The position numbers and the translations under genes were made by a program. Under the pieces are notes generated by a model. That model was not told where the DNA came from and made no database searches. It worked only from the letters and a program-made list of their open reading frames with translations. 64,000 bases of DNA from NCBI GenBank assembly GCA_030531215.1, contig JAUNNY010000003.1, positions 1 to 64,000 on the forward strand. Reading direction: 5' to 3'. The DNA comes from Erysipelotrichaceae bacterium (GTDB lineage: Bacteria > Bacillota_I > Bacilli_A > Erysipelotrichales > Erysipelotrichaceae). Each line of letters starts with the position of its first letter. Within the stretch, counting starts at the first letter, position 1. Positions 1 through 64,000 of this stretch are shown piece after piece.

Positions 1-473
1 TTGATTATCATAGACAACATGGTGTAAAGATTAAAGTAGTAAGAATCTTTAATACTTATGGTCCTAATATGAGAGGTGATGATGGTAGGGTTGTATCTAA
101 CTTTATCGTTCAAGCTCTTAAAGGTGAAGATATTACTATTTATGGCGATGGCAAACAAACTAGATCTTTCTGCTATGTGGATGATTTAGTAGACGCATTA
201 ATTAAGATGATGAATTCTAGGATTGAATTTACTGGACCTGTTAATTTAGGTAATCCAGGTGAATTTACAATGTTAGAACTTGCTGAAAAAGTAATAGAAC
301 TTACAAATTCAAAATCTAAGATTGTATTTAAACCATTACCACAAGATGATCCAACACAAAGAAAACCAGTTATAGACTTAGCTAAAAAAGAACTAAACTG
401 GGAACCTTCAATCAATCTAGAAGAAGGATTAAAAAAGACAATTGATTATTTTAAGAAAGAATTAAATATATAA
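1..473 (+). CDS. NAD-dependent sugar epimerase, UDP-glucuronate decarboxylase-like (3' part)
   Basis: Partial gene entering from the left edge; the frame is open from base 3 ([21 protein letters not shown]...) and stops at TAA 471-473. The tail shows the extended short-chain dehydrogenase features [26 protein letters not shown] and a C-terminal ELNWEP..LEEGL segment, typical of UDP-glucuronic acid decarboxylase (UDP-xylose synthase) and close UDP-sugar epimerases. The family makes nucleotide sugars in the cytoplasm. The first in-window ATG (69) is internal, so it is not the start. The N-terminal Rossmann motif and YxxxK are outside the window, so decarboxylase versus epimerase cannot be settled. 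A terminator follows directly. Confidence 0.8.
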
Positions 474-479
474 TCTTAT

Positions 480-512
480 AAACTAATGATTTAATTCATT
501 AGTTTTTATTTT
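480..512 (+). terminator. Rho-independent terminator after the epimerase
   Basis: Inverted repeat AACTAATGA (481-489) / TCATTAGTT (496-504), with A480-T505 also pairing, a 6-nt loop and a T-rich tail 503-513 broken by one A. The tail runs straight into the next ATG at 514, leaving no room for a ribosome binding site. Confidence 0.7.
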
Positions 513-513
513 T

Positions 514-1302
514 ATGAAACAAGAACTTACTTTAGAAGAAATAAAGAAAATATCATTAGACATCTTAATTGATGTTGCATCTTTTTGTGAACAAAACAAT
601 ATCACATATTATTTAGCTTGCGGAACATTATTGGGAGCCATAAGACACAAAGGTTTTATTCCTTGGGATGATGATATTGATATTATGATGCCTAGACCAG
701 ACTACAATAGGTTTTTAGATATTTATAAAAGTGATAATTACAAATTATTAAAACCATCAGATGGTAGATACTATTATGCGAAGGTATATGATACAAAAAC
801 AATCAAAGTTGAACCTATGATTGATTATAAAAAGTATGACTATCTAGGCATAGATATCGATATCTTTCCATTAGATGGAATAGTGAATGATAAAAAAGAA
901 ATAGAAAGAATACACAATAAATCTAAGAAATTAGAAACGTTATTAAGATTATCAAATCAACCTATTTTCTATCGTAAAAATCCAATTAAGTGTATTAATA
1001 GAATAATACCTAGAATAATTGGATCAAAGAATCTAGTAAAAATGATAGAAAAGAATGCTCAAACATATTCATATGAAGATAGCGATTATGTAATTAGAGT
1101 TAGAAACACACCAAATGGTTTTACGGGCGCTTTATTAAAAGATGTATATAATCCACCAATAAAGAAAGAATTTGAAAATCATAATTTTTATGTTCCAAAA
1201 CAGTACGACAAGTGGTTAACAACATTTTATGGTGATTATATGATGCTTCCTCCACTAGATAAACAAAAAGCACATCACAACAGTAAATGTTATTATAGGT
1301 AA
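514..1302 (+). CDS. LicD family phosphotransferase
   Basis: Predicted LicD/FKRP-type nucleotidyltransferase-fold enzyme, a family that transfers phosphocholine or other phospho-substituents from CDP donors to surface glycans. The signature is complete: G37-T-L-L-G41, then FIPWDDDIDI with D52-D54 and D56 as the expected metal ligands. The 262-aa length is normal. The start at 514 directly follows the upstream terminator's T tract and has no Shine-Dalgarno sequence; no good -10 is visible either, so its transcription start is unclear. It lies 3 bases ahead of the Wzy-like gene and probably decorates the polymer made here. The donor cannot be read from sequence: no licA/B/C choline genes are seen in the window. 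Confidence 0.85.
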   Translation: MKQELTLEEIKKISLDILIDVASFCEQNNITYYLACGTLLGAIRHKGFIPWDDDIDIMMPRPDYNRFLDIYKSDNYKLLKPSDGRYYYAKVYDTKTIKVEPMIDYKKYDYLGIDIDIFPLDGIVNDKKEIERIHNKSKKLETLLRLSNQPIFYRKNPIKCINRIIPRIIGSKNLVKMIEKNAQTYSYEDSDYVIRVRNTPNGFTGALLKDVYNPPIKKEFENHNFYVPKQYDKWLTTFYGDYMMLPPLDKQKAHHNSKCYYR

Positions 1303-1305
1303 GGT

Positions 1306-2508
1306 ATGGAATACTTAGTTAAGTTTACAGATTCTAAAATTGAAAACATTATTTTAAATATATGTATTCTATTATTTGGAATTAATTTTTTGTATAAATG
1401 TAATTACATTGTAATGGGAACTTTTGTGCTATTACTATTATTTAAGAGATTTAAAATCAGTTTTGGCAATCTAGTTACATTAATTACATTATTATTATTT
1501 TCTATATCCTGGTTTATCTTTTCAGATGGACACGAGATAGCTGGAGTATGTTTGCCATTATGTTATCTGATAGGTTGTAACATAGATGAAAAAGATGAAA
1601 ACGGAGTAATAAAGTTTATTTTATTAGTAACCACTTCATTAGCCATTTATACTACCTTATTCTTTATTAACAACGCTATTACAAACGGAATCACAAACTA
1701 TGATATTACAAATCAAATAAACATTTGGAATGGCCAACCATTATGGCCAACAAATTTAATGTTGTATTCATCATTATTCTATGGATGTTTCGGATACATT
1801 GTCTTTGGTAAAGTAAATAAATATGTGAGATTGTTTTATTTAATTATATTTGTAGTAAATGCATATTATGCCATGATGTTATCAAGAAGAGCGGCTCTAT
1901 TAATGATAGCTTTATCATTTTCAATAGCCTTTGCATTTAAATTCTTTTTTGATAAGGAAATCAATAGAAAAAAACTAATTAAAACATCTATGATGATATG
2001 CATAATTGGCTTGATTTGTTTTATGCTTCTTTTTGCTACATATAAACTTAATTTATTTGGCTTCAAAGAAATCGTAAAACAAACAGATTTATATATTAGA
2101 TTCATCGGTTCAGGAAGAATATCTAGTTTTTTTAGTGATATGGGAAGAAGCTATTATAGAAAAGAATTTATGCAATACTTCTTCGATTATCCGTGGGGAG
2201 GAAGTAATATTCGTGAAATAGTAGGAAATTACTCACACGATTTGTGGTTGGATGTTTATGATGTAGCTGGAATTATATCAATGATATTGATTATAGTTAG
2301 TTCGATTCTTTTAATAGTAAAAGCTATTTCGGTTTTAAAAAACAAAACGATTAGCGTTGACTATAAAATGTTAGTTATTAGTTTATTTATCTGTGTTTTA
2401 GCTCAATGTTGTCTAGAACCTATCATGGAAGCATGTCGTGCTTATATGTTTGGTGTATGTATGATACATGGATCTTTAGAAGTAATTCAGAAAGGCAAAA
2501 ATGTCTAA
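1306..2508 (+). CDS. Wzy-like oligosaccharide repeat-unit polymerase (module A)
   Basis: A 400-aa polytopic membrane protein with about ten to twelve hydrophobic segments and a late loop motif SHDLWLDVYDVAGI, the kind of H-x-x-x-L-D-x-x-x-x-x-G motif found in O-antigen polymerase/ligase (Wzy/WaaL) proteins. It would link lipid-carried repeat units on the outer face of the membrane. It is a clear paralogue of the protein at 19890-21074 (shared LPL/PMxYxIG segment near residue 85 and HDLWxDxYDxAGI). It is preceded by LicD and overlaps the next glycosyltransferase by 8 nt. Assignment rests on topology, motif and the nearby flippase; sequence divergence of Wzy proteins keeps confidence moderate. 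Confidence 0.7.
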   Translation: MEYLVKFTDSKIENIILNICILLFGINFLYKCNYIVMGTFVLLLLFKRFKISFGNLVTLITLLLFSISWFIFSDGHEIAGVCLPLCYLIGCNIDEKDENGVIKFILLVTTSLAIYTTLFFINNAITNGITNYDITNQINIWNGQPLWPTNLMLYSSLFYGCFGYIVFGKVNKYVRLFYLIIFVVNAYYAMMLSRRAALLMIALSFSIAFAFKFFFDKEINRKKLIKTSMMICIIGLICFMLLFATYKLNLFGFKEIVKQTDLYIRFIGSGRISSFFSDMGRSYYRKEFMQYFFDYPWGGSNIREIVGNYSHDLWLDVYDVAGIISMILIIVSSILLIVKAISVLKNKTISVDYKMLVISLFICVLAQCCLEPIMEACRAYMFGVCMIHGSLEVIQKGKNV

Positions 2509-3688
2509 AGTTACATTCTTTTCAAATTATATAAATCATCATCAATTGCCATTTTCTAAAGAGATGGTTAAGTTAACAGATAACAACTATTTTTTTGTTG
2601 CCCAAAAGGCAATCTCTGAAAAAAGAATTGCTTTAGGATACAAAAACATTTCTAATGATTATGATTTTGTTGTAAAAACATATGAGAATGAAAGTGAATT
2701 AAAGAAAGCATATGAACTTGCTGAAACATCGGATTATGTAATATTTGGCGGTAATACTCAAGAAGATAAGTATGTAATAGATAGAATTAAAAATAACAAA
2801 ATTACTTTTGAGTATTCTGAAAGATTAAATAAAAGAAAATTATCTCTATATATGTATATTAAGAAATATTTAAACATGATGGTATATAGAGGAATATATA
2901 AGAAAAAACAATTATATTTATTATGTTCTGGTGGATATGTCGCAAATGACTTTAAAATGTTTAACATGTATCAAAACAAAACATATAAATGGGGATATTT
3001 TCCTGAATGTATAGATTATGATATTGATGAGCTAATGAATAAGAAAAATAACGATGTTGTTAATATCTTGTGGGCTGGAAGATTAATAGATTGGAAACAT
3101 CCTGAACAAGCTATTAAGGTTGCTTGTAAATTAAAGGAAGAAAATATTAAGTTTAATTTAAATATCATTGGTCAAGGTGATATGGGAGAAGAAATACAAA
3201 AGCAGATAGTTGATAATAATTTATCTGATTGTGTAAATATGCTTGGATCAATGCCACCAGAAGAGGTAAGAAAACATATGGAACAGGCAAATATCTTACT
3301 ATTTACTAGTGACTACCAAGAAGGTTGGGGCGCAGTATTAAATGAAGCTATGAATTCAGGATGCGTATGTATCGCTAGTCATGCAATAGGATCAGCTAGT
3401 TTCTTAATCAAGCATAATCAAAATGGATTAATCTATAGAAATGAAGATTTTGAAGATTTATATAAACAAGTTAAATCTGTAATTAATAATAAAGATAAAC
3501 AAAAAGAATTAGGAATAAATGCATACAAAACTATAAAAGAAACATGGAATGCCAAGGTAGCTGCAGAAAGATTTTTAGTGTTAGCTAAAGAACTAGAAAA
3601 TGGCAACGATACTCCATATACTGAAGGACCATGTAGTAAAGCGTTTCCTATCAAGGATGAAGATATGTATGCTAGTTTGGTAAAATAA
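2501..3688 (+). CDS. GT4 family glycosyltransferase
   Basis: GT-B fold retaining glycosyltransferase of 395 aa. The C-terminal donor-binding half starts near residue 188 (NILWAGRLIDWKHPEQAI), followed by IIGQGDMGEEI and the E274-x7-E282 motif in YQEGWGAVLNEAMNSG, which contacts the nucleotide sugar in GT4 enzymes. Start ATG overlaps the preceding polymerase gene by 8 nt, with AAAGG a few bases upstream. It is cytoplasmic or membrane-associated and extends the lipid-linked repeat unit; donor and linkage are not readable. Confidence 0.88.
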   Translation: MSKVTFFSNYINHHQLPFSKEMVKLTDNNYFFVAQKAISEKRIALGYKNISNDYDFVVKTYENESELKKAYELAETSDYVIFGGNTQEDKYVIDRIKNNKITFEYSERLNKRKLSLYMYIKKYLNMMVYRGIYKKKQLYLLCSGGYVANDFKMFNMYQNKTYKWGYFPECIDYDIDELMNKKNNDVVNILWAGRLIDWKHPEQAIKVACKLKEENIKFNLNIIGQGDMGEEIQKQIVDNNLSDCVNMLGSMPPEEVRKHMEQANILLFTSDYQEGWGAVLNEAMNSGCVCIASHAIGSASFLIKHNQNGLIYRNEDFEDLYKQVKSVINNKDKQKELGINAYKTIKETWNAKVAAERFLVLAKELENGNDTPYTEGPCSKAFPIKDEDMYASLVK

Positions 3689-3693
3689 GTAAG

Positions 3694-5028
3694 ATGATAC
3701 AAATAATAAAGAAATTATTTTCAAATAAATTTCTAGGCAATACAAGCTGGTTAATATTTGGTAAGGTAGCGCAAATGTTTATCTCTTTTATCATTTCCAT
3801 GATAACAGCGAGATATTTGGGACCTTCTAACTATGGCGTAATTAACTATGTAAATTCATATATATCTTTCTTTACAGCTATATGTAACCTAGGATTAAAT
3901 AGTGTAATTATTAAAGAACTAATTGATAGACCTGACTCTCAAGGTGAGACAATGGGTACTGTAATTGGTTTAAGAGTTATTTCATCTATCTTATCAATTG
4001 TTTCTATACTATCTTGTATAGGTATTATTTTTGAGAATAATGCTGTATATATGACAGTAGCTGTTTTACAATCATTAATCTTATTCTTCAATGCGTTTGA
4101 AATGATTGAATACTGGTATCAATCTAAATTGATGTCAAAGAGATCAGCCATCATCGGTATAATAGCTTACCTATGTATGTCTATATATAGAGTGTTTATC
4201 TTAATTATGCAAAAGAGTGTTGAATGGTTTGCTTTTGCTACAACACTTGATAATGCTGTAGTAGCTATCTTGTTACTTATTTGTTACAAGAAAGATGGTG
4301 GACCAAAGTTTAAGTTTAGTTCTAAACTCGCAAAAGAAATATTAACAAAATCAATTCACTTTATGTGGTCAAGTTTAATGGTTGCTGCATATAGTGAAAT
4401 GAATAAGATATTATTAGGTACATTAATAGATGATACATCTGTTGGTTATTATTCAGCAGCATTATCGTTATGTAATACTTGGCCATTTATATTAAAAGCT
4501 ATTATAGACTCTGCTAAACCAGTAATCATTGAATATCATAAGACCGATTACAATATGTATATAAAACGTCTTAGACAATTATATGCAACCATATTCTATG
4601 CAGGTGCAGCTGTAGCGACTATCTTTACATTAGGTGCGCCATTAATCATCAATATACTATATGGTGCAGATTACAGTGAATCAATAATGCCACTAAGAAT
4701 AATAAGTTGGTATACAAGTTTTTCATATTTAGGAGTTGCTAGATCAACGTGGATGATTTGCGAAGGTAATCAGAAATTTGAAAAGGTATTAGCTACATGT
4801 GGTGCTATTTCCAACTTATTGATGGATATTGTATTTATTCCTAGATTTGGTGCAGTAGGTGCTGCTATCGCAACCCTAATGACTCAAGTATTAACAAACT
4901 TCTTAATACCACTATGCTTCAGACAAACTAGAGGCAATAGTATTTTGATATGGGAAGCAATACGTCTAAAAGAAGTAATACCAACTAAAGAAGAAATAAA
5001 GAGTTTGATATCAAATGAAGATAATTGA
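3694..5028 (+). CDS. Wzx-like oligosaccharide flippase (module A)
   Basis: A 444-aa membrane protein of the MOP/polysaccharide transporter superfamily, with the N-terminal signature NTSWLIFGKVAQMFISFII..ARYLGPSNYG and about 12 to 14 transmembrane segments. It would flip undecaprenyl-linked repeat units across the membrane for the neighbouring Wzy-like polymerase. It is paralogous to the flippase at 21052-22323: both contain LGLNxxIxKELID near residue 70 and CNxWPxxLxAIIDSAxPxIIE near residue 260. The next gene starts inside it (14-nt overlap). Confidence 0.88.
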   Translation: MIQIIKKLFSNKFLGNTSWLIFGKVAQMFISFIISMITARYLGPSNYGVINYVNSYISFFTAICNLGLNSVIIKELIDRPDSQGETMGTVIGLRVISSILSIVSILSCIGIIFENNAVYMTVAVLQSLILFFNAFEMIEYWYQSKLMSKRSAIIGIIAYLCMSIYRVFILIMQKSVEWFAFATTLDNAVVAILLLICYKKDGGPKFKFSSKLAKEILTKSIHFMWSSLMVAAYSEMNKILLGTLIDDTSVGYYSAALSLCNTWPFILKAIIDSAKPVIIEYHKTDYNMYIKRLRQLYATIFYAGAAVATIFTLGAPLIINILYGADYSESIMPLRIISWYTSFSYLGVARSTWMICEGNQKFEKVLATCGAISNLLMDIVFIPRFGAVGAAIATLMTQVLTNFLIPLCFRQTRGNSILIWEAIRLKEVIPTKEEIKSLISNEDN

Positions 5029-6217
5029 AATTAATGGTACTAACTATGCTAGTACTGGAAACATTGCGATTAATATAGCTAAGGCCGCAAGAGATAAAGG
5101 TCACACTGTTTTAACGTGTTGTAAGAAGTCTAGAAAATCGTTGGAGTTTGATATAGAAAATCAAATATATATTGGCTCAAGAATTGAAAGAGTAATATGT
5201 GAAACAATATGTGAGATTACAGGATATAAAGATTCTTTAAACATCATTGGAACATGGAAGTTCATCAACAAGTTAAGAAGAATTAAACCCGATTTAATTC
5301 ATCTTCATATCGTTCATGATACATATATTAATATTTCGATGTTATTTAAATATTTAAAGAAAAAGAATATACCAATCGTATGGACTTTTCATGATTGTTA
5401 CGCTTTAACTGGTCAATGTGTATATTTTGATCAAGCACAATGTAATAAGTGGCAAACTGGTTGTAATAATTGTCCACAACTTCGTAGATATCCAAATTCA
5501 TTGTTCTTTGATAGAACAAGCGGTTTGTGGAACAAGAAGAAAGAACTATTTACTGGTATAAACAATTTAACTATAGTTACTCCTTCAGATTGGATGGCTA
5601 ATTTAGTTAAAAAGTCTTATTTAAAAGATTATCCTGTGAAGGTAATAAATAATGGCATCAATCTAAATGCATTTAAACCTATAGATAGTAGATTTAGAGA
5701 AAAACATAATCTACAAGATAAAAAGATAGTCTTGGGAGTATGTTATATCTGGAATTCCAGAAAAGGATTAAGTGATTTCATATGGTTGTCTAAGATGTTA
5801 AGTGATGACTATAAAGTAGTACTGGTAGGCACAAATGATAATATTGACACTTGTCTTCCAGATAACGTTCTTTCTATTCATCGTACATATGATCAAAAAG
5901 AATTAGCTGAAATATATACTACTGCTGATGTACTAATTAATCCTACATATGAAGATAACTTTCCAACTGTTAATATAGAATCTTTAGCATGTGGTACCCC
6001 AGTCATCACATATAAGACAGGTGGATCACCTGAATCATTAAATGAAGATTGTGGAAGTGTTATAGAAAAAGGCAATCAAAACAAACTATTAAAAGAAATC
6101 AAAAGAGTTTGTGAAACTAAACCATATACAAAACAAGCTTGTATTGAACAAGCTAGTAAGTATGATATGTATGAAAAGTTTGATGAATATGTAGATTTAT
6201 TTGAAAAGTTAGTCTAA
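5015..6217 (+). CDS. GT4 family glycosyltransferase with four-cysteine insert
   Basis: A 400-aa GT-B glycosyltransferase starting MKIIEINGTNYASTGNIAINIAK, with a C-terminal donor domain (VLGVCYIWNSRKGL; YEDNFPTVNIESLACGTPVI). Near residue 135 it has a TGxC..FD..xC.K..TGC..C pattern with four cysteines, shared with the paralogue at 23750-24907. That pattern recurs in a subset of bacterial GT4 enzymes and may bind a metal or form a structural site (inference). It ends 9 bases past the stop of the oppositely oriented gene at 6209, so the two 3' ends overlap. Confidence 0.88.
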   Translation: MKIIEINGTNYASTGNIAINIAKAARDKGHTVLTCCKKSRKSLEFDIENQIYIGSRIERVICETICEITGYKDSLNIIGTWKFINKLRRIKPDLIHLHIVHDTYINISMLFKYLKKKNIPIVWTFHDCYALTGQCVYFDQAQCNKWQTGCNNCPQLRRYPNSLFFDRTSGLWNKKKELFTGINNLTIVTPSDWMANLVKKSYLKDYPVKVINNGINLNAFKPIDSRFREKHNLQDKKIVLGVCYIWNSRKGLSDFIWLSKMLSDDYKVVLVGTNDNIDTCLPDNVLSIHRTYDQKELAEIYTTADVLINPTYEDNFPTVNIESLACGTPVITYKTGGSPESLNEDCGSVIEKGNQNKLLKEIKRVCETKPYTKQACIEQASKYDMYEKFDEYVDLFEKLV

Positions 6218-7162
6218 ATCATCTTTAGTCCAAACATTATATACTTCATCATTTCCTCTAATAGAAGAAATGTAATTATTAACACAAGATGTACTGTTAC
6301 CGAAATGTAGTCTTGATTGTAAACATATATCAATCATAGCGAAAAGGTTCACCATCTTTTTTCTTTTATATGACCAGTCAGACGCGTTGAACTTATTGTT
6401 GTCATAACCTTTATCATTAGGGTCGCATAATGTATATATTTTGGTATCTGGTAATAGTTTAGATATTTCTTCTACATAAGAATAGTCATCAGATAATACA
6501 AATAGATTATCTATATTAGAAGAATGTTCTTTAATTCTATTAGCTACTGTTGTAATGTTGTTTACAACACCTTTTTCACCTAACTTATCTCCACCTCTTA
6601 GTTGAATAGAATAGTAATTATCTGGAAGATTTAAAGAATTAATAATATCGTTTACTTCTTTTCTGGTTTTATCGTTGTATCTTAGCGCAAAATCCGCAAT
6701 CTTACCAAATTCATAGAAGGTAGTTCCGTTTATATCTAGTTCTGGCCATTCAATTTGTTCAACAGTAGATACCTTTTTACTGATTGCAGTTCTAAAGATA
6801 TCTTGAGTTAAGTAATCAACATTGTTATTCTTTTTTAATTTATTTGCGTTTTTAGTTTCTACAAACTTTAATAATGGATTAGATGAGTAGAATCTAATGT
6901 TGTATTTCTTATTTAGTTCATCATGATTCATTTCACAGAATGGTTCAAAAAATTCTTCCCAACCATGACCACCCGCAAAGTTTGCATCATCAGCGTAAAG
7001 AATAAACTTAATTTGATGATTATAACAATACAACATGCATTGCATCATAGCATCTACTTCAGAATGAAAACCTGCATATGAGCCCACATGATAAATAATT
7101 TTCTTAGTAAAAGAATTATTAATTTCGTTATAGATTTTTACTCTTTCCTTGTAGTCCAACAT
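6209..7162 (-). CDS. Putative fucosyltransferase-like glycosyltransferase
   Basis: 317 aa from ATG at 7160-7162. The C-terminal half has IQLRGGDKLGEKG, VLSDDYSYVEEI and an LFAMIDICLQSRLHFGNSTSC segment. The order R-x-x-DK, S/TDD, then D-(x)n-S/T-rich resembles the conserved blocks of GT23/O-FucT superfamily enzymes such as NodZ, which transfer fucose from GDP-fucose; that assignment is inference from motif order. It is the only - strand gene between 1 and 60140. On its own strand TGATATAAT (7178-7170) ends 7 nt before the ATG, so the mRNA would be leaderless. Its 3' end overlaps the convergent GT4 gene by 9 bases. Confidence 0.55.
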   Translation of the reverse strand: MLDYKERVKIYNEINNSFTKKIIYHVGSYAGFHSEVDAMMQCMLYCYNHQIKFILYADDANFAGGHGWEEFFEPFCEMNHDELNKKYNIRFYSSNPLLKFVETKNANKLKKNNNVDYLTQDIFRTAISKKVSTVEQIEWPELDINGTTFYEFGKIADFALRYNDKTRKEVNDIINSLNLPDNYYSIQLRGGDKLGEKGVVNNITTVANRIKEHSSNIDNLFVLSDDYSYVEEISKLLPDTKIYTLCDPNDKGYDNNKFNASDWSYKRKKMVNLFAMIDICLQSRLHFGNSTSCVNNYISSIRGNDEVYNVWTKDDLD

Positions 7163-7169
7163 CAAAATA

Positions 7170-7178
7170 ATTATATCA
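7170..7178 (-). promoter_or_regulatory. Extended -10 promoter of the inverted GT
   Basis: Reading the - strand gives TGATATAAT, a perfect extended -10 (TGnTATAAT). Seven nucleotides separate it from the ATG at 7162, so transcription should start at or next to the start codon. Confidence 0.7.
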
Positions 7179-7181
7179 AAA

Positions 7182-7190
7182 TGATATACT
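7182..7190 (+). promoter_or_regulatory. Extended -10 promoter of the divergent GT4
   Basis: TGATATACT is an extended -10 (TG, one base, TATACT). In-frame ATGs follow at 7193, 7196 and 7199; the last lies 8 nt after the hexamer, again predicting a leaderless message. Together with the - strand element it makes a divergent promoter pair within 36 bp. Confidence 0.65.
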
Positions 7191-7198
7191 TAATGATG

Positions 7199-8332
7199 AT
7201 GAAAGCACTTGTAGTAACTGATTTATCATTCCCAACAGGTTCTGCTATGGCAAGCAGAATTAAGTCTTTCTGTATGTTATTTAAAGACTTAGGATATGAT
7301 GTACATGTCATTGCCGCAAAGACCGATAATGAACACAAAACAAACACCATCTATCAAGAAACAAACTATTCTTTTGAGGTAGTTGAGACAAATAGATCTG
7401 AACAATTACAATCTTTCATAGGTAACGAGAACCTTTTGACTAAGGTTAATGAATATTTATCAAAAAACAAAGTTGAATTTGTATTCTTTAACAGTCTAGG
7501 CGCATTATTTAATGACATATTAGATGTATGTAACAAACATAATGTAAAGACCATTCTTGAACAATGTGAATGGTATGATGTATCAGGCTTTAGATTTAAA
7601 GAATTAGATCCTAGATATATTAGATTTAATAAAAACATCAAAAATAACTTTAAGAAAGTTAATGGAATAATATCTATCAGTAGATTATTAAATGATTATT
7701 ATCTATCTTTAGGTGCCAAATCTATAAGAATTCCATCAATCTTTGATGTAAAGAATTCTATATATAATGAAGAATTAAATAACGAAAAGATTAAGTTAAT
7801 ATATACAGGAAGTACAGGAAAATCAAAAGAATACTTAAAACCTGTATTAGAAGCTATGTTAAATCATGAAAACATAACTTTGGATATCTATGGTTTGACT
7901 AAGAGTGGTGTTTTAACAAACATCGAAAATGATGAAAGTCTATTAAATAAGCTAGGTAATAGAGTAGTAATTAATAAATGGGTATCTAGTGAAGAATTAC
8001 ATACAAATATTTCTAACTCAAATTACCAAATCTTTATTAAACCAGAAAGAAGATCATCAAATGCACAATTTCCAACCAAGCTAACTGAAAGTATGTCTTT
8101 TGGAACCCCAGTTATTTGTAATGATACTGGTGATATAGGTTTATATCTAAAAGATGGTGTAAATGGTTTTGTATGCGATAAAAATAATGTTTCAGAAACC
8201 TTAGAAAGAATTAGCAAGCTAACTAACGAAGAATATAATAAACTTAGAGTAAATGCTAGAAATACTGCAATAGAACATTTTGATTATCGTAACTATATTC
8301 AAGAAGTTAAGGGATTTATTGAAAATCTATGA
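7199..8332 (+). CDS. GT4 family glycosyltransferase
   Basis: GT-B enzyme; I start it at ATG 7199 (MKALVVTDLSFPTGSAMASRI), the last of three consecutive in-frame ATGs and the one best spaced from the -10 at 7185-7190. An upstream extension to 7088 would run into the divergent gene and is rejected. The donor domain begins near residue 230 (KLIYTGSTGKSKEYL) and includes KLTESMSFGTPVICNDTGDIG. About 377 aa, normal for the family. The stop overlaps the next ATG (ATGA), so the two are translationally coupled. Confidence 0.85.
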   Translation: MKALVVTDLSFPTGSAMASRIKSFCMLFKDLGYDVHVIAAKTDNEHKTNTIYQETNYSFEVVETNRSEQLQSFIGNENLLTKVNEYLSKNKVEFVFFNSLGALFNDILDVCNKHNVKTILEQCEWYDVSGFRFKELDPRYIRFNKNIKNNFKKVNGIISISRLLNDYYLSLGAKSIRIPSIFDVKNSIYNEELNNEKIKLIYTGSTGKSKEYLKPVLEAMLNHENITLDIYGLTKSGVLTNIENDESLLNKLGNRVVINKWVSSEELHTNISNSNYQIFIKPERRSSNAQFPTKLTESMSFGTPVICNDTGDIGLYLKDGVNGFVCDKNNVSETLERISKLTNEEYNKLRVNARNTAIEHFDYRNYIQEVKGFIENL

Positions 8333-9186
8333 GTACAACATTAGATAACATATTAAGTATCATTCCTGATAAACTTTATCTACAACTAAAGTATTTTTAT
8401 CGTTTTCATAAGTTTCCTAATCTAAAGAATCCTAAAACATATAATGAAAAACTTCAATGGTTAAAACTGAATGATAGAAATCCTATCTATACAACTATGG
8501 CTGATAAATACGAAGCTAAACAGTATGTATCTAAAATAATAGGTGATAAATATATTGTTCCTACATATGGTGTGTGGGATAAATTTGAAGATATAGATTT
8601 TGATAAGCTACCAAATCAATTTGTATTAAAATGTACACATGATTCTGGTGGTATTGTCATCTGTAAAGATAAAAACAAACTAGATATATCTAAAGCAAAA
8701 GAAAAGATTAATAAATCACTTAATACAAATTATTATTATCATTCTAGAGAATGGCCATATAAAAACATCAAACCAAGAATTATTGTGGAAAAATATATGG
8801 AAGACGAAAGTGGCGCATTAACAGATTATAAGTTCTTTAGTTTTGATGGGGAAACTAAGGCGTTATATGTTGCGACTGATAGGCAATCTAGTGAGGAGAC
8901 TAAATTTGATTTCTATGATGACAAGTTTAACCACCTAGATTTAGTGAATTCACACCCAAATTCTTTAAAAGAAAACAAAAAACCTAAACAATTTGAAGAA
9001 ATGATATCTTTAGCTAATAAATTGTCTAAAGGATATCCACATATTAGGGTAGATTTCTATGAAGTTAACAATGAAATATACTTTGGAGAACTTACTTTTT
9101 ATCATATGAGTGGTTTCCAACCATTTTATCCTGAAAAATGGGATTATACCTTTGGTGAATGGATCAACTTAAAAAATGAAAAATAA
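8329..9186 (+). CDS. TupA-like ATP-grasp protein
   Basis: A 285-aa protein of the TupA-like ATP-grasp family found in polysaccharide and teichuronopeptide loci. Typical elements are NPKTYNEKLQWLKL near the N terminus, ADKYEAKQYV, FVLKCTHDSGG (ATP-grasp lysine and glycine-rich loop), and the C-terminal RVDFYEVNNEIYFGELTFYHMSG with metal-binding acidic residues. ATP-grasp enzymes form amide or peptide bonds from a carboxylate; here it probably attaches an amino acid or similar group to a sugar acid (inference). It overlaps genes on both sides, by 4 nt upstream and 11 nt downstream. Confidence 0.8.
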   Translation: MSTTLDNILSIIPDKLYLQLKYFYRFHKFPNLKNPKTYNEKLQWLKLNDRNPIYTTMADKYEAKQYVSKIIGDKYIVPTYGVWDKFEDIDFDKLPNQFVLKCTHDSGGIVICKDKNKLDISKAKEKINKSLNTNYYYHSREWPYKNIKPRIIVEKYMEDESGALTDYKFFSFDGETKALYVATDRQSSEETKFDFYDDKFNHLDLVNSHPNSLKENKKPKQFEEMISLANKLSKGYPHIRVDFYEVNNEIYFGELTFYHMSGFQPFYPEKWDYTFGEWINLKNEK

Positions 9187-10195
9187 AAACAACACTTCTT
9201 TAGATATTATCAGAATAATAGCTGCTTTGATGGTGCTATTTACTCACGTTGGTCAAACAGCTGGTTTCGAGTTTTCTGGTTCATCAGGAGTCACATGCTT
9301 TTTTATCTTGAGTGGTTACTTAGCTTGTGTATCACTTGAAAATTGTAAAGATGCAAAAACATATTATAAAAAAAGAATTGTAAAAATTATTCCAACATAT
9401 TACACATGTTTAATATTGTTATATGTTATTAATCTAATAATTGGCGTTTTTGTTGATAAAACATATTTATATAATTGCGGATATAGATTTATTAGATATT
9501 TTTTATTTTTACATCAATTAATACCATCTGATAATTATTGGGTATGGTCTAACAGTAACGCACTATGGACGATGAGTACTTTTGCGTTGTTTTATTTGAT
9601 TGCTCCGTATATCAAAAAATATATAAATAATATCTATAAAGCAATTGGATTAACTATTTTATTTGTAGTAATTGCTTATTTTGGGAAAGAACCTTTAGCC
9701 ACATTACTAGCAAGTATACCTAATATAGATAATCCTGTGCAGTTTGTCGCATTTAATCCAATTATCAATTTGTGGAAGTTCTTCATAGGATTTATTATTT
9801 ATTATTCATTTAAAAACAATAAACAATTATATTTGCTTGCAGGATGTGTTTTAGCAATTGTGGCATCATTAGTAACTGGCAAAGCATTAACAAGAATACC
9901 GGTATTTATTTATACAATTCTTATTACTTTGGCTATAATATGGCCTAACATAATTAAAAACGATAAAATAGTAAATTTTATAGGTAAGTTCAGCAAAGAA
10001 ACATTTACTTTGTACCTTATACACCCGATGACAATACTTGTTGTATCAATGCTTCTTAGAAATACTGATGTTGTTTCTAATATCCCTGTTTATACGATAT
10101 GCTTAGTGGCGTGTTCATTTATTTTTACGCATTTTGTATATAGTTTTTTAATTACAAAATTTGAAAAAAAATTAAAAAAGCTTATTTTTAAGTAA
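9176..10195 (+). CDS. Acyltransferase 3 family membrane protein (O-acetyltransferase)
   Basis: A 339-aa integral membrane protein with about ten hydrophobic segments and the acyltransferase-3 N-terminal pattern: SLDIIRIIAALMVLFTHVG (catalytic-type His near residue 24), SGVTCFFILSGYL and YKKRIVKIIPTYY. This family acetylates or otherwise acylates surface sugars across the membrane. It is the last gene of the 7199-10195 run and would modify the glycan assembled there. No obvious terminator follows. Confidence 0.85.
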   Translation: MKNKNNTSLDIIRIIAALMVLFTHVGQTAGFEFSGSSGVTCFFILSGYLACVSLENCKDAKTYYKKRIVKIIPTYYTCLILLYVINLIIGVFVDKTYLYNCGYRFIRYFLFLHQLIPSDNYWVWSNSNALWTMSTFALFYLIAPYIKKYINNIYKAIGLTILFVVIAYFGKEPLATLLASIPNIDNPVQFVAFNPIINLWKFFIGFIIYYSFKNNKQLYLLAGCVLAIVASLVTGKALTRIPVFIYTILITLAIIWPNIIKNDKIVNFIGKFSKETFTLYLIHPMTILVVSMLLRNTDVVSNIPVYTICLVACSFIFTHFVYSFLITKFEKKLKKLIFK

Positions 10196-10365
10196 TATCC
10201 GTATAAATTCCTAAAATCGTTAACTTCCAAAATCTTATAGCCCGAATATATCGATGATTATTGATGGTTTGGATTTTTCTTGTGACTGAAGTTGTTATAT
10301 AACTGATTTAGAGAAATGATGGGAAGTTTACACTCAATATCACAAATGTCACATTGAAACTGTCT
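10196..10365. other. Intergenic stretch without a recognised gene
   Basis: 170 bases between the acyltransferase stop and the operator of the AlbA_2 gene. I see no ORF with a convincing start, no strong hairpin and no tRNA. Confidence 0.5.
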
Positions 10366-10414
10366 CATGGACATGATATAATGACCATGTGTTAAATAAT
10401 AAAATGACCAAGAG
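10366..10414 (+). promoter_or_regulatory. Promoter with operator-like repeats for the AlbA_2 regulator
   Basis: The extended -10 TGATATAAT (10374-10382) sits inside an imperfect inverted repeat, CATGGACAT (10366-10374) / ATGACCATG (10381-10389), 8 of 9 matching. A further ATGACCAAGAG lies at 10404-10414, 23 bp downstream of the first ATGACCA. The same ATGACCAAGAG occurs twice inside the gene it precedes (11552, 11572). An arm overlapping the -10 fits a repressor site; autoregulation is inference. Confidence 0.55.
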
Positions 10415-10422
10415 GTAAAGTT

Positions 10423-11757
10423 ATGAATTTGGGCAATGAAAATGAATATATAGAATTTAAGAAAACAACTCAAGAAACAGAAGCTGGTATTATTTCTATC
10501 ACCAGTATCTTAAATAAGCATAGAAGAGGTACTCTATATTTTGGAGTTAAAGATAACGGAGATGTTTGTGGTTTACAAATTGGCAAAGATACACTTCGCA
10601 AGTTATCAAGAGATATAACAGGGAACATTAAGCCAAACATTTATTATGAAATAAATGAAAGAAATAGTTCTGATGGATTATCTTTTATAGAAGTGAATTT
10701 TAGCGGAGAAAACGTTCCTTATTCTGCATATGGTTTATACTATCAAAGGTTTTCTGATGAAGATAGAAAAATAAGCGATATAGAATTACAGAAACTTTTT
10801 GAGCAAAGGATCAAAGATTATTCAAGGTGGGAAGAAGATATTTCTGATGAAACTATTTTGGACATTGATGAAAAATTTTTAAAGAAAATTTTTAATAGAG
10901 GAAAAGAATCGCATCGTATTAATTATGAATATAAGAATAAAAAATCTATCTGTTCAAAATTAGGCTTATTGTATGATGACGATACGCTAAATAATGCCGG
11001 CAAATATTTATTTTCAAAAAATAATCCAATTACTCTAAAATTAGCTACCTTTGCATCTAATACAAAAGACACCTTCGTAAAACTAAATCATTTTACTGGT
11101 AATATATATGAGTGTATTGATGAGGCTATCAATTATATATTGGCCGAAATTGATTGGAATATAGTAATAAATAGAAATGCAACAAGAAAAGAAATTCCTG
11201 AAATACCAGAAGTTGCAATTAGAGAAATTGTGATTAATGCTTTTGCACACGGAAAATACAATTCTAATACAACATTTGAAGTAGATATTTTTAAAGACAG
11301 GGCAAGCATATACTCTCCTGGATATTTTCCATACGGCTATACACCAGAAGATTTTGCGAATAATGATGAAAAACCGATTGTTTTAAATCCTAAAATAACA
11401 AATGTATTATTTAAAACGAACGAAATTGAATCATTTGGTTCGGGTTTTGAAAGAACTTTTAAAGCTTGTAAAGAAATTGGCTGTACATATGAATACTGTA
11501 ATACAAAATCAGGTTTTCTATTTACTTTTCATAGAACTCTTGGACATAAAAATGACCAAGAGATTTTGAAAATGACCAAGAGTGAAAAAGCAGTATTTGA
11601 GGAATTAAAAAATAATAATTATATTACTCAAAAACAAATTTCTACAAATATTGGTTTAAGTGAAAAAACCGTATATAGAGCTATTAAATCATTAAAAGAG
11701 AAAGGGAAAATATTAAGAATCGGAAATGATTATAATGGAAAGTGGGAAATTCAATAA
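10423..11757 (+). CDS. AlbA_2/Schlafen-domain regulator with ATPase-like and winged-helix domains
   Basis: 444 aa. The N terminus (ENEYIEFKKTTQE..AGIISITSILNKHRRGTLYFGV.DNG) is an AlbA_2 (Schlafen AlbA_2) domain. The middle (ATRKEIPEIPEVAIREIVINAFAHGKY.., then FGSGFERTFKACKEIG) is the HATPase_c_4-like domain of this family. Residues ~385-444 form a winged helix (TQKQISTNIGLSEKTVYRAIKSLKEKGKI). Such proteins are annotated as predicted transcriptional regulators; the exact role is unknown. The RBS AAGAGGT lies within the third operator copy. Two further copies of the operator motif lie in the coding sequence just before the winged helix. It interrupts the polysaccharide locus as a single-gene unit. 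Confidence 0.8.
   Translation: MNLGNENEYIEFKKTTQETEAGIISITSILNKHRRGTLYFGVKDNGDVCGLQIGKDTLRKLSRDITGNIKPNIYYEINERNSSDGLSFIEVNFSGENVPYSAYGLYYQRFSDEDRKISDIELQKLFEQRIKDYSRWEEDISDETILDIDEKFLKKIFNRGKESHRINYEYKNKKSICSKLGLLYDDDTLNNAGKYLFSKNNPITLKLATFASNTKDTFVKLNHFTGNIYECIDEAINYILAEIDWNIVINRNATRKEIPEIPEVAIREIVINAFAHGKYNSNTTFEVDIFKDRASIYSPGYFPYGYTPEDFANNDEKPIVLNPKITNVLFKTNEIESFGSGFERTFKACKEIGCTYEYCNTKSGFLFTFHRTLGHKNDQEILKMTKSEKAVFEELKNNNYITQKQISTNIGLSEKTVYRAIKSLKEKGKILRIGNDYNGKWEIQ
11548..11582 (+). repeat. Operator-like motif repeated inside the AlbA_2 gene
   Basis: ATGACCAAGAG occurs at 11552-11562 and again at 11572-11582, 20 bp apart. Because 20 is not a multiple of three, the copies are read in different frames (NDQE, then MTKS), so it is the DNA and not the peptide that is repeated. 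The same word lies in the gene's promoter at 10404. Confidence 0.7.
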
Positions 11758-11918
11758 ACCCCAATTTGTCTATTTACTAAAAGATAAACTATATAGACAT
11801 TAGAAACAAAATAACCAACAAAATTTACTTAACTCTTTCGCTTGTTTAATAGACCTTTCCTATATAAAATTCTGAGTCCCATAGCTATTTTGTAAATGCA
11901 TAATATACATAAATATTG
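11758..11918. other. Intergenic stretch, no gene seen
   Basis: 161 bases of AT-rich sequence between the AlbA_2 gene and the dehydratase promoter. A weak GTCTAT...ATAGAC inverted repeat (about 11767-11801) has no T tract, so I do not call a terminator. Confidence 0.4.
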
Positions 11919-11924
11919 TAAAAT
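11919..11924 (+). promoter_or_regulatory. -10 element of a leaderless promoter (dehydratase operon)
   Basis: TAAAAT, followed by 6 nt and then the ATG at 11931. No Shine-Dalgarno sequence fits in the gap. A matching -35 is not clear. Confidence 0.5.
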
Positions 11925-11930
11925 TAAGAT

Positions 11931-13865
11931 ATGCGAAGAGATCGTAGTTTTAAGTTTGAACATTGGCAAATAATCTCATTATTTTTAATGATTTTTGATG
12001 TTTTGTCGATTGTTTTTGCGTATTTTTTCTCTTTGTGGCTAAGATTTGACTTTAAATTCGATTCTATTGAGCCAAATTACATAAGAATCTTTAATAAAAC
12101 TATCATTTTATATGCAATATTCTGTGTAGCAATATACTGGATTTTAAATAACTATCGTAGTATTTGGCGCTTTGCGAGCTACAATGAATTAATTAGAATT
12201 TCTTTTGCGGTAGCATTATGTTCAATAGTTCATTATGAAGTTATATCAAGACTAGTATTTAGAATGCCAAAATCATACTATGTCATTGGTTTCTTGATTC
12301 AATTGATATTGGCTATAGGTATTAGGTTCTCGTATAGGATTGTCTTGTTATTAAGAAGAAATAAGACCGAAGATAGTTGTTCAAATATTATGATTATTGG
12401 TGCTGGAGATGCAGGCCAACAGATTATTAGAGATGTAAATAGCCATGCCAGTGGTAATAGTAAGGTTGTTTGTATCATAGATGATAATACCAATAAACAT
12501 GGAAGATTTATTGATGGTGTACCAGTTGTAGGTGGTAGGGATGATATTTTAGATGCTGCTAAGAAGTATAAAGTTGATGAAATATATTATGCAATACCAA
12601 CTGCTACTAACACCCAAAAAAGAGATATCTTAAATATTTGTAGAGAAACAGATTGTGCTATAAAGGTTCTTCCTGGTATTCAACAAATCGTTAATGGTGA
12701 TGTATCAATCAATACATTAAAGAAAGTTGAATTAGAAGACTTATTAGGCAGGGATACTATAAAGGTTAATAACGAAGAAATATCTGGTTATCTAAACGAT
12801 AAAGTAGTACTTGTTACCGGTGGTGGCGGATCTATTGGTTCTGAATTATGTAGACAAGTTGCCGAAAATAGTCCTAAACAATTAATTGTTTTTGATATCT
12901 ATGAAAATAATGCTTATGCAATTCAAAACGAATTAAAGAAGAATCATCCAGAACTAAATCTAGTTGTACTAATTGGTTCAGTAAGAGATTCAAAGAGATT
13001 AGATAATGTCTTTAGTAAATATCGTCCTGATATTGTATATCATGCAGCTGCTCATAAACATGTTCCATTGATGGAAGATTCACCATGTGAATCAATTAAG
13101 AATAACGCAATAGGAACATTTAAAACTGCTTATGCTGCAGTTAAATATGGGACTAAACGTTTTGTATTAATCAGCACAGATAAAGCTGTTAATCCAACTA
13201 ATATCATGGGCGCATCAAAGCGTCTATGTGAAATGGTTGTTCAAACATTCGATAAGTTAGTTAAGAATGATACTGCTGATAAATTAAGCACTGTTGAAGA
13301 TTGTTTCTCAGTAGGTGGCGCAAAGACTTTAACTAATAAAACGGAATTTGTAGCTGTTAGATTTGGTAATGTCTTAGGTTCTAATGGTTCAGTAATTCCT
13401 TTGTTTAAGAAACAAATTGAAATGGGTGGTCCAGTAACTGTTACTCATCCAGACATTATTAGATACTTTATGACAATACCTGAGGCTGTATCGCTTGTCT
13501 TACAAGCTGGTGCATATGCCAAAGGTGGTGAGATATTTATCTTTGATATGGGTGAACCAGTTAAGATTGATACTTTAGCTAGAAACTTAATTAAACTATC
13601 TGGATTAAAACCAGATGAAGATATTGAAATTGAGTATACTGGTCTAAGACCAGGTGAAAAGCTATATGAAGAAAAACTGATGGCTGCTGAAGGAAACTTA
13701 AAAACAGATAACGATTTAATCTATATCGCTAAGCCTCTTGATATTGATGAAGATAAATTTTTACAAGATATTAAAGAATTATATGAGGTAGCGTGCGATA
13801 ATGAAGATAAAATATTTGATGTTGTCGCTAGAGTTGTAACGACATACAAGAGAGAAGGTGCTTAA
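11931..13865 (+). CDS. Membrane-bound UDP-sugar 4,6-dehydratase (PglF/WbpM/CapD type)
   Basis: 644 aa. Four N-terminal transmembrane segments (about 13-140), a first Rossmann domain (IMIIGAGDAGQQI near 153-165), then the catalytic SDR domain (VTGGGGSIGSE, 295-305). Long-form UDP-GlcNAc 4,6-dehydratases replace the usual catalytic tyrosine by methionine, and this protein shows M426-xxx-K430 in NIMGASKRLCEM with STDKAV just before. The product, a UDP-4-keto-6-deoxy sugar, would feed the aminotransferase immediately downstream. Start at 11931 follows a -10 by 6 nt, implying a leaderless mRNA. It heads an operon that continues at least to 19877. Confidence 0.88.
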   Translation: MRRDRSFKFEHWQIISLFLMIFDVLSIVFAYFFSLWLRFDFKFDSIEPNYIRIFNKTIILYAIFCVAIYWILNNYRSIWRFASYNELIRISFAVALCSIVHYEVISRLVFRMPKSYYVIGFLIQLILAIGIRFSYRIVLLLRRNKTEDSCSNIMIIGAGDAGQQIIRDVNSHASGNSKVVCIIDDNTNKHGRFIDGVPVVGGRDDILDAAKKYKVDEIYYAIPTATNTQKRDILNICRETDCAIKVLPGIQQIVNGDVSINTLKKVELEDLLGRDTIKVNNEEISGYLNDKVVLVTGGGGSIGSELCRQVAENSPKQLIVFDIYENNAYAIQNELKKNHPELNLVVLIGSVRDSKRLDNVFSKYRPDIVYHAAAHKHVPLMEDSPCESIKNNAIGTFKTAYAAVKYGTKRFVLISTDKAVNPTNIMGASKRLCEMVVQTFDKLVKNDTADKLSTVEDCFSVGGAKTLTNKTEFVAVRFGNVLGSNGSVIPLFKKQIEMGGPVTVTHPDIIRYFMTIPEAVSLVLQAGAYAKGGEIFIFDMGEPVKIDTLARNLIKLSGLKPDEDIEIEYTGLRPGEKLYEEKLMAAEGNLKTDNDLIYIAKPLDIDEDKFLQDIKELYEVACDNEDKIFDVVARVVTTYKREGA

Positions 13866-13866
13866 A

Positions 13867-15051
13867 ATGGATGTAAAACCTTTTGAAAAACGTGTTCTAT
13901 TATCTAGTGCCACAATGCATGGCGAAGAACAAAAGTATGTTAAAGAAGCATTTGACACAAACTGGGTAACAACCGTAGGTGAAAACATTAACCAACTCGA
14001 AAATGGTATTAAGAACTTGCTAGGTATGGAGGGAACCGTAGCAATGAGTTCAGGAACTTGTGCAGGCCATTTTGCGGTTAAGTTAGCTGGTGTTAAACAA
14101 GGAGATGTTGTATTTGCGCAATCTCTAACATTTGATGCGACAGTAAATCCTGTTACATATGAAAAAGGTAAATTAGTATTCATAGATAGTGAAAAAGATA
14201 CATGGAATATGGATCCAAAAGCACTAGAGAAAGCTTTTGAAAAATATCCTGAATGCAAGACTGTAATCACTGTTAATTTATATGGAACACCATCTAAATT
14301 AGACGAGATAAAGGCAATCTGTGATAAACATAATGCCACATTAATTGAAGATGCAGCAGAGTCTTTAGGTGCATCAATCAATGGTAAGATGACTGGTACA
14401 TTTGGTAAATATAATATCGTTAGTTTTAATGGTAATAAGATTATTACTACATCAGGTGGTGGTATGTTAGTTACTGATAATTTAGAAGATGCCAAAAGAG
14501 CTCGTAAATGGGCTACTCAAGCAAGAGATAACGCTCCATGGTATCAACATTCAGAATTAGGTTATAACTATAGAATGTCTAATATAGTAGCTGGTATTGG
14601 TAGAGGTCAATTATTGCACTTACAAGAACACATTGATCGTAAAAGACATATCTACGAAAAATATAAAGAAGGATTTAAAGGTTTACCAGTAAAGATGAAT
14701 CCATATCTAGAAAATAGTAATCCAATCTTCTGGTTAAGTTGTTTAATCATTGATAAAGATGCTTTATGTAAACATAGTAGAACTGACTTTGAATATGAAT
14801 ATGTTCATGAAGTTGGCAAAACTTGTCCAGATGAAATTAGAGATAAACTTGAAGCAATCAACGTTGAAACTAGACCAATCTGGAAACCAATGCATCTACA
14901 ACCTTTATACAAAGATAATGACTTTATCAAATTAGAAGAAGATGTAGCTGCTGATATCTTTGATAGAGGTTTATGTTTACCTTCAGATATTAAGATGACA
15001 GATGAGGAACAAGATATAATTATAAAAGTTATTAGAAGTTGTTTTGAATAA
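13867..15051 (+). CDS. DegT/DnrJ/EryC1 family sugar aminotransferase
   Basis: PLP-dependent aminotransferase of about 394 aa. I start it at ATG 13867, 9 nt behind AGAAGG, in preference to the in-frame GTG at 13858 that overlaps the previous stop. SSGTCAGHFAVKLAGV binds the cofactor phosphate, IEDAAESLGA carries the PLP-ring aspartate (~D162), and SFNGNKIITTSGGGM carries the Schiff-base lysine (~K191). Next to a 4,6-dehydratase it should aminate the UDP-4-keto-6-deoxy-HexNAc, as PglE does in bacillosamine synthesis. The substrate assignment is from context. Confidence 0.88.
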   Translation: MDVKPFEKRVLLSSATMHGEEQKYVKEAFDTNWVTTVGENINQLENGIKNLLGMEGTVAMSSGTCAGHFAVKLAGVKQGDVVFAQSLTFDATVNPVTYEKGKLVFIDSEKDTWNMDPKALEKAFEKYPECKTVITVNLYGTPSKLDEIKAICDKHNATLIEDAAESLGASINGKMTGTFGKYNIVSFNGNKIITTSGGGMLVTDNLEDAKRARKWATQARDNAPWYQHSELGYNYRMSNIVAGIGRGQLLHLQEHIDRKRHIYEKYKEGFKGLPVKMNPYLENSNPIFWLSCLIIDKDALCKHSRTDFEYEYVHEVGKTCPDEIRDKLEAINVETRPIWKPMHLQPLYKDNDFIKLEEDVAADIFDRGLCLPSDIKMTDEEQDIIIKVIRSCFE

Positions 15052-15053
15052 TT

Positions 15054-15710
15054 ATGTATAAGAATTTCTTTAAAAGATTATTTGATTTTATCTTATCTTT
15101 AATGGCGTTAATTATATTATCGCCACTTTTTATTGTTTTGATTATAGTTAACGCAATTAAAATGAAAGGTAATCCGTTCTTTGTTCAAGAAAGACCAGGA
15201 TGGCATGAAAAGATATTTAAACTTATTAAGTTTAGATCAATGACAGAAGAAAAAGATGAAAATGGTAATTACTTACCAGATGAAGTTAGATTAACTAAAT
15301 ATGGTGAATGGTTAAGAAATACATCTTTAGATGAAATACCTGAATTAATTAATATATTCAAAGGTGATATGGCTATAGTAGGTCCTAGACCATTACTTGT
15401 TCAATATCTACCCTTATACAACGAGGAACAACATCATCGTCATGATGTTAGACCAGGTCTTACAGGATTAGCACAAGTTAATGGTAGATTTAATCTGCTT
15501 TGGCAAGAGAAGTTTAAATATGATGTTGAATATGTAAGAAACGTAACATTAATAAACGATATAAAAATAATCTTAAAGACTGTCATATTAGTATTTAAGA
15601 AAGACGATGTAGAAAATGAAGAAATGGGATCTTGGTATCCATTCCTTGGTAACGATGTAGAAGACCAACAAATCACCTTAAGAAAACAGAAAGAAAAAAG
15701 TAGTGAGTAG
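15054..15710 (+). CDS. PglC-type initiating phosphoglycosyl transferase
   Basis: 218 aa, the short monotopic phosphoglycosyl transferase form with one N-terminal re-entrant hydrophobic segment (residues ~10-33). Hallmarks: FFVQERPGW, FKLIKFRSM, the catalytic pair D93-E94 in SLDEIPEL (the same numbering as Campylobacter PglC), GDMAIVGPRPLL and RPGLTGLAQVNGR. It transfers a sugar-1-phosphate from a UDP-sugar to undecaprenyl phosphate and so starts a lipid-linked glycan. With the dehydratase and aminotransferase upstream, the likely first sugar is a bacillosamine-type diamino sugar. A second, larger initiating enzyme lies at 39240. Confidence 0.9.
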   Translation: MYKNFFKRLFDFILSLMALIILSPLFIVLIIVNAIKMKGNPFFVQERPGWHEKIFKLIKFRSMTEEKDENGNYLPDEVRLTKYGEWLRNTSLDEIPELINIFKGDMAIVGPRPLLVQYLPLYNEEQHHRHDVRPGLTGLAQVNGRFNLLWQEKFKYDVEYVRNVTLINDIKIILKTVILVFKKDDVENEEMGSWYPFLGNDVEDQQITLRKQKEKSSE

Positions 15711-16695
15711 AGAAATAGGTTCAGAATTCTGTAGTATACCACTTCAAGATGAAGATAATCTTGTCTTTTCTAGCGATACAAAATGGTTTGTATCAGGTAG
15801 AGCTGCACTAGATTATATAATCAAAGACATTAAATCAAAAAATAATGTTAAAACAGTCGCAATACCATCATGGTGTTGTGAATCAATGATAGAACCATTT
15901 ATTAAAAATGATATAGAAGTTAAGTTCTATTCAGTAACATATGATAATGAACTAGTTATAAATAATAATATCGAAGCTGATATATTATTTAGAATTGATT
16001 ATTTTGGTTATAAACAAGATACTATTGATTTTAAAGGTATTGTTGTTGATGATATCACTCATTCAATCTTTTCAAATATTAATCGTAATGGTGATTATGT
16101 ATTTGGTAGTCTAAGAAAATGGGCAGGTTTTAAAACAGGTGGCTTTGCCTATAGTAATCATTTTTCGATTAATGAAGAATTAAAAGAATGTGATGACTAT
16201 ATAGAATTAAGAACTAAAGCTATGTCTGATAAACAAAAATATCTAGATGGACAAATAAAAGAAAAAACATATTTAGATATTTACGAAGAAGCTGAAGAAA
16301 TGTTAGATTCTTTATATGGCTATAAAGGATTTGATGAGGATATTTATAACGCAAGACATTTAGATATTAATTTCATCAAAAACAAAAGAAGATATAACGC
16401 AAAAGTATTATTAGAAACTGTAAAACAATGTGCTATGTTTAAAGACGTTCAAGATGATGATTGTCCAATGTTTGTGCCTATCTTAGTTGAAAATAGAGAT
16501 GAATTAAGAAAGTACTTAATAGATAACGATGTATATTGTCCAATTCATTGGCCAATAAGTAATCTACATAAACTTACTGTTGATGAAAAATATATCTATG
16601 ATCATGAATTAAGTTTAGTATGTGATCAAAGATATGGTGTTGATGATATGAAAAGAATTAGTGATTTATTAAGAAGATATTTTGATGGTGAGTAA
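15703..16695 (+). CDS. PLP-dependent aminotransferase-like protein
   Basis: 330 aa, start GTG 15703 overlapping the previous stop by 8 nt. The sequence follows a fold-type-I aminotransferase outline: KWFVSGRAALDYII, VAIPSWCCESMIEPF (cofactor and binding loop), RIDYFGY, IVVDDITHSIFS (aspartate at the PLP position) and DYVFGSLRKWAGFKTGG, where the lysine is a possible Schiff-base residue. It is divergent from classical DegT enzymes and may act on another substrate or be non-catalytic. It lies between the initiating transferase and the FemAB-like gene. Confidence 0.6.
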   Translation: MSREIGSEFCSIPLQDEDNLVFSSDTKWFVSGRAALDYIIKDIKSKNNVKTVAIPSWCCESMIEPFIKNDIEVKFYSVTYDNELVINNNIEADILFRIDYFGYKQDTIDFKGIVVDDITHSIFSNINRNGDYVFGSLRKWAGFKTGGFAYSNHFSINEELKECDDYIELRTKAMSDKQKYLDGQIKEKTYLDIYEEAEEMLDSLYGYKGFDEDIYNARHLDINFIKNKRRYNAKVLLETVKQCAMFKDVQDDDCPMFVPILVENRDELRKYLIDNDVYCPIHWPISNLHKLTVDEKYIYDHELSLVCDQRYGVDDMKRISDLLRRYFDGE

Positions 16696-16696
16696 A

Positions 16697-17737
16697 ATGT
16701 TGAAAGTATACACGTTAGATAATCACGAAGAATGGGATGAAATAGTAAAGTCGTTTAAACAACACGATGTTTATTATTTGAGTGGATATACAAAGGCATT
16801 TTACCTACATGGTGATGGACAACCTTTATTGTTTTATTATGAAGATTCAAATATTAAAGCCATCAATGTTGTAATGAAAAGAGATGTATCTAAAGATACT
16901 CATTTTATCAATAAACTAGAACCAAATAAGTATTATGATTTCACTACACCTTATGGATATGGTGGTTGGTTAATTGAGGGAGAAGGTTCAATAGATAATC
17001 TAATTAATGAATATAAAACCTGGTGTAAAGAGAACTCTATAATTAGTGAAGTAATTAGATTTCATCCTATAATTGCGAATCAAGAAAGAATTAGAGATGT
17101 CTATGACATTATGGATTTAAGTAAAACTATTTCTATAGATTTAACTAGTGAAGAAGAAATTTGGAATAACTTCTCAAGTAAAAATAGAAACGTTATTAGA
17201 AAAGCTATAAAAAATAACGTAACTATCAATAAAGGTCTAAACAAAGAATTAATGAATTCATTTGTTGAAATATATAATCAAACAATGAATAGAGATAATG
17301 CGGATAACTACTATTATTTCAAAGAAGAATTCTATGAAAGTATTCTTAATGATTTAAAAGATAATGCTGAAGTATATTACGCTGAATATGAAAATAAGAT
17401 AATTGCTGCATCAATTATCTTAAAAGAAAATGATAAATTAAGTTATCATTTATCAGGATCATTAAGAGAATACGGTTCACTAGCACCTACTAATTTATTG
17501 TTATATGAAGTATCAAAGTGGGGTGCACAAAATGGTTATAAATCATTCCACCTAGGTGGTGGTGTTGGTTCTAAAGAAGATAATTTGTATTCATTTAAAA
17601 AAGCGTTCTATAAAGGTGATGGTTTCCAATATAGTATTGGTAGAATGATTTTTAATGAAGAATTATATAATGAATTAGTTGATAAAAGAAAAGGTGAAGA
17701 ATTAAGACAAAACTTCTTCCCACTATATCGAGCATGA
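16697..17737 (+). CDS. FemAB/GNAT-like aminoacyl- or acyltransferase
   Basis: About 346 aa from ATG 16697, chosen because GGTGAG lies at a normal distance upstream; earlier in-frame TTG, ATG and GTG codons overlap the previous gene. The protein has the two-lobed FemAB-like pattern, with SSKNRNVIRKAIKNNVTI near residue 160 and a GNAT-type half containing YYAEYENKIIAASIILKENDKLSYHLSGS and a late GYKSFHLGGGVG. Family members move amino acids or acyl groups onto amino sugars or peptides. It could acylate the amino sugar made by this cassette, where no PglD-like acetyltransferase is present (inference). Confidence 0.7.
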   Translation: MLKVYTLDNHEEWDEIVKSFKQHDVYYLSGYTKAFYLHGDGQPLLFYYEDSNIKAINVVMKRDVSKDTHFINKLEPNKYYDFTTPYGYGGWLIEGEGSIDNLINEYKTWCKENSIISEVIRFHPIIANQERIRDVYDIMDLSKTISIDLTSEEEIWNNFSSKNRNVIRKAIKNNVTINKGLNKELMNSFVEIYNQTMNRDNADNYYYFKEEFYESILNDLKDNAEVYYAEYENKIIAASIILKENDKLSYHLSGSLREYGSLAPTNLLLYEVSKWGAQNGYKSFHLGGGVGSKEDNLYSFKKAFYKGDGFQYSIGRMIFNEELYNELVDKRKGEELRQNFFPLYRA

Positions 17738-18816
17738 GAATACTATTTTTAGCAAACGATGATGAAGGACTATATAAGTTCCGTAAGGAATTAATAGAAA
17801 GATTATTGAAAGATAATGAAGTTTTTGTGTCTCTTCCTTATGGTAAATACGTTGAGAATCTAAAAGAGATGGGATGTACATATATTCAAACTGAATTTGA
17901 AAGAAAAGGTACAAACCCAATCAAAGATATTAAATTAATAAGTTTTTATAAAAAAATAATAAATAATACCAAAGCTGATGTTGTATTAACATATACTGTC
18001 AAACCAAATGTATATGGTGGTTTAGCGTGTCAAATAACCAATACAAAATATTTAGTAAATATTACCGGTTTAGGTTCTGCTTTAGAAAATCCAGGAATAT
18101 TACAAAAAATATTAGTTGTTTTATATAAACTTGGATTAAGAAAAGCTAATAAAGTATTCTTCCAAAACGAAACAAATAGAGACTTTATGATTGAAAAGAA
18201 TATCATCGATAGATATAGAACAACAATCATTCCTGGATCAGGTGTTAATCTTGATGAATATAAATTATTAGATTATCCAAATGGCAATATTACTGATTTT
18301 GTATATATTGGTAGAATCATGAAAGAAAAGGGTTTTGATCAATATATTGATGCCGCAAAATATATTAAGAGTATATATTCTAATACGAGGTTTCATATCT
18401 GTGGTACATATGAAGATGATTATAAAAACGAAGTTGAACAATTGGTTGCTGAAGATGTTGTCATATATCATGGTTCAGTAGAAAATATGCTCGATATATA
18501 CTCAATTATTCAATGTACGATTCATCCAACATATTATCCTGAAGGCTTATCCAATGTCTTATTAGAGTCTTTAGCTTGTGGTAGGCCTATAATCACTACT
18601 GATAGACCAGGCTGTAAAGAAGTAATAGTAGATGGTGTTAATGGCTTTGTTGTAAAACAAAAAGACAGCAAAGATTTAATAAGAAAAATAGAAAAATTCC
18701 TAAGTTTATCAACAAAAGAAAGAAAGCGTTTAGGTCTTAATGGTAGACAAAAAGTTGAAACAGAATTTGATAGAAATATTGTTATAGATACATATCTAGA
18801 AGAAATATATAAATGA
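17734..18816 (+). CDS. GT4 glycosyltransferase, PglA-like
   Basis: 360 aa, overlapping the previous gene by 4 nt (ATGA). Features of the PglA/CapM branch: MRILFLANDDEGLYKFR at the start, VVLTYTVKPNVYGG, NITGLGSALEN, then FVYIGRIMKEKGFDQYI and GLSNVLLESLACGRPIITTDRPGCKE in the donor domain. In Pgl-type pathways this enzyme adds the second sugar (HexNAc) to the lipid-linked bacillosamine, which fits its position after a PglC-type gene. Confidence 0.82.
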   Translation: MRILFLANDDEGLYKFRKELIERLLKDNEVFVSLPYGKYVENLKEMGCTYIQTEFERKGTNPIKDIKLISFYKKIINNTKADVVLTYTVKPNVYGGLACQITNTKYLVNITGLGSALENPGILQKILVVLYKLGLRKANKVFFQNETNRDFMIEKNIIDRYRTTIIPGSGVNLDEYKLLDYPNGNITDFVYIGRIMKEKGFDQYIDAAKYIKSIYSNTRFHICGTYEDDYKNEVEQLVAEDVVIYHGSVENMLDIYSIIQCTIHPTYYPEGLSNVLLESLACGRPIITTDRPGCKEVIVDGVNGFVVKQKDSKDLIRKIEKFLSLSTKERKRLGLNGRQKVETEFDRNIVIDTYLEEIYK

Positions 18817-19877
18817 AAAAGATCTTGTTTTTTATCTGTACCCTAGATGATGGTGGTGCACAAAGAGTTGTGTCAATGCTTTCAAGCAAAATGGTTGAAA
18901 GAGGTTTTGATGTTGAAGTATTGAAATATTATAAGAGTGAAAATATCTATCCTATAAGCGATAAGGTTAAAATCACTACTCTAGAAGAACAAACAGGTAC
19001 AACCAACAAACTAACAAATACAATGTGGATGAGAAAGTATTTTAAGAATAATGCTGATGTCATTATTTCTTTCTTAGCAACTTATAATATGTTGGCAATA
19101 TGTGCCAATAAAGGTAATAATATTCCAATTATCGTAGCAGATAGAAATGATCCTCGTTATGTACCTAGTAATAAGATTATTAGAACATTAAGAGATGATT
19201 TATATAAACACGCTAATGGTATAGTTGTACAAACTAGTGATAATAAAAATTATTTCTCTAAAGATGTTCAAGACAAATGTTCAGTAATTATGAACCCTTT
19301 TGTGATGAAAGATAAGATAGGTTCCGCGTTGAAAGCTAATAAAGAAGATTTAATTGTATCTGTTGGTAGACTAGAAAAACAAAAGAATCAAGAAATGTTG
19401 ATAAATGCTTTTGCGGAATTAAATGATAAATATCCTACATATAAGTTGGTTATATATGGTGAAGGTCCTAATAGAGACACATTACAAGAACTAATTAATT
19501 CAAAGAGCCTACAAGAAAAAGTATTATTGCCAGGTTCTGTAGATGATGTTTTAGATAAAATAAAAAGTACTAAGTTATTTGTATTACCTTCAAATTATGA
19601 AGGAATGTCAAATGCCTTAGCTGAAGCAATGTGCGTTGGTTTACCAGTAATAAGTACAAATGTATCAGGTGCTTCAGATTTGATTACAAATAATGAGAAT
19701 GGATTAATAATCAATATCGATAATAAACAAGAACTTATTAATGCAATAGATAAAATGCTTACTGATGAAGAGTTTAGTAATAAGTGTGCTAATAACGCAA
19801 CAGAAATAAGTAAAAAACTAGATATAGATGTAATATGTGATGAATGGCTTGAGTTTATAAGCAAAGTCAAAAAATAA
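18813..19877 (+). CDS. GT4 glycosyltransferase, PglJ/PglH-like
   Basis: 354 aa, coupled to the previous gene by a 4-nt overlap. It starts KKILFFICTLDDGGAQRVVSML, the typical GG-A-R acceptor-side motif. LIVSVGRLEKQKNQEMLI and NYEGMSNALAEAMCVGLPVISTNVSG define the donor domain, as in HexNAc-transferring PglJ/PglH-type enzymes. It probably adds the third or later sugar of the repeat unit. It is the last gene before a new internal promoter at 19878. Confidence 0.82.
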   Translation: MKKILFFICTLDDGGAQRVVSMLSSKMVERGFDVEVLKYYKSENIYPISDKVKITTLEEQTGTTNKLTNTMWMRKYFKNNADVIISFLATYNMLAICANKGNNIPIIVADRNDPRYVPSNKIIRTLRDDLYKHANGIVVQTSDNKNYFSKDVQDKCSVIMNPFVMKDKIGSALKANKEDLIVSVGRLEKQKNQEMLINAFAELNDKYPTYKLVIYGEGPNRDTLQELINSKSLQEKVLLPGSVDDVLDKIKSTKLFVLPSNYEGMSNALAEAMCVGLPVISTNVSGASDLITNNENGLIINIDNKQELINAIDKMLTDEEFSNKCANNATEISKKLDIDVICDEWLEFISKVKK

Positions 19878-19883
19878 TATAAT
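19878..19883 (+). promoter_or_regulatory. -10 element of a leaderless promoter (second Wzy gene)
   Basis: TATAAT, six nucleotides, then the ATG at 19890. No Shine-Dalgarno is possible in the gap. Confidence 0.6.
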
Positions 19884-19889
19884 TATTGT

Positions 19890-21074
19890 ATGTGGTCAAC
19901 TAATGAACATATAGATTCTACGATTAATTGTTTGCTATTTTTACTGGCAATCAATTTTTTACATTTAGGACAATTTATCCTTCCAATCATATGTTTAATT
20001 ATCTTAATAGACAATAAATTTAAGTTTAAGGTTAAAAACTGGACACATTTTGTCATTTTAGTACTATTTGGATTAAGTTTCTTCTTCTTTTCTTTTAAAT
20101 TAGGTTTCTATAGCACTATGGGGCTATGTTTACCTATGGCATATTACATCGGAAGTAATATGCAGAGAAAAGATGAAAAAAGTATTAAGAAGTTAATATA
20201 TCTATTTGCTTTTGGTATGGGTATACATATTGTATTGAACTTTATCACTGATTTGGCTATTGATGGATTAGAATTTGTTAGTTCAATAAGTCATTTTGAT
20301 ATTTGGACAGGTGGTGTTGTACCTACAACCGCAACAGCTGTTTACAGTATCTTTGTGATAGCGTTGTTATATTATTTTTTAACTCATGAAGACAACAAAA
20401 CATATAGGAATATTGGAATTGTTCTTGTAACATTAATCATTATTTATGATATTGCTTTAGGTAGAAGAACACCATTATTGATGTTGATATTGTGTCTTGT
20501 CGTTTCATTTGTTTTAGATAAATTCATATTTAGTCACAATAAACAAATCAATAAGAAACCTATTATTTATACAATTGTAGCTTTGGTTACTTTAATTCTT
20601 CTATTTGTATTAACATATTCCTTAAATCTATTTGGATTAAAAGATGTGGTATCTAATTTTAGCATTGTAAAGAAATTTGTTGAGTATGGATTAGATACAG
20701 GCAGAATAGAATTATTCATAGAAGCTATTAAGTTGATGCCATATCATTTGTGGGGTGGACAGCAAATACACAATATATTAGGTATCCAGGTACATGACTT
20801 ATGGATGGACACATATGATTATGCAGGTATCGTACCATTTGTTTTATTAATTGTTCATTCAATAATGTTTGTAGTAACTTTTGTAAAGATCATTAAGAGT
20901 AAACATATATCTAGTGATTTTAAATTGTTTATTTCTATACTGTTCTTTGCGATTACAATTCAAATGTTCTTAGAACCTGTAATGACAGGATCTTCGTTAT
21001 TTATCATAATTGTTATAATTATTGAGGCTTGTTTAGAGAAAGCGTTTATTCATGGAAAGAAACATATCAAGTAG
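19890..21074 (+). CDS. Wzy-like oligosaccharide repeat-unit polymerase (module B)
   Basis: 394 aa, polytopic, paralogous to the protein at 1306-2508. Shared points include INFL in the first membrane segment, GLCLPMAYYIGSNM near residue 80, and the late loop HDLWMDTYDYAGI near residue 305. It would polymerise repeat units on the outer face of the membrane. The start follows TATAAT by 6 nt, so the message is probably leaderless. Its 3' end overlaps the flippase gene by 23 nt. Confidence 0.72.
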   Translation: MWSTNEHIDSTINCLLFLLAINFLHLGQFILPIICLIILIDNKFKFKVKNWTHFVILVLFGLSFFFFSFKLGFYSTMGLCLPMAYYIGSNMQRKDEKSIKKLIYLFAFGMGIHIVLNFITDLAIDGLEFVSSISHFDIWTGGVVPTTATAVYSIFVIALLYYFLTHEDNKTYRNIGIVLVTLIIIYDIALGRRTPLLMLILCLVVSFVLDKFIFSHNKQINKKPIIYTIVALVTLILLFVLTYSLNLFGLKDVVSNFSIVKKFVEYGLDTGRIELFIEAIKLMPYHLWGGQQIHNILGIQVHDLWMDTYDYAGIVPFVLLIVHSIMFVVTFVKIIKSKHISSDFKLFISILFFAITIQMFLEPVMTGSSLFIIIVIIIEACLEKAFIHGKKHIK

Positions 21075-22323
21075 ATTTGCGAAAAATGCATCGTGGATGT
21101 TAGCTGGACGTATTGTACAAATGGGTCTAACTTTTATTACGACTTTATATATAGCTAGATATTTGAATCCTACTGTATATGGTTCTATTACACATACATA
21201 TGCATATGTTGCTTTCTTTGCGCCTATAAGTGTTCTAGGTCTCAACGAAATAATAGTAAAAGAACTAATTGATAATAAAGATAAAAACGACGAAATAATA
21301 GGTACGATGTTAGTATTTAGAATCATATCTGCTTTATTATGCATCTTAGTATTATTCGCAATATCAAAGATTATATTTGATAGTAAAACATTATTAATTC
21401 TAACAATGTTACAATCAATATCTTTGGTTTTCCAAACATTTGATTGTATAACTTATTTTTATCAATCTAAATTATTAGCACATAAAACAGCTAAGATAAA
21501 CATTATCGCTTATACATTAACTGCTATATTTAGAATTATTGGTTTAATCATTAAGAGAGATGTTAAGTGGTTTGCGTTTGCGGTATCACTAGATTACATA
21601 GTTATTGCAGCTATGCTTCTATTTATATATTTCAAAGATGGTCATAAATTAAAATTCTCTTTAGACACAGGAAAATTATTATTAAAGAGGAGTTGGCATT
21701 ATCTATTCGCTAATATATTAATAGCTATATATACCGAAGCAGATAAAGTTATTTTAGGAAATATGTTGAATGATACAGCTGTAGGACTATACTCAGCAGC
21801 TACTCAATTATGTAATGCTTGGCCAGTAGTATTAGTTGCCATAATAGATTCCGCAAGTCCAATCATAATTGAACTATATGGTACTGATAAGAAGGCATTT
21901 AAAAAGAAATTAAAGCAATTGTATGCATCAATTTTCTATATTGGCCTAGTTGCGGCTATTATGATTACTTTATTATCAGATTTAATAATTAATATTGTAT
22001 ATGGTTCTAGTTATGCGGATGCTTCAATATTATTAAAAATATGTTCATGGAATTCTATCTTTGCCTATTTTGGTGTTTCTAGAAAGATATGGATGCAATG
22101 TGAAAATAAGCTACAACACGAAAAAACAATTGCACTAGTTGGTGTAATTTCAAATATTGTATTAAATATTGTCTTAATAAAGGCTTTTGGTGTAGTTGGT
22201 GCAGCAATAGCTTTGACATTAACACAATTTATTACAAACTTTGTTACTGTATTTGTAATTAAAGAAACTAGAGACAATGCTAAGTTGATAGTTGAAGCCG
22301 TAAGTTTGAAGGATGTATTGTAA
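21052..22323 (+). CDS. Wzx-like oligosaccharide flippase (module B)
   Basis: 423 aa, MOP superfamily, about 12 to 14 membrane segments. It begins FAKNASWMLAGRIVQMGLTFI..ARYLNPTVYG and closely tracks the flippase at 3694 (LGLNEIIVKELID; CNAWPVVLVAIIDSASPIIIE). It starts within the polymerase gene, so the two are made together. Presence of a second Wzy-Wzx pair implies a second repeat unit structure, or an alternative version of the first. Confidence 0.88.
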   Translation: MERNISSRFAKNASWMLAGRIVQMGLTFITTLYIARYLNPTVYGSITHTYAYVAFFAPISVLGLNEIIVKELIDNKDKNDEIIGTMLVFRIISALLCILVLFAISKIIFDSKTLLILTMLQSISLVFQTFDCITYFYQSKLLAHKTAKINIIAYTLTAIFRIIGLIIKRDVKWFAFAVSLDYIVIAAMLLFIYFKDGHKLKFSLDTGKLLLKRSWHYLFANILIAIYTEADKVILGNMLNDTAVGLYSAATQLCNAWPVVLVAIIDSASPIIIELYGTDKKAFKKKLKQLYASIFYIGLVAAIMITLLSDLIINIVYGSSYADASILLKICSWNSIFAYFGVSRKIWMQCENKLQHEKTIALVGVISNIVLNIVLIKAFGVVGAAIALTLTQFITNFVTVFVIKETRDNAKLIVEAVSLKDVL

Positions 22324-22325
22324 AG

Positions 22326-23753
22326 ATGAAATCAAATAATTTTTACAAATGGTTTAATAAAGTACTTAGTGTCTTCATAAGCATCTTTTTAATGCTTGCG
22401 TTAATTTCTGCAGTATATGTTTCTTGTTATCTATTGAAAGATAATATAAAGTATTTTGTATTTGCTATATTAGCGGTGTCATTAATTGTAATATTGGCTC
22501 TATTTAGAAAAAGAATATATAAATTTGTAAATAAAACATTTTCTAAGATAAAAGAATTAGACAAAAAGAAAATGTTAATGATAATTATTATTACTGCAAT
22601 AGTATTAAAAATTATTTATTCTATATTCCTGTATTTTGATCCAACACTGACAAAAGATGTTACATCAAATTATATGGTTTTAGTAGATAAGTTTGTGAAT
22701 GAAGGGCAATTATCAAACACTATTGGTACACAACTATATACCTTTGTAATTCATCTTTCATTAATCAAGTTCTTACATATACCAATGCATATTGGTTTAT
22801 TTGTAATTATACTTGTAACCATCATAATTAATTTCATTACTTTTGAAAAAGTAATTGGTAAAGAAAAATCATTCTTAGCATCTATGTTATATACATTGAT
22901 GCCATCAACAATCCTATTATCGTTTTGTCCAGTTAATGAAATATTTGTGATGTTCTATATTTCACTAATACTATATTTATTAGAAAAAATAATCAGAAGT
23001 AATAATAAAACAGAATCAATTATAAGTTCTTTGTTGTTAGGGATTTGTATATTTATTGTGAATAAATTAAGTTATATTGGATTGGTACTATTATTTATTA
23101 TTGGTTTTATAATTTTATTTACAAAAGCAGAAAAGACAAAAAGGTTCTATATAACTGGTGCATTGATAATAAGTGTTGTTTTATCAAATCTAACTACATA
23201 TTCATTAACTTATGAATGGCGTAATAAAGAAAACTTATATTTTACTTTATTACATGGAAGCAATGTTGAAAGTGGTGGTAGGTTTGTAGAAGACTATGCA
23301 TTTGATATTGTTGATAATTATCTACAAGTAAATAATCTTGAAGATACACATGATAATCAAGAAGAAGCATTAAACAAGGCTTTAATATCTAATTATTCAA
23401 AACTAGTATCTAATCCAACTTCTATCATTGAATTACTTACAAATAAATTCTATATCTTATTCAGTGGAAGTCACTATGCCGTAGAGATGTTAAATAATAC
23501 TAAAACAATTTCAAGTATCTTATTTTATACGTTGTTAGGAATTAACGAAGTAATGTATATTATAGCTTTGTTGATAGGGCTAATTACATTTACTAGAGCT
23601 CATGATCATGTAACTGTAAGTGTTCTAGAATTAATAATATTAATGATGTCTATTGTATTATTAGTGTGTGAAGCAATGAATAGATATTCTTTATTCTTAA
23701 TCCCATATGTTATGTTCATATGCATCGCAAGATTTAATAGAGCTAAACTATGA
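22326..23753 (+). CDS. Polytopic membrane protein, putative GT-C glycosyltransferase
   Basis: 475 aa with about 11 hydrophobic segments. An acidic pattern in the first large outside loop (YFDPTLTKDVTSNYM, near residue 100) resembles the catalytic Asp/Glu loop of GT-C enzymes that use polyprenyl-phosphate sugars, and a long soluble loop (WRNKENLYFTLLHGSNVESGG..) sits near residue 300. I cannot place it in a named family. Its position between the second flippase and a GT4 suggests sugar addition on the outer face. Confidence 0.5.
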   Translation: MKSNNFYKWFNKVLSVFISIFLMLALISAVYVSCYLLKDNIKYFVFAILAVSLIVILALFRKRIYKFVNKTFSKIKELDKKKMLMIIIITAIVLKIIYSIFLYFDPTLTKDVTSNYMVLVDKFVNEGQLSNTIGTQLYTFVIHLSLIKFLHIPMHIGLFVIILVTIIINFITFEKVIGKEKSFLASMLYTLMPSTILLSFCPVNEIFVMFYISLILYLLEKIIRSNNKTESIISSLLLGICIFIVNKLSYIGLVLLFIIGFIILFTKAEKTKRFYITGALIISVVLSNLTTYSLTYEWRNKENLYFTLLHGSNVESGGRFVEDYAFDIVDNYLQVNNLEDTHDNQEEALNKALISNYSKLVSNPTSIIELLTNKFYILFSGSHYAVEMLNNTKTISSILFYTLLGINEVMYIIALLIGLITFTRAHDHVTVSVLELIILMMSIVLLVCEAMNRYSLFLIPYVMFICIARFNRAKL

Positions 23754-24907
23754 AAAAGATATTATTTATAAATACAGTTAGTGGTTTTTCTTCAACAGGC
23801 AATCTTGTTGGAGAATTAACAAAAATAGATGGCTATGAGTCATTAGTTTGTTATGGTCGTAAAAAAGATTATTTGAATGTTAATTCATATCGTTTTACGA
23901 ACATATTTGATAATATCTTTGGTGCTTTAGGAACAATACTATTTGACAACAATTTGGACATATGTAGAATTGCGACAAGAAGACTAATTAAGAAGATCAA
24001 GAAATATAATCCAGACATAATAAATATTCATAATCTACATGGTTATTATGTGAATGTTGGAATGTTATTTAAATTTCTAAAAGAATATGGAAAGCCAGTA
24101 GTTTTGACATTACACGATGCTTGGACTATGACGGGATATTGTCCACACTTTGATGGTATCGGTTGTGATAAATATCAAACGGGTTGTAAGGATTGTAAGT
24201 ATCCATTTGCGTATCCATTTTCATTATTTAAACAAAACGTTGAAAACGATTACGAAGACAAAGAATATGTATTCAATCTTTTGGATAATCTAACTATTGT
24301 TACACCATCTAAATGGTTAGCTGATATGGCTAGATTATCAATATTAAAAAACAATAAAATCAAAACTATACATAACGGAATAAACATAGAAGAATTTAAA
24401 ATAAGTAAACCTAAAAATGATAAGTTTACAGTTTTGGCAGTAGCAAGCATCTGGACAAAACAAAAAGGTTTAGATGATATTAATAAGTTAATACCTTTAT
24501 TAGATAAAGATATTCAAGTAATAGTGGTTGGTGAAAATAGTAATCAGATTAAAGGATGTAAGACAATAAGTAGGACAAGCAATAAACAAGAACTTATCGA
24601 TTTATATTCTTCAAGCCACGTTTTAATTAATACAACATATCAAGAAACTTTTGGTTTAGTTAATGTTGAAGCTAATGCTTGTGGAACGCCAGTAATAACT
24701 TATAAGACTGGTGGATCACCAGAAACAATAGATGAAAAATCAGGCATGGTTGTTGAAAAGGGCGATTATGAAGCTATGGCCAAATTAATAAACAACATGA
24801 AGATTGTTTATCCTTTTAATGAAGATGAGATAATCAATAACGCAAAACGTTTTGATAAGAAATATATGTTACAACAATATAAGGAATTATTTGATAGACT
24901 ATCATGA
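23750..24907 (+). CDS. GT4 family glycosyltransferase with four-cysteine insert
   Basis: 385 aa, coupled by ATGA to the upstream membrane protein. It is a paralogue of the GT at 5015: SSTGNL near the N terminus, LHDAWTMTGYCPHFDGIGC followed by K..TGC..C near residue 130, then VLAVASIWTKQKGLDDI and TYQETFGLVNVEANACGTPVITYKTGGSPE. The retained cysteine pattern suggests a structural or metal site. Together with the paired Wzy and Wzx genes this is the third gene type duplicated between modules A and B. Confidence 0.88.
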   Translation: MKKILFINTVSGFSSTGNLVGELTKIDGYESLVCYGRKKDYLNVNSYRFTNIFDNIFGALGTILFDNNLDICRIATRRLIKKIKKYNPDIINIHNLHGYYVNVGMLFKFLKEYGKPVVLTLHDAWTMTGYCPHFDGIGCDKYQTGCKDCKYPFAYPFSLFKQNVENDYEDKEYVFNLLDNLTIVTPSKWLADMARLSILKNNKIKTIHNGINIEEFKISKPKNDKFTVLAVASIWTKQKGLDDINKLIPLLDKDIQVIVVGENSNQIKGCKTISRTSNKQELIDLYSSSHVLINTTYQETFGLVNVEANACGTPVITYKTGGSPETIDEKSGMVVEKGDYEAMAKLINNMKIVYPFNEDEIINNAKRFDKKYMLQQYKELFDRLS

Positions 24908-25641
24908 AAGACTTAAAGATAACAATTATCACTGTTTGTTATAATGCTGAAAAAACAATAGAAGATACTATTAAGTCAGTTTTACAACAAACCTATACAA
25001 ATTATGAATATCTAATTATTGATGGAGAAAGTACCGACGACACTTTAGACATCATAAATAAGTATTCAAATGATAAACACGTAAAAGTAATATCAGAAAA
25101 AGATAAAGGTCTTTATGATGCCATGAACAAAGGTATAAACATGGCAACAGGTGACATCATTGCTACTATCAATAGTGATGACGTATTATATGATGAAAAT
25201 GTCTTCCAAACAGTAATTGATAATTTTGATGATGATACTGATGTTGTATATGCGGACATATTATATTGTGATGATAATCTAGATAAAGTAGTAAGAGATT
25301 ATATATCTGAAGAAAAGAAAAACGATTATTGGTGTCCAGCTCATCCAAGCATGTATGTTAGAAAACAAGTATATGAACTAATTGGAAAATATAATATTGA
25401 CTATAAGATCTGTTCTGATTATGATTTCATGATTAGATGTAATAAAAATAAAATTAAGTTTAAATATGTTAAAAAGTACTTCGCCAAGATGAGATATGGT
25501 GGTGCATCTAACGGATTAGTTGGCTATGTTAAAAACTTCTTCGAATGTTTTAAAGTATTAAAAACAAACGATATATCTTTTCCTTTATCAAAGACAATTA
25601 TTAGAACATTCCATACAATTGGCCAAATAATCAAGAAATAG
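24904..25641 (+). CDS. GT2 family glycosyltransferase
   Basis: 245 aa, GT-A fold. IITVCYNAEKTIEDTIKSVLQQ, the donor-binding IIDGESTDDTLDII, and NSDDVLY as the DxD-type metal motif (~residues 92-98) are clear. The C-terminal segment PAHPSMYVRKQVYELIGKY..CSDYDFMIR is usual for EPS glycosyltransferases of the WcaA type. Coupled by ATGA to the GT4 upstream; last gene before the promoter at 25647. Confidence 0.85.
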   Translation: MKDLKITIITVCYNAEKTIEDTIKSVLQQTYTNYEYLIIDGESTDDTLDIINKYSNDKHVKVISEKDKGLYDAMNKGINMATGDIIATINSDDVLYDENVFQTVIDNFDDDTDVVYADILYCDDNLDKVVRDYISEEKKNDYWCPAHPSMYVRKQVYELIGKYNIDYKICSDYDFMIRCNKNKIKFKYVKKYFAKMRYGGASNGLVGYVKNFFECFKVLKTNDISFPLSKTIIRTFHTIGQIIKK

Positions 25642-25646
25642 TATTG

Positions 25647-25655
25647 TGCTAAAAT
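25647..25655 (+). promoter_or_regulatory. Extended -10 promoter (leaderless or nearly so)
   Basis: TGCTAAAAT is an extended -10 (TG-C-TAAAAT). Nine nucleotides separate it from the ATG at 25665, giving a 5' leader of at most about two or three bases. Confidence 0.6.
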
Positions 25656-25664
25656 AATAAAGAT

Positions 25665-26330
25665 ATGAAAACTTTAATTATTATTCCTGCACATAACGAA
25701 GAAGCAAATATAGAAGCATTAGTTAAAGATGTATGTAGATATAAATATGATTATTTAGTAATTAATGATTTTTCTAGTGATTCAACTGCTGAAATACTAG
25801 ATAGAAATAACTTCAATCATCTTGATTTGCCTATCAATTTAGGTATAGCAGGAGTAACAAGGGTTGGTTTCAAATATGCATATGACCACGATTATGATTG
25901 TTGTATGTGTATTGATGGTGATGGCCAACATCAACCATCATATGTAGAACCAATCTTAAAACAAATAGAAGCTGGCAATGACTATGTAGTTGGTTCAAGA
26001 TTTGTGGAAGAAAAAAAGCCAATGAATGCTAGAATGTTAGGAAGTAGAATCATTTGTGGCTTAATAAAGCTTAAAACTGGTAAGAAAGTTACCGATCCAA
26101 CTAGTGGCATGAGGGCGCTAGGCAGAAATGTCATTAAAGAATTTAGTGATTCTATGAACTTCTATGCAGAACCAGATGCATTATGTCATTTGATTCATAA
26201 AGGATATAAGGTATCAGAAGTACAGGTTGAAATGAAAGATAGACAAGGTGGTGTATCTTACTTCCAGAGCCCATTTAAATCTATCTACTATATGATAGCT
26301 GTTATATTATCTATATTATTTATTCAATAA
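25665..26330 (+). CDS. DPM1-like GT2: polyprenyl-phosphate glycosyltransferase
   Basis: 221 aa. LIIIPAHNEEANIEALV, VINDFSSDSTAEIL, CIDGDGQHQP (DxD motif) and VVGSRF.. are typical of dolichyl/polyprenyl-phosphate hexosyl transferases, which make lipid-phosphate sugars used by GT-C enzymes outside the cell. The C-terminal single hydrophobic stretch fits membrane association. It forms a pair with the DUF2304 gene, a combination common in Gram-positive glycosylation loci, and the GT-C-like proteins nearby are plausible users. Confidence 0.85.
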   Translation: MKTLIIIPAHNEEANIEALVKDVCRYKYDYLVINDFSSDSTAEILDRNNFNHLDLPINLGIAGVTRVGFKYAYDHDYDCCMCIDGDGQHQPSYVEPILKQIEAGNDYVVGSRFVEEKKPMNARMLGSRIICGLIKLKTGKKVTDPTSGMRALGRNVIKEFSDSMNFYAEPDALCHLIHKGYKVSEVQVEMKDRQGGVSYFQSPFKSIYYMIAVILSILFIQ

Positions 26331-26341
26331 GAGGCAAAATT

Positions 26342-26692
26342 ATGAGCGTAGGATTAAGAATCGGATTATTAGTTGCATCATTAATAGCATTTTTATTCGT
26401 TTTAGTGTTTGTAATTAAAAAGAAACTGAATATTAAGTATTCAATCGTGTGGATGTTGTGGTCATTATTGTCGCTTGTGATGGCAATATTCCCAAAGACA
26501 TTTTATGAACTAGCAGATGTTTTGGGTATAGAGCTACCAGTTAATGCAGTATTCCTAATAATGATTGGTTTATTGTATGGTTTAACATTCTATGTTTACT
26601 GTATGATTTCTAAACATAATGAAGAGATTGTTAAATTGACATATGAAGTATCTAATCTTCACAAGGAATTAGACGATTTAAAGAAAAAATAA
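26342..26692 (+). CDS. DUF2304 small membrane protein
   Basis: 116 aa: two or three membrane segments, then a charged coiled-coil tail (KHNEEIVKLTYEVSNLHKELDDLKKK). The KYSIVWMLWSLLSLVMAIFP segment fits DUF2304, which is usually encoded beside DPM1-like GT2 genes, as here (RBS GAGG, 11 nt gap). Its function is unknown; a scaffold or flippase partner role is sometimes supposed. Confidence 0.8.
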   Translation: MSVGLRIGLLVASLIAFLFVLVFVIKKKLNIKYSIVWMLWSLLSLVMAIFPKTFYELADVLGIELPVNAVFLIMIGLLYGLTFYVYCMISKHNEEIVKLTYEVSNLHKELDDLKKK

Positions 26693-26700
26693 CAGTATAT

Positions 26701-26706
26701 TATAAT
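26701..26706 (+). promoter_or_regulatory. -10 element of a nearly leaderless promoter
   Basis: Consensus TATAAT with TTTAAA at 26677-26682 (18-bp spacer) as a possible -35. The ATG at 26716 lies 9 nt after the hexamer. Confidence 0.55.
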
Positions 26707-26715
26707 TAATAATAG

Positions 26716-28746
26716 ATGAACAAGTTATCTATTCTTAAAGATAGGATAAAAGAGAACTTTATGAAGAATAAAGTTCTTTTAATTGTTTTTAGTATCATTT
26801 GGATAGGTACTATAGTAGTCACTTTATCACTTTATGGGTCTTCTTTAGGTAAAGAATCGGTTGGTGGTGAGAATTATGACCATACATACAGATTGTATGA
26901 TAATAGAGTTTTGTCACAGACTGTGCCTGTAGTAGATGGAAGTAAAGCTATTTCTATCAAATACGCTACATATATCAGAAACAACAAAGGTTATATCAAT
27001 ATCAAAGTTGTAGGTTCTGATACTGATAAAGTATATCTAGAAACAAAAACAAATGTTAAATCTTTACAAGATAATGCTTTTGCGACATATTCATTAAATG
27101 AAGCTCTAGATTCTAAAATAGATGAAAATATAATCGTTACATTATCTTCAGACAGCAAACTCGAGTCATGCGCTGGTGTATATTATTCATTTGATTCATT
27201 CTTTACTGATAGTAAGATGTGTTTTGATGACTATCAAATGACAGGAGAGTTAGCAGTTAGATATCTTATAGATAATGATGTTTATACATCGTTCTATAAA
27301 GGAGTAATGACTGCTATCATCATCTCTTTCTCGTTACTAATACTTGTTTTATTGTTGTTAGATCCTAAAGAGGAAGTAATGTTTACTAGTATGGTATTAG
27401 TATTTGGATTAGTATTTGCGTGCATTATGTCTCCAGGGGCAATACCTGATGAAAATAATCATTATGAAACAGCTCTTCAGGTATCAAATTTAATGATGCA
27501 TGGATATGATGACAATAGATTAATAGATAAAGCGTATGTCAATTATGACTCGTTTGGCAGTTTTATTAATGCGAGTTATTCATATAACAGATTTATGAGA
27601 GATATGAATAAACCTCTTAAATTAAAAGGCGAAACATACGAAATATTAAAAAAAGATAAATATCTATTTAGGAATTACTATATAGTTCAATTTATTCCTC
27701 AAGCTATAGGTATAACACTAGCTAGATTATGTGGTGTTAATATGCTTAGAACATATTATGCAGGAAGAGTATTTAATTTGTTGTTCTATGAAGTATGTAT
27801 ATATATCGCAATAAAGAATACGCCAGTTCATAAGAGATTGTTTGGTATCTTGGCAATGTTGCCAATCTTTATTCAACAAGCTGCTTCAATGTCTTATGAT
27901 TGTTTCATATTTGGATTAACATTTATTTCTATTTCATTCTTTATGAAATGGAAGTTTGGAACAGAACAGGTTTCAAACAAAGATATTGTAATTGTCTTTT
28001 TGGCAAGTTTAGCTTTAGCTCCTGCAAAGATAGTTTATGGATTATTTGCGTTATTGTTCTTGATGGTTCCTACTGAAAAGTTTGGTAGTAAGAAAAGAAA
28101 AATAATAACGATGTTGTTGATCACATGTCCTACTATATTTGTTATACTTAAAAACATTTGGTTTAGAATACAACCATCAATTGAAGATTTCTTAGACCAA
28201 TTCAAAGTATATGCTGAGACAATATTAAGAGAAGATACAGGCTACGAACATAATGGTGGTTATACATATTCAACAACCTATATTCTTCAACATCCTATTC
28301 AGACAATATCTATTATCTTAAGAACGGTAAGATTCTGGCTATCTACATGGTTCTATCAATCTATAGGTAAAGCCTTAGCTGGTGTTACTTTAATTCTTCC
28401 GATGTCTTATGTGCGTGCTATTTTAATAGTTATTGGCGTTGTGACACTTAGAAAAGAGAACTACACGATGACTTGGCCAGTACGTGGAGCTTTTGTATTT
28501 GTGTGTCTTGGTGTAGCCTTATTTATAATTCTAGGAATGTTGTATGGTTGGACTTTAACAACCGATACTATGATTCAAGGAATTCAAGGAAGATACTTCT
28601 GTCCATTACTTCCTTATTTCTTTACAATCTTTAATAATAAGAAAATTCAAGTACCTGAAAAATTAGATAAATATGTTATATATGCATATATATTATTAAT
28701 GTTTGAAATAATAGTATATATATTGTCATATACATTTGTGAATTAA
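26716..28746 (+). CDS. DUF2142 family membrane protein (putative GT-C)
   Basis: 676 aa. One N-terminal membrane segment (~18-42), an extracellular beta-rich region (~50-185), then about ten membrane segments beginning near residue 195. The first loop after that carries SPGAIPDENNHYETALQVS, the P-D-E-x-x-H motif that marks DUF2142 and resembles the catalytic loop of GT-C enzymes. It may transfer sugars from a polyprenyl-phosphate donor made by the DPM1-like enzyme upstream. Its beta-rich N-terminal region looks similar in outline to the N-terminal part of the ABC permease at 30787. Confidence 0.75.
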   Translation: MNKLSILKDRIKENFMKNKVLLIVFSIIWIGTIVVTLSLYGSSLGKESVGGENYDHTYRLYDNRVLSQTVPVVDGSKAISIKYATYIRNNKGYINIKVVGSDTDKVYLETKTNVKSLQDNAFATYSLNEALDSKIDENIIVTLSSDSKLESCAGVYYSFDSFFTDSKMCFDDYQMTGELAVRYLIDNDVYTSFYKGVMTAIIISFSLLILVLLLLDPKEEVMFTSMVLVFGLVFACIMSPGAIPDENNHYETALQVSNLMMHGYDDNRLIDKAYVNYDSFGSFINASYSYNRFMRDMNKPLKLKGETYEILKKDKYLFRNYYIVQFIPQAIGITLARLCGVNMLRTYYAGRVFNLLFYEVCIYIAIKNTPVHKRLFGILAMLPIFIQQAASMSYDCFIFGLTFISISFFMKWKFGTEQVSNKDIVIVFLASLALAPAKIVYGLFALLFLMVPTEKFGSKKRKIITMLLITCPTIFVILKNIWFRIQPSIEDFLDQFKVYAETILREDTGYEHNGGYTYSTTYILQHPIQTISIILRTVRFWLSTWFYQSIGKALAGVTLILPMSYVRAILIVIGVVTLRKENYTMTWPVRGAFVFVCLGVALFIILGMLYGWTLTTDTMIQGIQGRYFCPLLPYFFTIFNNKKIQVPEKLDKYVIYAYILLMFEIIVYILSYTFVN

Positions 28747-28755
28747 TGGAGAAAT

Positions 28756-29856
28756 ATGAAAGTTGTAATAGCTACGTGTTTTCAATCAAATGAGGAACGT
28801 GTAAATTCAATTGCGGAAGTATTTAAAAGTAGAGGCGATGAATTAAAATTAATCACCACCAACTTTTTACATAAAACTAAAAAACTAAGAAAAGACTATC
28901 CAAAAGGATACGACTTGATTCCAACAATCAAATACAAAAGAAATCTATCATTAAGAAGAATGAGATCACATGAACAGTTCGCATCAGATACTTTCTTATT
29001 AATTAGAGAATATAAACCAGATTTAATCTGGATCGAAGCACCTTGTAATAGTTTAATTAGCTACGCAAGAAAATATAAAAAGAAACATAAAGATGTAAAA
29101 ATCATCATCGATATGATTGATATGTGGCCAGAGTCACTTCCTATTAATATAAATAAGAATATGTTCCCATTCTATCTATGGAGAAATATTCGTTCAAATA
29201 ATATAAAATGCGCAGATGCGGTAGTTAGCGAATGTGATTTATATAAAGAAATTCTTGAAAAGGAATATCAAGGCAAAATAAATACTATTCATTGGTGTAG
29301 AAATTCGCACGCGATACATTCTAAGTTAGATTTACCAAGTGATGAATTAGCTCTATGTTACATTGGTTCGATAAACAATATTATTGATATCGATAAAATA
29401 TGCAATATTATAAAATCTTCAGATAAAGATGTTGTTTTACACATTATAGGCGTAGGTGAAAGTAAAGAAAAATTAGTTCAAGAAACAAAAAAGATCTGTC
29501 GTGTAATTGATTATGGTGAATCTTATGATGAAAAATTAAAAGAAGAAGTATTATCACAATGCCACGCAGGTCTAAATATCTATAAAGATAATTTGTATAT
29601 TGGCTTAACGGTAAAATCAATTGATTATCTTCAATATGGTTTACCAATAATAAACAATATTAAAGGTGATACTTGGAAATTGATAGAAGATAACAATATC
29701 GGTATCAATATAACTGATGATATTAAGTTAGATGTAAATAAAATTATTGAACTAAGAAATAATTCTAAGAAGATATTCGAAGTATATGAAAATAACTTCA
29801 CTAAAGAAGTATTTGATAAGAAGTGTATAGAAGTCATCGATGAGGTTTTGAAATGA
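28756..29856 (+). CDS. GT4-like glycosyltransferase
   Basis: 366 aa, RBS GGAG ahead of ATG 28756. KVVIATCFQSNEERVNSIAEVF and IIDMIDMWPESLP are N-terminal-lobe patterns; LCYIGSINNIIDIDKIC, LHIIGVGESKEKL and GLTVKSIDYLQYGLPIINN form the donor lobe. The canonical E-x7-E is only partly kept, so activity is likely but divergent. Coupled by ATGA to the next GT2 gene. Confidence 0.75.
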   Translation: MKVVIATCFQSNEERVNSIAEVFKSRGDELKLITTNFLHKTKKLRKDYPKGYDLIPTIKYKRNLSLRRMRSHEQFASDTFLLIREYKPDLIWIEAPCNSLISYARKYKKKHKDVKIIIDMIDMWPESLPININKNMFPFYLWRNIRSNNIKCADAVVSECDLYKEILEKEYQGKINTIHWCRNSHAIHSKLDLPSDELALCYIGSINNIIDIDKICNIIKSSDKDVVLHIIGVGESKEKLVQETKKICRVIDYGESYDEKLKEEVLSQCHAGLNIYKDNLYIGLTVKSIDYLQYGLPIINNIKGDTWKLIEDNNIGINITDDIKLDVNKIIELRNNSKKIFEVYENNFTKEVFDKKCIEVIDEVLK

Positions 29857-30764
29857 AACTGATTGTTTTAATGTCTACATACAATGGCGAAAAATATCTA
29901 AGACAACAATTAGATTCTTTGTTGAACCAAAAATTAATGCCAAACAAGATTGTTATTAGAGATGATGGTTCAACCGACAACACTTTAGACATTATAGATG
30001 AATATGAACAACATTATTCTTTTATAGAACATTATCAAGGCCAAAATAAAGGTCCCGCAAAATCATTCTTTGAATTAATTAATAATTGCGAAGATGCAGA
30101 TTATTATGCATTGTGTGATCAAGATGATGTGTGGTTCGAGGATAAATTATCTTCAGCTATTGAACAATTAAATAAAGAAGATAACAACAAGCCATTGTTG
30201 TATTGTTGTAGATATACTTTAACAGACGAAAATCTAAATCCCATAGAAACAAATATCTCTAGTTTATATTCATATACTGATTTTGCGCACTCACTTTTAT
30301 ATCAAACATCTCCTGGATGTACATTTGTATTCAATCATGAAGCCAGAAAAAGAGTAATGGAATATGATATTGAGAATAACTATTGTATGATTCATGATTC
30401 GATTATTCATAAAATTGTCACGATGTTTGGCAAGATGATTTTAGATGAAAAAAGTCACATCTATTATCGTCAACATGGTGATAATGAAATTGGCTTATCT
30501 GGAAATAAAATAAAGGCATTTACTAATAGAATTGAACATTTTACTAGTGGCAAGAGTAGAAGCACTAGAAGTAATATGGCAAAGTCATTATTAAAAGTTT
30601 TTGGCACAAAATGTTCTATAGAAAATAAAGAACTAATGGATATCGTTGCGAATTATCAAGATAATAGTGTTTTGAAAAAGCAGTTATTAACAAACCCAAA
30701 ATTTAAAGTAGACTCATTAAACTACTTTTTCTATAAGATTCTAGTGTTAGTAAACTATATATAA
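29853..30764 (+). CDS. GT2 family glycosyltransferase, rhamnosyltransferase-like
   Basis: 303 aa. LIVLMSTYNGEKYLRQQLDSLL, VIRDDGSTDNTLDII and ALCDQDDVWFEDKL are the blocks seen in GT2 rhamnosyltransferases of the RgpB/WbbL kind, and the C terminus HDSIIHKIVTMFGK..YRQHGDNEIG also fits. With rmlABCD downstream, dTDP-rhamnose is a plausible donor (inference). Last gene before the promoter of the ABC exporter. Confidence 0.8.
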   Translation: MKLIVLMSTYNGEKYLRQQLDSLLNQKLMPNKIVIRDDGSTDNTLDIIDEYEQHYSFIEHYQGQNKGPAKSFFELINNCEDADYYALCDQDDVWFEDKLSSAIEQLNKEDNNKPLLYCCRYTLTDENLNPIETNISSLYSYTDFAHSLLYQTSPGCTFVFNHEARKRVMEYDIENNYCMIHDSIIHKIVTMFGKMILDEKSHIYYRQHGDNEIGLSGNKIKAFTNRIEHFTSGKSRSTRSNMAKSLLKVFGTKCSIENKELMDIVANYQDNSVLKKQLLTNPKFKVDSLNYFFYKILVLVNYI

Positions 30765-30767
30765 AGA

Positions 30768-30776
30768 TGTTAGAAT
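30768..30776 (+). promoter_or_regulatory. Extended -10 promoter of the ABC exporter
   Basis: TGTTAGAAT is an extended -10 (TG-T-TAGAAT). Ten nucleotides lead to ATG 30787, so the predicted leader is only a few bases; AAGG at 30781 would lie at or before the transcription start. Confidence 0.55.
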
Positions 30777-30786
30777 TTATAAGGAT

Positions 30787-32205
30787 ATGAACAAAGAGAA
30801 ACTTAAAAAAATATTTACCTATGTTTTAGTAATATATTGCGCTCTTGCCGTATCTTTTTATTTTTTAGCAGGCGACCAAATTAGATATAGACAATCTCGT
30901 AGTGAGATTCAAATGTTGGAACCAAACCAATCTACGCAAGAGATTGTTGTAGGTAGAACCGTCACTCAAAACTTTGTCAATTTGGTTGATAGACTAAAAA
31001 CGGTATCATTTAAAATTACAACTTTCTACAGAACAAACGTTGGTACATTACATGTTGAATTGACCAACGGAAGTAAAGTTTTAATGAAAAAAGATGTTGA
31101 TATATCTAAATTAGAAGAAGGTGAAGTAATTACTTTAGAGAGTGATAAATACTTAAGCGGTTATACTGGCAAACTTCTTACTCTTACTTTTACTTCTACA
31201 AGTGTAAAAAATAAAGGTATCGCAATACTTACTAATGGTGGCGTATCTAATGGTAGTTATACTGATACTGGAGCATATGTAAATGGTATTTTGTGTTTCT
31301 CAACAACCGGTCAAGAATATATTTTTACTGGTCAATACTATTGGTATATGGTGCTAGGTTTTGGAATAGTTCTTACTGCGATATTATATGTTTCGTATAA
31401 GAATTATATAGACAATAAAAAGAATTATTTAATTGTCGCAATTAATGCTATAAGCAGATATCAGTTTTTAATTCATCAATTAGTACTTAGAGATTTCAAG
31501 ACAAAATATAAGAGATCTGTTTTGGGTGTACTTTGGAGTTTCTTGAATCCATTATTAACGATGCTTGTACAATATTTTGTTTTCTCTAATTTCTTTAAGA
31601 CAGATATTGAAAACTATCAGGTATATCTATTAATTGGTGTTATTTGTTATAGCTTCTTTAGTGAAGCTACCTCAATGTGTTTATCATCAATATCTAGTAA
31701 TGATAAATTAATAACTAAGGTGTATGTTCCAAAATATATATTCCCATTATCAAGAACAATTTCTTCTTCTATTAATCTGATTATTTCAATTGTTCCATTA
31801 TTACTAGTATGTTTGTTGACAGGTCTTGCATTTAAACAATCAGCATTGTTAGCATTATTCTTCTTTGTTTGCTTGATGATATTTGTATTAGGCTTTGGTA
31901 TGATTCTTGCGACATTGATGGTATTTTTTAGAGATATTCAATTCTTATGGAGTGTCATTTGTATGATTTGGATGTATGCAACACCAATCTTCTATCCAGC
32001 AGCAATCATTCCGCCTAAGTATAGTTTCATTCAAACATTAAATCCTTTGTATCAATGCATTAAAAATATACGTATTTGTTTAATAGATGGTATATCTCCA
32101 GAACCAAGAGCTTATGCATATTCTTTCGCATTGGCACTATTCTGGTTGTTGCTAGGATCATTTATCTTCAAGAAGGAACAAGATAAGTTTACTTTATATT
32201 TGTAG
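30787..32205 (+). CDS. ABC-2 polysaccharide exporter permease (Wzm/TagG) with N-terminal extracellular domain
   Basis: 472 aa, against about 260 for a plain Wzm/TagG. Residues ~9-29 are a membrane segment, ~35-185 a beta-rich, presumably extracellular region, ~187-207 a second membrane segment. The permease proper starts near 225: LIHQLVLRDFKTKYKRSVLGVLW is the classical amphipathic entry to the ABC2_membrane domain, followed by six membrane segments and YATPIFYP. It pairs with the ATPase 7 nt downstream to export an undecaprenyl-linked polymer. The added domain may recognise glycan on the outer side (inference). Confidence 0.85.
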   Translation: MNKEKLKKIFTYVLVIYCALAVSFYFLAGDQIRYRQSRSEIQMLEPNQSTQEIVVGRTVTQNFVNLVDRLKTVSFKITTFYRTNVGTLHVELTNGSKVLMKKDVDISKLEEGEVITLESDKYLSGYTGKLLTLTFTSTSVKNKGIAILTNGGVSNGSYTDTGAYVNGILCFSTTGQEYIFTGQYYWYMVLGFGIVLTAILYVSYKNYIDNKKNYLIVAINAISRYQFLIHQLVLRDFKTKYKRSVLGVLWSFLNPLLTMLVQYFVFSNFFKTDIENYQVYLLIGVICYSFFSEATSMCLSSISSNDKLITKVYVPKYIFPLSRTISSSINLIISIVPLLLVCLLTGLAFKQSALLALFFFVCLMIFVLGFGMILATLMVFFRDIQFLWSVICMIWMYATPIFYPAAIIPPKYSFIQTLNPLYQCIKNIRICLIDGISPEPRAYAYSFALALFWLLLGSFIFKKEQDKFTLYL

Positions 32206-32212
32206 GTGCTAT

Positions 32213-32971
32213 ATGACAGAAAAGATGATTGAAGTTAAAAACGTATCTATGAAGTTTAGAATGTCAGATGAACCTTTAAATTCATTAAAGGAGATTTTTA
32301 CGTTAAAACTTAAAGGTAAATTGAACTATAAAGAATTCTTAGCATTAGACAATGTTTCTTTTGATGTAGAAAAAGGCGAAACACTAGGACTAATTGGTTC
32401 TAATGGTGCTGGTAAATCAACAACTCTAAAAGTTATATCAGGTATCTTAAAACCTACCAAAGGCAAAGTTATTACTAGAGGCAACATTGTTCCTATGTTG
32501 GAGTTAGGTGCTGGTTTTGATTTAGAGTTAACTGGTAAAGAAAATATATATCTAAATGGTGCAATCTTAGGATATTCAAAAGAATATCTAGAATCTAAAT
32601 ATGATGAGATTGTCGAATTCTCTGAATTAGGTGATTTCATTGATATGGCAATTAGAAATTATTCATCTGGTATGATGGCTAGATTAGCTTTCTCGATTGC
32701 TTCAGTCGTTCAACCAGAAATATTAATCGTTGATGAAATATTAGCTGTTGGAGATGTCGCATTCCAAACAAAATCTAGAGCTAGAATGATGGAGTTGATG
32801 AATGGTGGTGCAACAGTACTATTTGTATCTCACAATACAGAACAGATTGAAGAGATGTGTGACAAAGTCCTATGGTTAGACCATGGCAAGGTTGTCATGT
32901 ATGGCGAAACAAAAGAAGTATGTAAAGCATATATCAATTCTCAAAATAGCAAAGGTAAAAAGAAGAAATGA
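32213..32971 (+). CDS. ABC transporter ATPase, Wzt/TagH type
   Basis: 252 aa. Walker A GLIGSNGAGKSTTLK, an unusually spaced signature YSSGMMARLAFS, Walker B ILIVDEILAVGD and switch His in LFVSHNTEQI. The long segment before Walker A (NSLKEIFTLKLKGKLNYKEFLALD) is characteristic of Wzt/TagH exporters. It lacks the C-terminal carbohydrate-binding domain of larger Wzt proteins, so export probably does not need a chain-terminating cap recognised by this subunit. It works with the permease upstream. Confidence 0.9.
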   Translation: MTEKMIEVKNVSMKFRMSDEPLNSLKEIFTLKLKGKLNYKEFLALDNVSFDVEKGETLGLIGSNGAGKSTTLKVISGILKPTKGKVITRGNIVPMLELGAGFDLELTGKENIYLNGAILGYSKEYLESKYDEIVEFSELGDFIDMAIRNYSSGMMARLAFSIASVVQPEILIVDEILAVGDVAFQTKSRARMMELMNGGATVLFVSHNTEQIEEMCDKVLWLDHGKVVMYGETKEVCKAYINSQNSKGKKKK

Positions 32972-34719
32972 ATGTACTAGCAATTTCTATTACCTTTATC
33001 CCGTCGATTATATTATGTGGCCATTCACAATTAAATCATCTAGAAAAACTAGGTAAGATTAATTATAAATTTGTAATTTCTCATTTTATCAATAAAAAGA
33101 ACATTGAATGGGCTGATGTGATTGTTTTCATTCGTTGTGATACAGACTTAGATATGTATGTATCTAAGATTGCCAAGAAGGCTGGCAAGCATTTGGTTTA
33201 TGTTCTAGATGATGACATTTTAAATGTTCCTAGCTATATTAGTAGTGCTCCTAATTATCTTAAGCCATCAACTAAAAAGCAGATTAGAACAATAATGTCT
33301 AACTGTGATACATTCTTAACAACTTCACCAGTTTTATTAGAGAAATATGGTAAAGGATTTAAGAATGCTTTTTTAATTAATGAGCCATCATTAAATAGAA
33401 TTGATAAAAAAGAAAAAAATAAAAAAATAAAAGTTGGCTTTGCGGGATCTATAGATAGAGCACAAGACCTAAATCAAATATTAAGAGACACAATAGAAAA
33501 ATTAGTAAATAAATATCATGATGAAATTGATATTGAATTTATGGGCGCTAAGCCAAAATTTGTCGAAGAGTTTGGTTTAACATATTTACCATATCAAGAT
33601 GGTTATGATGCTTATACTGCTTTTATGTCTAAATGTAATTGGGACATTGGTTTAGCACCAATGCCTGATACAGAATTTCATAGATGCAAGTACTACAACA
33701 AGTTCGTGGAATATGCTTCTTTCGGTATTGTTGGTGTTTATTCAAATCTAGAACCATATGTTTATGGAATCAAGGATGGTGTAAATGGATTACTAGTAAA
33801 CAATACAACTGATGAGTGGTATAACGCTATTGTTAGATTAATTGAAGACAATAAGTTAAGAGAAACAATCTCAAAAGAATGTCTAAGACAAGCTAATGAG
33901 ATATATACATTAGAAAAATGTGCAGATGATTATTACAATAAGATGTGCGTTGGCTACAAGAAACCAAATAAAAATGTAAATATTCCTAATTTAGCTTTGG
34001 CTAAATTTAGATTTGTAGTAGTTAGAGGATTTAGAAAAATCAAAGAAGAAGGTACAAATTTCCCTAATTGGCTACAAAAGAAAATAGATAAAAAGATTCA
34101 AGATATTAAAGAAGAAAAACAAGACAACATAAATAAAGAAAAACTAAAAGATATTATTTCTAAACAAAAAACTATATGTGTTATTGCGCCTATGTTTGAT
34201 GATTTAGAAGGTGAATATAATAATCGTGTTAAATTGTTAGATAACAATATTGATTGTTACAAGATATATTTATCTGGCGAAAATAGAATGTGTGAACATA
34301 TCATGGTGAATTTTATAGATGATACACATGTATCTGTTGTCTTTAATAGTTATGATATTCTACAAACTGAAGAAATATTTGCTTTAATAAAACAAAGTGG
34401 ACACTTATTAATTCATAGCGTTATTAGATTTATGAGTGAAAAGTTATCCAGTGATATGTTTGAAGTATTTAACCTAGAAAATATCAATGTTGTATGGGAT
34501 GTTCATGGAATGATTCCTGAAGCATATCATGAAAATGCGAATTATCATATCGAACAAGTTGTAAACGATATCGAAAAAGACTTTTATGATAAATCAGATG
34601 TTGTATTAGTTGATGATGAAAAATTAATTGAACATTTTAAAGATAAATATAATAAAGATCAAAATTTTGTTGTATATAACGGCAATACTAAAGATATAGA
34701 TCTGAATAAGATTATATAA
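32968..34719 (+). CDS. Two-part glycosyltransferase: full GT4 plus a half GT-B domain
   Basis: 583 aa. Residues 1-~330 form a compact GT4-like enzyme (KKIKVGFAGSIDRAQDLNQIL, then CKYYNKFVEYASFGIVGVYSNLEP). A basic, helical linker (~345-395, rich in K/E) leads to a second Rossmann-like half (ICVIAPMFDDLEGEYNNRVKLL ... VVWDVHGMIPEAYHEN.. VVLVDDEKLIEHF). That second unit stops at YNGNTKDIDLNKII, about where a GT-B acceptor lobe would join its donor lobe. So the C-terminal enzyme is only half present: either truncated or a non-catalytic acceptor-binding module. Coupled by ATGA to the ATPase gene. Confidence 0.75.
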   Translation: MNVLAISITFIPSIILCGHSQLNHLEKLGKINYKFVISHFINKKNIEWADVIVFIRCDTDLDMYVSKIAKKAGKHLVYVLDDDILNVPSYISSAPNYLKPSTKKQIRTIMSNCDTFLTTSPVLLEKYGKGFKNAFLINEPSLNRIDKKEKNKKIKVGFAGSIDRAQDLNQILRDTIEKLVNKYHDEIDIEFMGAKPKFVEEFGLTYLPYQDGYDAYTAFMSKCNWDIGLAPMPDTEFHRCKYYNKFVEYASFGIVGVYSNLEPYVYGIKDGVNGLLVNNTTDEWYNAIVRLIEDNKLRETISKECLRQANEIYTLEKCADDYYNKMCVGYKKPNKNVNIPNLALAKFRFVVVRGFRKIKEEGTNFPNWLQKKIDKKIQDIKEEKQDNINKEKLKDIISKQKTICVIAPMFDDLEGEYNNRVKLLDNNIDCYKIYLSGENRMCEHIMVNFIDDTHVSVVFNSYDILQTEEIFALIKQSGHLLIHSVIRFMSEKLSSDMFEVFNLENINVVWDVHGMIPEAYHENANYHIEQVVNDIEKDFYDKSDVVLVDDEKLIEHFKDKYNKDQNFVVYNGNTKDIDLNKII

Positions 34720-34736
34720 TTGAAATAGAGGTAGCT
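34715..34736 (+). promoter_or_regulatory. Possible -10 and RBS ahead of rmlA
   Basis: TATAAT at 34715-34720 overlaps the stop of the preceding gene. AGAGG at 34727-34731 lies at normal distance from ATG 34741. Unlike the leaderless starts upstream, this one has a Shine-Dalgarno sequence. Confidence 0.4.
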
Positions 34737-34740
34737 TACT

Positions 34741-35622
34741 ATGAAAGGTATTATTTTAGCCGGTGGGGCTGGCACAAGACTTTATCCACTTACAATGGTT
34801 ACATCAAAACAGTTATTACCTGTTTATGATAAACCGATGATTTATTATCCACTAAGTACTTTGATGTTGGCTGGTATTAAAGATATTTTAGTAATTTCAA
34901 CACCAACTGATACGCCTAGATTTGAAGAGTTATTAGGTGATGGTTCCCAATTTGGTGTTAAGTTGTCATATAAGGTACAACCATCTCCTGATGGTTTAGC
35001 CCAAGCATTTATTATTGGTGAGGAGTTCATTGGAAACGACGCATGTGCTATGGTGCTTGGTGACAATATTTTCTATGGTAATGGTTTTTCGCAAGTTTTA
35101 AATAATGCCGTTAATAATGCTGAAAAAGGTAAAGCTACAATCTTTGGTTATCATGTAAATGATCCCGAAAGATTTGGCATTGTTGAATTTGATAAAAGAG
35201 GTAGAGTCTTGTCGGTTGAAGAAAAACCTCAACATCCAAAATCAAATTACTGCATAACTGGTTTATACTTCTATCCAAAAGGTGTTGCCAAGATGGCAAA
35301 ACAAGTTAAACCTTCTGCTAGAGGTGAATTAGAAATAACTACCTTAAACGATATGTATCTAAAGAAAAAGAAACTTGCTGTTGAACTATTAGGTAGTGGT
35401 TATGCTTGGTTAGATACAGGCACAATGGATTCTTTAGTAGAAGCTGCTAATTATGTTCAATTAATATCTAAGAGACAAAACATAGTTATATCTGCTCCTG
35501 AAGAGATTGCTTATAAATATAAATGGATATCAAAGAAGAAATTATTAGAAAGCGCTTCTAGATATGGCAAATCACCATATGGTGCACATCTAAAAGCTGT
35601 AGCTGAAGGGAAGACCAACTAA
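34741..35622 (+). CDS. rmlA: Glucose-1-phosphate thymidylyltransferase
   Basis: 293 aa, full length. [31 protein letters not shown] is the nucleotide-binding signature; [10 protein letters not shown] carries the metal aspartate, and [20 protein letters not shown] and [12 protein letters not shown] complete the family pattern. It makes dTDP-glucose, the first step of dTDP-L-rhamnose synthesis. The stop and the rmlC start share a base (TAATG). Confidence 0.95.
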
Positions 35623-36188
35623 TGAAGAAGATTGAAACTCCAATAGAAGGTGTATACATCATAGAATCAGAATGTTATGGTGATAATCGTGGTTGGTTCA
35701 TGGAAACATATAACGAAGCTAAGTTCAAAGAAATGGGTATAGACAACATCTTTGTTCAAGACAATATGTCATTCTCTGCTCAAAAAGGAACATTAAGAGG
35801 ACTTCATTATCAAAAAGATCCATACTCACAAGCAAAACTAGTTCGTTGCACCAAAGGAACAGTAATTGATGTTGCAGTAGATATTAGAAAAGGTTCACCT
35901 ACTTATGGTAAATGGACAAGTTGCGAACTAAGTGGTGAAAATAAAAGAATGTTCTTTATGCCTAGAGGTATAGCTCACGGTTTCTTAACATTAACTGATG
36001 ATGTTGAATTCCAATATAAATGTGACAATTTATACAACAAGGAAGCTGAAGGTGGTATCAGATATGATGATCCAACAGTAAATGTTGATTGGGGATCATT
36101 ACTAAATGGTATAGAGCCAATACTATCAGAAAAAGATAATAACGCGCCTACATTACAAGAATGTAACGCTAATTTCGAGTATAAATAA
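35622..36188 (+). CDS. rmlC: dTDP-4-dehydrorhamnose 3,5-epimerase
   Basis: 188 aa cupin enzyme. GVYIIESECYGDNRGWFMETYN, the catalytic-histidine block TLRGLHYQ, KLVRCTKGTVIDVAVDIRKGSPTYG and MPRGIAHGFLTL are all present. It epimerises dTDP-4-keto-6-deoxyglucose at C3 and C5. Coupled to rmlA by TAATG; a strong terminator follows and separates rmlAC from rmlB. Confidence 0.95.
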   Translation: MKKIETPIEGVYIIESECYGDNRGWFMETYNEAKFKEMGIDNIFVQDNMSFSAQKGTLRGLHYQKDPYSQAKLVRCTKGTVIDVAVDIRKGSPTYGKWTSCELSGENKRMFFMPRGIAHGFLTLTDDVEFQYKCDNLYNKEAEGGIRYDDPTVNVDWGSLLNGIEPILSEKDNNAPTLQECNANFEYK

Positions 36189-36203
36189 TTAATAATCAAT
36201 ATT

Positions 36204-36233
36204 ATAGGAAGGTAGAGATACCTTCCTATTTTT
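36204..36233 (+). terminator. Rho-independent terminator after rmlC
   Basis: Perfect 11-bp stem ATAGGAAGGTA / TACCTTCCTAT with a GAGA loop, followed by a T run 229-233. Confidence 0.9.
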
Positions 36234-36264
36234 GATAAAATTAAATAAACCAATCAATTGGAGG
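36233..36264 (+). promoter_or_regulatory. Extended -10 promoter and RBS for rmlB
   Basis: TGATAAAAT (36233-36241) is an extended -10 directly abutting the rmlC terminator. TTGGAGG (36258-36264) is a strong Shine-Dalgarno 9 nt before ATG 36274, so this is a leadered transcript. Confidence 0.7.
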
Positions 36265-36273
36265 TTTTTAATT

Positions 36274-37293
36274 ATGAAAATACTTGTAACAGGAGCTGCA
36301 GGCTTCATTGGATCTAACTTTGTTTATTATGAATTAGAAAAACATCCTGAGGACAAAATAGTAGCTTTAGATTTATTGACATATGCAGGAAACCTTAAGA
36401 ACTTAGACGGATGTAAAGATAATCCTAACTTTAAGTTTGTAAAGATGGACATTCGTGATAGAGAAAATATCAATAAGTTATTTGAAGAAGAAAAATTTGA
36501 TATTGTCGCTAATTTTGCGGCTGAATCCCATGTTGATAGATCAATAGAAGATCCTGAAGTATTTTTAAAAACTAATATTATTGGTACTGAAGTATTGATG
36601 GATGCTTCATTAAAATATGGTGTTAAAAGATACCACCAAGTTTCTACTGATGAAGTATATGGCGATTTACCATTAGAGGCAACTGATTCTTTCTTTAGCG
36701 AAACAACCCCTCTTCATACTAGTTCCCCATATAGCGCATCAAAAGCATCTGCTGATTTATTAGTTATGGCATACCATAGGACATTTGGTTTAAATATGTC
36801 TATTACTAGATGTTCAAATAACTATGGCCCATATCAATTCCCAGAGAAGTTAATACCTTTGATGATAAATAACGCCAGACATGATAAGAAGTTACCAGTT
36901 TATGGCGAAGGTTTGAACGTAAGAGACTGGTTACATGTATATGATCATTGTGCTGGCATAGATTTAGTTATGAGAAATGGCAGAAATGGCGAAGTATATA
37001 ATATCGGTGGACATAACGAAAGACATAATATTGATGTTGTAAAGACCATTATTAAAGCATTAGATAAATCAGAAGATTTAATTACTTATGTTACTGATCG
37101 TAAAGGTCATGATTTACGTTATGCGATAGATCCTACAAAGATTGAAACTGAATTAGGTTGGAAACCTAAATATAACTTTGAGACAGGTATTAAAGAAACG
37201 ATTGAATGGTATATGAACAATCAAGAATGGATGGATGATGTAACATCTGGTGATTACATGAAGTACTATGAACAAATGTATGAGGGAAGATAA
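36274..37293 (+). CDS. rmlB: dTDP-glucose 4,6-dehydratase
   Basis: 339 aa from ATG 36274, chosen because TTGGAGG lies just upstream; the longer frame to 36232 overlaps promoter and RBS. Extended SDR: TGAAGFIGSNFVYYEL, catalytic STDEVYG and YSASKASADLLVMAYHRT (Y-x-x-x-K), and GLNVRDWLHVYDHC. Converts dTDP-glucose to the 4-keto-6-deoxy sugar. The stop shares a base with the next start (TAATG), so it is coupled to the alanine dehydrogenase gene. Confidence 0.95.
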   Translation: MKILVTGAAGFIGSNFVYYELEKHPEDKIVALDLLTYAGNLKNLDGCKDNPNFKFVKMDIRDRENINKLFEEEKFDIVANFAAESHVDRSIEDPEVFLKTNIIGTEVLMDASLKYGVKRYHQVSTDEVYGDLPLEATDSFFSETTPLHTSSPYSASKASADLLVMAYHRTFGLNMSITRCSNNYGPYQFPEKLIPLMINNARHDKKLPVYGEGLNVRDWLHVYDHCAGIDLVMRNGRNGEVYNIGGHNERHNIDVVKTIIKALDKSEDLITYVTDRKGHDLRYAIDPTKIETELGWKPKYNFETGIKETIEWYMNNQEWMDDVTSGDYMKYYEQMYEGR

Positions 37294-38390
37294 TGATAGT
37301 TGGTACAACTAAAGAATTAAAAAATCATGAATATCGTGTTGGACTGACACCTCAAAATGTTGAAGGTTATGTTAATCATGGACATAAAGTGTATGTTGAA
37401 ACCGGTGCAGGAATAGGTGCTGGTTTTTCTGATGAAGATTACATAAAAGCAGGCGCAACAATATTAAATAGTCCAAAAGAAGTGTTTGATAAATGTGACA
37501 TGATTGTTAAAGTAAAAGAGCTTGAAGAATGTGAATATGATTATGTTCATGAAGGGCAAATTCTTTATACGTACTTACATTTAGCTGCCAATAAGAAGTT
37601 TGCGGATTTGTTGATAGAGAAAAATATCAGTGCATTTGCATATGAAACAATCACGGACAATAATGGATCTTTACCATGTTTAAGACCAATGTCACAGATT
37701 GCTGGAAGGCTATCTATCCAAGAAGGAGCTAAATATCTAGAAAAAGGATATGGTGGCAGAGGTATCTTGTTGGGTGGTGTACCTGGTGTTGAAAGAGGAC
37801 AGATAGTTATTATCGGTGGCGGTGTTGCCGGAACTAGCGCTGCTAAAGCAGCAGTTGGTATGGGCGCTGCCGTTACTATACTAGATGCTAATTTAAATAA
37901 GCTTGCATATTTAGATGATATTTTTGGTTCTTCTGTTACAACTTTATATAGAGATGATGCAAATACATTAAACGCCTTAAAGAAAGCTGACTTAGTTATT
38001 TGTACATTACTAATACCTGGTGGCTCAACACCAAAAGTAATAAGAAGAGAACACTTGAAACAAATGAAGAAGGGTTCAGTAATTGTCGATATATCTATAG
38101 ACCAAGGCGGTTGTGCTGAAACATCAAAAGTAACGACACACGATAATCCAATATTTGTAGAAGAAGGTATTGTTCACTATTGTGTAGGTAATATGCCAGG
38201 AGCTGTTCCATATACTTCGACTATTGCTTTAACTAACGCAACATATAAATATGGTTTAACAATAGCTGATAAAGGTGTATTAGAAGCAATAAAAGATAAA
38301 AACATAAAGAATGGTTTGAACATTTATAACCATAAATGTGTAAATAAAAATGTAGCTGATGCTTTAGGATATGGGTTAGAAGAAATATGA
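37293..38390 (+). CDS. ald: Alanine dehydrogenase
   Basis: 365 aa, the usual length. Key blocks: VGTTKELKNHEYRVGLTP (substrate arginine), VKVKELEECEYD, the YTYLHLAANKK loop, and the NAD-binding GGGVAGTSAAKAA near residue 175, with ADLVICTLLIPG and VDISIDQGGCAETSKVTTHDNP. It interconverts alanine and pyruvate with NAD. It is translationally coupled to rmlB before it (TAATG) and to rmlD after it (ATGA), a place unrelated to rhamnose synthesis. Possible reasons are D-/L-alanine supply for polymer decoration or simple insertion; neither is shown by the sequence. Confidence 0.93.
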   Translation: MIVGTTKELKNHEYRVGLTPQNVEGYVNHGHKVYVETGAGIGAGFSDEDYIKAGATILNSPKEVFDKCDMIVKVKELEECEYDYVHEGQILYTYLHLAANKKFADLLIEKNISAFAYETITDNNGSLPCLRPMSQIAGRLSIQEGAKYLEKGYGGRGILLGGVPGVERGQIVIIGGGVAGTSAAKAAVGMGAAVTILDANLNKLAYLDDIFGSSVTTLYRDDANTLNALKKADLVICTLLIPGGSTPKVIRREHLKQMKKGSVIVDISIDQGGCAETSKVTTHDNPIFVEEGIVHYCVGNMPGAVPYTSTIALTNATYKYGLTIADKGVLEAIKDKNIKNGLNIYNHKCVNKNVADALGYGLEEI

Positions 38391-39247
38391 AAATATTAGT
38401 TGTAGGTGCGAGTGGCCAATTAGGCAAAACAGTTGTCGATGAAGTTAAGAAAAGAAATCACGAGTGCGTGTCTGTAGATGTTGCAGGTGATGTTGATTTT
38501 TTAATGGACGCAACAAACTATGATGAAGTGTTGTTTAAAGTTGAAAAGGTAAATCCTGATGCTGTAATCAATTGTGCTGCCTGGACAGCCGTAGATGCAG
38601 CCGAAGAAGAAGACAACCAACCAAAAGTATTTGCTTTAAATACTATCATTCCTAAGAATTTAGCTGAAGCTTGTAAAGCTATTAATTGTAAACTCATGCA
38701 AATATCAACTGACTATGTATTTGATGGAACTGGTGAAAGACCATGGTGTCCTGATGATAAAAACTTTGGTCCATTGTCTATATACGGCATGACAAAACTT
38801 AAAGGTGAAAATTTTGTTTCACAAATTGAGAAATATTTCGTTGTTAGAATAGCTTGGCTATTTGGTGGCCCAGTTTCGTTTGTAAATACAATGTTAAAAG
38901 TTGGTAAAACTCATGATGAAGTTAAGGTTGTAAACGACCAAATTGGTACACCTACTTATTCTAAGGATTTAGCCAGACTGTTAGTCGACATGATTGAAAC
39001 AGATAAATATGGATATTATCATGCCACAAATGAAGGTGGATATATATCTTGGTATGATTTCTGTGTTGAAATATATAAACAAGCAGGATATACAACTAAG
39101 GTTATTCCTGTAACAACTGCTGAATATGGAATTAGTAAAGCTAAACGCCCATTTAATTCTAGACTTGATAAATCTAAGTTAGTTGAAAACGGTTTTAAGC
39201 CACTTCCTGATTGGAAAGATGCACTAAGAAGGTATTTAAGTGAATAA
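38387..39247 (+). CDS. rmlD: dTDP-4-dehydrorhamnose reductase
   Basis: 286 aa. KILVVGASGQLGKTVVDEV, AVINCAAWTAVDAAEE, ISTDYVFDGTGERPW and YGMTKLKGE (Y-x-x-x-K) match RmlD throughout, including the C-terminal RPFNSRLDKSKL. Last step to dTDP-L-rhamnose. The next gene starts within it (8-nt overlap). Confidence 0.95.
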   Translation: MKILVVGASGQLGKTVVDEVKKRNHECVSVDVAGDVDFLMDATNYDEVLFKVEKVNPDAVINCAAWTAVDAAEEEDNQPKVFALNTIIPKNLAEACKAINCKLMQISTDYVFDGTGERPWCPDDKNFGPLSIYGMTKLKGENFVSQIEKYFVVRIAWLFGGPVSFVNTMLKVGKTHDEVKVVNDQIGTPTYSKDLARLLVDMIETDKYGYYHATNEGGYISWYDFCVEIYKQAGYTTKVIPVTTAEYGISKAKRPFNSRLDKSKLVENGFKPLPDWKDALRRYLSE

Positions 39248-40583
39248 GAATTATGACAACAAAAACAATGCTAAAATCGTGTTGGGTCTAATCAACATTA
39301 TTTTGTATGTGTTGTTTTTTGCGGTTGATTTGATAGTTTTTTATGACCATATCAATTACTACGCAAATGGTTATGCATTGTTTATGCTGATATATACATT
39401 CTTCTTGATTGTATTTGGTAGATTATTTGGAATGTATGAATTAGGTGATTCTACAGTTACTGATTTAGTGCTTTCTTCAACAATTACATTCCTGTTTTCA
39501 GATGTAATTGTATATTTAATATTGTGTCTAATTGCTTTCAGTATGTTAGCTATATGGCCAGTATTAATTTTGTTTGTTGTTGAAACTATAATAGCTACAC
39601 TATTAGTTTTCTATGAAAATAAATTCATAAGAGATTCTTATCCTGTAGAATACGCCATTGCGATAGTAGGTGAAAATCACTACAAGATATTAGATAAAAT
39701 CAATAAATATAGAGATATTACTGTTGATGTAAAAAAGAAATATGATGTAGAAAATATCGATTTTGATAATCTTGATCCAATACTAGAAAATGTTGAAAGA
39801 GTAATTACTGTTGATATAGATCATGAACAAAAGAAAAGAGTATTTAAGAAATGTTATGAAAAGGGAATCAGGATATTTGATGTTCCTAGTATTACTGATA
39901 TGTTGATGGCAAGCAGTTCTATAATTCATTTAATTGATACACCAATTGTTAAGATAAATAAATTTGGGCCATCGTCTTTTGAAATGATTGCGAAAAGAAC
40001 TATTGATATAGTTGGTTCATTAATTTTAATTATTATCACTAGTCCTGTTATGTTAGGCGTAGCAATAGCAATTAAACTTAATGATCATGGAGATGTTTTC
40101 TTTAAACAAAATCGTCTGACTAAAGATGGTAAAGAATTTAAAATCCTAAAATTTAGATCAATGGTTATGAATGCTGAAGAAAAAACAGGTGTTGTTCTTG
40201 CGAAACAAGATGATGATAGAATCACTTCAGTAGGCAAGTTTATTAGAAAGACTAGATTTGACGAATTACCTCAACTACTAAACATTCTAAAAGGTGATAT
40301 GTCATTTGTTGGGCCTAGACCTGAAAGACCAGAAATATATAACGAAATAATAAAAGACATGCCAGAATTTAGTTATAGATTAGTTGTAAAAGCCGGTTTA
40401 ACAGGTTATGCCCAAATATATGGTAAGTATAATACCGCAATGAGAGATAAATTATTGTTAGATTTATACTATATTGAAAATTATAGTTTGATAGATGATA
40501 TTAAATTGTTACTTATGACATTTAAAATTGTCTTTGTTGCTGAGTCAACAGAAGGAGTAGAGGATGAAGAAACAAATAAATAA
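39240..40583 (+). CDS. Undecaprenyl-phosphate hexose phosphotransferase (WbaP/CpsE type)
   Basis: 447 aa, start GTG 39240 with AAGAAGG at good distance. Residues ~10-135 hold four membrane segments, ~140-245 a cytoplasmic CoA-binding-like region, and ~250-447 the catalytic phosphoglycosyl transferase domain (AKRTIDIVGSLILIII, DVFFKQNRLTKDGKEF, FRSM, RFDELPQLLNILKGDM with the D-E pair, GPRPERP, VKAGLTGYAQIYGKYN). It starts a lipid-linked glycan by moving hexose-1-phosphate onto undecaprenyl phosphate. It is the second initiating enzyme in the locus after the PglC type at 15054. Confidence 0.9.
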   Translation: MNKNYDNKNNAKIVLGLINIILYVLFFAVDLIVFYDHINYYANGYALFMLIYTFFLIVFGRLFGMYELGDSTVTDLVLSSTITFLFSDVIVYLILCLIAFSMLAIWPVLILFVVETIIATLLVFYENKFIRDSYPVEYAIAIVGENHYKILDKINKYRDITVDVKKKYDVENIDFDNLDPILENVERVITVDIDHEQKKRVFKKCYEKGIRIFDVPSITDMLMASSSIIHLIDTPIVKINKFGPSSFEMIAKRTIDIVGSLILIIITSPVMLGVAIAIKLNDHGDVFFKQNRLTKDGKEFKILKFRSMVMNAEEKTGVVLAKQDDDRITSVGKFIRKTRFDELPQLLNILKGDMSFVGPRPERPEIYNEIIKDMPEFSYRLVVKAGLTGYAQIYGKYNTAMRDKLLLDLYYIENYSLIDDIKLLLMTFKIVFVAESTEGVEDEETNK

Positions 40584-41631
40584 TCTCGTATTCTTAATTC
40601 CATCTTTAGATCCAGATGAGAAATTAGTTGAATATGTTGAGAACCTAATCGAGAATGGTGCTAAACATATTTTAATTATTGATGATGGTTCAAAAGAAGA
40701 AACGAGAATTCATTTTAAGAAGCTTGTAAAACATGATGAAGTTATTTTATTAAGACATGTTGTTAACCAAGGTAAGGGCAGAGCATTAAAAACAGGCTTT
40801 AACTATGTTTTAGAAAACATGCCAAAAATCAAAGGTGTTGTAACTGGTGACGCTGATGGCCAACACAGTGTTGAAGATACAATTGCTTGTGGTAGGAAAA
40901 TGTTAGAAACAAACGACATCGTCTTTGGTACAAGAGATTTCAATCATCCAAATGTTCCATTTAAATCTAGAAATGGAAATAAGATTACAACATTTGTATT
41001 CAAATTGATGTATGATGTCACAGTTAAAGATACTCAAACAGGATTAAGAGCTTTACCAAGAGATTTCTTAGAAAAATGTATGGCATTACCTGGTGAAAGA
41101 TACGAATATGAAATGATAATGTTGATAAAAGCTGTTGGTGATGAAAGAAAGATTATTGAAGAGCCAATAAGTACAATTTATTATGGTTCAAATAGTGGAA
41201 CACATTTTAATGCAATAAAAGACTCATACACAATATATAAAGTTATGTTAGCTGGATTCTTGAGATTTGCTTTATCAAGTTTGGCAACATATGTAATTGA
41301 TGTCTTGTTATATTCGTTCTTAATTAATAATGTTTTCTATGCAATATCACATACTGCATCAATCTTCTTTTCAACATTTATTGCCAGAGTTGTCTCTTCA
41401 TTAACAAACTACAATTTAAATAAAGCAACAGTATTTACATCTTCTAATAAAGATTCTATAAAAAGATACTATATATTAGCCTTCTGTCAGATGTTAGCTT
41501 CATGGCTATTAGTAACATTGTTGTATTCGTTGATAGGTCTAAGCACAACTATCTTAAAGATTATTGTTGACTTTACTTTATTCTTAGTAAGTTATCGTAT
41601 ACAAAAGAAATGGGTATTTAATAAACAATGA
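40564..41631 (+). CDS. GT2 glycosyltransferase fused to GtrA domain
   Basis: 355 aa. The N-terminal ~225 residues are a DPM1-like GT2 (LIIDDGSKEETRIHF, GDADGQHSVEDT as metal motif, TQTGLRALP). Residues ~230-355 are a GtrA domain of four membrane segments (AGFLRFALSSLATYVIDVLLYSFL ... FVSYRIQKKWVFNKQ type ending). Such fusions make a polyprenyl-phosphate sugar and probably move it across the membrane. The start lies within the upstream gene behind GGAGTAGAGG. The GT-C-like protein downstream is the likely consumer. Confidence 0.88.
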   Translation: MKKQINNLVFLIPSLDPDEKLVEYVENLIENGAKHILIIDDGSKEETRIHFKKLVKHDEVILLRHVVNQGKGRALKTGFNYVLENMPKIKGVVTGDADGQHSVEDTIACGRKMLETNDIVFGTRDFNHPNVPFKSRNGNKITTFVFKLMYDVTVKDTQTGLRALPRDFLEKCMALPGERYEYEMIMLIKAVGDERKIIEEPISTIYYGSNSGTHFNAIKDSYTIYKVMLAGFLRFALSSLATYVIDVLLYSFLINNVFYAISHTASIFFSTFIARVVSSLTNYNLNKATVFTSSNKDSIKRYYILAFCQMLASWLLVTLLYSLIGLSTTILKIIVDFTLFLVSYRIQKKWVFNKQ

Positions 41632-43520
41632 CGTATATAGTTATTCTCTTGTATTTATTAATAATATCTTCAGGAAGTGTATTTGCGTGTACATATTTTA
41701 ATAAGAAATATGAAGAAGTACTTCCTATTTCTTGTTCAGCAATTGTTGTATTTAGCTTTCTATTAGGTATGTGCACTTTGCTAAAGATATCAACAATATT
41801 GATTATTGTTATTTCTTTAGCATTATATGTGCTATCAATAATAAAAATAGTAAAAGAGAAAAATTATAAAGAAGTATTAGGAAGAATATTTACTCCTGGT
41901 TTTTTAGTTTACATCGTTTTGGCTTTTGTATTCTTGTTTGCTCTAAAAGGCAAGTTGATGGATAACTTTGATGAGTTTTCTCATTGGGGCGATGTCGTTA
42001 GAGCTATGACTAGTATTGATGATTTCGCATCAAATAAAGCATCACATTCAATCTTTAGAACATATCCTCCAGGTATGTCTTTATTCCAATACTTCTTACA
42101 AAAACTTAACACATTATTAACTGGCGAAGTATTTAGTGAATGGATGTTATATTTTGCTTACTATACTTTTGCGATTTCTTTTATCATTCCTATTTGTAGT
42201 AGTTTTTCATATAAGAGAATTATTGCTCCAGCTACAATGATGGCAGTTATATTTTTGGTTCCATCATGTTTCTATTTGAATGCTTATACTTCAATTTATA
42301 TTGATCAATTCTTATCATTCTTGTTATGTGGTGGATTGATCCAATTGTTGTGGAATAAGAATCATGATGTTTTCTTTGATATCACTATGTATCTAATTAT
42401 GTCGATGCTAGTTTTATCAAAAGATGTAGGCTTGTTATTCTCGGCGTTATTAGGGGTTGGCTTTGTTGTAACAAAAGTAATTGATAGTAACGAAAAGATA
42501 TTATCTAAGAATAATATTATAGTGATTTTAATTACTTTAGTTGCTGTATTTGCACCAAAATTACTATGGAATCTTAATTGTAGTATTAATGACGCGGAAG
42601 GATTATTTACTGGTAAGATAGATCTTGTCAATTTTATAAAAGTGGTCTTAGGTAGAGATGATACATATAGAACAAAAGTATTTAAAAACTATATTACACA
42701 CTTTGTTACTGGCGGATATGTTCCTGGTGGTTTAGGTATTGAGATTAACTATGCATGTTTAACACTTATTACAATTACTGCACTATGTATCATTACTAGG
42801 ATTGCTATTAGAAAGTGTTTTGTGAATAAGAAAAATGCTTTTACTGCTGAATTTGTTATGCTTATTTCTTTAATAACTTTTATTTTTGGAATGTGTATAG
42901 TTTATATGTATAAATTCTCCGAAGATGAAGCTTTAGGATTGGCTTCCTTACAGAGATATATAAATATTGTATATTTAGCTTCTTGGTTTTATATCAGTGC
43001 AAGCGTGGTCAAAATAGCTGATGAAATAATCAATAATGAAAAAATGATTTGTGCAATTTTGGTTTGTTTTATGGCATTATGTGCACCATTAGAACTGATT
43101 TTCCCATTCCTAAATAGATCATATGTTAGAATGTCTAACGAATTTAGAGAGTCATATAACGACATCATTAACAAGACTCTAAAATATGTTGATGAAGACG
43201 ATAGAGTATACTTTATATCACAAAATAGTGAAGGCACAGACCGTATCGTATATCGCTATGCAATAAGGCCTGCTTATGCTAAAAATGATTTTTGGACATT
43301 AGGTGAGTCAAGATATGAAGGAGACCCATATTCTTTAGATATAAGCGTCAATGAATGGATAGAAGATTTAAAAGAGAACTATGATTATGTAACTATATTC
43401 ACTTTAAACGATAATTTTTGCAGAGATTTCTCATCCGCATTTGAAAATGATGATCATATCGCAGAAAACTGCATATACAAAGTTAATAAAGAAACAGGGC
43501 TATTGTCACTTTGCGAATAA
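41628..43520 (+). CDS. Large polytopic membrane protein, putative GT-C glycosyltransferase
   Basis: 630 aa, about 12 to 13 membrane segments and a C-terminal soluble domain (~510-630). The loop after the third or fourth membrane helix reads KLMDNFDEFSHWGDVVRAM (~residues 110-128), an acidic D-E-x-x-H/W-G motif of the sort that forms the active site in GT-C enzymes, followed by YPPGMSLFQYFLQK, a common GT39/GT83-like pattern. Coupled by ATGA to the GT2-GtrA gene, which would supply the lipid-phosphate sugar. Family name uncertain. Confidence 0.6.
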   Translation: MTYIVILLYLLIISSGSVFACTYFNKKYEEVLPISCSAIVVFSFLLGMCTLLKISTILIIVISLALYVLSIIKIVKEKNYKEVLGRIFTPGFLVYIVLAFVFLFALKGKLMDNFDEFSHWGDVVRAMTSIDDFASNKASHSIFRTYPPGMSLFQYFLQKLNTLLTGEVFSEWMLYFAYYTFAISFIIPICSSFSYKRIIAPATMMAVIFLVPSCFYLNAYTSIYIDQFLSFLLCGGLIQLLWNKNHDVFFDITMYLIMSMLVLSKDVGLLFSALLGVGFVVTKVIDSNEKILSKNNIIVILITLVAVFAPKLLWNLNCSINDAEGLFTGKIDLVNFIKVVLGRDDTYRTKVFKNYITHFVTGGYVPGGLGIEINYACLTLITITALCIITRIAIRKCFVNKKNAFTAEFVMLISLITFIFGMCIVYMYKFSEDEALGLASLQRYINIVYLASWFYISASVVKIADEIINNEKMICAILVCFMALCAPLELIFPFLNRSYVRMSNEFRESYNDIINKTLKYVDEDDRVYFISQNSEGTDRIVYRYAIRPAYAKNDFWTLGESRYEGDPYSLDISVNEWIEDLKENYDYVTIFTLNDNFCRDFSSAFENDDHIAENCIYKVNKETGLLSLCE

Positions 43521-43535
43521 TATGTGAAATATATG

Positions 43536-43582
43536 TGAACAATGTTCATAAATTGGTTTTTAGTTTGATTATTTAGTAAAAT
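43536..43582 (+). promoter_or_regulatory. Promoter of the LCP operon with an upstream palindrome
   Basis: TTGGTT (43553-43558), an 18-bp spacer and TAAAAT (43577-43582) make a plausible promoter. Just upstream lies the palindrome TGAACA-A-TGTTCA (43536-43548), a candidate protein-binding site of unknown owner. Confidence 0.5.
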
Positions 43583-43614
43583 TGATGTATGGGTAAATAT
43601 GCCCGGTGGAGTGT

Positions 43615-44331
43615 ATGAAAAAATTATATAGAAAAATTTATCACTTATTTAAAGATAAGAAAAAACGTTATTTATATTTATTGTTAATTATTTTGCCTTT
43701 TTTGATTGCAATTGGTGTTGCAGGATTTTTTGGCTATAAAAATGTTAAGGCATTATTAAATACAGATAATTCTGTAGAAGAAGTTGCAAACGAATATAAG
43801 ATTACTAATCCTGAATATCTTCTTAGAGATAATGCAACACAACTTCAATTAGATTTATTTGCTGAATTAAAGAGTCTATACGAAGGAACAGCTGAAGAAT
43901 ATACTGATACAGATATAGCGACTTCAGTATGCAAAAACTTTGTTGCCGATTTCTATACATGGTCAAATAAAGCTGGTCAATATGATGTAGGTGGAATGTA
44001 CTATGTGTTTGAACCACAAAGAAAAAACATCTACACACAAGCAAGAGATACTTTCTATAATCATTTAAGTGATTATATTGCTGACTATGGTGCAGAAAAC
44101 TTATTTGAAGTTGAATCTATAGTTTCTGCTACTGGAAGTAAATCTGCGGAAGAATATATTTCTATGGATCCAGAAACTGAAGAACAGGCTTCTTGGGATG
44201 AAGTATATAACGTTAAAGTTACATGGACATATAAAGCAAACGATAAATTCTCACCAAGTAAATATGCTACTAGTATGAGTTTTGTTGTAATAAATAACGA
44301 AGGTAGATTCGAGATTGTAGAGGCACACTAA
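43615..44331 (+). CDS. Membrane-anchored extracellular protein of unknown function
   Basis: 238 aa from ATG 43615, chosen for GGTGGAG just upstream; the in-frame GTG at 43606 lies inside that RBS. One membrane segment (~residues 20-43, basic residues before it) and an outside domain of about 190 residues, rich in acidic and aromatic residues, with no motif I recognise. Its stop shares a base with the LCP gene start (TAATG), so the two proteins are probably made in a set ratio and may act together at the cell wall. Confidence 0.75.
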   Translation: MKKLYRKIYHLFKDKKKRYLYLLLIILPFLIAIGVAGFFGYKNVKALLNTDNSVEEVANEYKITNPEYLLRDNATQLQLDLFAELKSLYEGTAEEYTDTDIATSVCKNFVADFYTWSNKAGQYDVGGMYYVFEPQRKNIYTQARDTFYNHLSDYIADYGAENLFEVESIVSATGSKSAEEYISMDPETEEQASWDEVYNVKVTWTYKANDKFSPSKYATSMSFVVINNEGRFEIVEAH

Positions 44332-46895
44332 TGTTAGATAGAAGAAAAGAAAGAAGAATTGATTCAAGCGGTGATAGTGCTCTACAACCTAGTGCACATA
44401 CATCAAATCATCAAAAACCAAATAAGAAAAGAAAAATATCAACACAAAATGTAATGTCAATTGTTACGGCTGTTGTTCTTGTTTTAGCTCATGTTGCGAT
44501 TGGTGTGGGTATTGTTGCAGCATCTAGATATTTCGCTTTAACACCTACAATATTCTTATGTGGTGGTATTGTTATCGGCTGTGGTCTAATTATTTTAGAC
44601 ATTATTTTCTTTGTAGGTCATAATCACAAAGATTTAGCTTTAAAGATTATTGTTTGTGTATTGTGTTTATGTATTATTGCAGGAAGCACTGTTGGTGTTT
44701 ACTATCTAAATAAAGTTAACGAAACAGTTGATGAAGTATTCTATGATGGTGAATCAGAAATATATGAAACAATAAGTGGTGTATTCTTATCAAAGACAGA
44801 CCACAAAGATTTATCTGAATTAGAAGGCAAACGTATTGGTATGCTTTCTGAAACGGGTGAAGGTGTTACATCAATCGCTGTTGAAGAACTTGATGCAGCT
44901 GGTGTATTTACATATTCAATTGTTAACTACTTCTCAATACTAGATATGTGTGAAGCTTTGCATAAAGATGAAGTTGATACAATTGCTGTAAATGCTGGTT
45001 ATAAAGAAATATTAAATTCTGATGAAGAAACGAACTATACACATTTAGTTGAAGATACATATGAATTTAATCCATTCCAAAAGGAAGTTTTAGTTGAAAC
45101 TACTGGTTCAAATAAAGATTTAGCTAAAGAACCATTTACAGTATTATTGATTGGTTGGTCAAGAGTTGAACTTGGTTCACCTGTTGGTTTAGCAGATACA
45201 ATAATTCTAGCTTCAGTTAACCCATTGACATATACAGTAAACATGATGTCAATCGCAAGAGACTCTTATGTTCCTATTTCTTGCTATGGCGGAACAAAAG
45301 ATAAGATTAATAGTGGTAGATCTACATCAAGAGCCTGCTTCATAGATACCGTTGAAGATTTAGTTGGTGTTGATGTCGACTTCTATATGGAATTTGACTA
45401 TGACGCTGTTGTTGCTGTAGTTGATGCGGTAGAAGGTGTTGAAATTTATAATCCAGTAGAATTTACACTTGATGGTGTTACCGTTCCTCAGGGTCAAGTT
45501 ACTGCTTGGGGTTGGATGGCTTTACAATTCTGTAGAGAAAGACATGCGTTTGCTGGCGGAGACTTCGCAAGACAAGAGCACCAAAAAGAAGTAATTATGG
45601 GTGTTGTTGAAAAGTTATTAAAGAAGAAAGATATCAACATGTGTATCAAGGCTATGAAAGATGCCGGTGATAAACTATCTACAAATTTAACTTGGACACA
45701 ATTAACAACATTATTCAATTTATTATTAAATACTAAGAACTTTACGGGTATGAAGAATTTCGACCTGTTAGATTTCCAAAATACGAGAATAACTGGTTAT
45801 TCATCATGGTATTACAACTATGGTATGCATTTACCATTATGGATATACAAACTATACGAAGGTTCTTTAGAAGAAAACTTACATCGTATGAATGTTACAC
45901 TAGGTAACGTTACTAGTGATGTAGTTCAAGAAGGAAAGATGGAATTTAGTTGTTTCGATGGATATGTAAGAGAAGCTTTATATCACGAAACATTTGATGA
46001 AAAGACTGAAGATGAAGAAATGCCTGACTTCTATGCGGATTTAGTTGGTATGACTTTAGAAGATGCTCTAGCTTGGGCTGATACTAAGGGCGTAACACTT
46101 GAAGTTGAATACATCGAAGAAGGTTCTGATCAGTACGATGAATCTAAAGATGGTCTAGTAGTTAAACAATCACCTAATTATGGTGCTTTATGTTCTGACT
46201 ATCCAGTTGGTTATATCACTGTAATGGGCGGTGGCGTTGTAGAACCTCCATCATTCATTGGCGAACTTGTTGAAAAAGCTAAAGAATGGGCAGAAAGACA
46301 TAAAGTTGAATTTGAAAAGATTGCTGGTAGATATTCTGATGATGAAGATGAAATAGGAAGAATCTACGATCAAGACTTTGATGATGACGATATGATATTA
46401 ACTGTTTACTACTATGGTGATATTGATGATGCTAGATTTACTATCAAAGTTGCAGCTGATGGTGACGGCGAAGTAAGTGGCGGTGGCGAAGACTTAAAGT
46501 ATCACGATAAGGTAACCATCAAAGCTAAAGCTGGTTCAAATAGTACATTTGAAGGTTGGTATGTCGATGGTGACTATGTATCTGGCGATGCCGAGTACAC
46601 ATTCAGGGTTGAAAACGATGCTAAGTTTGTTGCGGTATTTAAATCAAAACAATGTGATCACGACTGGAGAGAAATAGAAAGAAAAGATGCAACATGTACA
46701 AAAGATGGATATGTGACTTATAGGTGTAGAAAATGCGGCGAAACATATACAGAAACAATTTCTGCATATGGACATGACTACGAAGTTGTCCATGCTCCAA
46801 CTTGTGATGAACCATATATAACATATAGATGTAAATATGGTGATGATGAATATACTGAAGAATATTATCCTGATGAATGTAATATTCAACAATAA
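44331..46895 (+). CDS. LytR-CpsA-Psr (LCP) family glycopolymer ligase with long C-terminal extension
   Basis: 854 aa. Basic cytoplasmic tail (~1-38), three membrane segments (~40-130), a small ligand-binding-like outside domain (~150-225), then the LCP catalytic domain (~255-520: ADTIILASVNP, MMSIARDSYVPI, KINS, RERHAF.GGDFARQEHQ). LCP enzymes transfer lipid-linked polymers to peptidoglycan. After it come two PASTA-like stretches (~555-690), a bacterial-repeat beta domain (FTIKVAADGDGEVSGGG.. FEGWYVDG.., ~700-770) and a cysteine-rich tail (CDHDWREIERKDATCTKDGY..CRKCGE..) of the type seen in gut surface proteins. The tail suggests wall or glycan binding. Encoded with the 43615 protein and followed by a terminator. 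Confidence 0.88.
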   Translation: MLDRRKERRIDSSGDSALQPSAHTSNHQKPNKKRKISTQNVMSIVTAVVLVLAHVAIGVGIVAASRYFALTPTIFLCGGIVIGCGLIILDIIFFVGHNHKDLALKIIVCVLCLCIIAGSTVGVYYLNKVNETVDEVFYDGESEIYETISGVFLSKTDHKDLSELEGKRIGMLSETGEGVTSIAVEELDAAGVFTYSIVNYFSILDMCEALHKDEVDTIAVNAGYKEILNSDEETNYTHLVEDTYEFNPFQKEVLVETTGSNKDLAKEPFTVLLIGWSRVELGSPVGLADTIILASVNPLTYTVNMMSIARDSYVPISCYGGTKDKINSGRSTSRACFIDTVEDLVGVDVDFYMEFDYDAVVAVVDAVEGVEIYNPVEFTLDGVTVPQGQVTAWGWMALQFCRERHAFAGGDFARQEHQKEVIMGVVEKLLKKKDINMCIKAMKDAGDKLSTNLTWTQLTTLFNLLLNTKNFTGMKNFDLLDFQNTRITGYSSWYYNYGMHLPLWIYKLYEGSLEENLHRMNVTLGNVTSDVVQEGKMEFSCFDGYVREALYHETFDEKTEDEEMPDFYADLVGMTLEDALAWADTKGVTLEVEYIEEGSDQYDESKDGLVVKQSPNYGALCSDYPVGYITVMGGGVVEPPSFIGELVEKAKEWAERHKVEFEKIAGRYSDDEDEIGRIYDQDFDDDDMILTVYYYGDIDDARFTIKVAADGDGEVSGGGEDLKYHDKVTIKAKAGSNSTFEGWYVDGDYVSGDAEYTFRVENDAKFVAVFKSKQCDHDWREIERKDATCTKDGYVTYRCRKCGETYTETISAYGHDYEVVHAPTCDEPYITYRCKYGDDEYTEEYYPDECNIQQ

Positions 46896-46903
46896 AGGAG
46901 ATT

Positions 46904-46930
46904 AGCTAGTTAGTTATCTAACTAGCTTTT
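46904..46930 (+). terminator. Rho-independent terminator after the LCP gene
   Basis: 10-bp perfect stem AGCTAGTTAG (46904-46913) / CTAACTAGCT (46918-46927), TTAT loop, short T tail 46927-46930. Confidence 0.75.
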
Positions 46931-46933
46931 AAT
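46928..46933 (+). promoter_or_regulatory. Possible -10 of a leaderless promoter for the GtrA gene
   Basis: TTTAAT, one mismatch from TATAAT, followed by 6 nt and the ATG at 46940. It overlaps the T tail of the LCP terminator. Confidence 0.4.
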
Positions 46934-46939
46934 GTAGAT

Positions 46940-47386
46940 ATGAAAACTTATAGAGATATATTTGACCCATGTTTTGATTGGCCAATAATCAAAATATTCA
47001 AACCATTATACTTTAAATTCAAGAATGAATTATTATATTTATTCTGGGGTTTTGTTAATACTGTAATTAGTTATGTATTCTTTTTCTTATTTCAGTATGT
47101 TTTTAAATTTGATCCATTAATTGTAACAGTACTTGTATGGCTGGTTGGTGTATTTTCTGGATATTTCTTATATGCAATATTCGTCTTTGAAGAACACAAC
47201 ACTAGCGTTAAAGAAGAATTAATCAAGTTTGCATCTGGTAGAGTATTTTCTTTGGTAGTAGCTGAAACTATAACACTTGTAATGGTTAAGTTATTAGGAA
47301 TAAGTGCATTGATAACTAAGATTACTAGCGATGTAGTAACGGTTATATTAAATTATTTAATTAGTAAATTTATTGTCTTCAAGTAA
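46940..47386 (+). CDS. GtrA-like membrane protein
   Basis: 148 aa, four membrane segments. LLYLFWGFVNTVISYVFFFLFQY, a central GVFSGYFLYAIFVF and a C-terminal ILNYLISKFIVFK match the GtrA outline (R/W-F-x-x-G..N; N-Y-x-x-x-K-x-W/F-V-F). GtrA proteins are thought to flip polyprenyl-phosphate sugars. No Shine-Dalgarno precedes the ATG. It stands alone between terminator-like hairpins and may serve the GT-C enzymes of the locus. Confidence 0.8.
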   Translation: MKTYRDIFDPCFDWPIIKIFKPLYFKFKNELLYLFWGFVNTVISYVFFFLFQYVFKFDPLIVTVLVWLVGVFSGYFLYAIFVFEEHNTSVKEELIKFASGRVFSLVVAETITLVMVKLLGISALITKITSDVVTVILNYLISKFIVFK

Positions 47387-47420
47387 TTGATTTTTATAAT
47401 AGAATGTGGTGTAATATAAG

Positions 47421-47444
47421 AGGTTATCAAGCAGATAACTTTTT
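47421..47444 (+). terminator. Hairpin with T tract between GtrA and rpmG
   Basis: AGGTTATC / GATAACTT stem (6 perfect pairs plus G-U and A-U), 5-nt loop, then TTTTT 47440-47444. It can end the GtrA transcript or act as an attenuator in the rpmG-secE-nusG leader, since it lies just before the RBS GTGGAGG. Confidence 0.6.
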
Positions 47445-47465
47445 ATTTACAAAAGTGGAGGAATT

Positions 47466-47618
47466 ATGAAAGATAAAAAGAAAATAATTCTTACATGTAG
47501 TGAATGTTTATCAAGAAACTATGTAACAAACAAACCAAGCTCAACTACTTCAAGAGTAGAATTAATGAAGTATTGTCCAAAGTGTAACAAACATACGTTA
47601 CACAAAGAAACAAAATAG
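47466..47618 (+). CDS. rpmG: 50S ribosomal protein L33
   Basis: 50 aa, found by reading the sequence directly. [39 protein letters not shown] contains the four-cysteine zinc ribbon (C-x-x-C ... C-x-x-C) of the C+ form of L33. RBS GTGGAGG is ideally placed. It is followed 12 nt later by secE and then nusG, the usual gene order. Confidence 0.95.
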
Positions 47619-47630
47619 GAGGAACAAAAT

Positions 47631-47810
47631 ATGAAATGGTTTAGTGTTAGCGCAATTACTAAAGAAATTTCAAAGATTAGATGGCCTAAGAAAGGTGATC
47701 TAGCATCTAGTTCAGTACAAGTAATTATCTTTACTGCATTCTTTGGTTTATTCTTTGTATTATGTCAATTCTTAATTTCTGTATTATTAAAAGGTTTAGG
47801 AGTAATGTAA
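47631..47810 (+). CDS. secE: Preprotein translocase subunit SecE
   Basis: 59 aa, read directly from sequence. A short amphipathic start (ITKEISKIRWPKKGDL, the SecE signature K-x-x-x-W-P) and one membrane segment (QVIIFTAFFGLFFVLCQFLI). RBS AGGAGG precedes the ATG. It is the small core subunit of the SecYEG channel. nusG starts one base after its stop. Confidence 0.95.
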   Translation: MKWFSVSAITKEISKIRWPKKGDLASSSVQVIIFTAFFGLFFVLCQFLISVLLKGLGVM

Positions 47811-47811
47811 T

Positions 47812-48357
47812 ATGGAAGAACAGAAACAATGGTATGTTGTTAATACATACGCTGGACATGAAAACAGAGTAAAAGACAATCTAGAAAAAAGACTAGAAAC
47901 AATGGGTATCTCAGACAACCTATTTAGAATTGTGGTTGCTGAAGAAACACAAATTGAAGTTAAGAATGAAAAATCAAAAGAAGTAGTTAAGAATATATTC
48001 CCAGGTTATTTATTTGTTGAAATGATTATGACAGATGAAGCTTGGTATGTTGTAAGAAATACTCCAGGTGTTACTGGATTTATCGGTTCATCAGGTGGTG
48101 GTGCAAAACCATTCCCAGTTAAACAAGATGAGATGGAAAAGATCTTAAGAAGAATTGGTCAATCTGATAAATCAATCGAAGTTGACTTCGCAGTTGGTGA
48201 TAACGTTAAGATTTTATCTGGTCCATTCTCTGGTATGGAAGGTAAAGTTGAATCTATGAATGATGAAACTCAAACTGCTTCTGTACTAATCATCTTCTTT
48301 GGAAGAGAAACACCTACAGATATTAATTATGTTGATTTAGCTAAAGCTGATTATTAA
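47812..48357 (+). CDS. nusG: Transcription termination/antitermination protein NusG
   Basis: 181 aa. WYVVNTYAGHENRVKDNLE at the start, IFPGYLFVEMIM and VRNTPGVTGFIGS in the NGN domain, and a C-terminal KOW domain (VGDNVKILSGPFSGMEGKVESM). Binds RNA polymerase and affects pausing and termination. RBS AGGAG lies inside the end of secE. Confidence 0.97.
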   Translation: MEEQKQWYVVNTYAGHENRVKDNLEKRLETMGISDNLFRIVVAEETQIEVKNEKSKEVVKNIFPGYLFVEMIMTDEAWYVVRNTPGVTGFIGSSGGGAKPFPVKQDEMEKILRRIGQSDKSIEVDFAVGDNVKILSGPFSGMEGKVESMNDETQTASVLIIFFGRETPTDINYVDLAKADY

Positions 48358-48376
48358 TTCAAGGAGAAAAATTAAA

Positions 48377-48946
48377 ATGGAAAAAATTATTGTTGAATCA
48401 AGCGCTAGACACATTCATTTAACTCAAGAACAAATTGAACAATTATATGGCCCTGGTTACCAATTAACTGTTAAGAAAGAACTAAGCCAACCTGGACAAT
48501 TCGTATCAAATGAAAGAGTTGTTGTTAAAGGCACAAAAGGCGAATTAAAGTTCTCTATTTTAGGTCCTGCTAGAAGTGCAGCTCAAGTTGAACTATCATT
48601 AACAGATGCTAGAACAATCGGTGTAGATGCAACTATTAGAGAATCTGGTCACATTGAAGGTACTTCAGGTGCTCATATTGTTGGACCATGTGGTGAAATT
48701 GATATTCCATGTGGCGTTATCGCAGCCAAGAGACATATCCATATGACACCAAAAGATGCAGAAAACTATGGTGTTAGCAATGGTGATATCGTCAGTGTTA
48801 AAGTTGAAACTGATGGTAGATCACTAATCTTCGGTGATACTGTTATCAGAGTTAGAGAAGACTTTGCACTTGCAATGCATGTTGATACTGATGAATCAAA
48901 TGCTGCAGGTATGACTGGTTCAGTATTAGGCGAAATCATTAAATAG
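48377..48946 (+). CDS. PduL-type phosphate acyltransferase
   Basis: 189 aa, with two PduL repeats. SSARHIHLTQEQIEQLYG near the N terminus and AKRHIHMTPKDAENYGV near residue 115 provide the zinc-ligand histidines; KKELSQPGQFVSNERV and GPARSAAQVELS are further family marks. It swaps phosphate and CoA on acetyl/propanoyl groups. No shell proteins or other microcompartment genes are nearby, so a housekeeping role in acetyl-phosphate/acetyl-CoA exchange is likely. RBS AAGGAG. Confidence 0.9.
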   Translation: MEKIIVESSARHIHLTQEQIEQLYGPGYQLTVKKELSQPGQFVSNERVVVKGTKGELKFSILGPARSAAQVELSLTDARTIGVDATIRESGHIEGTSGAHIVGPCGEIDIPCGVIAAKRHIHMTPKDAENYGVSNGDIVSVKVETDGRSLIFGDTVIRVREDFALAMHVDTDESNAAGMTGSVLGEIIK

Positions 48947-48970
48947 TATTTATAAAAACAAGGTATTTCA

Positions 48971-49036
48971 TTGACACCATTTATAATAAAGTGGATAAAT
49001 GACCATTTAGGCTATCGAGTAATCGATAGCCTTTTT
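48971..49036 (+). promoter_or_regulatory. Promoter-like TTGACA followed at once by a terminator hairpin
   Basis: TTGACA (48971-48976), 17- or 18-bp spacer and GATAAA/ATAAAT (48994-49000), preceded by TG, resemble a strong promoter. About nine bases later a perfect 10-bp stem AGGCTATCGA (49009-49018) / TCGATAGCCT (49023-49032), GTAA loop and T run follow. The hairpin may simply terminate pduL; if the promoter works, the transcript would be only about 30 nt. Confidence 0.5.
49009..49036 (+). terminator. Rho-independent terminator
   Basis: 10-bp perfect stem with GTAA tetraloop and TTTTT tail at 49032-49036, about 60 bases after the PduL gene. Confidence 0.88.
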
Positions 49037-49045
49037 AAGATCTCT

Positions 49046-49096
49046 TTTTATTTGGCGAAATAATATATAATTATAATAAAGAATCGCCAAATAAAA
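49046..49096 (+). promoter_or_regulatory. Inverted-repeat operator flanking the -10 of the second AlbA_2 gene
   Basis: Perfect 13-bp arms TTTTATTTGGCGA (49046-49058) and TCGCCAAATAAAA (49084-49096) bracket two overlapping TATAAT hexamers (49066-49071, 49072-49077). The right arm runs into the AAAAGGAG ribosome binding site. Twelve of these 13 bases recur inside the gene at 50198-50209. An operator bound by the gene's own product is the natural reading (inference). Confidence 0.65.
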
Positions 49097-49109
49097 GGAG
49101 ACGACAATT

Positions 49110-50424
49110 ATGTACAAAGAAAATTATAAAGAAGAATTAAAAAGACAAATGATTGATGAAATAAAAAAAGAAATTGTTGCATTTCTTAATAGCGAAGGCG
49201 GCATAATTTATGTTGGAGTAAACGATAATGGTACAATAAACGATGACTTTTTGAACGAAGATCAAGATTTAATCCAATTAAAATTGGAAGGGTGGATTCA
49301 AGATGCATTTTATCCACTTCCTTCAAATTTAATACGTGGTAATTTTAAAAAAGATGGTGTATATGCTATAGAAGTTAAAGAGGGTAATAAAAAACCTTAT
49401 TATTTAAGAGAAAAGGGGCCTAAACCAAGCGGTGTATATAAAAGAGTAGGAGCTAGTATTAGAAAATGTAACGATGATGAAATACTAGCTATGATAATGG
49501 ATTCAAATCATTATGATTTTGAAAGCGATGTTTCAGAAAACCAAGATTTAACATTTAAATATTTTAATAGAATATGTAGCGAAAACAATATAGTTTTGAG
49601 TAAAAAACAAATGACTATAATGGGAATTATTAATTCGAATGGAGCCTACACAAACATTGGATTATTAATGTCAGACCAATCGCCTATAGAAGTCAAGTTT
49701 GCTGTATATGATAATAAAATGAATTTCAAAATCAAAAAAACTTTTAATGGTTCTTTACTAAAAATTATTGAAGATGTACAAGATACAGCAGAGAGAATGA
49801 ATGACACCTCTGCTGTTATCGATACAAACAATTGGCAAAGAACTGAGACAAAATCATATCCAGGTAAATCTTTAAGAGAAATTATCTTAAATGCGTTTTG
49901 TCACTCAAATTATTTTATTAGATCAAATATAAAGATTGAATTTTTTGAAGATAAAGTAAAAGTAACAAGTCCAGGCGGATTGTTTAAATCTTCAATAGAA
50001 GATATGTTGAAGGGCGTTCAAACTTATCGAAACTTAAAACTCGTTCATATTCTTGATAAGATGAAATACATAGAAAACTTCGGCACAGGTATTCCAAGAA
50101 CACTTGAAGCTTATGAAAACAGCGATAGACAACCAGAATTCTATAATAGCGAAAATTTTTATCGTTTACTTACCAAATTTAAATTATAAAGAAGAACCGC
50201 CAAATAAAATCAATAAAAAAATAAGCGATTTAGGCTTGTTAATATTATCGTTAATATCTAATAATCCAGGGATTAAAGTACCAGAAATGTTTGAAATGAT
50301 TTTAAAAGAAGACGCCACAATTAATGCAGATAAAATAAGATATTCACTTAAAACAGAATTAAAAGAAATGGTTGAATTAAGAGGTTCTAGAAAAACGGGC
50401 GGTTATTATTTAAAGATTATGTAA
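49110..50424 (+). pseudogene. AlbA_2/Schlafen-domain regulator, frameshifted
   Basis: The open frame from ATG 49110 gives 359 aa and stops at 50189. A frame shifted by one base continues to 50424 with the missing end (FIVYLPNLNY, then a winged-helix-like SDLGLLILSLISNNPGIKV..). Removing one T from the run of five at 50156-50160 joins them as ENFIVYLPNLNY and yields 437 aa, close to the 444 aa of the intact relative at 10423. Domains: AlbA_2 (EIKKEIVAFLNSEGGIIYVGV.DNG), ATPase-like (SLREIILNAFCHSNY; IENFGTGIPRTLEAYE), winged helix. A real mutation, a sequencing error in the T run or ribosomal slippage are all possible. Confidence 0.8.
50198..50209 (+). repeat. Operator half-site repeated inside the AlbA_2 gene
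   Basis: CGCCAAATAAAA is identical to 12 of 13 bases of the promoter arm at 49084-49096. It sits between the parts coding for the ATPase-like and winged-helix domains, the same position as the internal motif copies in the 10423 gene. Confidence 0.65.
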
Positions 50425-50456
50425 ATGAGTAAAAAAACTTTGGTAAAACAAAATAA

Positions 50457-50489
50457 TGCATAAAATCGCGATAAATAAGTGCATAAAAT
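50457..50489 (+). repeat. Direct repeat TGCATAAAAT x2
   Basis: TGCATAAAAT at 50457-50466 and 50480-50489, 23 bp apart, downstream of the broken AlbA_2 gene. Either copy includes a TAAAAT that could act as a -10. Confidence 0.5.
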
Positions 50490-50583
50490 AGTACAATCCA
50501 TTATTAAATATACCTAGAATAGTCATAGTCTATCGAGTGGGAAAAACTATAACCTCCAATTATATTGATACAGGAGGTTTTTT
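50473..50583 (+). ncRNA. Possible small RNA ending in a CCTCC-containing terminator
   Basis: A weak promoter (TTTGGT 50439-50444, 16-bp spacer, TAAAAT 50461-50466) and a terminator at 50551-50583 bracket about 110 bases with no ORF. The 5' arm of the terminator, AACCTCCAATT, is exactly complementary to AATTGGAGGTT, the RBS region of rmlB, and complementary over ten bases to that of trxA. Whether the stretch is transcribed is unknown. Confidence 0.3.
50551..50583 (+). terminator. Rho-independent terminator upstream of trxA
   Basis: 7-bp stem AACCTCC (50551-50557) / GGAGGTT (50573-50579), 15-nt loop and a TTTTTT tail. Confidence 0.75.
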
Positions 50584-50687
50584 ATTTATACCGTTAACTT
50601 TTTCAAATCTTTATAACTAGTTATTCAATAAGCGTTAAATTATCAGTATCAATTAGCATCATACAAGACTAATATCCAATCATCATT

Positions 50688-50704
50688 TATAATTTAATTG
50701 GAGG
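50688..50704 (+). promoter_or_regulatory. -10 and RBS of trxA
   Basis: TATAAT (50688-50693) followed closely by TTGGAGG, then ATG 50713. The leader is short but carries a full Shine-Dalgarno sequence. Confidence 0.6.
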
Positions 50705-50712
50705 TACTAATA

Positions 50713-51021
50713 ATGAAAAAAGTAAACACACAAGAATTTGATCAAATAATTACTTCAGGAATTACTTTAGTAGATTTCTTCGCAGATTGGTGTGGGCCAT
50801 GTAAGATGTTAGGGCCAATCATTGAAGAACTAGATGAACAATTCCCTAATATAGAATTTATCAAAGTTAATGTAGATGAGAATATGGATCTTGCAGATCG
50901 TTATGGTATTATGTCTATTCCAACTGTCTTCATTATTAAAGATGGTAATATCATATCTACAATGCAAGGATATAGAGATAAATCAGGTGTTAAGGCATTT
51001 ATCGAAGATGCTATTAAGTAA
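50713..51021 (+). CDS. trxA: Thioredoxin
   Basis: 102 aa from ATG 50713 (RBS TTGGAGG). LVDFFADWCGPCKMLGPIIEEL contains the WCGPC active site, and SIPTVFIIKDG supplies the cis-proline loop. A disulfide reductase in the cytoplasm. It has its own promoter and no partner gene here. Confidence 0.97.
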   Translation: MKKVNTQEFDQIITSGITLVDFFADWCGPCKMLGPIIEELDEQFPNIEFIKVNVDENMDLADRYGIMSIPTVFIIKDGNIISTMQGYRDKSGVKAFIEDAIK

Positions 51022-51024
51022 CTA

Positions 51025-51053
51025 TTGATTTTATTACTATATTAGAGTAGTAT
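51025..51053 (+). promoter_or_regulatory. Promoter of the T-box metQNI operon
   Basis: TTGATT (51025-51030), 17-bp spacer, TAGTAT (51048-51053). The predicted start near 51060 is just ahead of the T-box stem I. Confidence 0.55.
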
Positions 51054-51059
51054 TTAGAC

Positions 51060-51290
51060 AAGGCTAAGAAAAGAAGAGTAACTTATATTAAGCCTATAGA
51101 GAGTTCCTGGTTGGTGGAAAGGAATGGTAGAAGATAAGTGAACATGGTCTTGGAGCTTCTAGTTCGATATTAGAGCTAGACGTAACGCACACGTTATAGT
51201 GCTAGGATATGTTTGTATCTAAACAAGGTGTAGAAATACACGAATTAAGGTGGTAACACGTTGAATCGTCCTTATGGGCGATTTTTTGTT
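51060..51290 (+). promoter_or_regulatory. T-box leader, methionine-specific
   Basis: Stem I has the S-turn side AGTA, the ACTTAT/ATAAGT helix and a specifier loop GAACATGG, whose codon ATG (51144-51146) reads methionine. The distal GGTTGGTGGAAA loop is present. The T-box bulge sequence AAGGTGGTAACACG (51247-51260) precedes a terminator with stem AATCGTCC (51264-51271) / GGGCGATT (51276-51283), TTAT loop and T run. Uncharged tRNA-Met should prevent termination and turn on metQ-metN-metI. Confidence 0.92.
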
Positions 51291-51323
51291 TATAGGGATA
51301 CAAATAAGGAAGGGGAAAAGTAT

Positions 51324-52133
51324 ATGAAAAAAATTATTGTAGTATTAGTAACATTATTTGTATTAGTAGGATGTGGTTCAAAAGCTAAAGATGACAAGAT
51401 AATTAGTATTGCTTGTTCACCAACACCACACGCTGAAATTTTAGAGAAAGCAAAAGATCTTCTAGCAGAAAAAGGATATACATTAGAGATCCATGAATTT
51501 GAGGATTATGTACAGCCTATTGAAGTAGTAGAATCTGGGGAAATAGATGCAAACTATTTCGCACATGTTCCATATCTAGAAAACTATAATTCAGAAAAAG
51601 GAACTAATGAAGTAGTTGTAGGTAAGATTCACTATGAACCATTTGGTATCTATCCTGGTAAGAAAAATAGTTTAAATGATTTAGCAGACAATGATGTTAT
51701 CTTTATTCCAAATGATGGAACTAATGAAACTCGTGCTTTGTTATTGTTACAAGATAATGGAATTATTACTTTACCAGATGGAACAGGTGCAGATTCTATA
51801 GTAACGGTAAAAGATGTTGTTTCTTATAATGTAAATGTTGAGATTGTCGAAATCGAAGCAGCACAAATTTCAAGAAGAATTGATGAATCAGCAGTTGTAA
51901 TATTAAACGGAAACTACGCATTAGATGCTGGATTAAATGTAAGTAAAGATGCAATTGCTTATGAACAAGCAGACTCAAGTGCAGCACAAACATATGTAAA
52001 TGTTATTGCTACAGTTAAAGGAAATGAAAATAACGAAGGACTAAAAGCATTAGTTGAAGTTCTACATTCACAAGAGATTGTTGATTTCATCAACAGCACA
52101 TATGAAGGAGCAGTAGTACCATTTACTGAGTAG
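51324..52133 (+). CDS. metQ: Methionine ABC transporter substrate-binding lipoprotein
   Basis: 269 aa from ATG 51324 (RBS GGAAGGGG); the longer frame from 51261 would start within the T-box terminator. A lipoprotein signal MKKIIVVLVTLFVLVGCGSKAKD with lipobox VGC is followed by the NlpA/MetQ fold: ACSPTPHAEILEKAKDLL, EIDANYFAHVPYLENYN and FIPNDGTNETRALLLLQ. Captures methionine outside the membrane for MetN-MetI. Controlled by the T-box. Confidence 0.93.
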   Translation: MKKIIVVLVTLFVLVGCGSKAKDDKIISIACSPTPHAEILEKAKDLLAEKGYTLEIHEFEDYVQPIEVVESGEIDANYFAHVPYLENYNSEKGTNEVVVGKIHYEPFGIYPGKKNSLNDLADNDVIFIPNDGTNETRALLLLQDNGIITLPDGTGADSIVTVKDVVSYNVNVEIVEIEAAQISRRIDESAVVILNGNYALDAGLNVSKDAIAYEQADSSAAQTYVNVIATVKGNENNEGLKALVEVLHSQEIVDFINSTYEGAVVPFTE

Positions 52134-52135
52134 TT

Positions 52136-53128
52136 ATGATTAAAGTTAGTCACTTAACAAAAACATATGAAACAAAAGATATCAAAGTTGAAGCATTGAA
52201 AGATGTATCTTTTGAAGTAAATGATGGAGAAATATATGGCATCATTGGTTTATCTGGTGCTGGTAAATCAACACTTATAAGATGTCTAAATAGATTAGAA
52301 AAACCAAACAGTGGTTCAATAGAAATTGATGGTGACAAATTAGAAGAGCTATCTGAAAAAGAACTTAGACTAAAAAGAAGAAAGATAGGAATGATCTTCC
52401 AATCATTTAATCTATTGATGCAATCAAATGTTATTGATAATGTATGCTTTCCAATGACAATTGCAGGGATAAATAAAAAAGAAGCTAAATCAAAAGCATT
52501 AGAATATCTAAAAGTAGTTGGACTAGAAAATAAAGCTAATGCCTATCCTAGTCAATTATCAGGTGGTCAGAAACAAAGAGTCGCAATCGCTAGAGTTTTA
52601 GCATCTAATCCTGAAATCTTATTATGTGATGAAGCAACTTCGGCTCTAGATCCAGAAACCACAAAACAAATTTTAACTTTAATAAAAGACATCAATCAAA
52701 AATACAACATCACTGTTTTCATAATCACGCATCAAATGTCAGTAATCCAAGAAATATGTAATCGTTGCGCGGTCTTAGAAAATGGTGAACTTGTAGAAGA
52801 AAATACTGTTGATGAATTATTTAGAAATCCAAAGACTGATGCCGCAAAACGTTTAATATTTAATACTACCAACAAAGCATCTAAATTATATGGTGGTAAA
52901 TTATTAAGAATCGCATTTGAAGAAACTAATTCTTTAGATCCTGTAATTGCCAATATGATTCTTGAATTTAAACAACCAGTCTCAATCTTACAGTCAGATA
53001 TTTCATTAATACATGGCAGAAGTAAAGGCCAGATGTTGATTCAATTACCAGTAGATGAAAAGATTGCCAATCAAATGATTGACTATCTAGCTAAAAATGA
53101 TTCTGTAGTAGTTCAGGAGGTAAACTAA
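52136..53128 (+). CDS. metN: Methionine ABC transporter ATP-binding protein
   Basis: 330 aa. Walker A GLSGAGKSTLIR, Q-loop FQSFNLL, signature LSGGQKQRVAIAR, Walker B ILLCDEATSALDPE, and a C-terminal ACT-like NIL domain (~255-330) that in MetN binds methionine and inhibits transport. Two bases after metQ. Drives uptake through MetI. Confidence 0.95.
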   Translation: MIKVSHLTKTYETKDIKVEALKDVSFEVNDGEIYGIIGLSGAGKSTLIRCLNRLEKPNSGSIEIDGDKLEELSEKELRLKRRKIGMIFQSFNLLMQSNVIDNVCFPMTIAGINKKEAKSKALEYLKVVGLENKANAYPSQLSGGQKQRVAIARVLASNPEILLCDEATSALDPETTKQILTLIKDINQKYNITVFIITHQMSVIQEICNRCAVLENGELVEENTVDELFRNPKTDAAKRLIFNTTNKASKLYGGKLLRIAFEETNSLDPVIANMILEFKQPVSILQSDISLIHGRSKGQMLIQLPVDEKIANQMIDYLAKNDSVVVQEVN

Positions 53129-53129
53129 G

Positions 53130-53795
53130 ATGTTTGATTCCTCAACTATAAATATGATCTTAACTGGTATTTTAGATACCTTAATCATGGTGTTCTTATC
53201 AACCTTGTTTGGTTATTTATTTGGTTTACCATTAGGTATCGCTTTATTTGCTTTTGATAAAGACGGTATCAAACCAAATAAGACAATTTATCGTATCTTA
53301 GATATTTTAGTAAATGTTGGCAGATCAATTCCATTCTTAATCTTACTAATTCTTATTATTCCTTTTACAAGATTAATTGTGGGTAAGTCTTATGGAACAA
53401 TGGCTACTGTAGTTCCATTAACTGTCTCAGCTATTCCTTTTATTGGTAGAATGGTTGAATCTAGTCTAAAGGAAGTTGATAAGGGTGTCATTGAAGCGGC
53501 GCAATCGATGGGTGCAAGCAATTTCACCATCATCTTAAGAGTATTGTTATCTGAAGCTAGACCATCATTAATCAATGGTGCAACAATCTGTTTAGGTACT
53601 ATTGTTGGCTATAGTGCTATGGCTGGTACTGTTGGTGGTGGTGGACTTGGTGACATCGCTATCAGGTATGGTTATTATCGTTATGATACAGGAATTATGA
53701 TTGTAACAGTCATCATTATTATCCTGTTAGTGCAATTATTCCAAGCAATTGGAAATAAACTTTCAAAATCTTTAGATAAACGTAAAAATATTTAA
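53130..53795 (+). CDS. metI: Methionine ABC transporter permease
   Basis: 221 aa, five membrane segments. The EAA-type coupling loop reads EAAQSMGASNFTIILRVLLSEARPSLINGATI, and the end GGGGLGDIAIRYGYYRYDTGIM is typical of MetI. RBS AGGAGG overlaps the end of metN. Completes the metQNI importer. Confidence 0.95.
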   Translation: MFDSSTINMILTGILDTLIMVFLSTLFGYLFGLPLGIALFAFDKDGIKPNKTIYRILDILVNVGRSIPFLILLILIIPFTRLIVGKSYGTMATVVPLTVSAIPFIGRMVESSLKEVDKGVIEAAQSMGASNFTIILRVLLSEARPSLINGATICLGTIVGYSAMAGTVGGGGLGDIAIRYGYYRYDTGIMIVTVIIIILLVQLFQAIGNKLSKSLDKRKNI

Positions 53796-53803
53796 TATTT
53801 TTA

Positions 53804-53832
53804 TTGTGAACTCATCATCAAAGTGATAAACT
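53804..53832 (+). promoter_or_regulatory. Promoter of the SAM-riboswitch operon
   Basis: TTGTGA (53804-53809), 17-bp spacer and TAAACT (53827-53832) preceded by TGA, an extended -10. The start would be near 53839, at the riboswitch P1. Confidence 0.65.
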
Positions 53833-53838
53833 AGTTTT

Positions 53839-53958
53839 GTCCATAAAGAGAGGCGGAGAGACAAGCTCTTTGAAACCTCAGCAACCTTCTTATGAAAGGT
53901 GCTAATGCTTGTACGATGGGTTATAACATCAATTACCCATCATTTGATGGGTTTTTAT
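53839..53958 (+). promoter_or_regulatory. SAM-I (S-box) riboswitch with terminator
   Basis: S-box core AAAGAGAGGCGGAGAGAC, GAAACCTCAGCAACC and GAAAGGTGCTAATGC are all present. P1 pairs GTCCAT (53839-53844) with ATGGGT (53916-53921). GATGGGT (53915-53921) can instead pair with ACCCATC (53935-53941), the 5' arm of the terminator (ACCCATC / GATGGGT 53946-53952, then T run). SAM binding would free the terminator and switch the operon off when SAM is plentiful. Confidence 0.93.
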
Positions 53959-53984
53959 TTTTATTGGACAAGAAAGAGGGAAAC

Positions 53985-54563
53985 ATGCAAAAAGAAAGTA
54001 TCGGGAAAATTTTATTAGGAAAGTGGGATACAAAGACTATCGTTGGTGTAGCTATTGGTGTAGCATTATTTGCTGTATTAATGGACTATGCATCAATTAA
54101 AGTATTCACAAACACTAACTTAACATTAGCTATGATCGTTCCAGTAATCGTTGGTGGTTTATTTGGACCTTTACCAGCTGCACTTGCTTGTGGTTTAGGA
54201 AATGTCTTAGCTGACTTAATTGGTGGCTGGGGTATGTGGTTTAACTGGTCAATCGGTAACGCTGTTTTAGGCTTCATCGTTGGTTGTTTAAAACTATATG
54301 GTGCTGATATTGAAAATGGTAAATTCGATGTTAAACAAATGATTATCTATGCTATTTTAGCTATTATAGGTAACGCTCTAGCATTTGGTGTTATTACACC
54401 TATCTGTTCTGCAATCCTATATCAATCAGAACTAGAAATCACCTTCTTACAAAGCTTATTTGGTGGTGCATCTAACGTATTAGTTCTAGTAGTTGTAGGC
54501 ATTCCAATTCTTAAAGCTTTAGCTGCAAGAAACGCAAAAGCATCTAATTTAACAAAGGAATAA
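53985..54563 (+). CDS. ECF transporter S component, SAM-riboswitch controlled
   Basis: 192 aa from ATG 53985 (RBS AGAGGG); the longer frame from 53892 runs through the riboswitch and is rejected. Six hydrophobic segments with ECF-S features, including AMIVPVIVGGLFGPLPAALACGLGNVLADLIGGWG. The A and T components follow directly, so this is a dedicated (group I) ECF importer. The ligand is not readable from the sequence. SAM-riboswitch control and two SAM-cleaving enzymes in the same operon point to SAM, a SAM derivative or a methionine precursor. Confidence 0.82.
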   Translation: MQKESIGKILLGKWDTKTIVGVAIGVALFAVLMDYASIKVFTNTNLTLAMIVPVIVGGLFGPLPAALACGLGNVLADLIGGWGMWFNWSIGNAVLGFIVGCLKLYGADIENGKFDVKQMIIYAILAIIGNALAFGVITPICSAILYQSELEITFLQSLFGGASNVLVLVVVGIPILKALAARNAKASNLTKE

Positions 54564-54564
54564 G

Positions 54565-56280
54565 ATGGACAAAATTCCAGTTATCGAATTAAAGGATTTC
54601 GGCTTTAGATATCGTTCTCAAACTGAAAAAACTTTAAAAAATATTAATCTCACGATATATGAAGGAGAAAAAGTTCTTTTATTAGGACCTTCTGGTTGTG
54701 GTAAATCAACTTTAGCAAACTGTATAAATGGTTTGATTCCTTTCTCATATCCTGGTGAAATAACTGGTTCATGTAAAGTTGCTGGAGTAGAAACATCTAC
54801 TTCCAGCATCTTTAAGTTGAGTGCTTCTGTAGGAACAGTACTTCAAGATTCAGATGCCCAATTTGTTGGACTTTCTGTTGGAGAAGATATTGCATATGCA
54901 TTAGAAAATGAAAACATGCCAAGAAGCGAAATGCTACCAAAAGTAGAAAATGTCGCTAATCTTGTGCATATGCAAGATTTTCTAGGGGTTGTTCCATATA
55001 AACTATCTGGTGGTCAAAAACAAAGAGTATCTTTAGCAGGTATTATGCATGATGATGTAAAGATACTTCTTTTTGATGAACCTTTAGCTGCACTAGATCC
55101 AAAGATGGGCAATCAAGCTATTGAACTAATCGATGAAATTCAAAAGAAGTCAAACAAAACAGTTGTTATTATTGAACATCGTCTTGAAGATGTTCTTCAT
55201 CGTAATGTAGATCGTATTATCTTGATGTCGGAAGGTCAAATCGTAGAAGATACAACTCCAGATAAACTATTATGTTCAAAACTATTAGTTGAAAAAGGCA
55301 TTAGAGAGCCTCTATATTTATCTGCTATAAGAATGGCGGGATGCGAGATACACGAAGAAGATAAACCGTCTGATGTATATTCAATGAATTTAGAACCATA
55401 CAAAGATAAAGTTGTAAAGTTCTTTAATGAAGTTGAACCTACAATAACAGAAAACAACGAAGATGTAATTATAGATGTTAATAATGTCACATTTAATTAT
55501 GGCGGCACACAAAACAACTCTTTAAACGATGTTTCATTTAAGATTCGTAAAAAAGAGAAGGTTGCTTTAATTGGCGAAAATGGCGCAGGCAAATCAACAT
55601 TAGCTAAATTAATATGCGGAATCGTTAGACCTAATAAAGGTAGCGTTGTGATTAATGGTACTAATTATTCATCAATGACTATTAAAGAAATAAATACTAT
55701 TATCGGTTATGTGATGCAGAACCCTAATCAGATGTTAGTAAAAGATATCATTAAAGACGAAGTATCTTTAGGCTTTACGTTAAACAATATTCCTGAAGAA
55801 GAAGCTAATCCGCATGTTGAAGAAATATTAAAGATGACTGATTTGTGGCCTATGCGTAATTGGCCTGTTGGTGTATTGAGTTATGGTCAAAAGAAACGTG
55901 TTACTATTGCTTCTATATTGGCTATGAAACCAGAAGTCATTATTCTTGATGAGCCAACAGCTGGACAAGACTATCGTATCTATACAGAAATAATGACTTT
56001 CTTAAATGAATTAAATAAAAACTATGGTATCACTATCATCTTCATTACTCACGATATGCATCTAGCAATCGAATATACTGATAGAGCTATTGTTTTAGCA
56101 AACAGCAGATGCATTGGTGATGATTCCGTGTATAAGATTTTATCTAATAACGATATCATTGAACAGGCAAGTTTAAAACAAACATCACTATACATCTTGG
56201 CAAATAGATTAGGAATTGATCCAGAGAAATTTATCGATTCATTCATCCAAGCCGAAAGGAAGACTAGACATGAATCATAG
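54565..56280 (+). CDS. ECF transporter ATPase, A-A' fusion
   Basis: 571 aa with two complete ATPase units. N-terminal: Walker A LLGPSGCGKSTLANC, signature LSGGQKQRVSLAG, Walker B ILLFDEPLAALDP. C-terminal (from ~residue 300): Walker A LIGENGAGKSTLAK, signature LSYGQKKRVTIAS (tyrosine in place of the first glycine), Walker B VIILDEPTAGQD, and a His switch in ITHDMH. It powers the S-T core. One base after the S gene; the T gene starts within it. Confidence 0.93.
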   Translation: MDKIPVIELKDFGFRYRSQTEKTLKNINLTIYEGEKVLLLGPSGCGKSTLANCINGLIPFSYPGEITGSCKVAGVETSTSSIFKLSASVGTVLQDSDAQFVGLSVGEDIAYALENENMPRSEMLPKVENVANLVHMQDFLGVVPYKLSGGQKQRVSLAGIMHDDVKILLFDEPLAALDPKMGNQAIELIDEIQKKSNKTVVIIEHRLEDVLHRNVDRIILMSEGQIVEDTTPDKLLCSKLLVEKGIREPLYLSAIRMAGCEIHEEDKPSDVYSMNLEPYKDKVVKFFNEVEPTITENNEDVIIDVNNVTFNYGGTQNNSLNDVSFKIRKKEKVALIGENGAGKSTLAKLICGIVRPNKGSVVINGTNYSSMTIKEINTIIGYVMQNPNQMLVKDIIKDEVSLGFTLNNIPEEEANPHVEEILKMTDLWPMRNWPVGVLSYGQKKRVTIASILAMKPEVIILDEPTAGQDYRIYTEIMTFLNELNKNYGITIIFITHDMHLAIEYTDRAIVLANSRCIGDDSVYKILSNNDIIEQASLKQTSLYILANRLGIDPEKFIDSFIQAERKTRHES

Positions 56281-57118
56281 CGCTATTATCAATCTGGTTC
56301 CTGGAAATACCTTCCTTCATAAATTAACAGGTACAACGAAAGTACGTCTTTTCATCGTATTAATAATCTATGTTACGATGTCTTTTGATTTGCCTATCAT
56401 TCTTCCATTGTTTATAGCCTCTATAGTTGCATTAATTTCATTAAAACCAAAATGGAAGACAATTAGAACAATTATGATAATTGTTGTGTTAATGAATTTA
56501 TTTAATATTTTCTTATATTGGGTTGCTGACCCAAATTGTGGTCAAATATACAATAATGATGCGACAGTATTAGTTAAGTTAACAAATTATTTTGTGATTA
56601 CTAAAGGTACGTTGTGGTATCTAGGCGTCAGATTATTAAAGATGCTTACATCATTCTTAATTTCTTTAGTATTTATTATGTCTATTACACCAAGCGAAAT
56701 GGCAGCTGGTTTAACTTCGTTAGGTTTACCATATAAGTTTGGTTGTATCGTGGAGATTGCGTTTAGATATATTCCTGATATTTCTAGAGACTTTGAAAAT
56801 ATATCTATTTCTATGCAGTGTCGTGGTCTAGAATTAGACAAGAAAAAAACTAGTCCATTTAAACGTATGAAACAAATGATATTAATATTGATACCTCTAG
56901 TCATTACATCATTTGATAGAGTAGGTAATATAGCTAATGCGATGGACTTAAGAGGTTTTGGTAAATTAAACAAACGTACATATTATGCTGAACATGAACC
57001 TAGCAAATGGGATAAAGTATTTATGGTTATATATATTTTATTATTCATATTTGATATTGCATATCTAATCAATAATGGATTAGGTACTAGATCAACCAGA
57101 ATGTGGATCTATTGGTAA
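56270..57118 (+). CDS. ECF transporter T component
   Basis: 282 aa from ATG 56270, with AAAGGA upstream; an earlier TTG at 56216 lies deep in the ATPase gene. About five to six membrane segments and the T-component signatures: HKLTGTTKVRLFIVL near the start, then FRYIPDISRDFENISISMQCRGLE and AMDLRGFGKLNKRTY, which hold the two A-R-G-type coupling motifs for the ATPases. Completes the ECF importer. Confidence 0.92.
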   Translation: MNHSAIINLVPGNTFLHKLTGTTKVRLFIVLIIYVTMSFDLPIILPLFIASIVALISLKPKWKTIRTIMIIVVLMNLFNIFLYWVADPNCGQIYNNDATVLVKLTNYFVITKGTLWYLGVRLLKMLTSFLISLVFIMSITPSEMAAGLTSLGLPYKFGCIVEIAFRYIPDISRDFENISISMQCRGLELDKKKTSPFKRMKQMILILIPLVITSFDRVGNIANAMDLRGFGKLNKRTYYAEHEPSKWDKVFMVIYILLFIFDIAYLINNGLGTRSTRMWIYW

Positions 57119-57119
57119 G

Positions 57120-58457
57120 ATGGACTACAAACAATTATTCATAAACAATTTAGATATTATAAAAGATTTATTGGCAATTAAATCTATTTATGATGAAAAT
57201 AGCGTATCAGAAACTGCCCCATATGGTAAGTCAGTTAAAGATGCGCTTTTATTTATGAAAGAATTAGCTATCAAAGATGGTTTTATAGTTAAAGAATATG
57301 ATAATAAAGTACTAACTATTTCTTATGTAACTAACGAAGATAAACATATCGATATTGCCTCACACTTAGATGTTGTATCAGTTGATGATAAATGGAATAA
57401 TGATCCATTTGAACCAACTATCATCGACAACAAGATATATGGCCGAGGTACCAGTGATATGAAGATACCACTAATGTTGACATATATTGCCTTGAAACAA
57501 TTAAGAGATAAATATCCTAATCCAAATAAAGAACTTAGACTCGTCTTAGGAACAGACGAAGAACGCACTATGGAAGATATGCATTATTACTATAATCATG
57601 TATCTAAGCCATTATTTGCGTTTACTCCTGATGGAAGTTTTCCTATGGGTATAGGTGAACTTGGTGCCTTAATGTGGACGATAGACGAAAGCTATTGTGG
57701 CATTATCGATAAACTTGAGGGTGGCATCCAATGTAATGTTGTAGCACCAAATTGTTATATTAGATTAACTAATAATCTATATACTAATAAAATAAAAGAT
57801 TATATCTTTAATAATAAAATAGACGCAAAAGTTTATGAACAAGAAAATAAGACTATTATTGAAACTAACGGTAAAGCTGTTCATTCATCACTATGTTATC
57901 TTGGTGATAATGCCATCATAAAAGCCCTAAAGATTATTAAAGATAATGTTGATGATAAATATGTAGAGAACCTTTATCATTTATTCTCTAATTGTTATGG
58001 CGATAATTTTGATTGTAAAGTGGCTGGTGAATATAATACCTTCTTTACGGTAAATCTTGGCAGATTAACAATCTCAGAAAACAAAATAACAGCCCAAATA
58101 GATGGTAGATATCCAAACACTATAACTAGCGAAGAACTCATAAAGAGAATTAATAATAAATCTTTATTTAATATTAATTTAGTTTATGATGACAAGCCAA
58201 CACTATGCAACAAAGATGATAAATATGTACAATGTTTATTAGGAACATATCGTAATATAACAAATGATTATTCAGATCCTTTAGTATCGGGATCGGTAAC
58301 CTATTCTAAAGTATTTAAACATTGTGTGAGTTTTGGCCCTAATAAATTAGGTAAACCACATCTAGCGCATCAAGTTAATGAATATATGGAAATAGATGAT
58401 TGTGTTGAAGCTTTGGAAATATACTATAAAGCGATGGAAAGATTATTAGAGGAATGA
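57120..58457 (+). CDS. M20 family dipeptidase (PepV/Sapep type)
   Basis: 445 aa. The metal-binding order is clear: ASHLDVVSVDDKW, GRGTSDMKIPLMLTYIALKQL, LGTDEERTMEDM, FTPDGSFPMGIGELG and a final GPNKLGKPHLAHQVNEY histidine. These match PepV/Sapep Mn- or Zn-dependent dipeptidases. In this SAM-controlled operon it may release methionine from peptides or act on an imported conjugate (inference). The stop overlaps the next gene. Confidence 0.9.
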   Translation: MDYKQLFINNLDIIKDLLAIKSIYDENSVSETAPYGKSVKDALLFMKELAIKDGFIVKEYDNKVLTISYVTNEDKHIDIASHLDVVSVDDKWNNDPFEPTIIDNKIYGRGTSDMKIPLMLTYIALKQLRDKYPNPNKELRLVLGTDEERTMEDMHYYYNHVSKPLFAFTPDGSFPMGIGELGALMWTIDESYCGIIDKLEGGIQCNVVAPNCYIRLTNNLYTNKIKDYIFNNKIDAKVYEQENKTIIETNGKAVHSSLCYLGDNAIIKALKIIKDNVDDKYVENLYHLFSNCYGDNFDCKVAGEYNTFFTVNLGRLTISENKITAQIDGRYPNTITSEELIKRINNKSLFNINLVYDDKPTLCNKDDKYVQCLLGTYRNITNDYSDPLVSGSVTYSKVFKHCVSFGPNKLGKPHLAHQVNEYMEIDDCVEALEIYYKAMERLLEE

Positions 58458-58459
58458 AA

Positions 58460-59302
58460 ATGAAAAAGATGTTAGTATTCCAAACAGACTTTACATATAA
58501 AGAAGGAGCGGTTGCTTCAATGTATGGTGTGGTCAAAAGTGTTGATGAAGATATTGAAATAATCAGCGCAACTCACGAGATACCTCAATACGATACTTAT
58601 TCTGCTTCTTATCGACTATATCAATATATCGATTTCTGGCCTAAAGGAACTATCTTTGTTTCTGTAGTTGATCCAGGAGTTGGTACAAGTAGAAAAGCAT
58701 GTGTTGCCAAGACTAAAAATGGATATTATATTGTTACTCCAGACAATGGAACTTTAACTCATGTTGATAAATATTTTGGTATTGAAGAAATTAGACAGAT
58801 AGATGAGACAGTTAATAGGCTACATCGACAAGACAACACTTATGTATCAGTTTTCCATGGTCGTGATTTATTTGGCTATTGTGCTGCAAAACTTGCTTCG
58901 GGGATAATAAGTTATGAAGAAGTAGGCCCTAAATATGATGTTAAGGAAATTGTTAAACATCCTATTATTGAAGCTAAAGATGATGAGAAGACTATTGAAG
59001 GATATTTTGAGATAAAGGACCCTAATTTCGGTAATTTATGGACAAATGTACCTCTAGATATGTTTGGGAAGTATTTTAAGTTCGGAGATGTTGTAAAAAC
59101 GAGAATATATTATCAAAATAGGTTAAAATATGAGTGGGATTTACCATACTATGATTCGTTCTCTAAAGCTGAAGACCATACAGTTATGATCTACAACAAC
59201 GAAATAAATAAGATGGCAATCGCAGAAGTGGTAGGAAATTTAGAAAAGGATTATGGTCTAGATTTCGGTTCAGATTATAAGGTGGTGTTTATACATGAAT
59301 AA
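58460..59302 (+). CDS. SAM hydroxide adenosyltransferase (DUF62), copy 1
   Basis: 280 aa from ATG 58460, which is 7 nt behind AGAGG; ATG 58454 lies too close to it. The family cleaves S-adenosylmethionine to methionine and adenosine using water. It keeps the N-terminal QTDFTYKEGAV aspartate and the known catalytic trio, here D71 and R78 in VVDPGVGTSR and H133 in FHGRD, plus TPDNGTLTHV. Encoded just after the dipeptidase and followed by a second copy (8-nt overlap). Confidence 0.92.
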   Translation: MKKMLVFQTDFTYKEGAVASMYGVVKSVDEDIEIISATHEIPQYDTYSASYRLYQYIDFWPKGTIFVSVVDPGVGTSRKACVAKTKNGYYIVTPDNGTLTHVDKYFGIEEIRQIDETVNRLHRQDNTYVSVFHGRDLFGYCAAKLASGIISYEEVGPKYDVKEIVKHPIIEAKDDEKTIEGYFEIKDPNFGNLWTNVPLDMFGKYFKFGDVVKTRIYYQNRLKYEWDLPYYDSFSKAEDHTVMIYNNEINKMAIAEVVGNLEKDYGLDFGSDYKVVFIHE

Positions 59303-60140
59303 TTTCTTAGTATTTCAGTCAGATTTTGGTTTAGCCGATGGTGCTGTAAGCGCCATGGAAGGTGTATCGTTTGGTGTCAGCAAGGATTTAAATGTTAGAC
59401 ATTTAACTCATGAAATTGGTAGATACAATATCTTTGATGCTTCATATCGTTTGTTTCAAACTATTAAGTATTGGCCAGAAGGCACTGTCTTTGTTTCAGT
59501 AGTAGATCCTGGTGTTGGTTCAAATAGATTATCTATAGTGGCCAAAACTGTAACAGGCCAATATGTTGTAACTCCAGATAACGGAACATTGACTCATGTT
59601 GCAGAATTTGTAGGACTAGAAGAAGTAAGGCAAATAGATGAAACAATCAATAGACTAAAAGATTCAAATGCTTCATATACATTCCATGGACGTGATGTCT
59701 ATGCATATACAGGAGCTAGATTAGCTTCAAATACCATCACTTATGAACAAGTTGGTCCGGTAATAGACAAAGATAGTATCAAACGACTACGCTTATTTAA
59801 AACAATTTTTGAAGATGAATCTGTAACTGGTCAAATAGATATTCTTGATGTAAGATATGGTTCGCTATGGACATCAATTACAATTGATGAATTCAAGAAG
59901 TTAAATATTGATTATGGTGAATTAGCTAACATTCATATTCAATGTGGCGAAAAAGAATCTTGTGATTTAAATATCGTATATGGACGTTCATTCGCAGATG
60001 TATCGATCGGTTCACCAATTCTATATATGAATTCTGTGAATCATATGGCTGTCGCAATTAACCAAGGAAGCTTTGCGGAAGCGCACAAGATTGGCGTGGG
60101 GAATCCATGGACCATCACAATAAAAAGGTTGACTAAATAA
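59295..60140 (+). CDS. SAM hydroxide adenosyltransferase (DUF62), copy 2
   Basis: 281 aa and a tandem paralogue of the preceding gene. QSDFGLADGAV, D71-x6-R78 in VVDPGVGSNR, TPDNGTLTHV and H131 in TFHGRD are intact, so it should be active. Two active-looking copies could form a heteromer, as family members are trimers, or differ in substrate. RBS AAGGTGG lies in the end of copy 1. Its 3' end contains the -35 of the tmRNA promoter. Confidence 0.92.
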   Translation: MNNFLVFQSDFGLADGAVSAMEGVSFGVSKDLNVRHLTHEIGRYNIFDASYRLFQTIKYWPEGTVFVSVVDPGVGSNRLSIVAKTVTGQYVVTPDNGTLTHVAEFVGLEEVRQIDETINRLKDSNASYTFHGRDVYAYTGARLASNTITYEQVGPVIDKDSIKRLRLFKTIFEDESVTGQIDILDVRYGSLWTSITIDEFKKLNIDYGELANIHIQCGEKESCDLNIVYGRSFADVSIGSPILYMNSVNHMAVAINQGSFAEAHKIGVGNPWTITIKRLTK

Positions 60141-60156
60141 TATTAATAATATATTA
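60128..60156 (+). promoter_or_regulatory. Promoter of ssrA
   Basis: TTGACT (60128-60133), 17-bp spacer, TATTAT (60151-60156), ten bases before the mature tmRNA 5' end. The -35 lies in the last codons of the SAM hydrolase gene. Confidence 0.7.
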
Positions 60157-60165
60157 TTTAATTCC

Positions 60166-60510
60166 TGGGGTTGACATTGGTTTCGACAGGTCTAGCCTGA
60201 TTTAAATTGCAGTGGAGTGATGACCTAATCATCAAACTAAATTAAACGCAAACAGACAAGTTGCATTTGCCTAGTATAACCTAAAGACTGGTTTGGCAGC
60301 TTCTAACTGTAAAGATCATAGCAGTTAGTCGTAAACATGATCTAGGTGAAGTGAGTTCCGCTTTATCTCACCATCCGAAAACCGAATAAGCAAATTCAAT
60401 GTTGAGGTAGTTTAAGCCATAACATTGTCTTAACAAAGTTAAACTAAACTGTAGACATTTAAATGTGAGACTATTCTTGGACGAGAGTTCGAATCTCTCC
60501 AGCTCCACCA
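60166..60510 (+). ncRNA. ssrA: Transfer-messenger RNA (tmRNA)
   Basis: 345 nt. The 5' end GGGGTTGACATTGGTTTCGACAGG and the 3' end GGACGAGAGTTCGAATCTCTCCAGCTCCACCA give the tRNA-like half: GGGGTTG pairs with CAGCTCC before ACCA, and GAGAGTTCGAATCTC is the T arm. The CCA is encoded. The tag frame from the resume codon GCA at 60248 reads ANRQVAFA and stops at TAG 60272-60274. Rescues stalled ribosomes and tags the product for proteolysis. Confidence 0.95.
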
Positions 60511-60520
60511 TAAACAAATC

Positions 60521-60546
60521 AAGCCATAGTAATATGGCTTTTATTT
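60521..60546 (+). terminator. Rho-independent terminator of ssrA
   Basis: 8-bp stem AAGCCATA / TATGGCTT, GTAA loop, TTTTATTT tail. Confidence 0.85.
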
Positions 60547-60627
60547 ATGTGCTTATTATTAAATGTTGAACTAATAATTGTTGAATTAGAAAAGTAATAT
60601 TATTAATATTAGTTTTAAAGATATTGT

Positions 60628-62022
60628 TTAATAATTAGTAATATAATGAGCTATCCCTGATTTTCCATAGCCATAATTATCACGATTAATATAAACAACT
60701 ATCGCAATCATAATAAATGATATGAATTCGCCAAATGGTATCGCAAACCATACACCATTTACGCCAAAGAACGCAGGTAACACTAATAAAGAAATAGATC
60801 TAAATACAAGGTTTCTTAATAAAGAAACGAAGGTTGCAACTTTGGCATTGCCAACTGAAACAAACAATCTAGAAACAGTGAAACATGCTGAAACAAATGG
60901 TATTGAGAATATCTCAATAGTCAATCCATAGATAGACATATTATAGAATGCTTCTGTACTATCTTTAGACATAAATACTTTTATTAATGGTGTTCTAACA
61001 AACAAGCCAATTATTACTAAAGAGAAAGATGTAAATAGCCAAATCTTTAATGTGGATGATAAGGCTTGTTTTAGCTTAGGTACATTTCTTTCACCAAAAC
61101 GATAAGAGATAACTGGGCTGATACTTGCGGCAATACCAATCAAGCCAGTAGTCAATATATTACGCACATCTGATATTATGGCATTTGCGGCAATACCATC
61201 AGAGCCAATTAATGATAGTAATTGTTTATTGATAATAAGATTAGTTACACCAAAAGATAAACTATTAACACATTGTGGCATTGCATATTTAAAACAAGAT
61301 AGACATGGCTTAATAATTTCTCCTTCTGGCTTCACAAAATGAATTTCATTTTTCTTGTTTAAGAAGAAGAATAAGCCAATAAAGAATACAGCGATTTCTC
61401 CAGCTGCTGTAGCTATTGCCGCACCAAGCGTACCAAGTTTCAAATAAGTAATTAAGACAACATCTAACAAAATATTAATAGTACCATTCACAACCGAACA
61501 TATCGTGCCCATCTTAGGTTTACCAGCTGTTGAATAGTACATCGAGAAAACTGCATTGATAAGAATAATAGGCATAATAGAATATACTAAACGAACTTGA
61601 TATATAGCGTAAGAATATAATTCCTCATCGGCACCTAGGAAAGATAAGATTGGTCTATCAAATAGATTCATCAATAAAGAAAAGATAGCACCAACCACAA
61701 TAGTTCCAATAATAATCTTCGAGAATATTTGTTTAGCTTGTTTTTGTTTATTCTCACCCATAAATTGTGCAGAGATAGTAGCAGCACCTAATGAACATAA
61801 ATTACTGAAAGCTATTTGGATTGAAAAAACAGGTGACAATAAGTTTAAACCAGCTAAAGCTTTAGGACCTACGTATCTAGAAATAAATAAGGCATCATCT
61901 AAAGATTTGAATAACTGTGAGAAAACATTAGTAAAAAAAGCAGGCAAAGCAAATTTAAACAATCCAAATGTTGTAAAGTCTTTGCCGATAGTATTTACTA
62001 TTTCCTTTTTATTATCTTCCAT
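60628..62022 (-). CDS. MATE family efflux transporter
   Basis: 464 aa, twelve membrane segments in two similar halves. FALPAFFTNVFSQLFKSLDDALFISRYVGPKALAGLNL is the usual first-helix region; LGTLGAAIATAAGE and the second-half PQCVNSLSFGVTNLIINKQL also fit. Probably a cation-coupled exporter of drugs or metabolites; the substrate is unknown. Its own-strand -10 TAGAAT (62037-62032) lies 9 nt before the ATG, with TTGTTT as a possible -35, again nearly leaderless. Confidence 0.92.
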   Translation of the reverse strand: MEDNKKEIVNTIGKDFTTFGLFKFALPAFFTNVFSQLFKSLDDALFISRYVGPKALAGLNLLSPVFSIQIAFSNLCSLGAATISAQFMGENKQKQAKQIFSKIIIGTIVVGAIFSLLMNLFDRPILSFLGADEELYSYAIYQVRLVYSIMPIILINAVFSMYYSTAGKPKMGTICSVVNGTINILLDVVLITYLKLGTLGAAIATAAGEIAVFFIGLFFFLNKKNEIHFVKPEGEIIKPCLSCFKYAMPQCVNSLSFGVTNLIINKQLLSLIGSDGIAANAIISDVRNILTTGLIGIAASISPVISYRFGERNVPKLKQALSSTLKIWLFTSFSLVIIGLFVRTPLIKVFMSKDSTEAFYNMSIYGLTIEIFSIPFVSACFTVSRLFVSVGNAKVATFVSLLRNLVFRSISLLVLPAFFGVNGVWFAIPFGEFISFIMIAIVVYINRDNYGYGKSGIAHYITNY

Positions 62023-62031
62023 ACATTTTCT

Positions 62032-62037
62032 ATTCTA
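62032..62037 (-). promoter_or_regulatory. -10 of a nearly leaderless promoter (MATE gene)
   Basis: TAGAAT on the - strand, 9 nt from the ATG at 62022, with TTGTTT 18 bp further upstream. Confidence 0.5.
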
Positions 62038-62082
62038 TCCCTATAACCGATAAGAAAACAAAAAAATTAATAATAATAAAAG

Positions 62083-62091
62083 TGTTAACAT
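62083..62091 (+). promoter_or_regulatory. Extended -10 of a leaderless promoter (AEC gene)
   Basis: TGTTAACAT (TG-T-TAACAT), then 7 nt to ATG 62099. No Shine-Dalgarno sequence fits. Confidence 0.5.
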
Positions 62092-62098
62092 TATATTG

Positions 62099-63088
62099 AT
62101 GTTAAGTAATATTATATTTTCATTATCAGTAGTGCTTCCAATGACCATAACTATCGCAATTGGTTATTTTTTAAAGCGTATTAATTTTATATCCGATGCT
62201 TTCTTGAAAGATGCGAAAAGATTTTGTTTCTATGTATTATTACCAGTAAATTTATTTAAAAGTTTATATGATGCAGATATTCAAGAAATGCCTGTTAATT
62301 TGATTTTGTTTTCAGTGATAGGCGTCACTGTTATTTTCTTATTAAGTTCAATAATTAGTAAGTTTATTTTAGGCGATGACGATCGTGCTGGTGTTGTAGC
62401 TCATGGTATGTTCAGATCAAATTTCTCATATATCGGTTTACCTTTAGCTTCACAAATGTTTTCTGATGCGAATCTAGTATCTGAAACCTTATTAGATGTT
62501 TCATTAGTAACGATGTTCGCAATCCCATTAAGCAACGTTCTTTCAACAATCGTTTTATCTATCTTTAGTAAAGAAAAAGCTAACAGTACTAAAAAAGTTA
62601 TTTATAAGATTGTTACTAATCCATGTATCATCGGTATATTAGTTGGTGTCGTTGTTGTTGGTTGTAAATATCTATTTAATATAGAACCATTTTTTATTAA
62701 AAATAATATAAACTTTTTATATAAAGTTATAGGCTATATTGCTACTATGGCTACACCATTTTCACTAATTGTTGTTGGTGCAGGTTTAGATATCAAACAT
62801 GGAATTAAAAATAAAACATATATATTTATATCTGTTTCGTTTAAAAATATAGTATTTCCAATTATGGCAATGTATATTGCTTATAAAATGAATTGTTTCA
62901 ATGGCCCAGCTATTGCGACATTGATTGCTTTCTTTGCCTCACCTACAGCCGTGTCTAGTGCTATCATGGCTGCTGAAATGGGTGGAGATTATGACCTCGC
63001 AAACGAGATAGTAGTAGTTTCAACAGTTTTCTCATCAGTGTCATTGTTTATTATTATCTATGCGATGAAAGCGTTAGGATGTTTATAA
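62099..63088 (+). CDS. AEC family transporter
   Basis: 329 aa from ATG 62099; the TTG three bases earlier is less likely. About ten membrane segments with the auxin-efflux-carrier outline: PMTITIAIGYFLKRINFIS, FCFYVLLPVNLFKSL, MFRSNFSYIGLPLA and a C-terminal FASPTAVSSAIMAAEMGGD. Bacterial members export or import organic acids such as malate; the substrate is not predictable. Followed one base later by the GNAT gene. Confidence 0.88.
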   Translation: MLSNIIFSLSVVLPMTITIAIGYFLKRINFISDAFLKDAKRFCFYVLLPVNLFKSLYDADIQEMPVNLILFSVIGVTVIFLLSSIISKFILGDDDRAGVVAHGMFRSNFSYIGLPLASQMFSDANLVSETLLDVSLVTMFAIPLSNVLSTIVLSIFSKEKANSTKKVIYKIVTNPCIIGILVGVVVVGCKYLFNIEPFFIKNNINFLYKVIGYIATMATPFSLIVVGAGLDIKHGIKNKTYIFISVSFKNIVFPIMAMYIAYKMNCFNGPAIATLIAFFASPTAVSSAIMAAEMGGDYDLANEIVVVSTVFSSVSLFIIIYAMKALGCL

Positions 63089-63089
63089 T

Positions 63090-63803
63090 ATGAAAAAAAT
63101 AGAAACCGAAAGATTATTATTAAGAAAAGTTAAACTTGAAGATGCACAAGCTATTTTTGATAATTGGGCATCAGATGAAGAAACTTCAAGATATGTTATG
63201 TGGGATAAACATGTCAGCCTAAAAGAAACGAAAAACTATGTTGGAAAAATAGTAAGCAATTATAAATATGATTTTTATTTTGATTGGTTAGTTTGTTTAA
63301 AAGAAGACGATGAACCAATAGGCGAAATAAGTGTTGTGAACTTTTCTTTAAAACAAAGAATCTGCGAAATAGGATATTGTTATGGCAAAAAATATTGGAA
63401 CAAAGGTTACGCTTCAGAAGCATTAAAAGCCGTAATAGATTATATGTTTTCAGAAACAAATATAGACAAGGTTTATTCAAGACATTTATCAAACAACGAA
63501 GCATCAGGCAAAGTAATGAAAAAGGCCGGAATGAAATATGATGGCGAGCTAGAAAATCACGCCGTTGATAAATTAACAGGACAAAGAGTATCAATTAAGT
63601 ATTATTCAATCGAAAAAGAAAAGAATTATAAAACACTTTGTCCAGTTTGTGGTAGTTATTGGTTTAATGAAAATCATGAAATTTGTCCAATTTGTAAATG
63701 GGAATGTGATCCTGTACAAAATAAGGATGAAAACTATGAAGGTGGCGCAAATAAGTTAAGCTTAGCTAAGGCAAGAAAGGAATATCATGAGAAAGAACTC
63801 TAG
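63090..63803 (+). CDS. GNAT N-acetyltransferase fused to a CPCC cysteine-rich domain
   Basis: 237 aa. Residues 1-~172 are a RimJ/RimL-type GNAT (TERLLLRKVKLEDAQAIFDNW, EIGYCYGKKYWNKGYASEALKAV with the acetyl-CoA loop, LSNNEASGKVMKKAGM). Residues ~183-237 (LCPVCGSYWFNENHEICPIC, then W.CDPVQNKDENYEGGANKLSLAKARKEY) match the CPCC cysteine-rich domain, which usually occurs as a separate small protein. The four paired cysteines probably hold a zinc. The joined domain may help recognise the acetylation target (inference). Confidence 0.85.
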   Translation: MKKIETERLLLRKVKLEDAQAIFDNWASDEETSRYVMWDKHVSLKETKNYVGKIVSNYKYDFYFDWLVCLKEDDEPIGEISVVNFSLKQRICEIGYCYGKKYWNKGYASEALKAVIDYMFSETNIDKVYSRHLSNNEASGKVMKKAGMKYDGELENHAVDKLTGQRVSIKYYSIEKEKNYKTLCPVCGSYWFNENHEICPICKWECDPVQNKDENYEGGANKLSLAKARKEYHEKEL

Positions 63804-64000
63804 ATTAATACTTATATTATTGATAATAGCCATCGGTATAACTTACTTTTTGATGAACAAGATCGATGATAATTCCCAAGAATATCCTCAAGAAGAAAAT
63901 ATTCAAGAAACTGTAGAGATTCAAGAGGAATATGAAATCAGCGATTATAAATTCAAAAGTAAGAAGTTACTTAATGAGCACTATGATAAACACGGCAAAG
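63787..64000 (+). CDS. Secreted or membrane-anchored protein (5' part)
   Basis: Runs off the right edge; 71 codons visible. It starts at ATG 63787, overlapping the GNAT gene by 17 nt. An N-terminal membrane segment (SRLILILLIIAIGITYFLM) leads to an acidic, Q/E-rich stretch and then YKFKSKKLLNEHYDKHGK, a motif I associate with C-terminal modules of secreted Bacillota proteins, though I cannot name the family. Function unknown. Confidence 0.65.
   Translation, partial: MRKNSRLILILLIIAIGITYFLMNKIDDNSQEYPQEENIQETVEIQEEYEISDYKFKSKKLLNEHYDKHGK

Follow-up and report, generated by a model that had tools for sequence, protein, structure and literature searches.

A SAM riboswitch operon joining an ECF importer to two DUF62 proteins: a candidate SAM-scavenging pathway

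Within the window, the whole stretch of 64,000 nucleotides of Erysipelotrichaceae DNA that was analysed, an operon on one strand and with almost no gaps runs in the order SAM-I riboswitch, S, fused A-A', T, M20 dipeptidase, DUF62a and DUF62b. The explanation considered best, and held with somewhat better than even confidence, is that it encodes a SAM-scavenging pathway, in which the ECF transporter would import SAM and the DUF62 enzymes would free methionine and adenosine from it. The same importer-enzyme pair recurs widely in other bacteria, where its leaders respond to methionine starvation; this points to the eating of environmental SAM and to a possible use for the DUF62 family. The gene families, the intact D-R-H residues, the riboswitch architecture, the recurrent linkage and the repeated methionine/SAM control were all computed. 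The source genome (G000) comprises 1.16 Mb in 42 contigs and is 69% complete; the features of the operon are as follows.

53838..53922, + strand: SAM-I (S-box) aptamer (RF00162)
53915..53965, + strand: expression platform, antiterminator/terminator (mutually exclusive pairings, folding energies)
53985..54563, + strand: ECF S component (NF010182/PF07155; AF2 model)
54565..56280, + strand: ECF ATPase, A and A' fused (TIGR04520 above cut-off, two ABC domains)
56270..57118, + strand: ECF T component (PF02361, 7e-22)
57120..58457, + strand: M20 Sapep-type dipeptidase, accessory (TIGR01887 above cut-off)
58460..59302, + strand: DUF62a, SAM hydrolase family (PF01887/PF20257; D71, R78, H133)
59295..60140, + strand: DUF62b, SAM hydrolase family (PF01887/PF20257; D71, R78, H131)

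That an S-box is combined with a full ECF set (S, A-A' and T), a dipeptidase and two DUF62 copies with intact D-R-H residues, as the sequence-only reading had proposed, was confirmed by covariance and profile matches and by alignment. The aptamer (53838-53922, +) scores 59.1 bits with RF00162 against a gathering threshold of 44.4 (E = 3.8e-11), and no other S-box was detected in the 1.16 Mb of the genome. Downstream of it, a terminator formed by 53935-53952 and a U run (-10.7 kcal/mol, z = -3.1) is mutually exclusive with an antiterminator in which the 3' strand of P1 (53915-53921) pairs with 53935-53941 (-10.0 kcal/mol, z = -3.0), such that the platform is coupled to P1; 53838-53965 thus has the layout of a SAM-OFF switch. 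An ORF from 53892 overlaps the aptamer, which makes the start of S at 53985 the likelier one. Just upstream of the operon lies a MetQNI-type methionine ABC importer, with a T-box bearing an AUG specifier at 51057-51276, and a tmRNA gene follows the operon at 60167. The closest relative found was Candidatus Colivicinus equi (L003, Erysipelotrichaceae), with identities of 97% for S, 88% for A-A', 85% for T, 82% for the dipeptidase, 92% for DUF62a and 78% for DUF62b.

The S component matches PF07155 (2e-34) and scores above the cut-off of NF010182, and S, A, A' and T are encoded together, as is characteristic of group I ECF transporters. Those with a dedicated A-A'-T module (NF010182/PF07155, UPF0397-type) share with the window operon the presence of S, fused A-A' and T in one operon and the fold of S; their family bears a riboflavin label, whereas here control by SAM/methionine RNAs and linkage to DUF62 are observed. 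The AF2 model of S (pLDDT 90.8) has the six-helix S-component fold, for which Foldseek returned FolT, RibU, BioY, ThiT and PanT. No solved structure related to S by sequence was found, and as identity to the best fold matches (FolT, RibU, BioY and ThiT) is only 12-19%, below 20% in every case, the ligand cannot be read from the pocket. Across an alignment of 37 S proteins an aspartate (D77) is invariant and two tryptophans (W88 and W85) are invariant or nearly so; such a combination would fit a positively charged ligand, for example a sulfonium, although this is only suggestive.

Both DUF62 proteins carry PF01887 and PF20257, and alignment with PH0463 places D71 and R78 in each copy and the histidine at H133 in DUF62a and H131 in DUF62b. 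They score below the NCBIfam equivalog cut-offs. An identity as fluorinase or chlorinase (adenosyl-halide synthase) was rejected, given scores of 61-76 bits with TIGR04507 against a cut-off of 400 and the presence of the D-R-H triad. The StDUF62/PH0463 type of (R)-S-adenosyl-L-methionine hydrolase shares the two domains, the triad and a length of about 280 aa, and differs from the situation here, where two ancient paralogues share an operon with an ECF importer and a SAM riboswitch. In a tree of 126 DUF62 copies DUF62a and DUF62b fall into separate clades (split support 100/100), both of which are retained together in many Erysipelotrichaceae operons. The catalytic histidine is replaced in 14 of the 126 copies; in the two-copy operons seen, this affects one copy only and never both. 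The ancient split suggests that the two copies divide the work between them, perhaps according to epimer. The characterised enzyme, StDUF62, acts preferentially on (R,S)-SAM, and a 2025 study argued that hydrolysis of this epimer may not be the physiological role of DUF62 (PMC12120602). This preference weakens the paradox raised by the sequence-only reading, that cleaving internal SAM would be wasteful during SAM shortage, because the (R,S) epimer can be hydrolysed without depleting the (S,S) form that the cell uses.

A survey of the neighbourhoods of S components and DUF62 genes, suggested as a check by the same reading, found a recurrent unit. Among 246 Lactobacillales genomes, DUF62 was present in 84, S in 80 and both in 66; the two were adjacent in all 66, and no more than 1.5 kb apart in 63 (for the co-occurrence, odds ratio 39, Fisher p = 4e-29, not corrected for phylogeny). 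The phylum sample comprised 245 genomes; DUF62 was detected in 13, S above cut-off in 14 and both in 10, and in all ten genomes with both, hence 10 of the 13 with DUF62, the genes lay in one cluster (Fisher p = 1.5e-12, not corrected for ancestry). The orders observed include DUF62-S-A-T, S-A-T-DUF62-DUF62 and clusters with DUF62 on both flanks (G088 and G243), which implies that the link has outlived rearrangement. Two subtypes of S, about 30% identical, are both linked to DUF62, and an S-DUF62 cluster also occurs in Psittacicella, a gammaproteobacterium. Together with the differing neighbours and gene orders, these observations argue against the mere inheritance of one cluster.

The unit is also repeatedly placed behind methionine- or SAM-responsive leaders. 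In the window, L003 and L009 the leader ahead of S is an S-box, and T-boxes with AUG specifiers precede the S operons of G234, G339 and G292. An AUG T-box leads a DUF62-S-A-T operon in Desemzia sp. and a metA-metY-DUF62-S-A-A'-T operon in Desemzia incerta. The gene immediately ahead of S in G273 is metK, which in G349 follows DUF62b. No known leader RNA was found on the inspected Lactobacillales DUF62-S operons other than those of Desemzia, an Rfam search (E<=1) upstream of the operons in eight other genomes returned the G234 T-box alone, and no CmhR box with two or fewer mismatches was found upstream of S or DUF62. The pneumococcal locus from spd-0431 onward is believed by us to encode the same S family as the window. 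That locus, which includes an ABC ATPase, was induced without methionine in an array study (PMC5359408). Overall, these gene neighbourhoods support the assignment of the importer-DUF62 unit to methionine/SAM supply. The original SAM-scavenging proposal is thereby supported in part: the importer-DUF62 unit recurs, repeatedly under an S-box or a methionine T-box. The dipeptidase, which had been assigned the step of giving methionine from peptides, is not conserved as part of it. This gene is found in the nearest relatives of the window and a few others and is absent from most ECF-DUF62 clusters, such that it is accessory and lies outside the operon core. Its product passed the cut-off of the subfamily model TIGR01887 alone; identity as PepV was rejected, as the PepV equivalog model gave 307 bits, below the required 435.

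Some loci contain one partner only. Eleven solo DUF62 genes lie directly behind an AUG T-box (the specifier being read by pattern) in Lactobacillales genomes without S, which we guess to be Enterococcus-like. Conversely, three Lactobacillales S clusters in genomes lacking DUF62 lie behind AUG T-boxes. One of these three, in L205, ends in a gene for a homocysteine S-methyltransferase, a family (SamT/Sam4) that can use (R,S)-SAM (PMC6302742). The SamT/Sam4 reaction also yields methionine from (R,S)-SAM, but by transferring a methyl group to homocysteine, without hydrolysis; in L205 the gene occupies the place of DUF62. No such gene was found within about 6 kb of S in the 13 other Lactobacillales genomes with S and without DUF62.

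As we infer the substrate of S, the direction of flow and the epimer preferences, the pathway would begin with a drop in intracellular SAM, on which the S-box would permit transcription. The S component would then capture external SAM, as the (S,S) form, the spontaneously formed (R,S) epimer or both, and the A-A'-T module would power its entry. Extracellular SAM would be partly the (R,S) epimer, which is expected to be useless to most enzymes, and the imported SAM probably includes it; DUF62 could turn it into methionine. Hydrolysis by DUF62a and DUF62b would give L-methionine and adenosine, of which the former would be rebuilt into (S,S)-SAM by MetK, where present, and the latter would pass to purine salvage. 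Were this true, it would constitute an ECF-type bacterial SAM importer together with a scavenging route yielding methionine, and SAM would join the cofactors that cells exchange in guts and fermentations. The methionine/SAM-controlled link between S and DUF62 offers a testable answer both for the role of DUF62 and for the substrate of S.

The main rival, which seems somewhat unlikely but deserves real weight, holds that the cargo of the ECF system is a different compound of the methionine family (methionine, S-methylmethionine or a precursor) while DUF62 repairs internal (R,S)-SAM and recovers methionine, the two sharing an operon through the methionine regulon only. MtsTUV, an ECF system of Lactobacillales that Rodionov and colleagues reportedly predicted to import a methionine precursor, probably has the same S family and methionine T-box control as here and would favour such a reading; that prediction reportedly neither named SAM as the substrate nor linked DUF62 to the system. 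The epimer preference of StDUF62 also suits a repair function, and the existence both of S clusters without DUF62 and of solo DUF62 genes under methionine T-boxes implies that each works without the other. However, adjacency in 66 of 66 genomes is tighter than shared regulation requires, and methionine already has the MetQNI importer upstream in the window. Because DUF62 chemistry requires an adenosyl sulfonium, S-methylmethionine is an implausible DUF62 substrate; SAM is a possible substrate of both DUF62 and the homocysteine S-methyltransferase, and is therefore the best common denominator.

Import by S of some other adenosyl or sulfonium compound (S-adenosylhomocysteine, methylthioadenosine or an adenosylated natural product), cleaved by DUF62 in place of SAM, is judged quite improbable. 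The related fluorinase and chlorinase do accept several nucleophiles (PMC10491745), and some DUF62 copies have lost the catalytic histidine, but both window copies keep D-R-H, no MTA/SAH nucleosidase was identified among the neighbours examined, and control by S-boxes and methionine T-boxes points to methionine. It is hardly credible that S transports riboflavin and that its link to DUF62 is incidental, as would follow from the database name of NF010182, 'ECF-type riboflavin transporter substrate-binding protein'. No experimentally tested substrate for the NF010182/PF07155 family was found in the literature searched. RibU is recognised by an FMN riboswitch or a link to riboflavin genes, and S shows neither, being found repeatedly under methionine/SAM RNAs (an S-box or methionine T-box) instead. 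FMN riboswitches are absent upstream of S, although they occur elsewhere in G127 and G146 and, in L060, just ahead of a different ORF of 206 aa.

The nearest system in logic to the proposed SAM scavenging is queuosine salvage by QrtT-QueK-QueL in C. difficile (PMC11477304), where a riboswitch, an ECF importer and enzymes that hydrolyse an imported modified nucleoside are likewise combined to release its useful part. Its S family, enzymes and ligand (preQ1/queuosine) all differ from those of the window operon. In the literature searched, which covered few subscription papers, neither DUF62 with ECF, MtsT or MtsTUV nor an ECF-SAM hydrolase scavenging unit was found. All of the components belong to known families, and the coupling of an ECF importer to SAM hydrolases for SAM scavenging would be the new part.

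The presence of metK in all 246 Lactobacillales implies that none of them depends on imported SAM. Searches for SAM synthetases of the canonical, compact and archaeal types found none in the DUF62-positive genomes G000, G332, G152, G127, G302, G339 and G293, and none in the DUF62-negative genomes G271, G285 and G300. Within the family of the window, metK loss stands at about 5 of 31 genomes with DUF62 against 3 of 59 without (p = 0.12; the denominators are approximate), and with assembly gaps also possible, the absence of metK is a lead only. A general replacement of metK by ECF-DUF62 was rejected on this non-significant enrichment and on the retention of metK by all the Lactobacillales. The first six of the DUF62-positive genomes, which carry ECF-DUF62 without a SAM synthetase (subject to the same possible gaps), form the basis of an unlikely further reading, that some members of the gut lineage have lost SAM synthetase and live on imported SAM, with the DUF62 paralogues splitting the work by epimer; they would both remove useless (R,S)-SAM and release methionine. 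One of the six, G127, is estimated to be 100% complete. Elsewhere, apparent metK pseudogenes in G248 and G249, suspected from counted stops, were discounted, as the ORFs are intact (340 aa), and low-scoring metK matches in G088, G303, G305 and G315 correspond to intact MetK-like proteins of 260-267 aa.

The catalytic His of DUF62, the SAM hydrolase family, is substituted in 14 copies (e.g. L040_1, L136_0, L141_0 and L142_2 among the comparison loci), with Asp taking its place in L142_2, a b copy. Where DUF62 genes occur as tandem pairs, substitution of this residue is confined to one copy, and no pair has both changed. A copy lacking His beside its tandem partner could possibly form mixed trimers or catalyse an altered reaction. 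Ala replaces His at two Coriobacteriia loci where DUF62 follows polar-amino-acid ABC importer genes (L024:5373-8828 and L025:7016-8864). In Pedobacter cryoconitis (L016:7929-11560), DUF62 is followed by a gene for a TonB-dependent receptor, whose start overlaps the stop of DUF62.

In Lactobacillales genomes without the NF010182/PF07155 S family, a T-box with an AUG specifier lies directly 5' of a solo DUF62 gene (L166-L168, L170, L174, L176-L178, L184, L185 and L191). At L205:6053-10263, a methionine T-box precedes S, A-A', T and homocysteine S-methyltransferase genes, in that order, and DUF62 is absent from the genome.

Canonical metK is absent from four genomes encoding a MetK-like protein of 260-267 aa:

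L154:1931-2734, plus strand, MetK-like protein, PF00438 match
L155:1197-1979, minus strand, MetK-like protein, PF00438 match
L156:880-1662, minus strand, MetK-like protein, PF00438 match
L157:810-1601, minus strand, MetK-like protein, PF00438 match

PF00438 is the only domain detected in this protein, which largely retains the HPDK, GDNG, GATNRK and GGGLHGKD motifs and is perhaps a minimal SAM synthetase; five further genomes carry it together with canonical metK. A compact MetK of ~340 aa has all three domains, and scores near or under the TIGR01034 cut-off:

L158:1281-2303, compact MetK
L159:1084-2106, compact MetK
L160:1216-2235, compact MetK
L161:1037-2059, compact MetK

Directly 3' of the window's S-A-A'-T-dipeptidase-DUF62 operon lies one further gene:

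60167-60510, tmRNA gene

A DUF62 gene is likewise followed by tmRNA in L003 (Candidatus Colivicinus equi), L004, L008 and L027.
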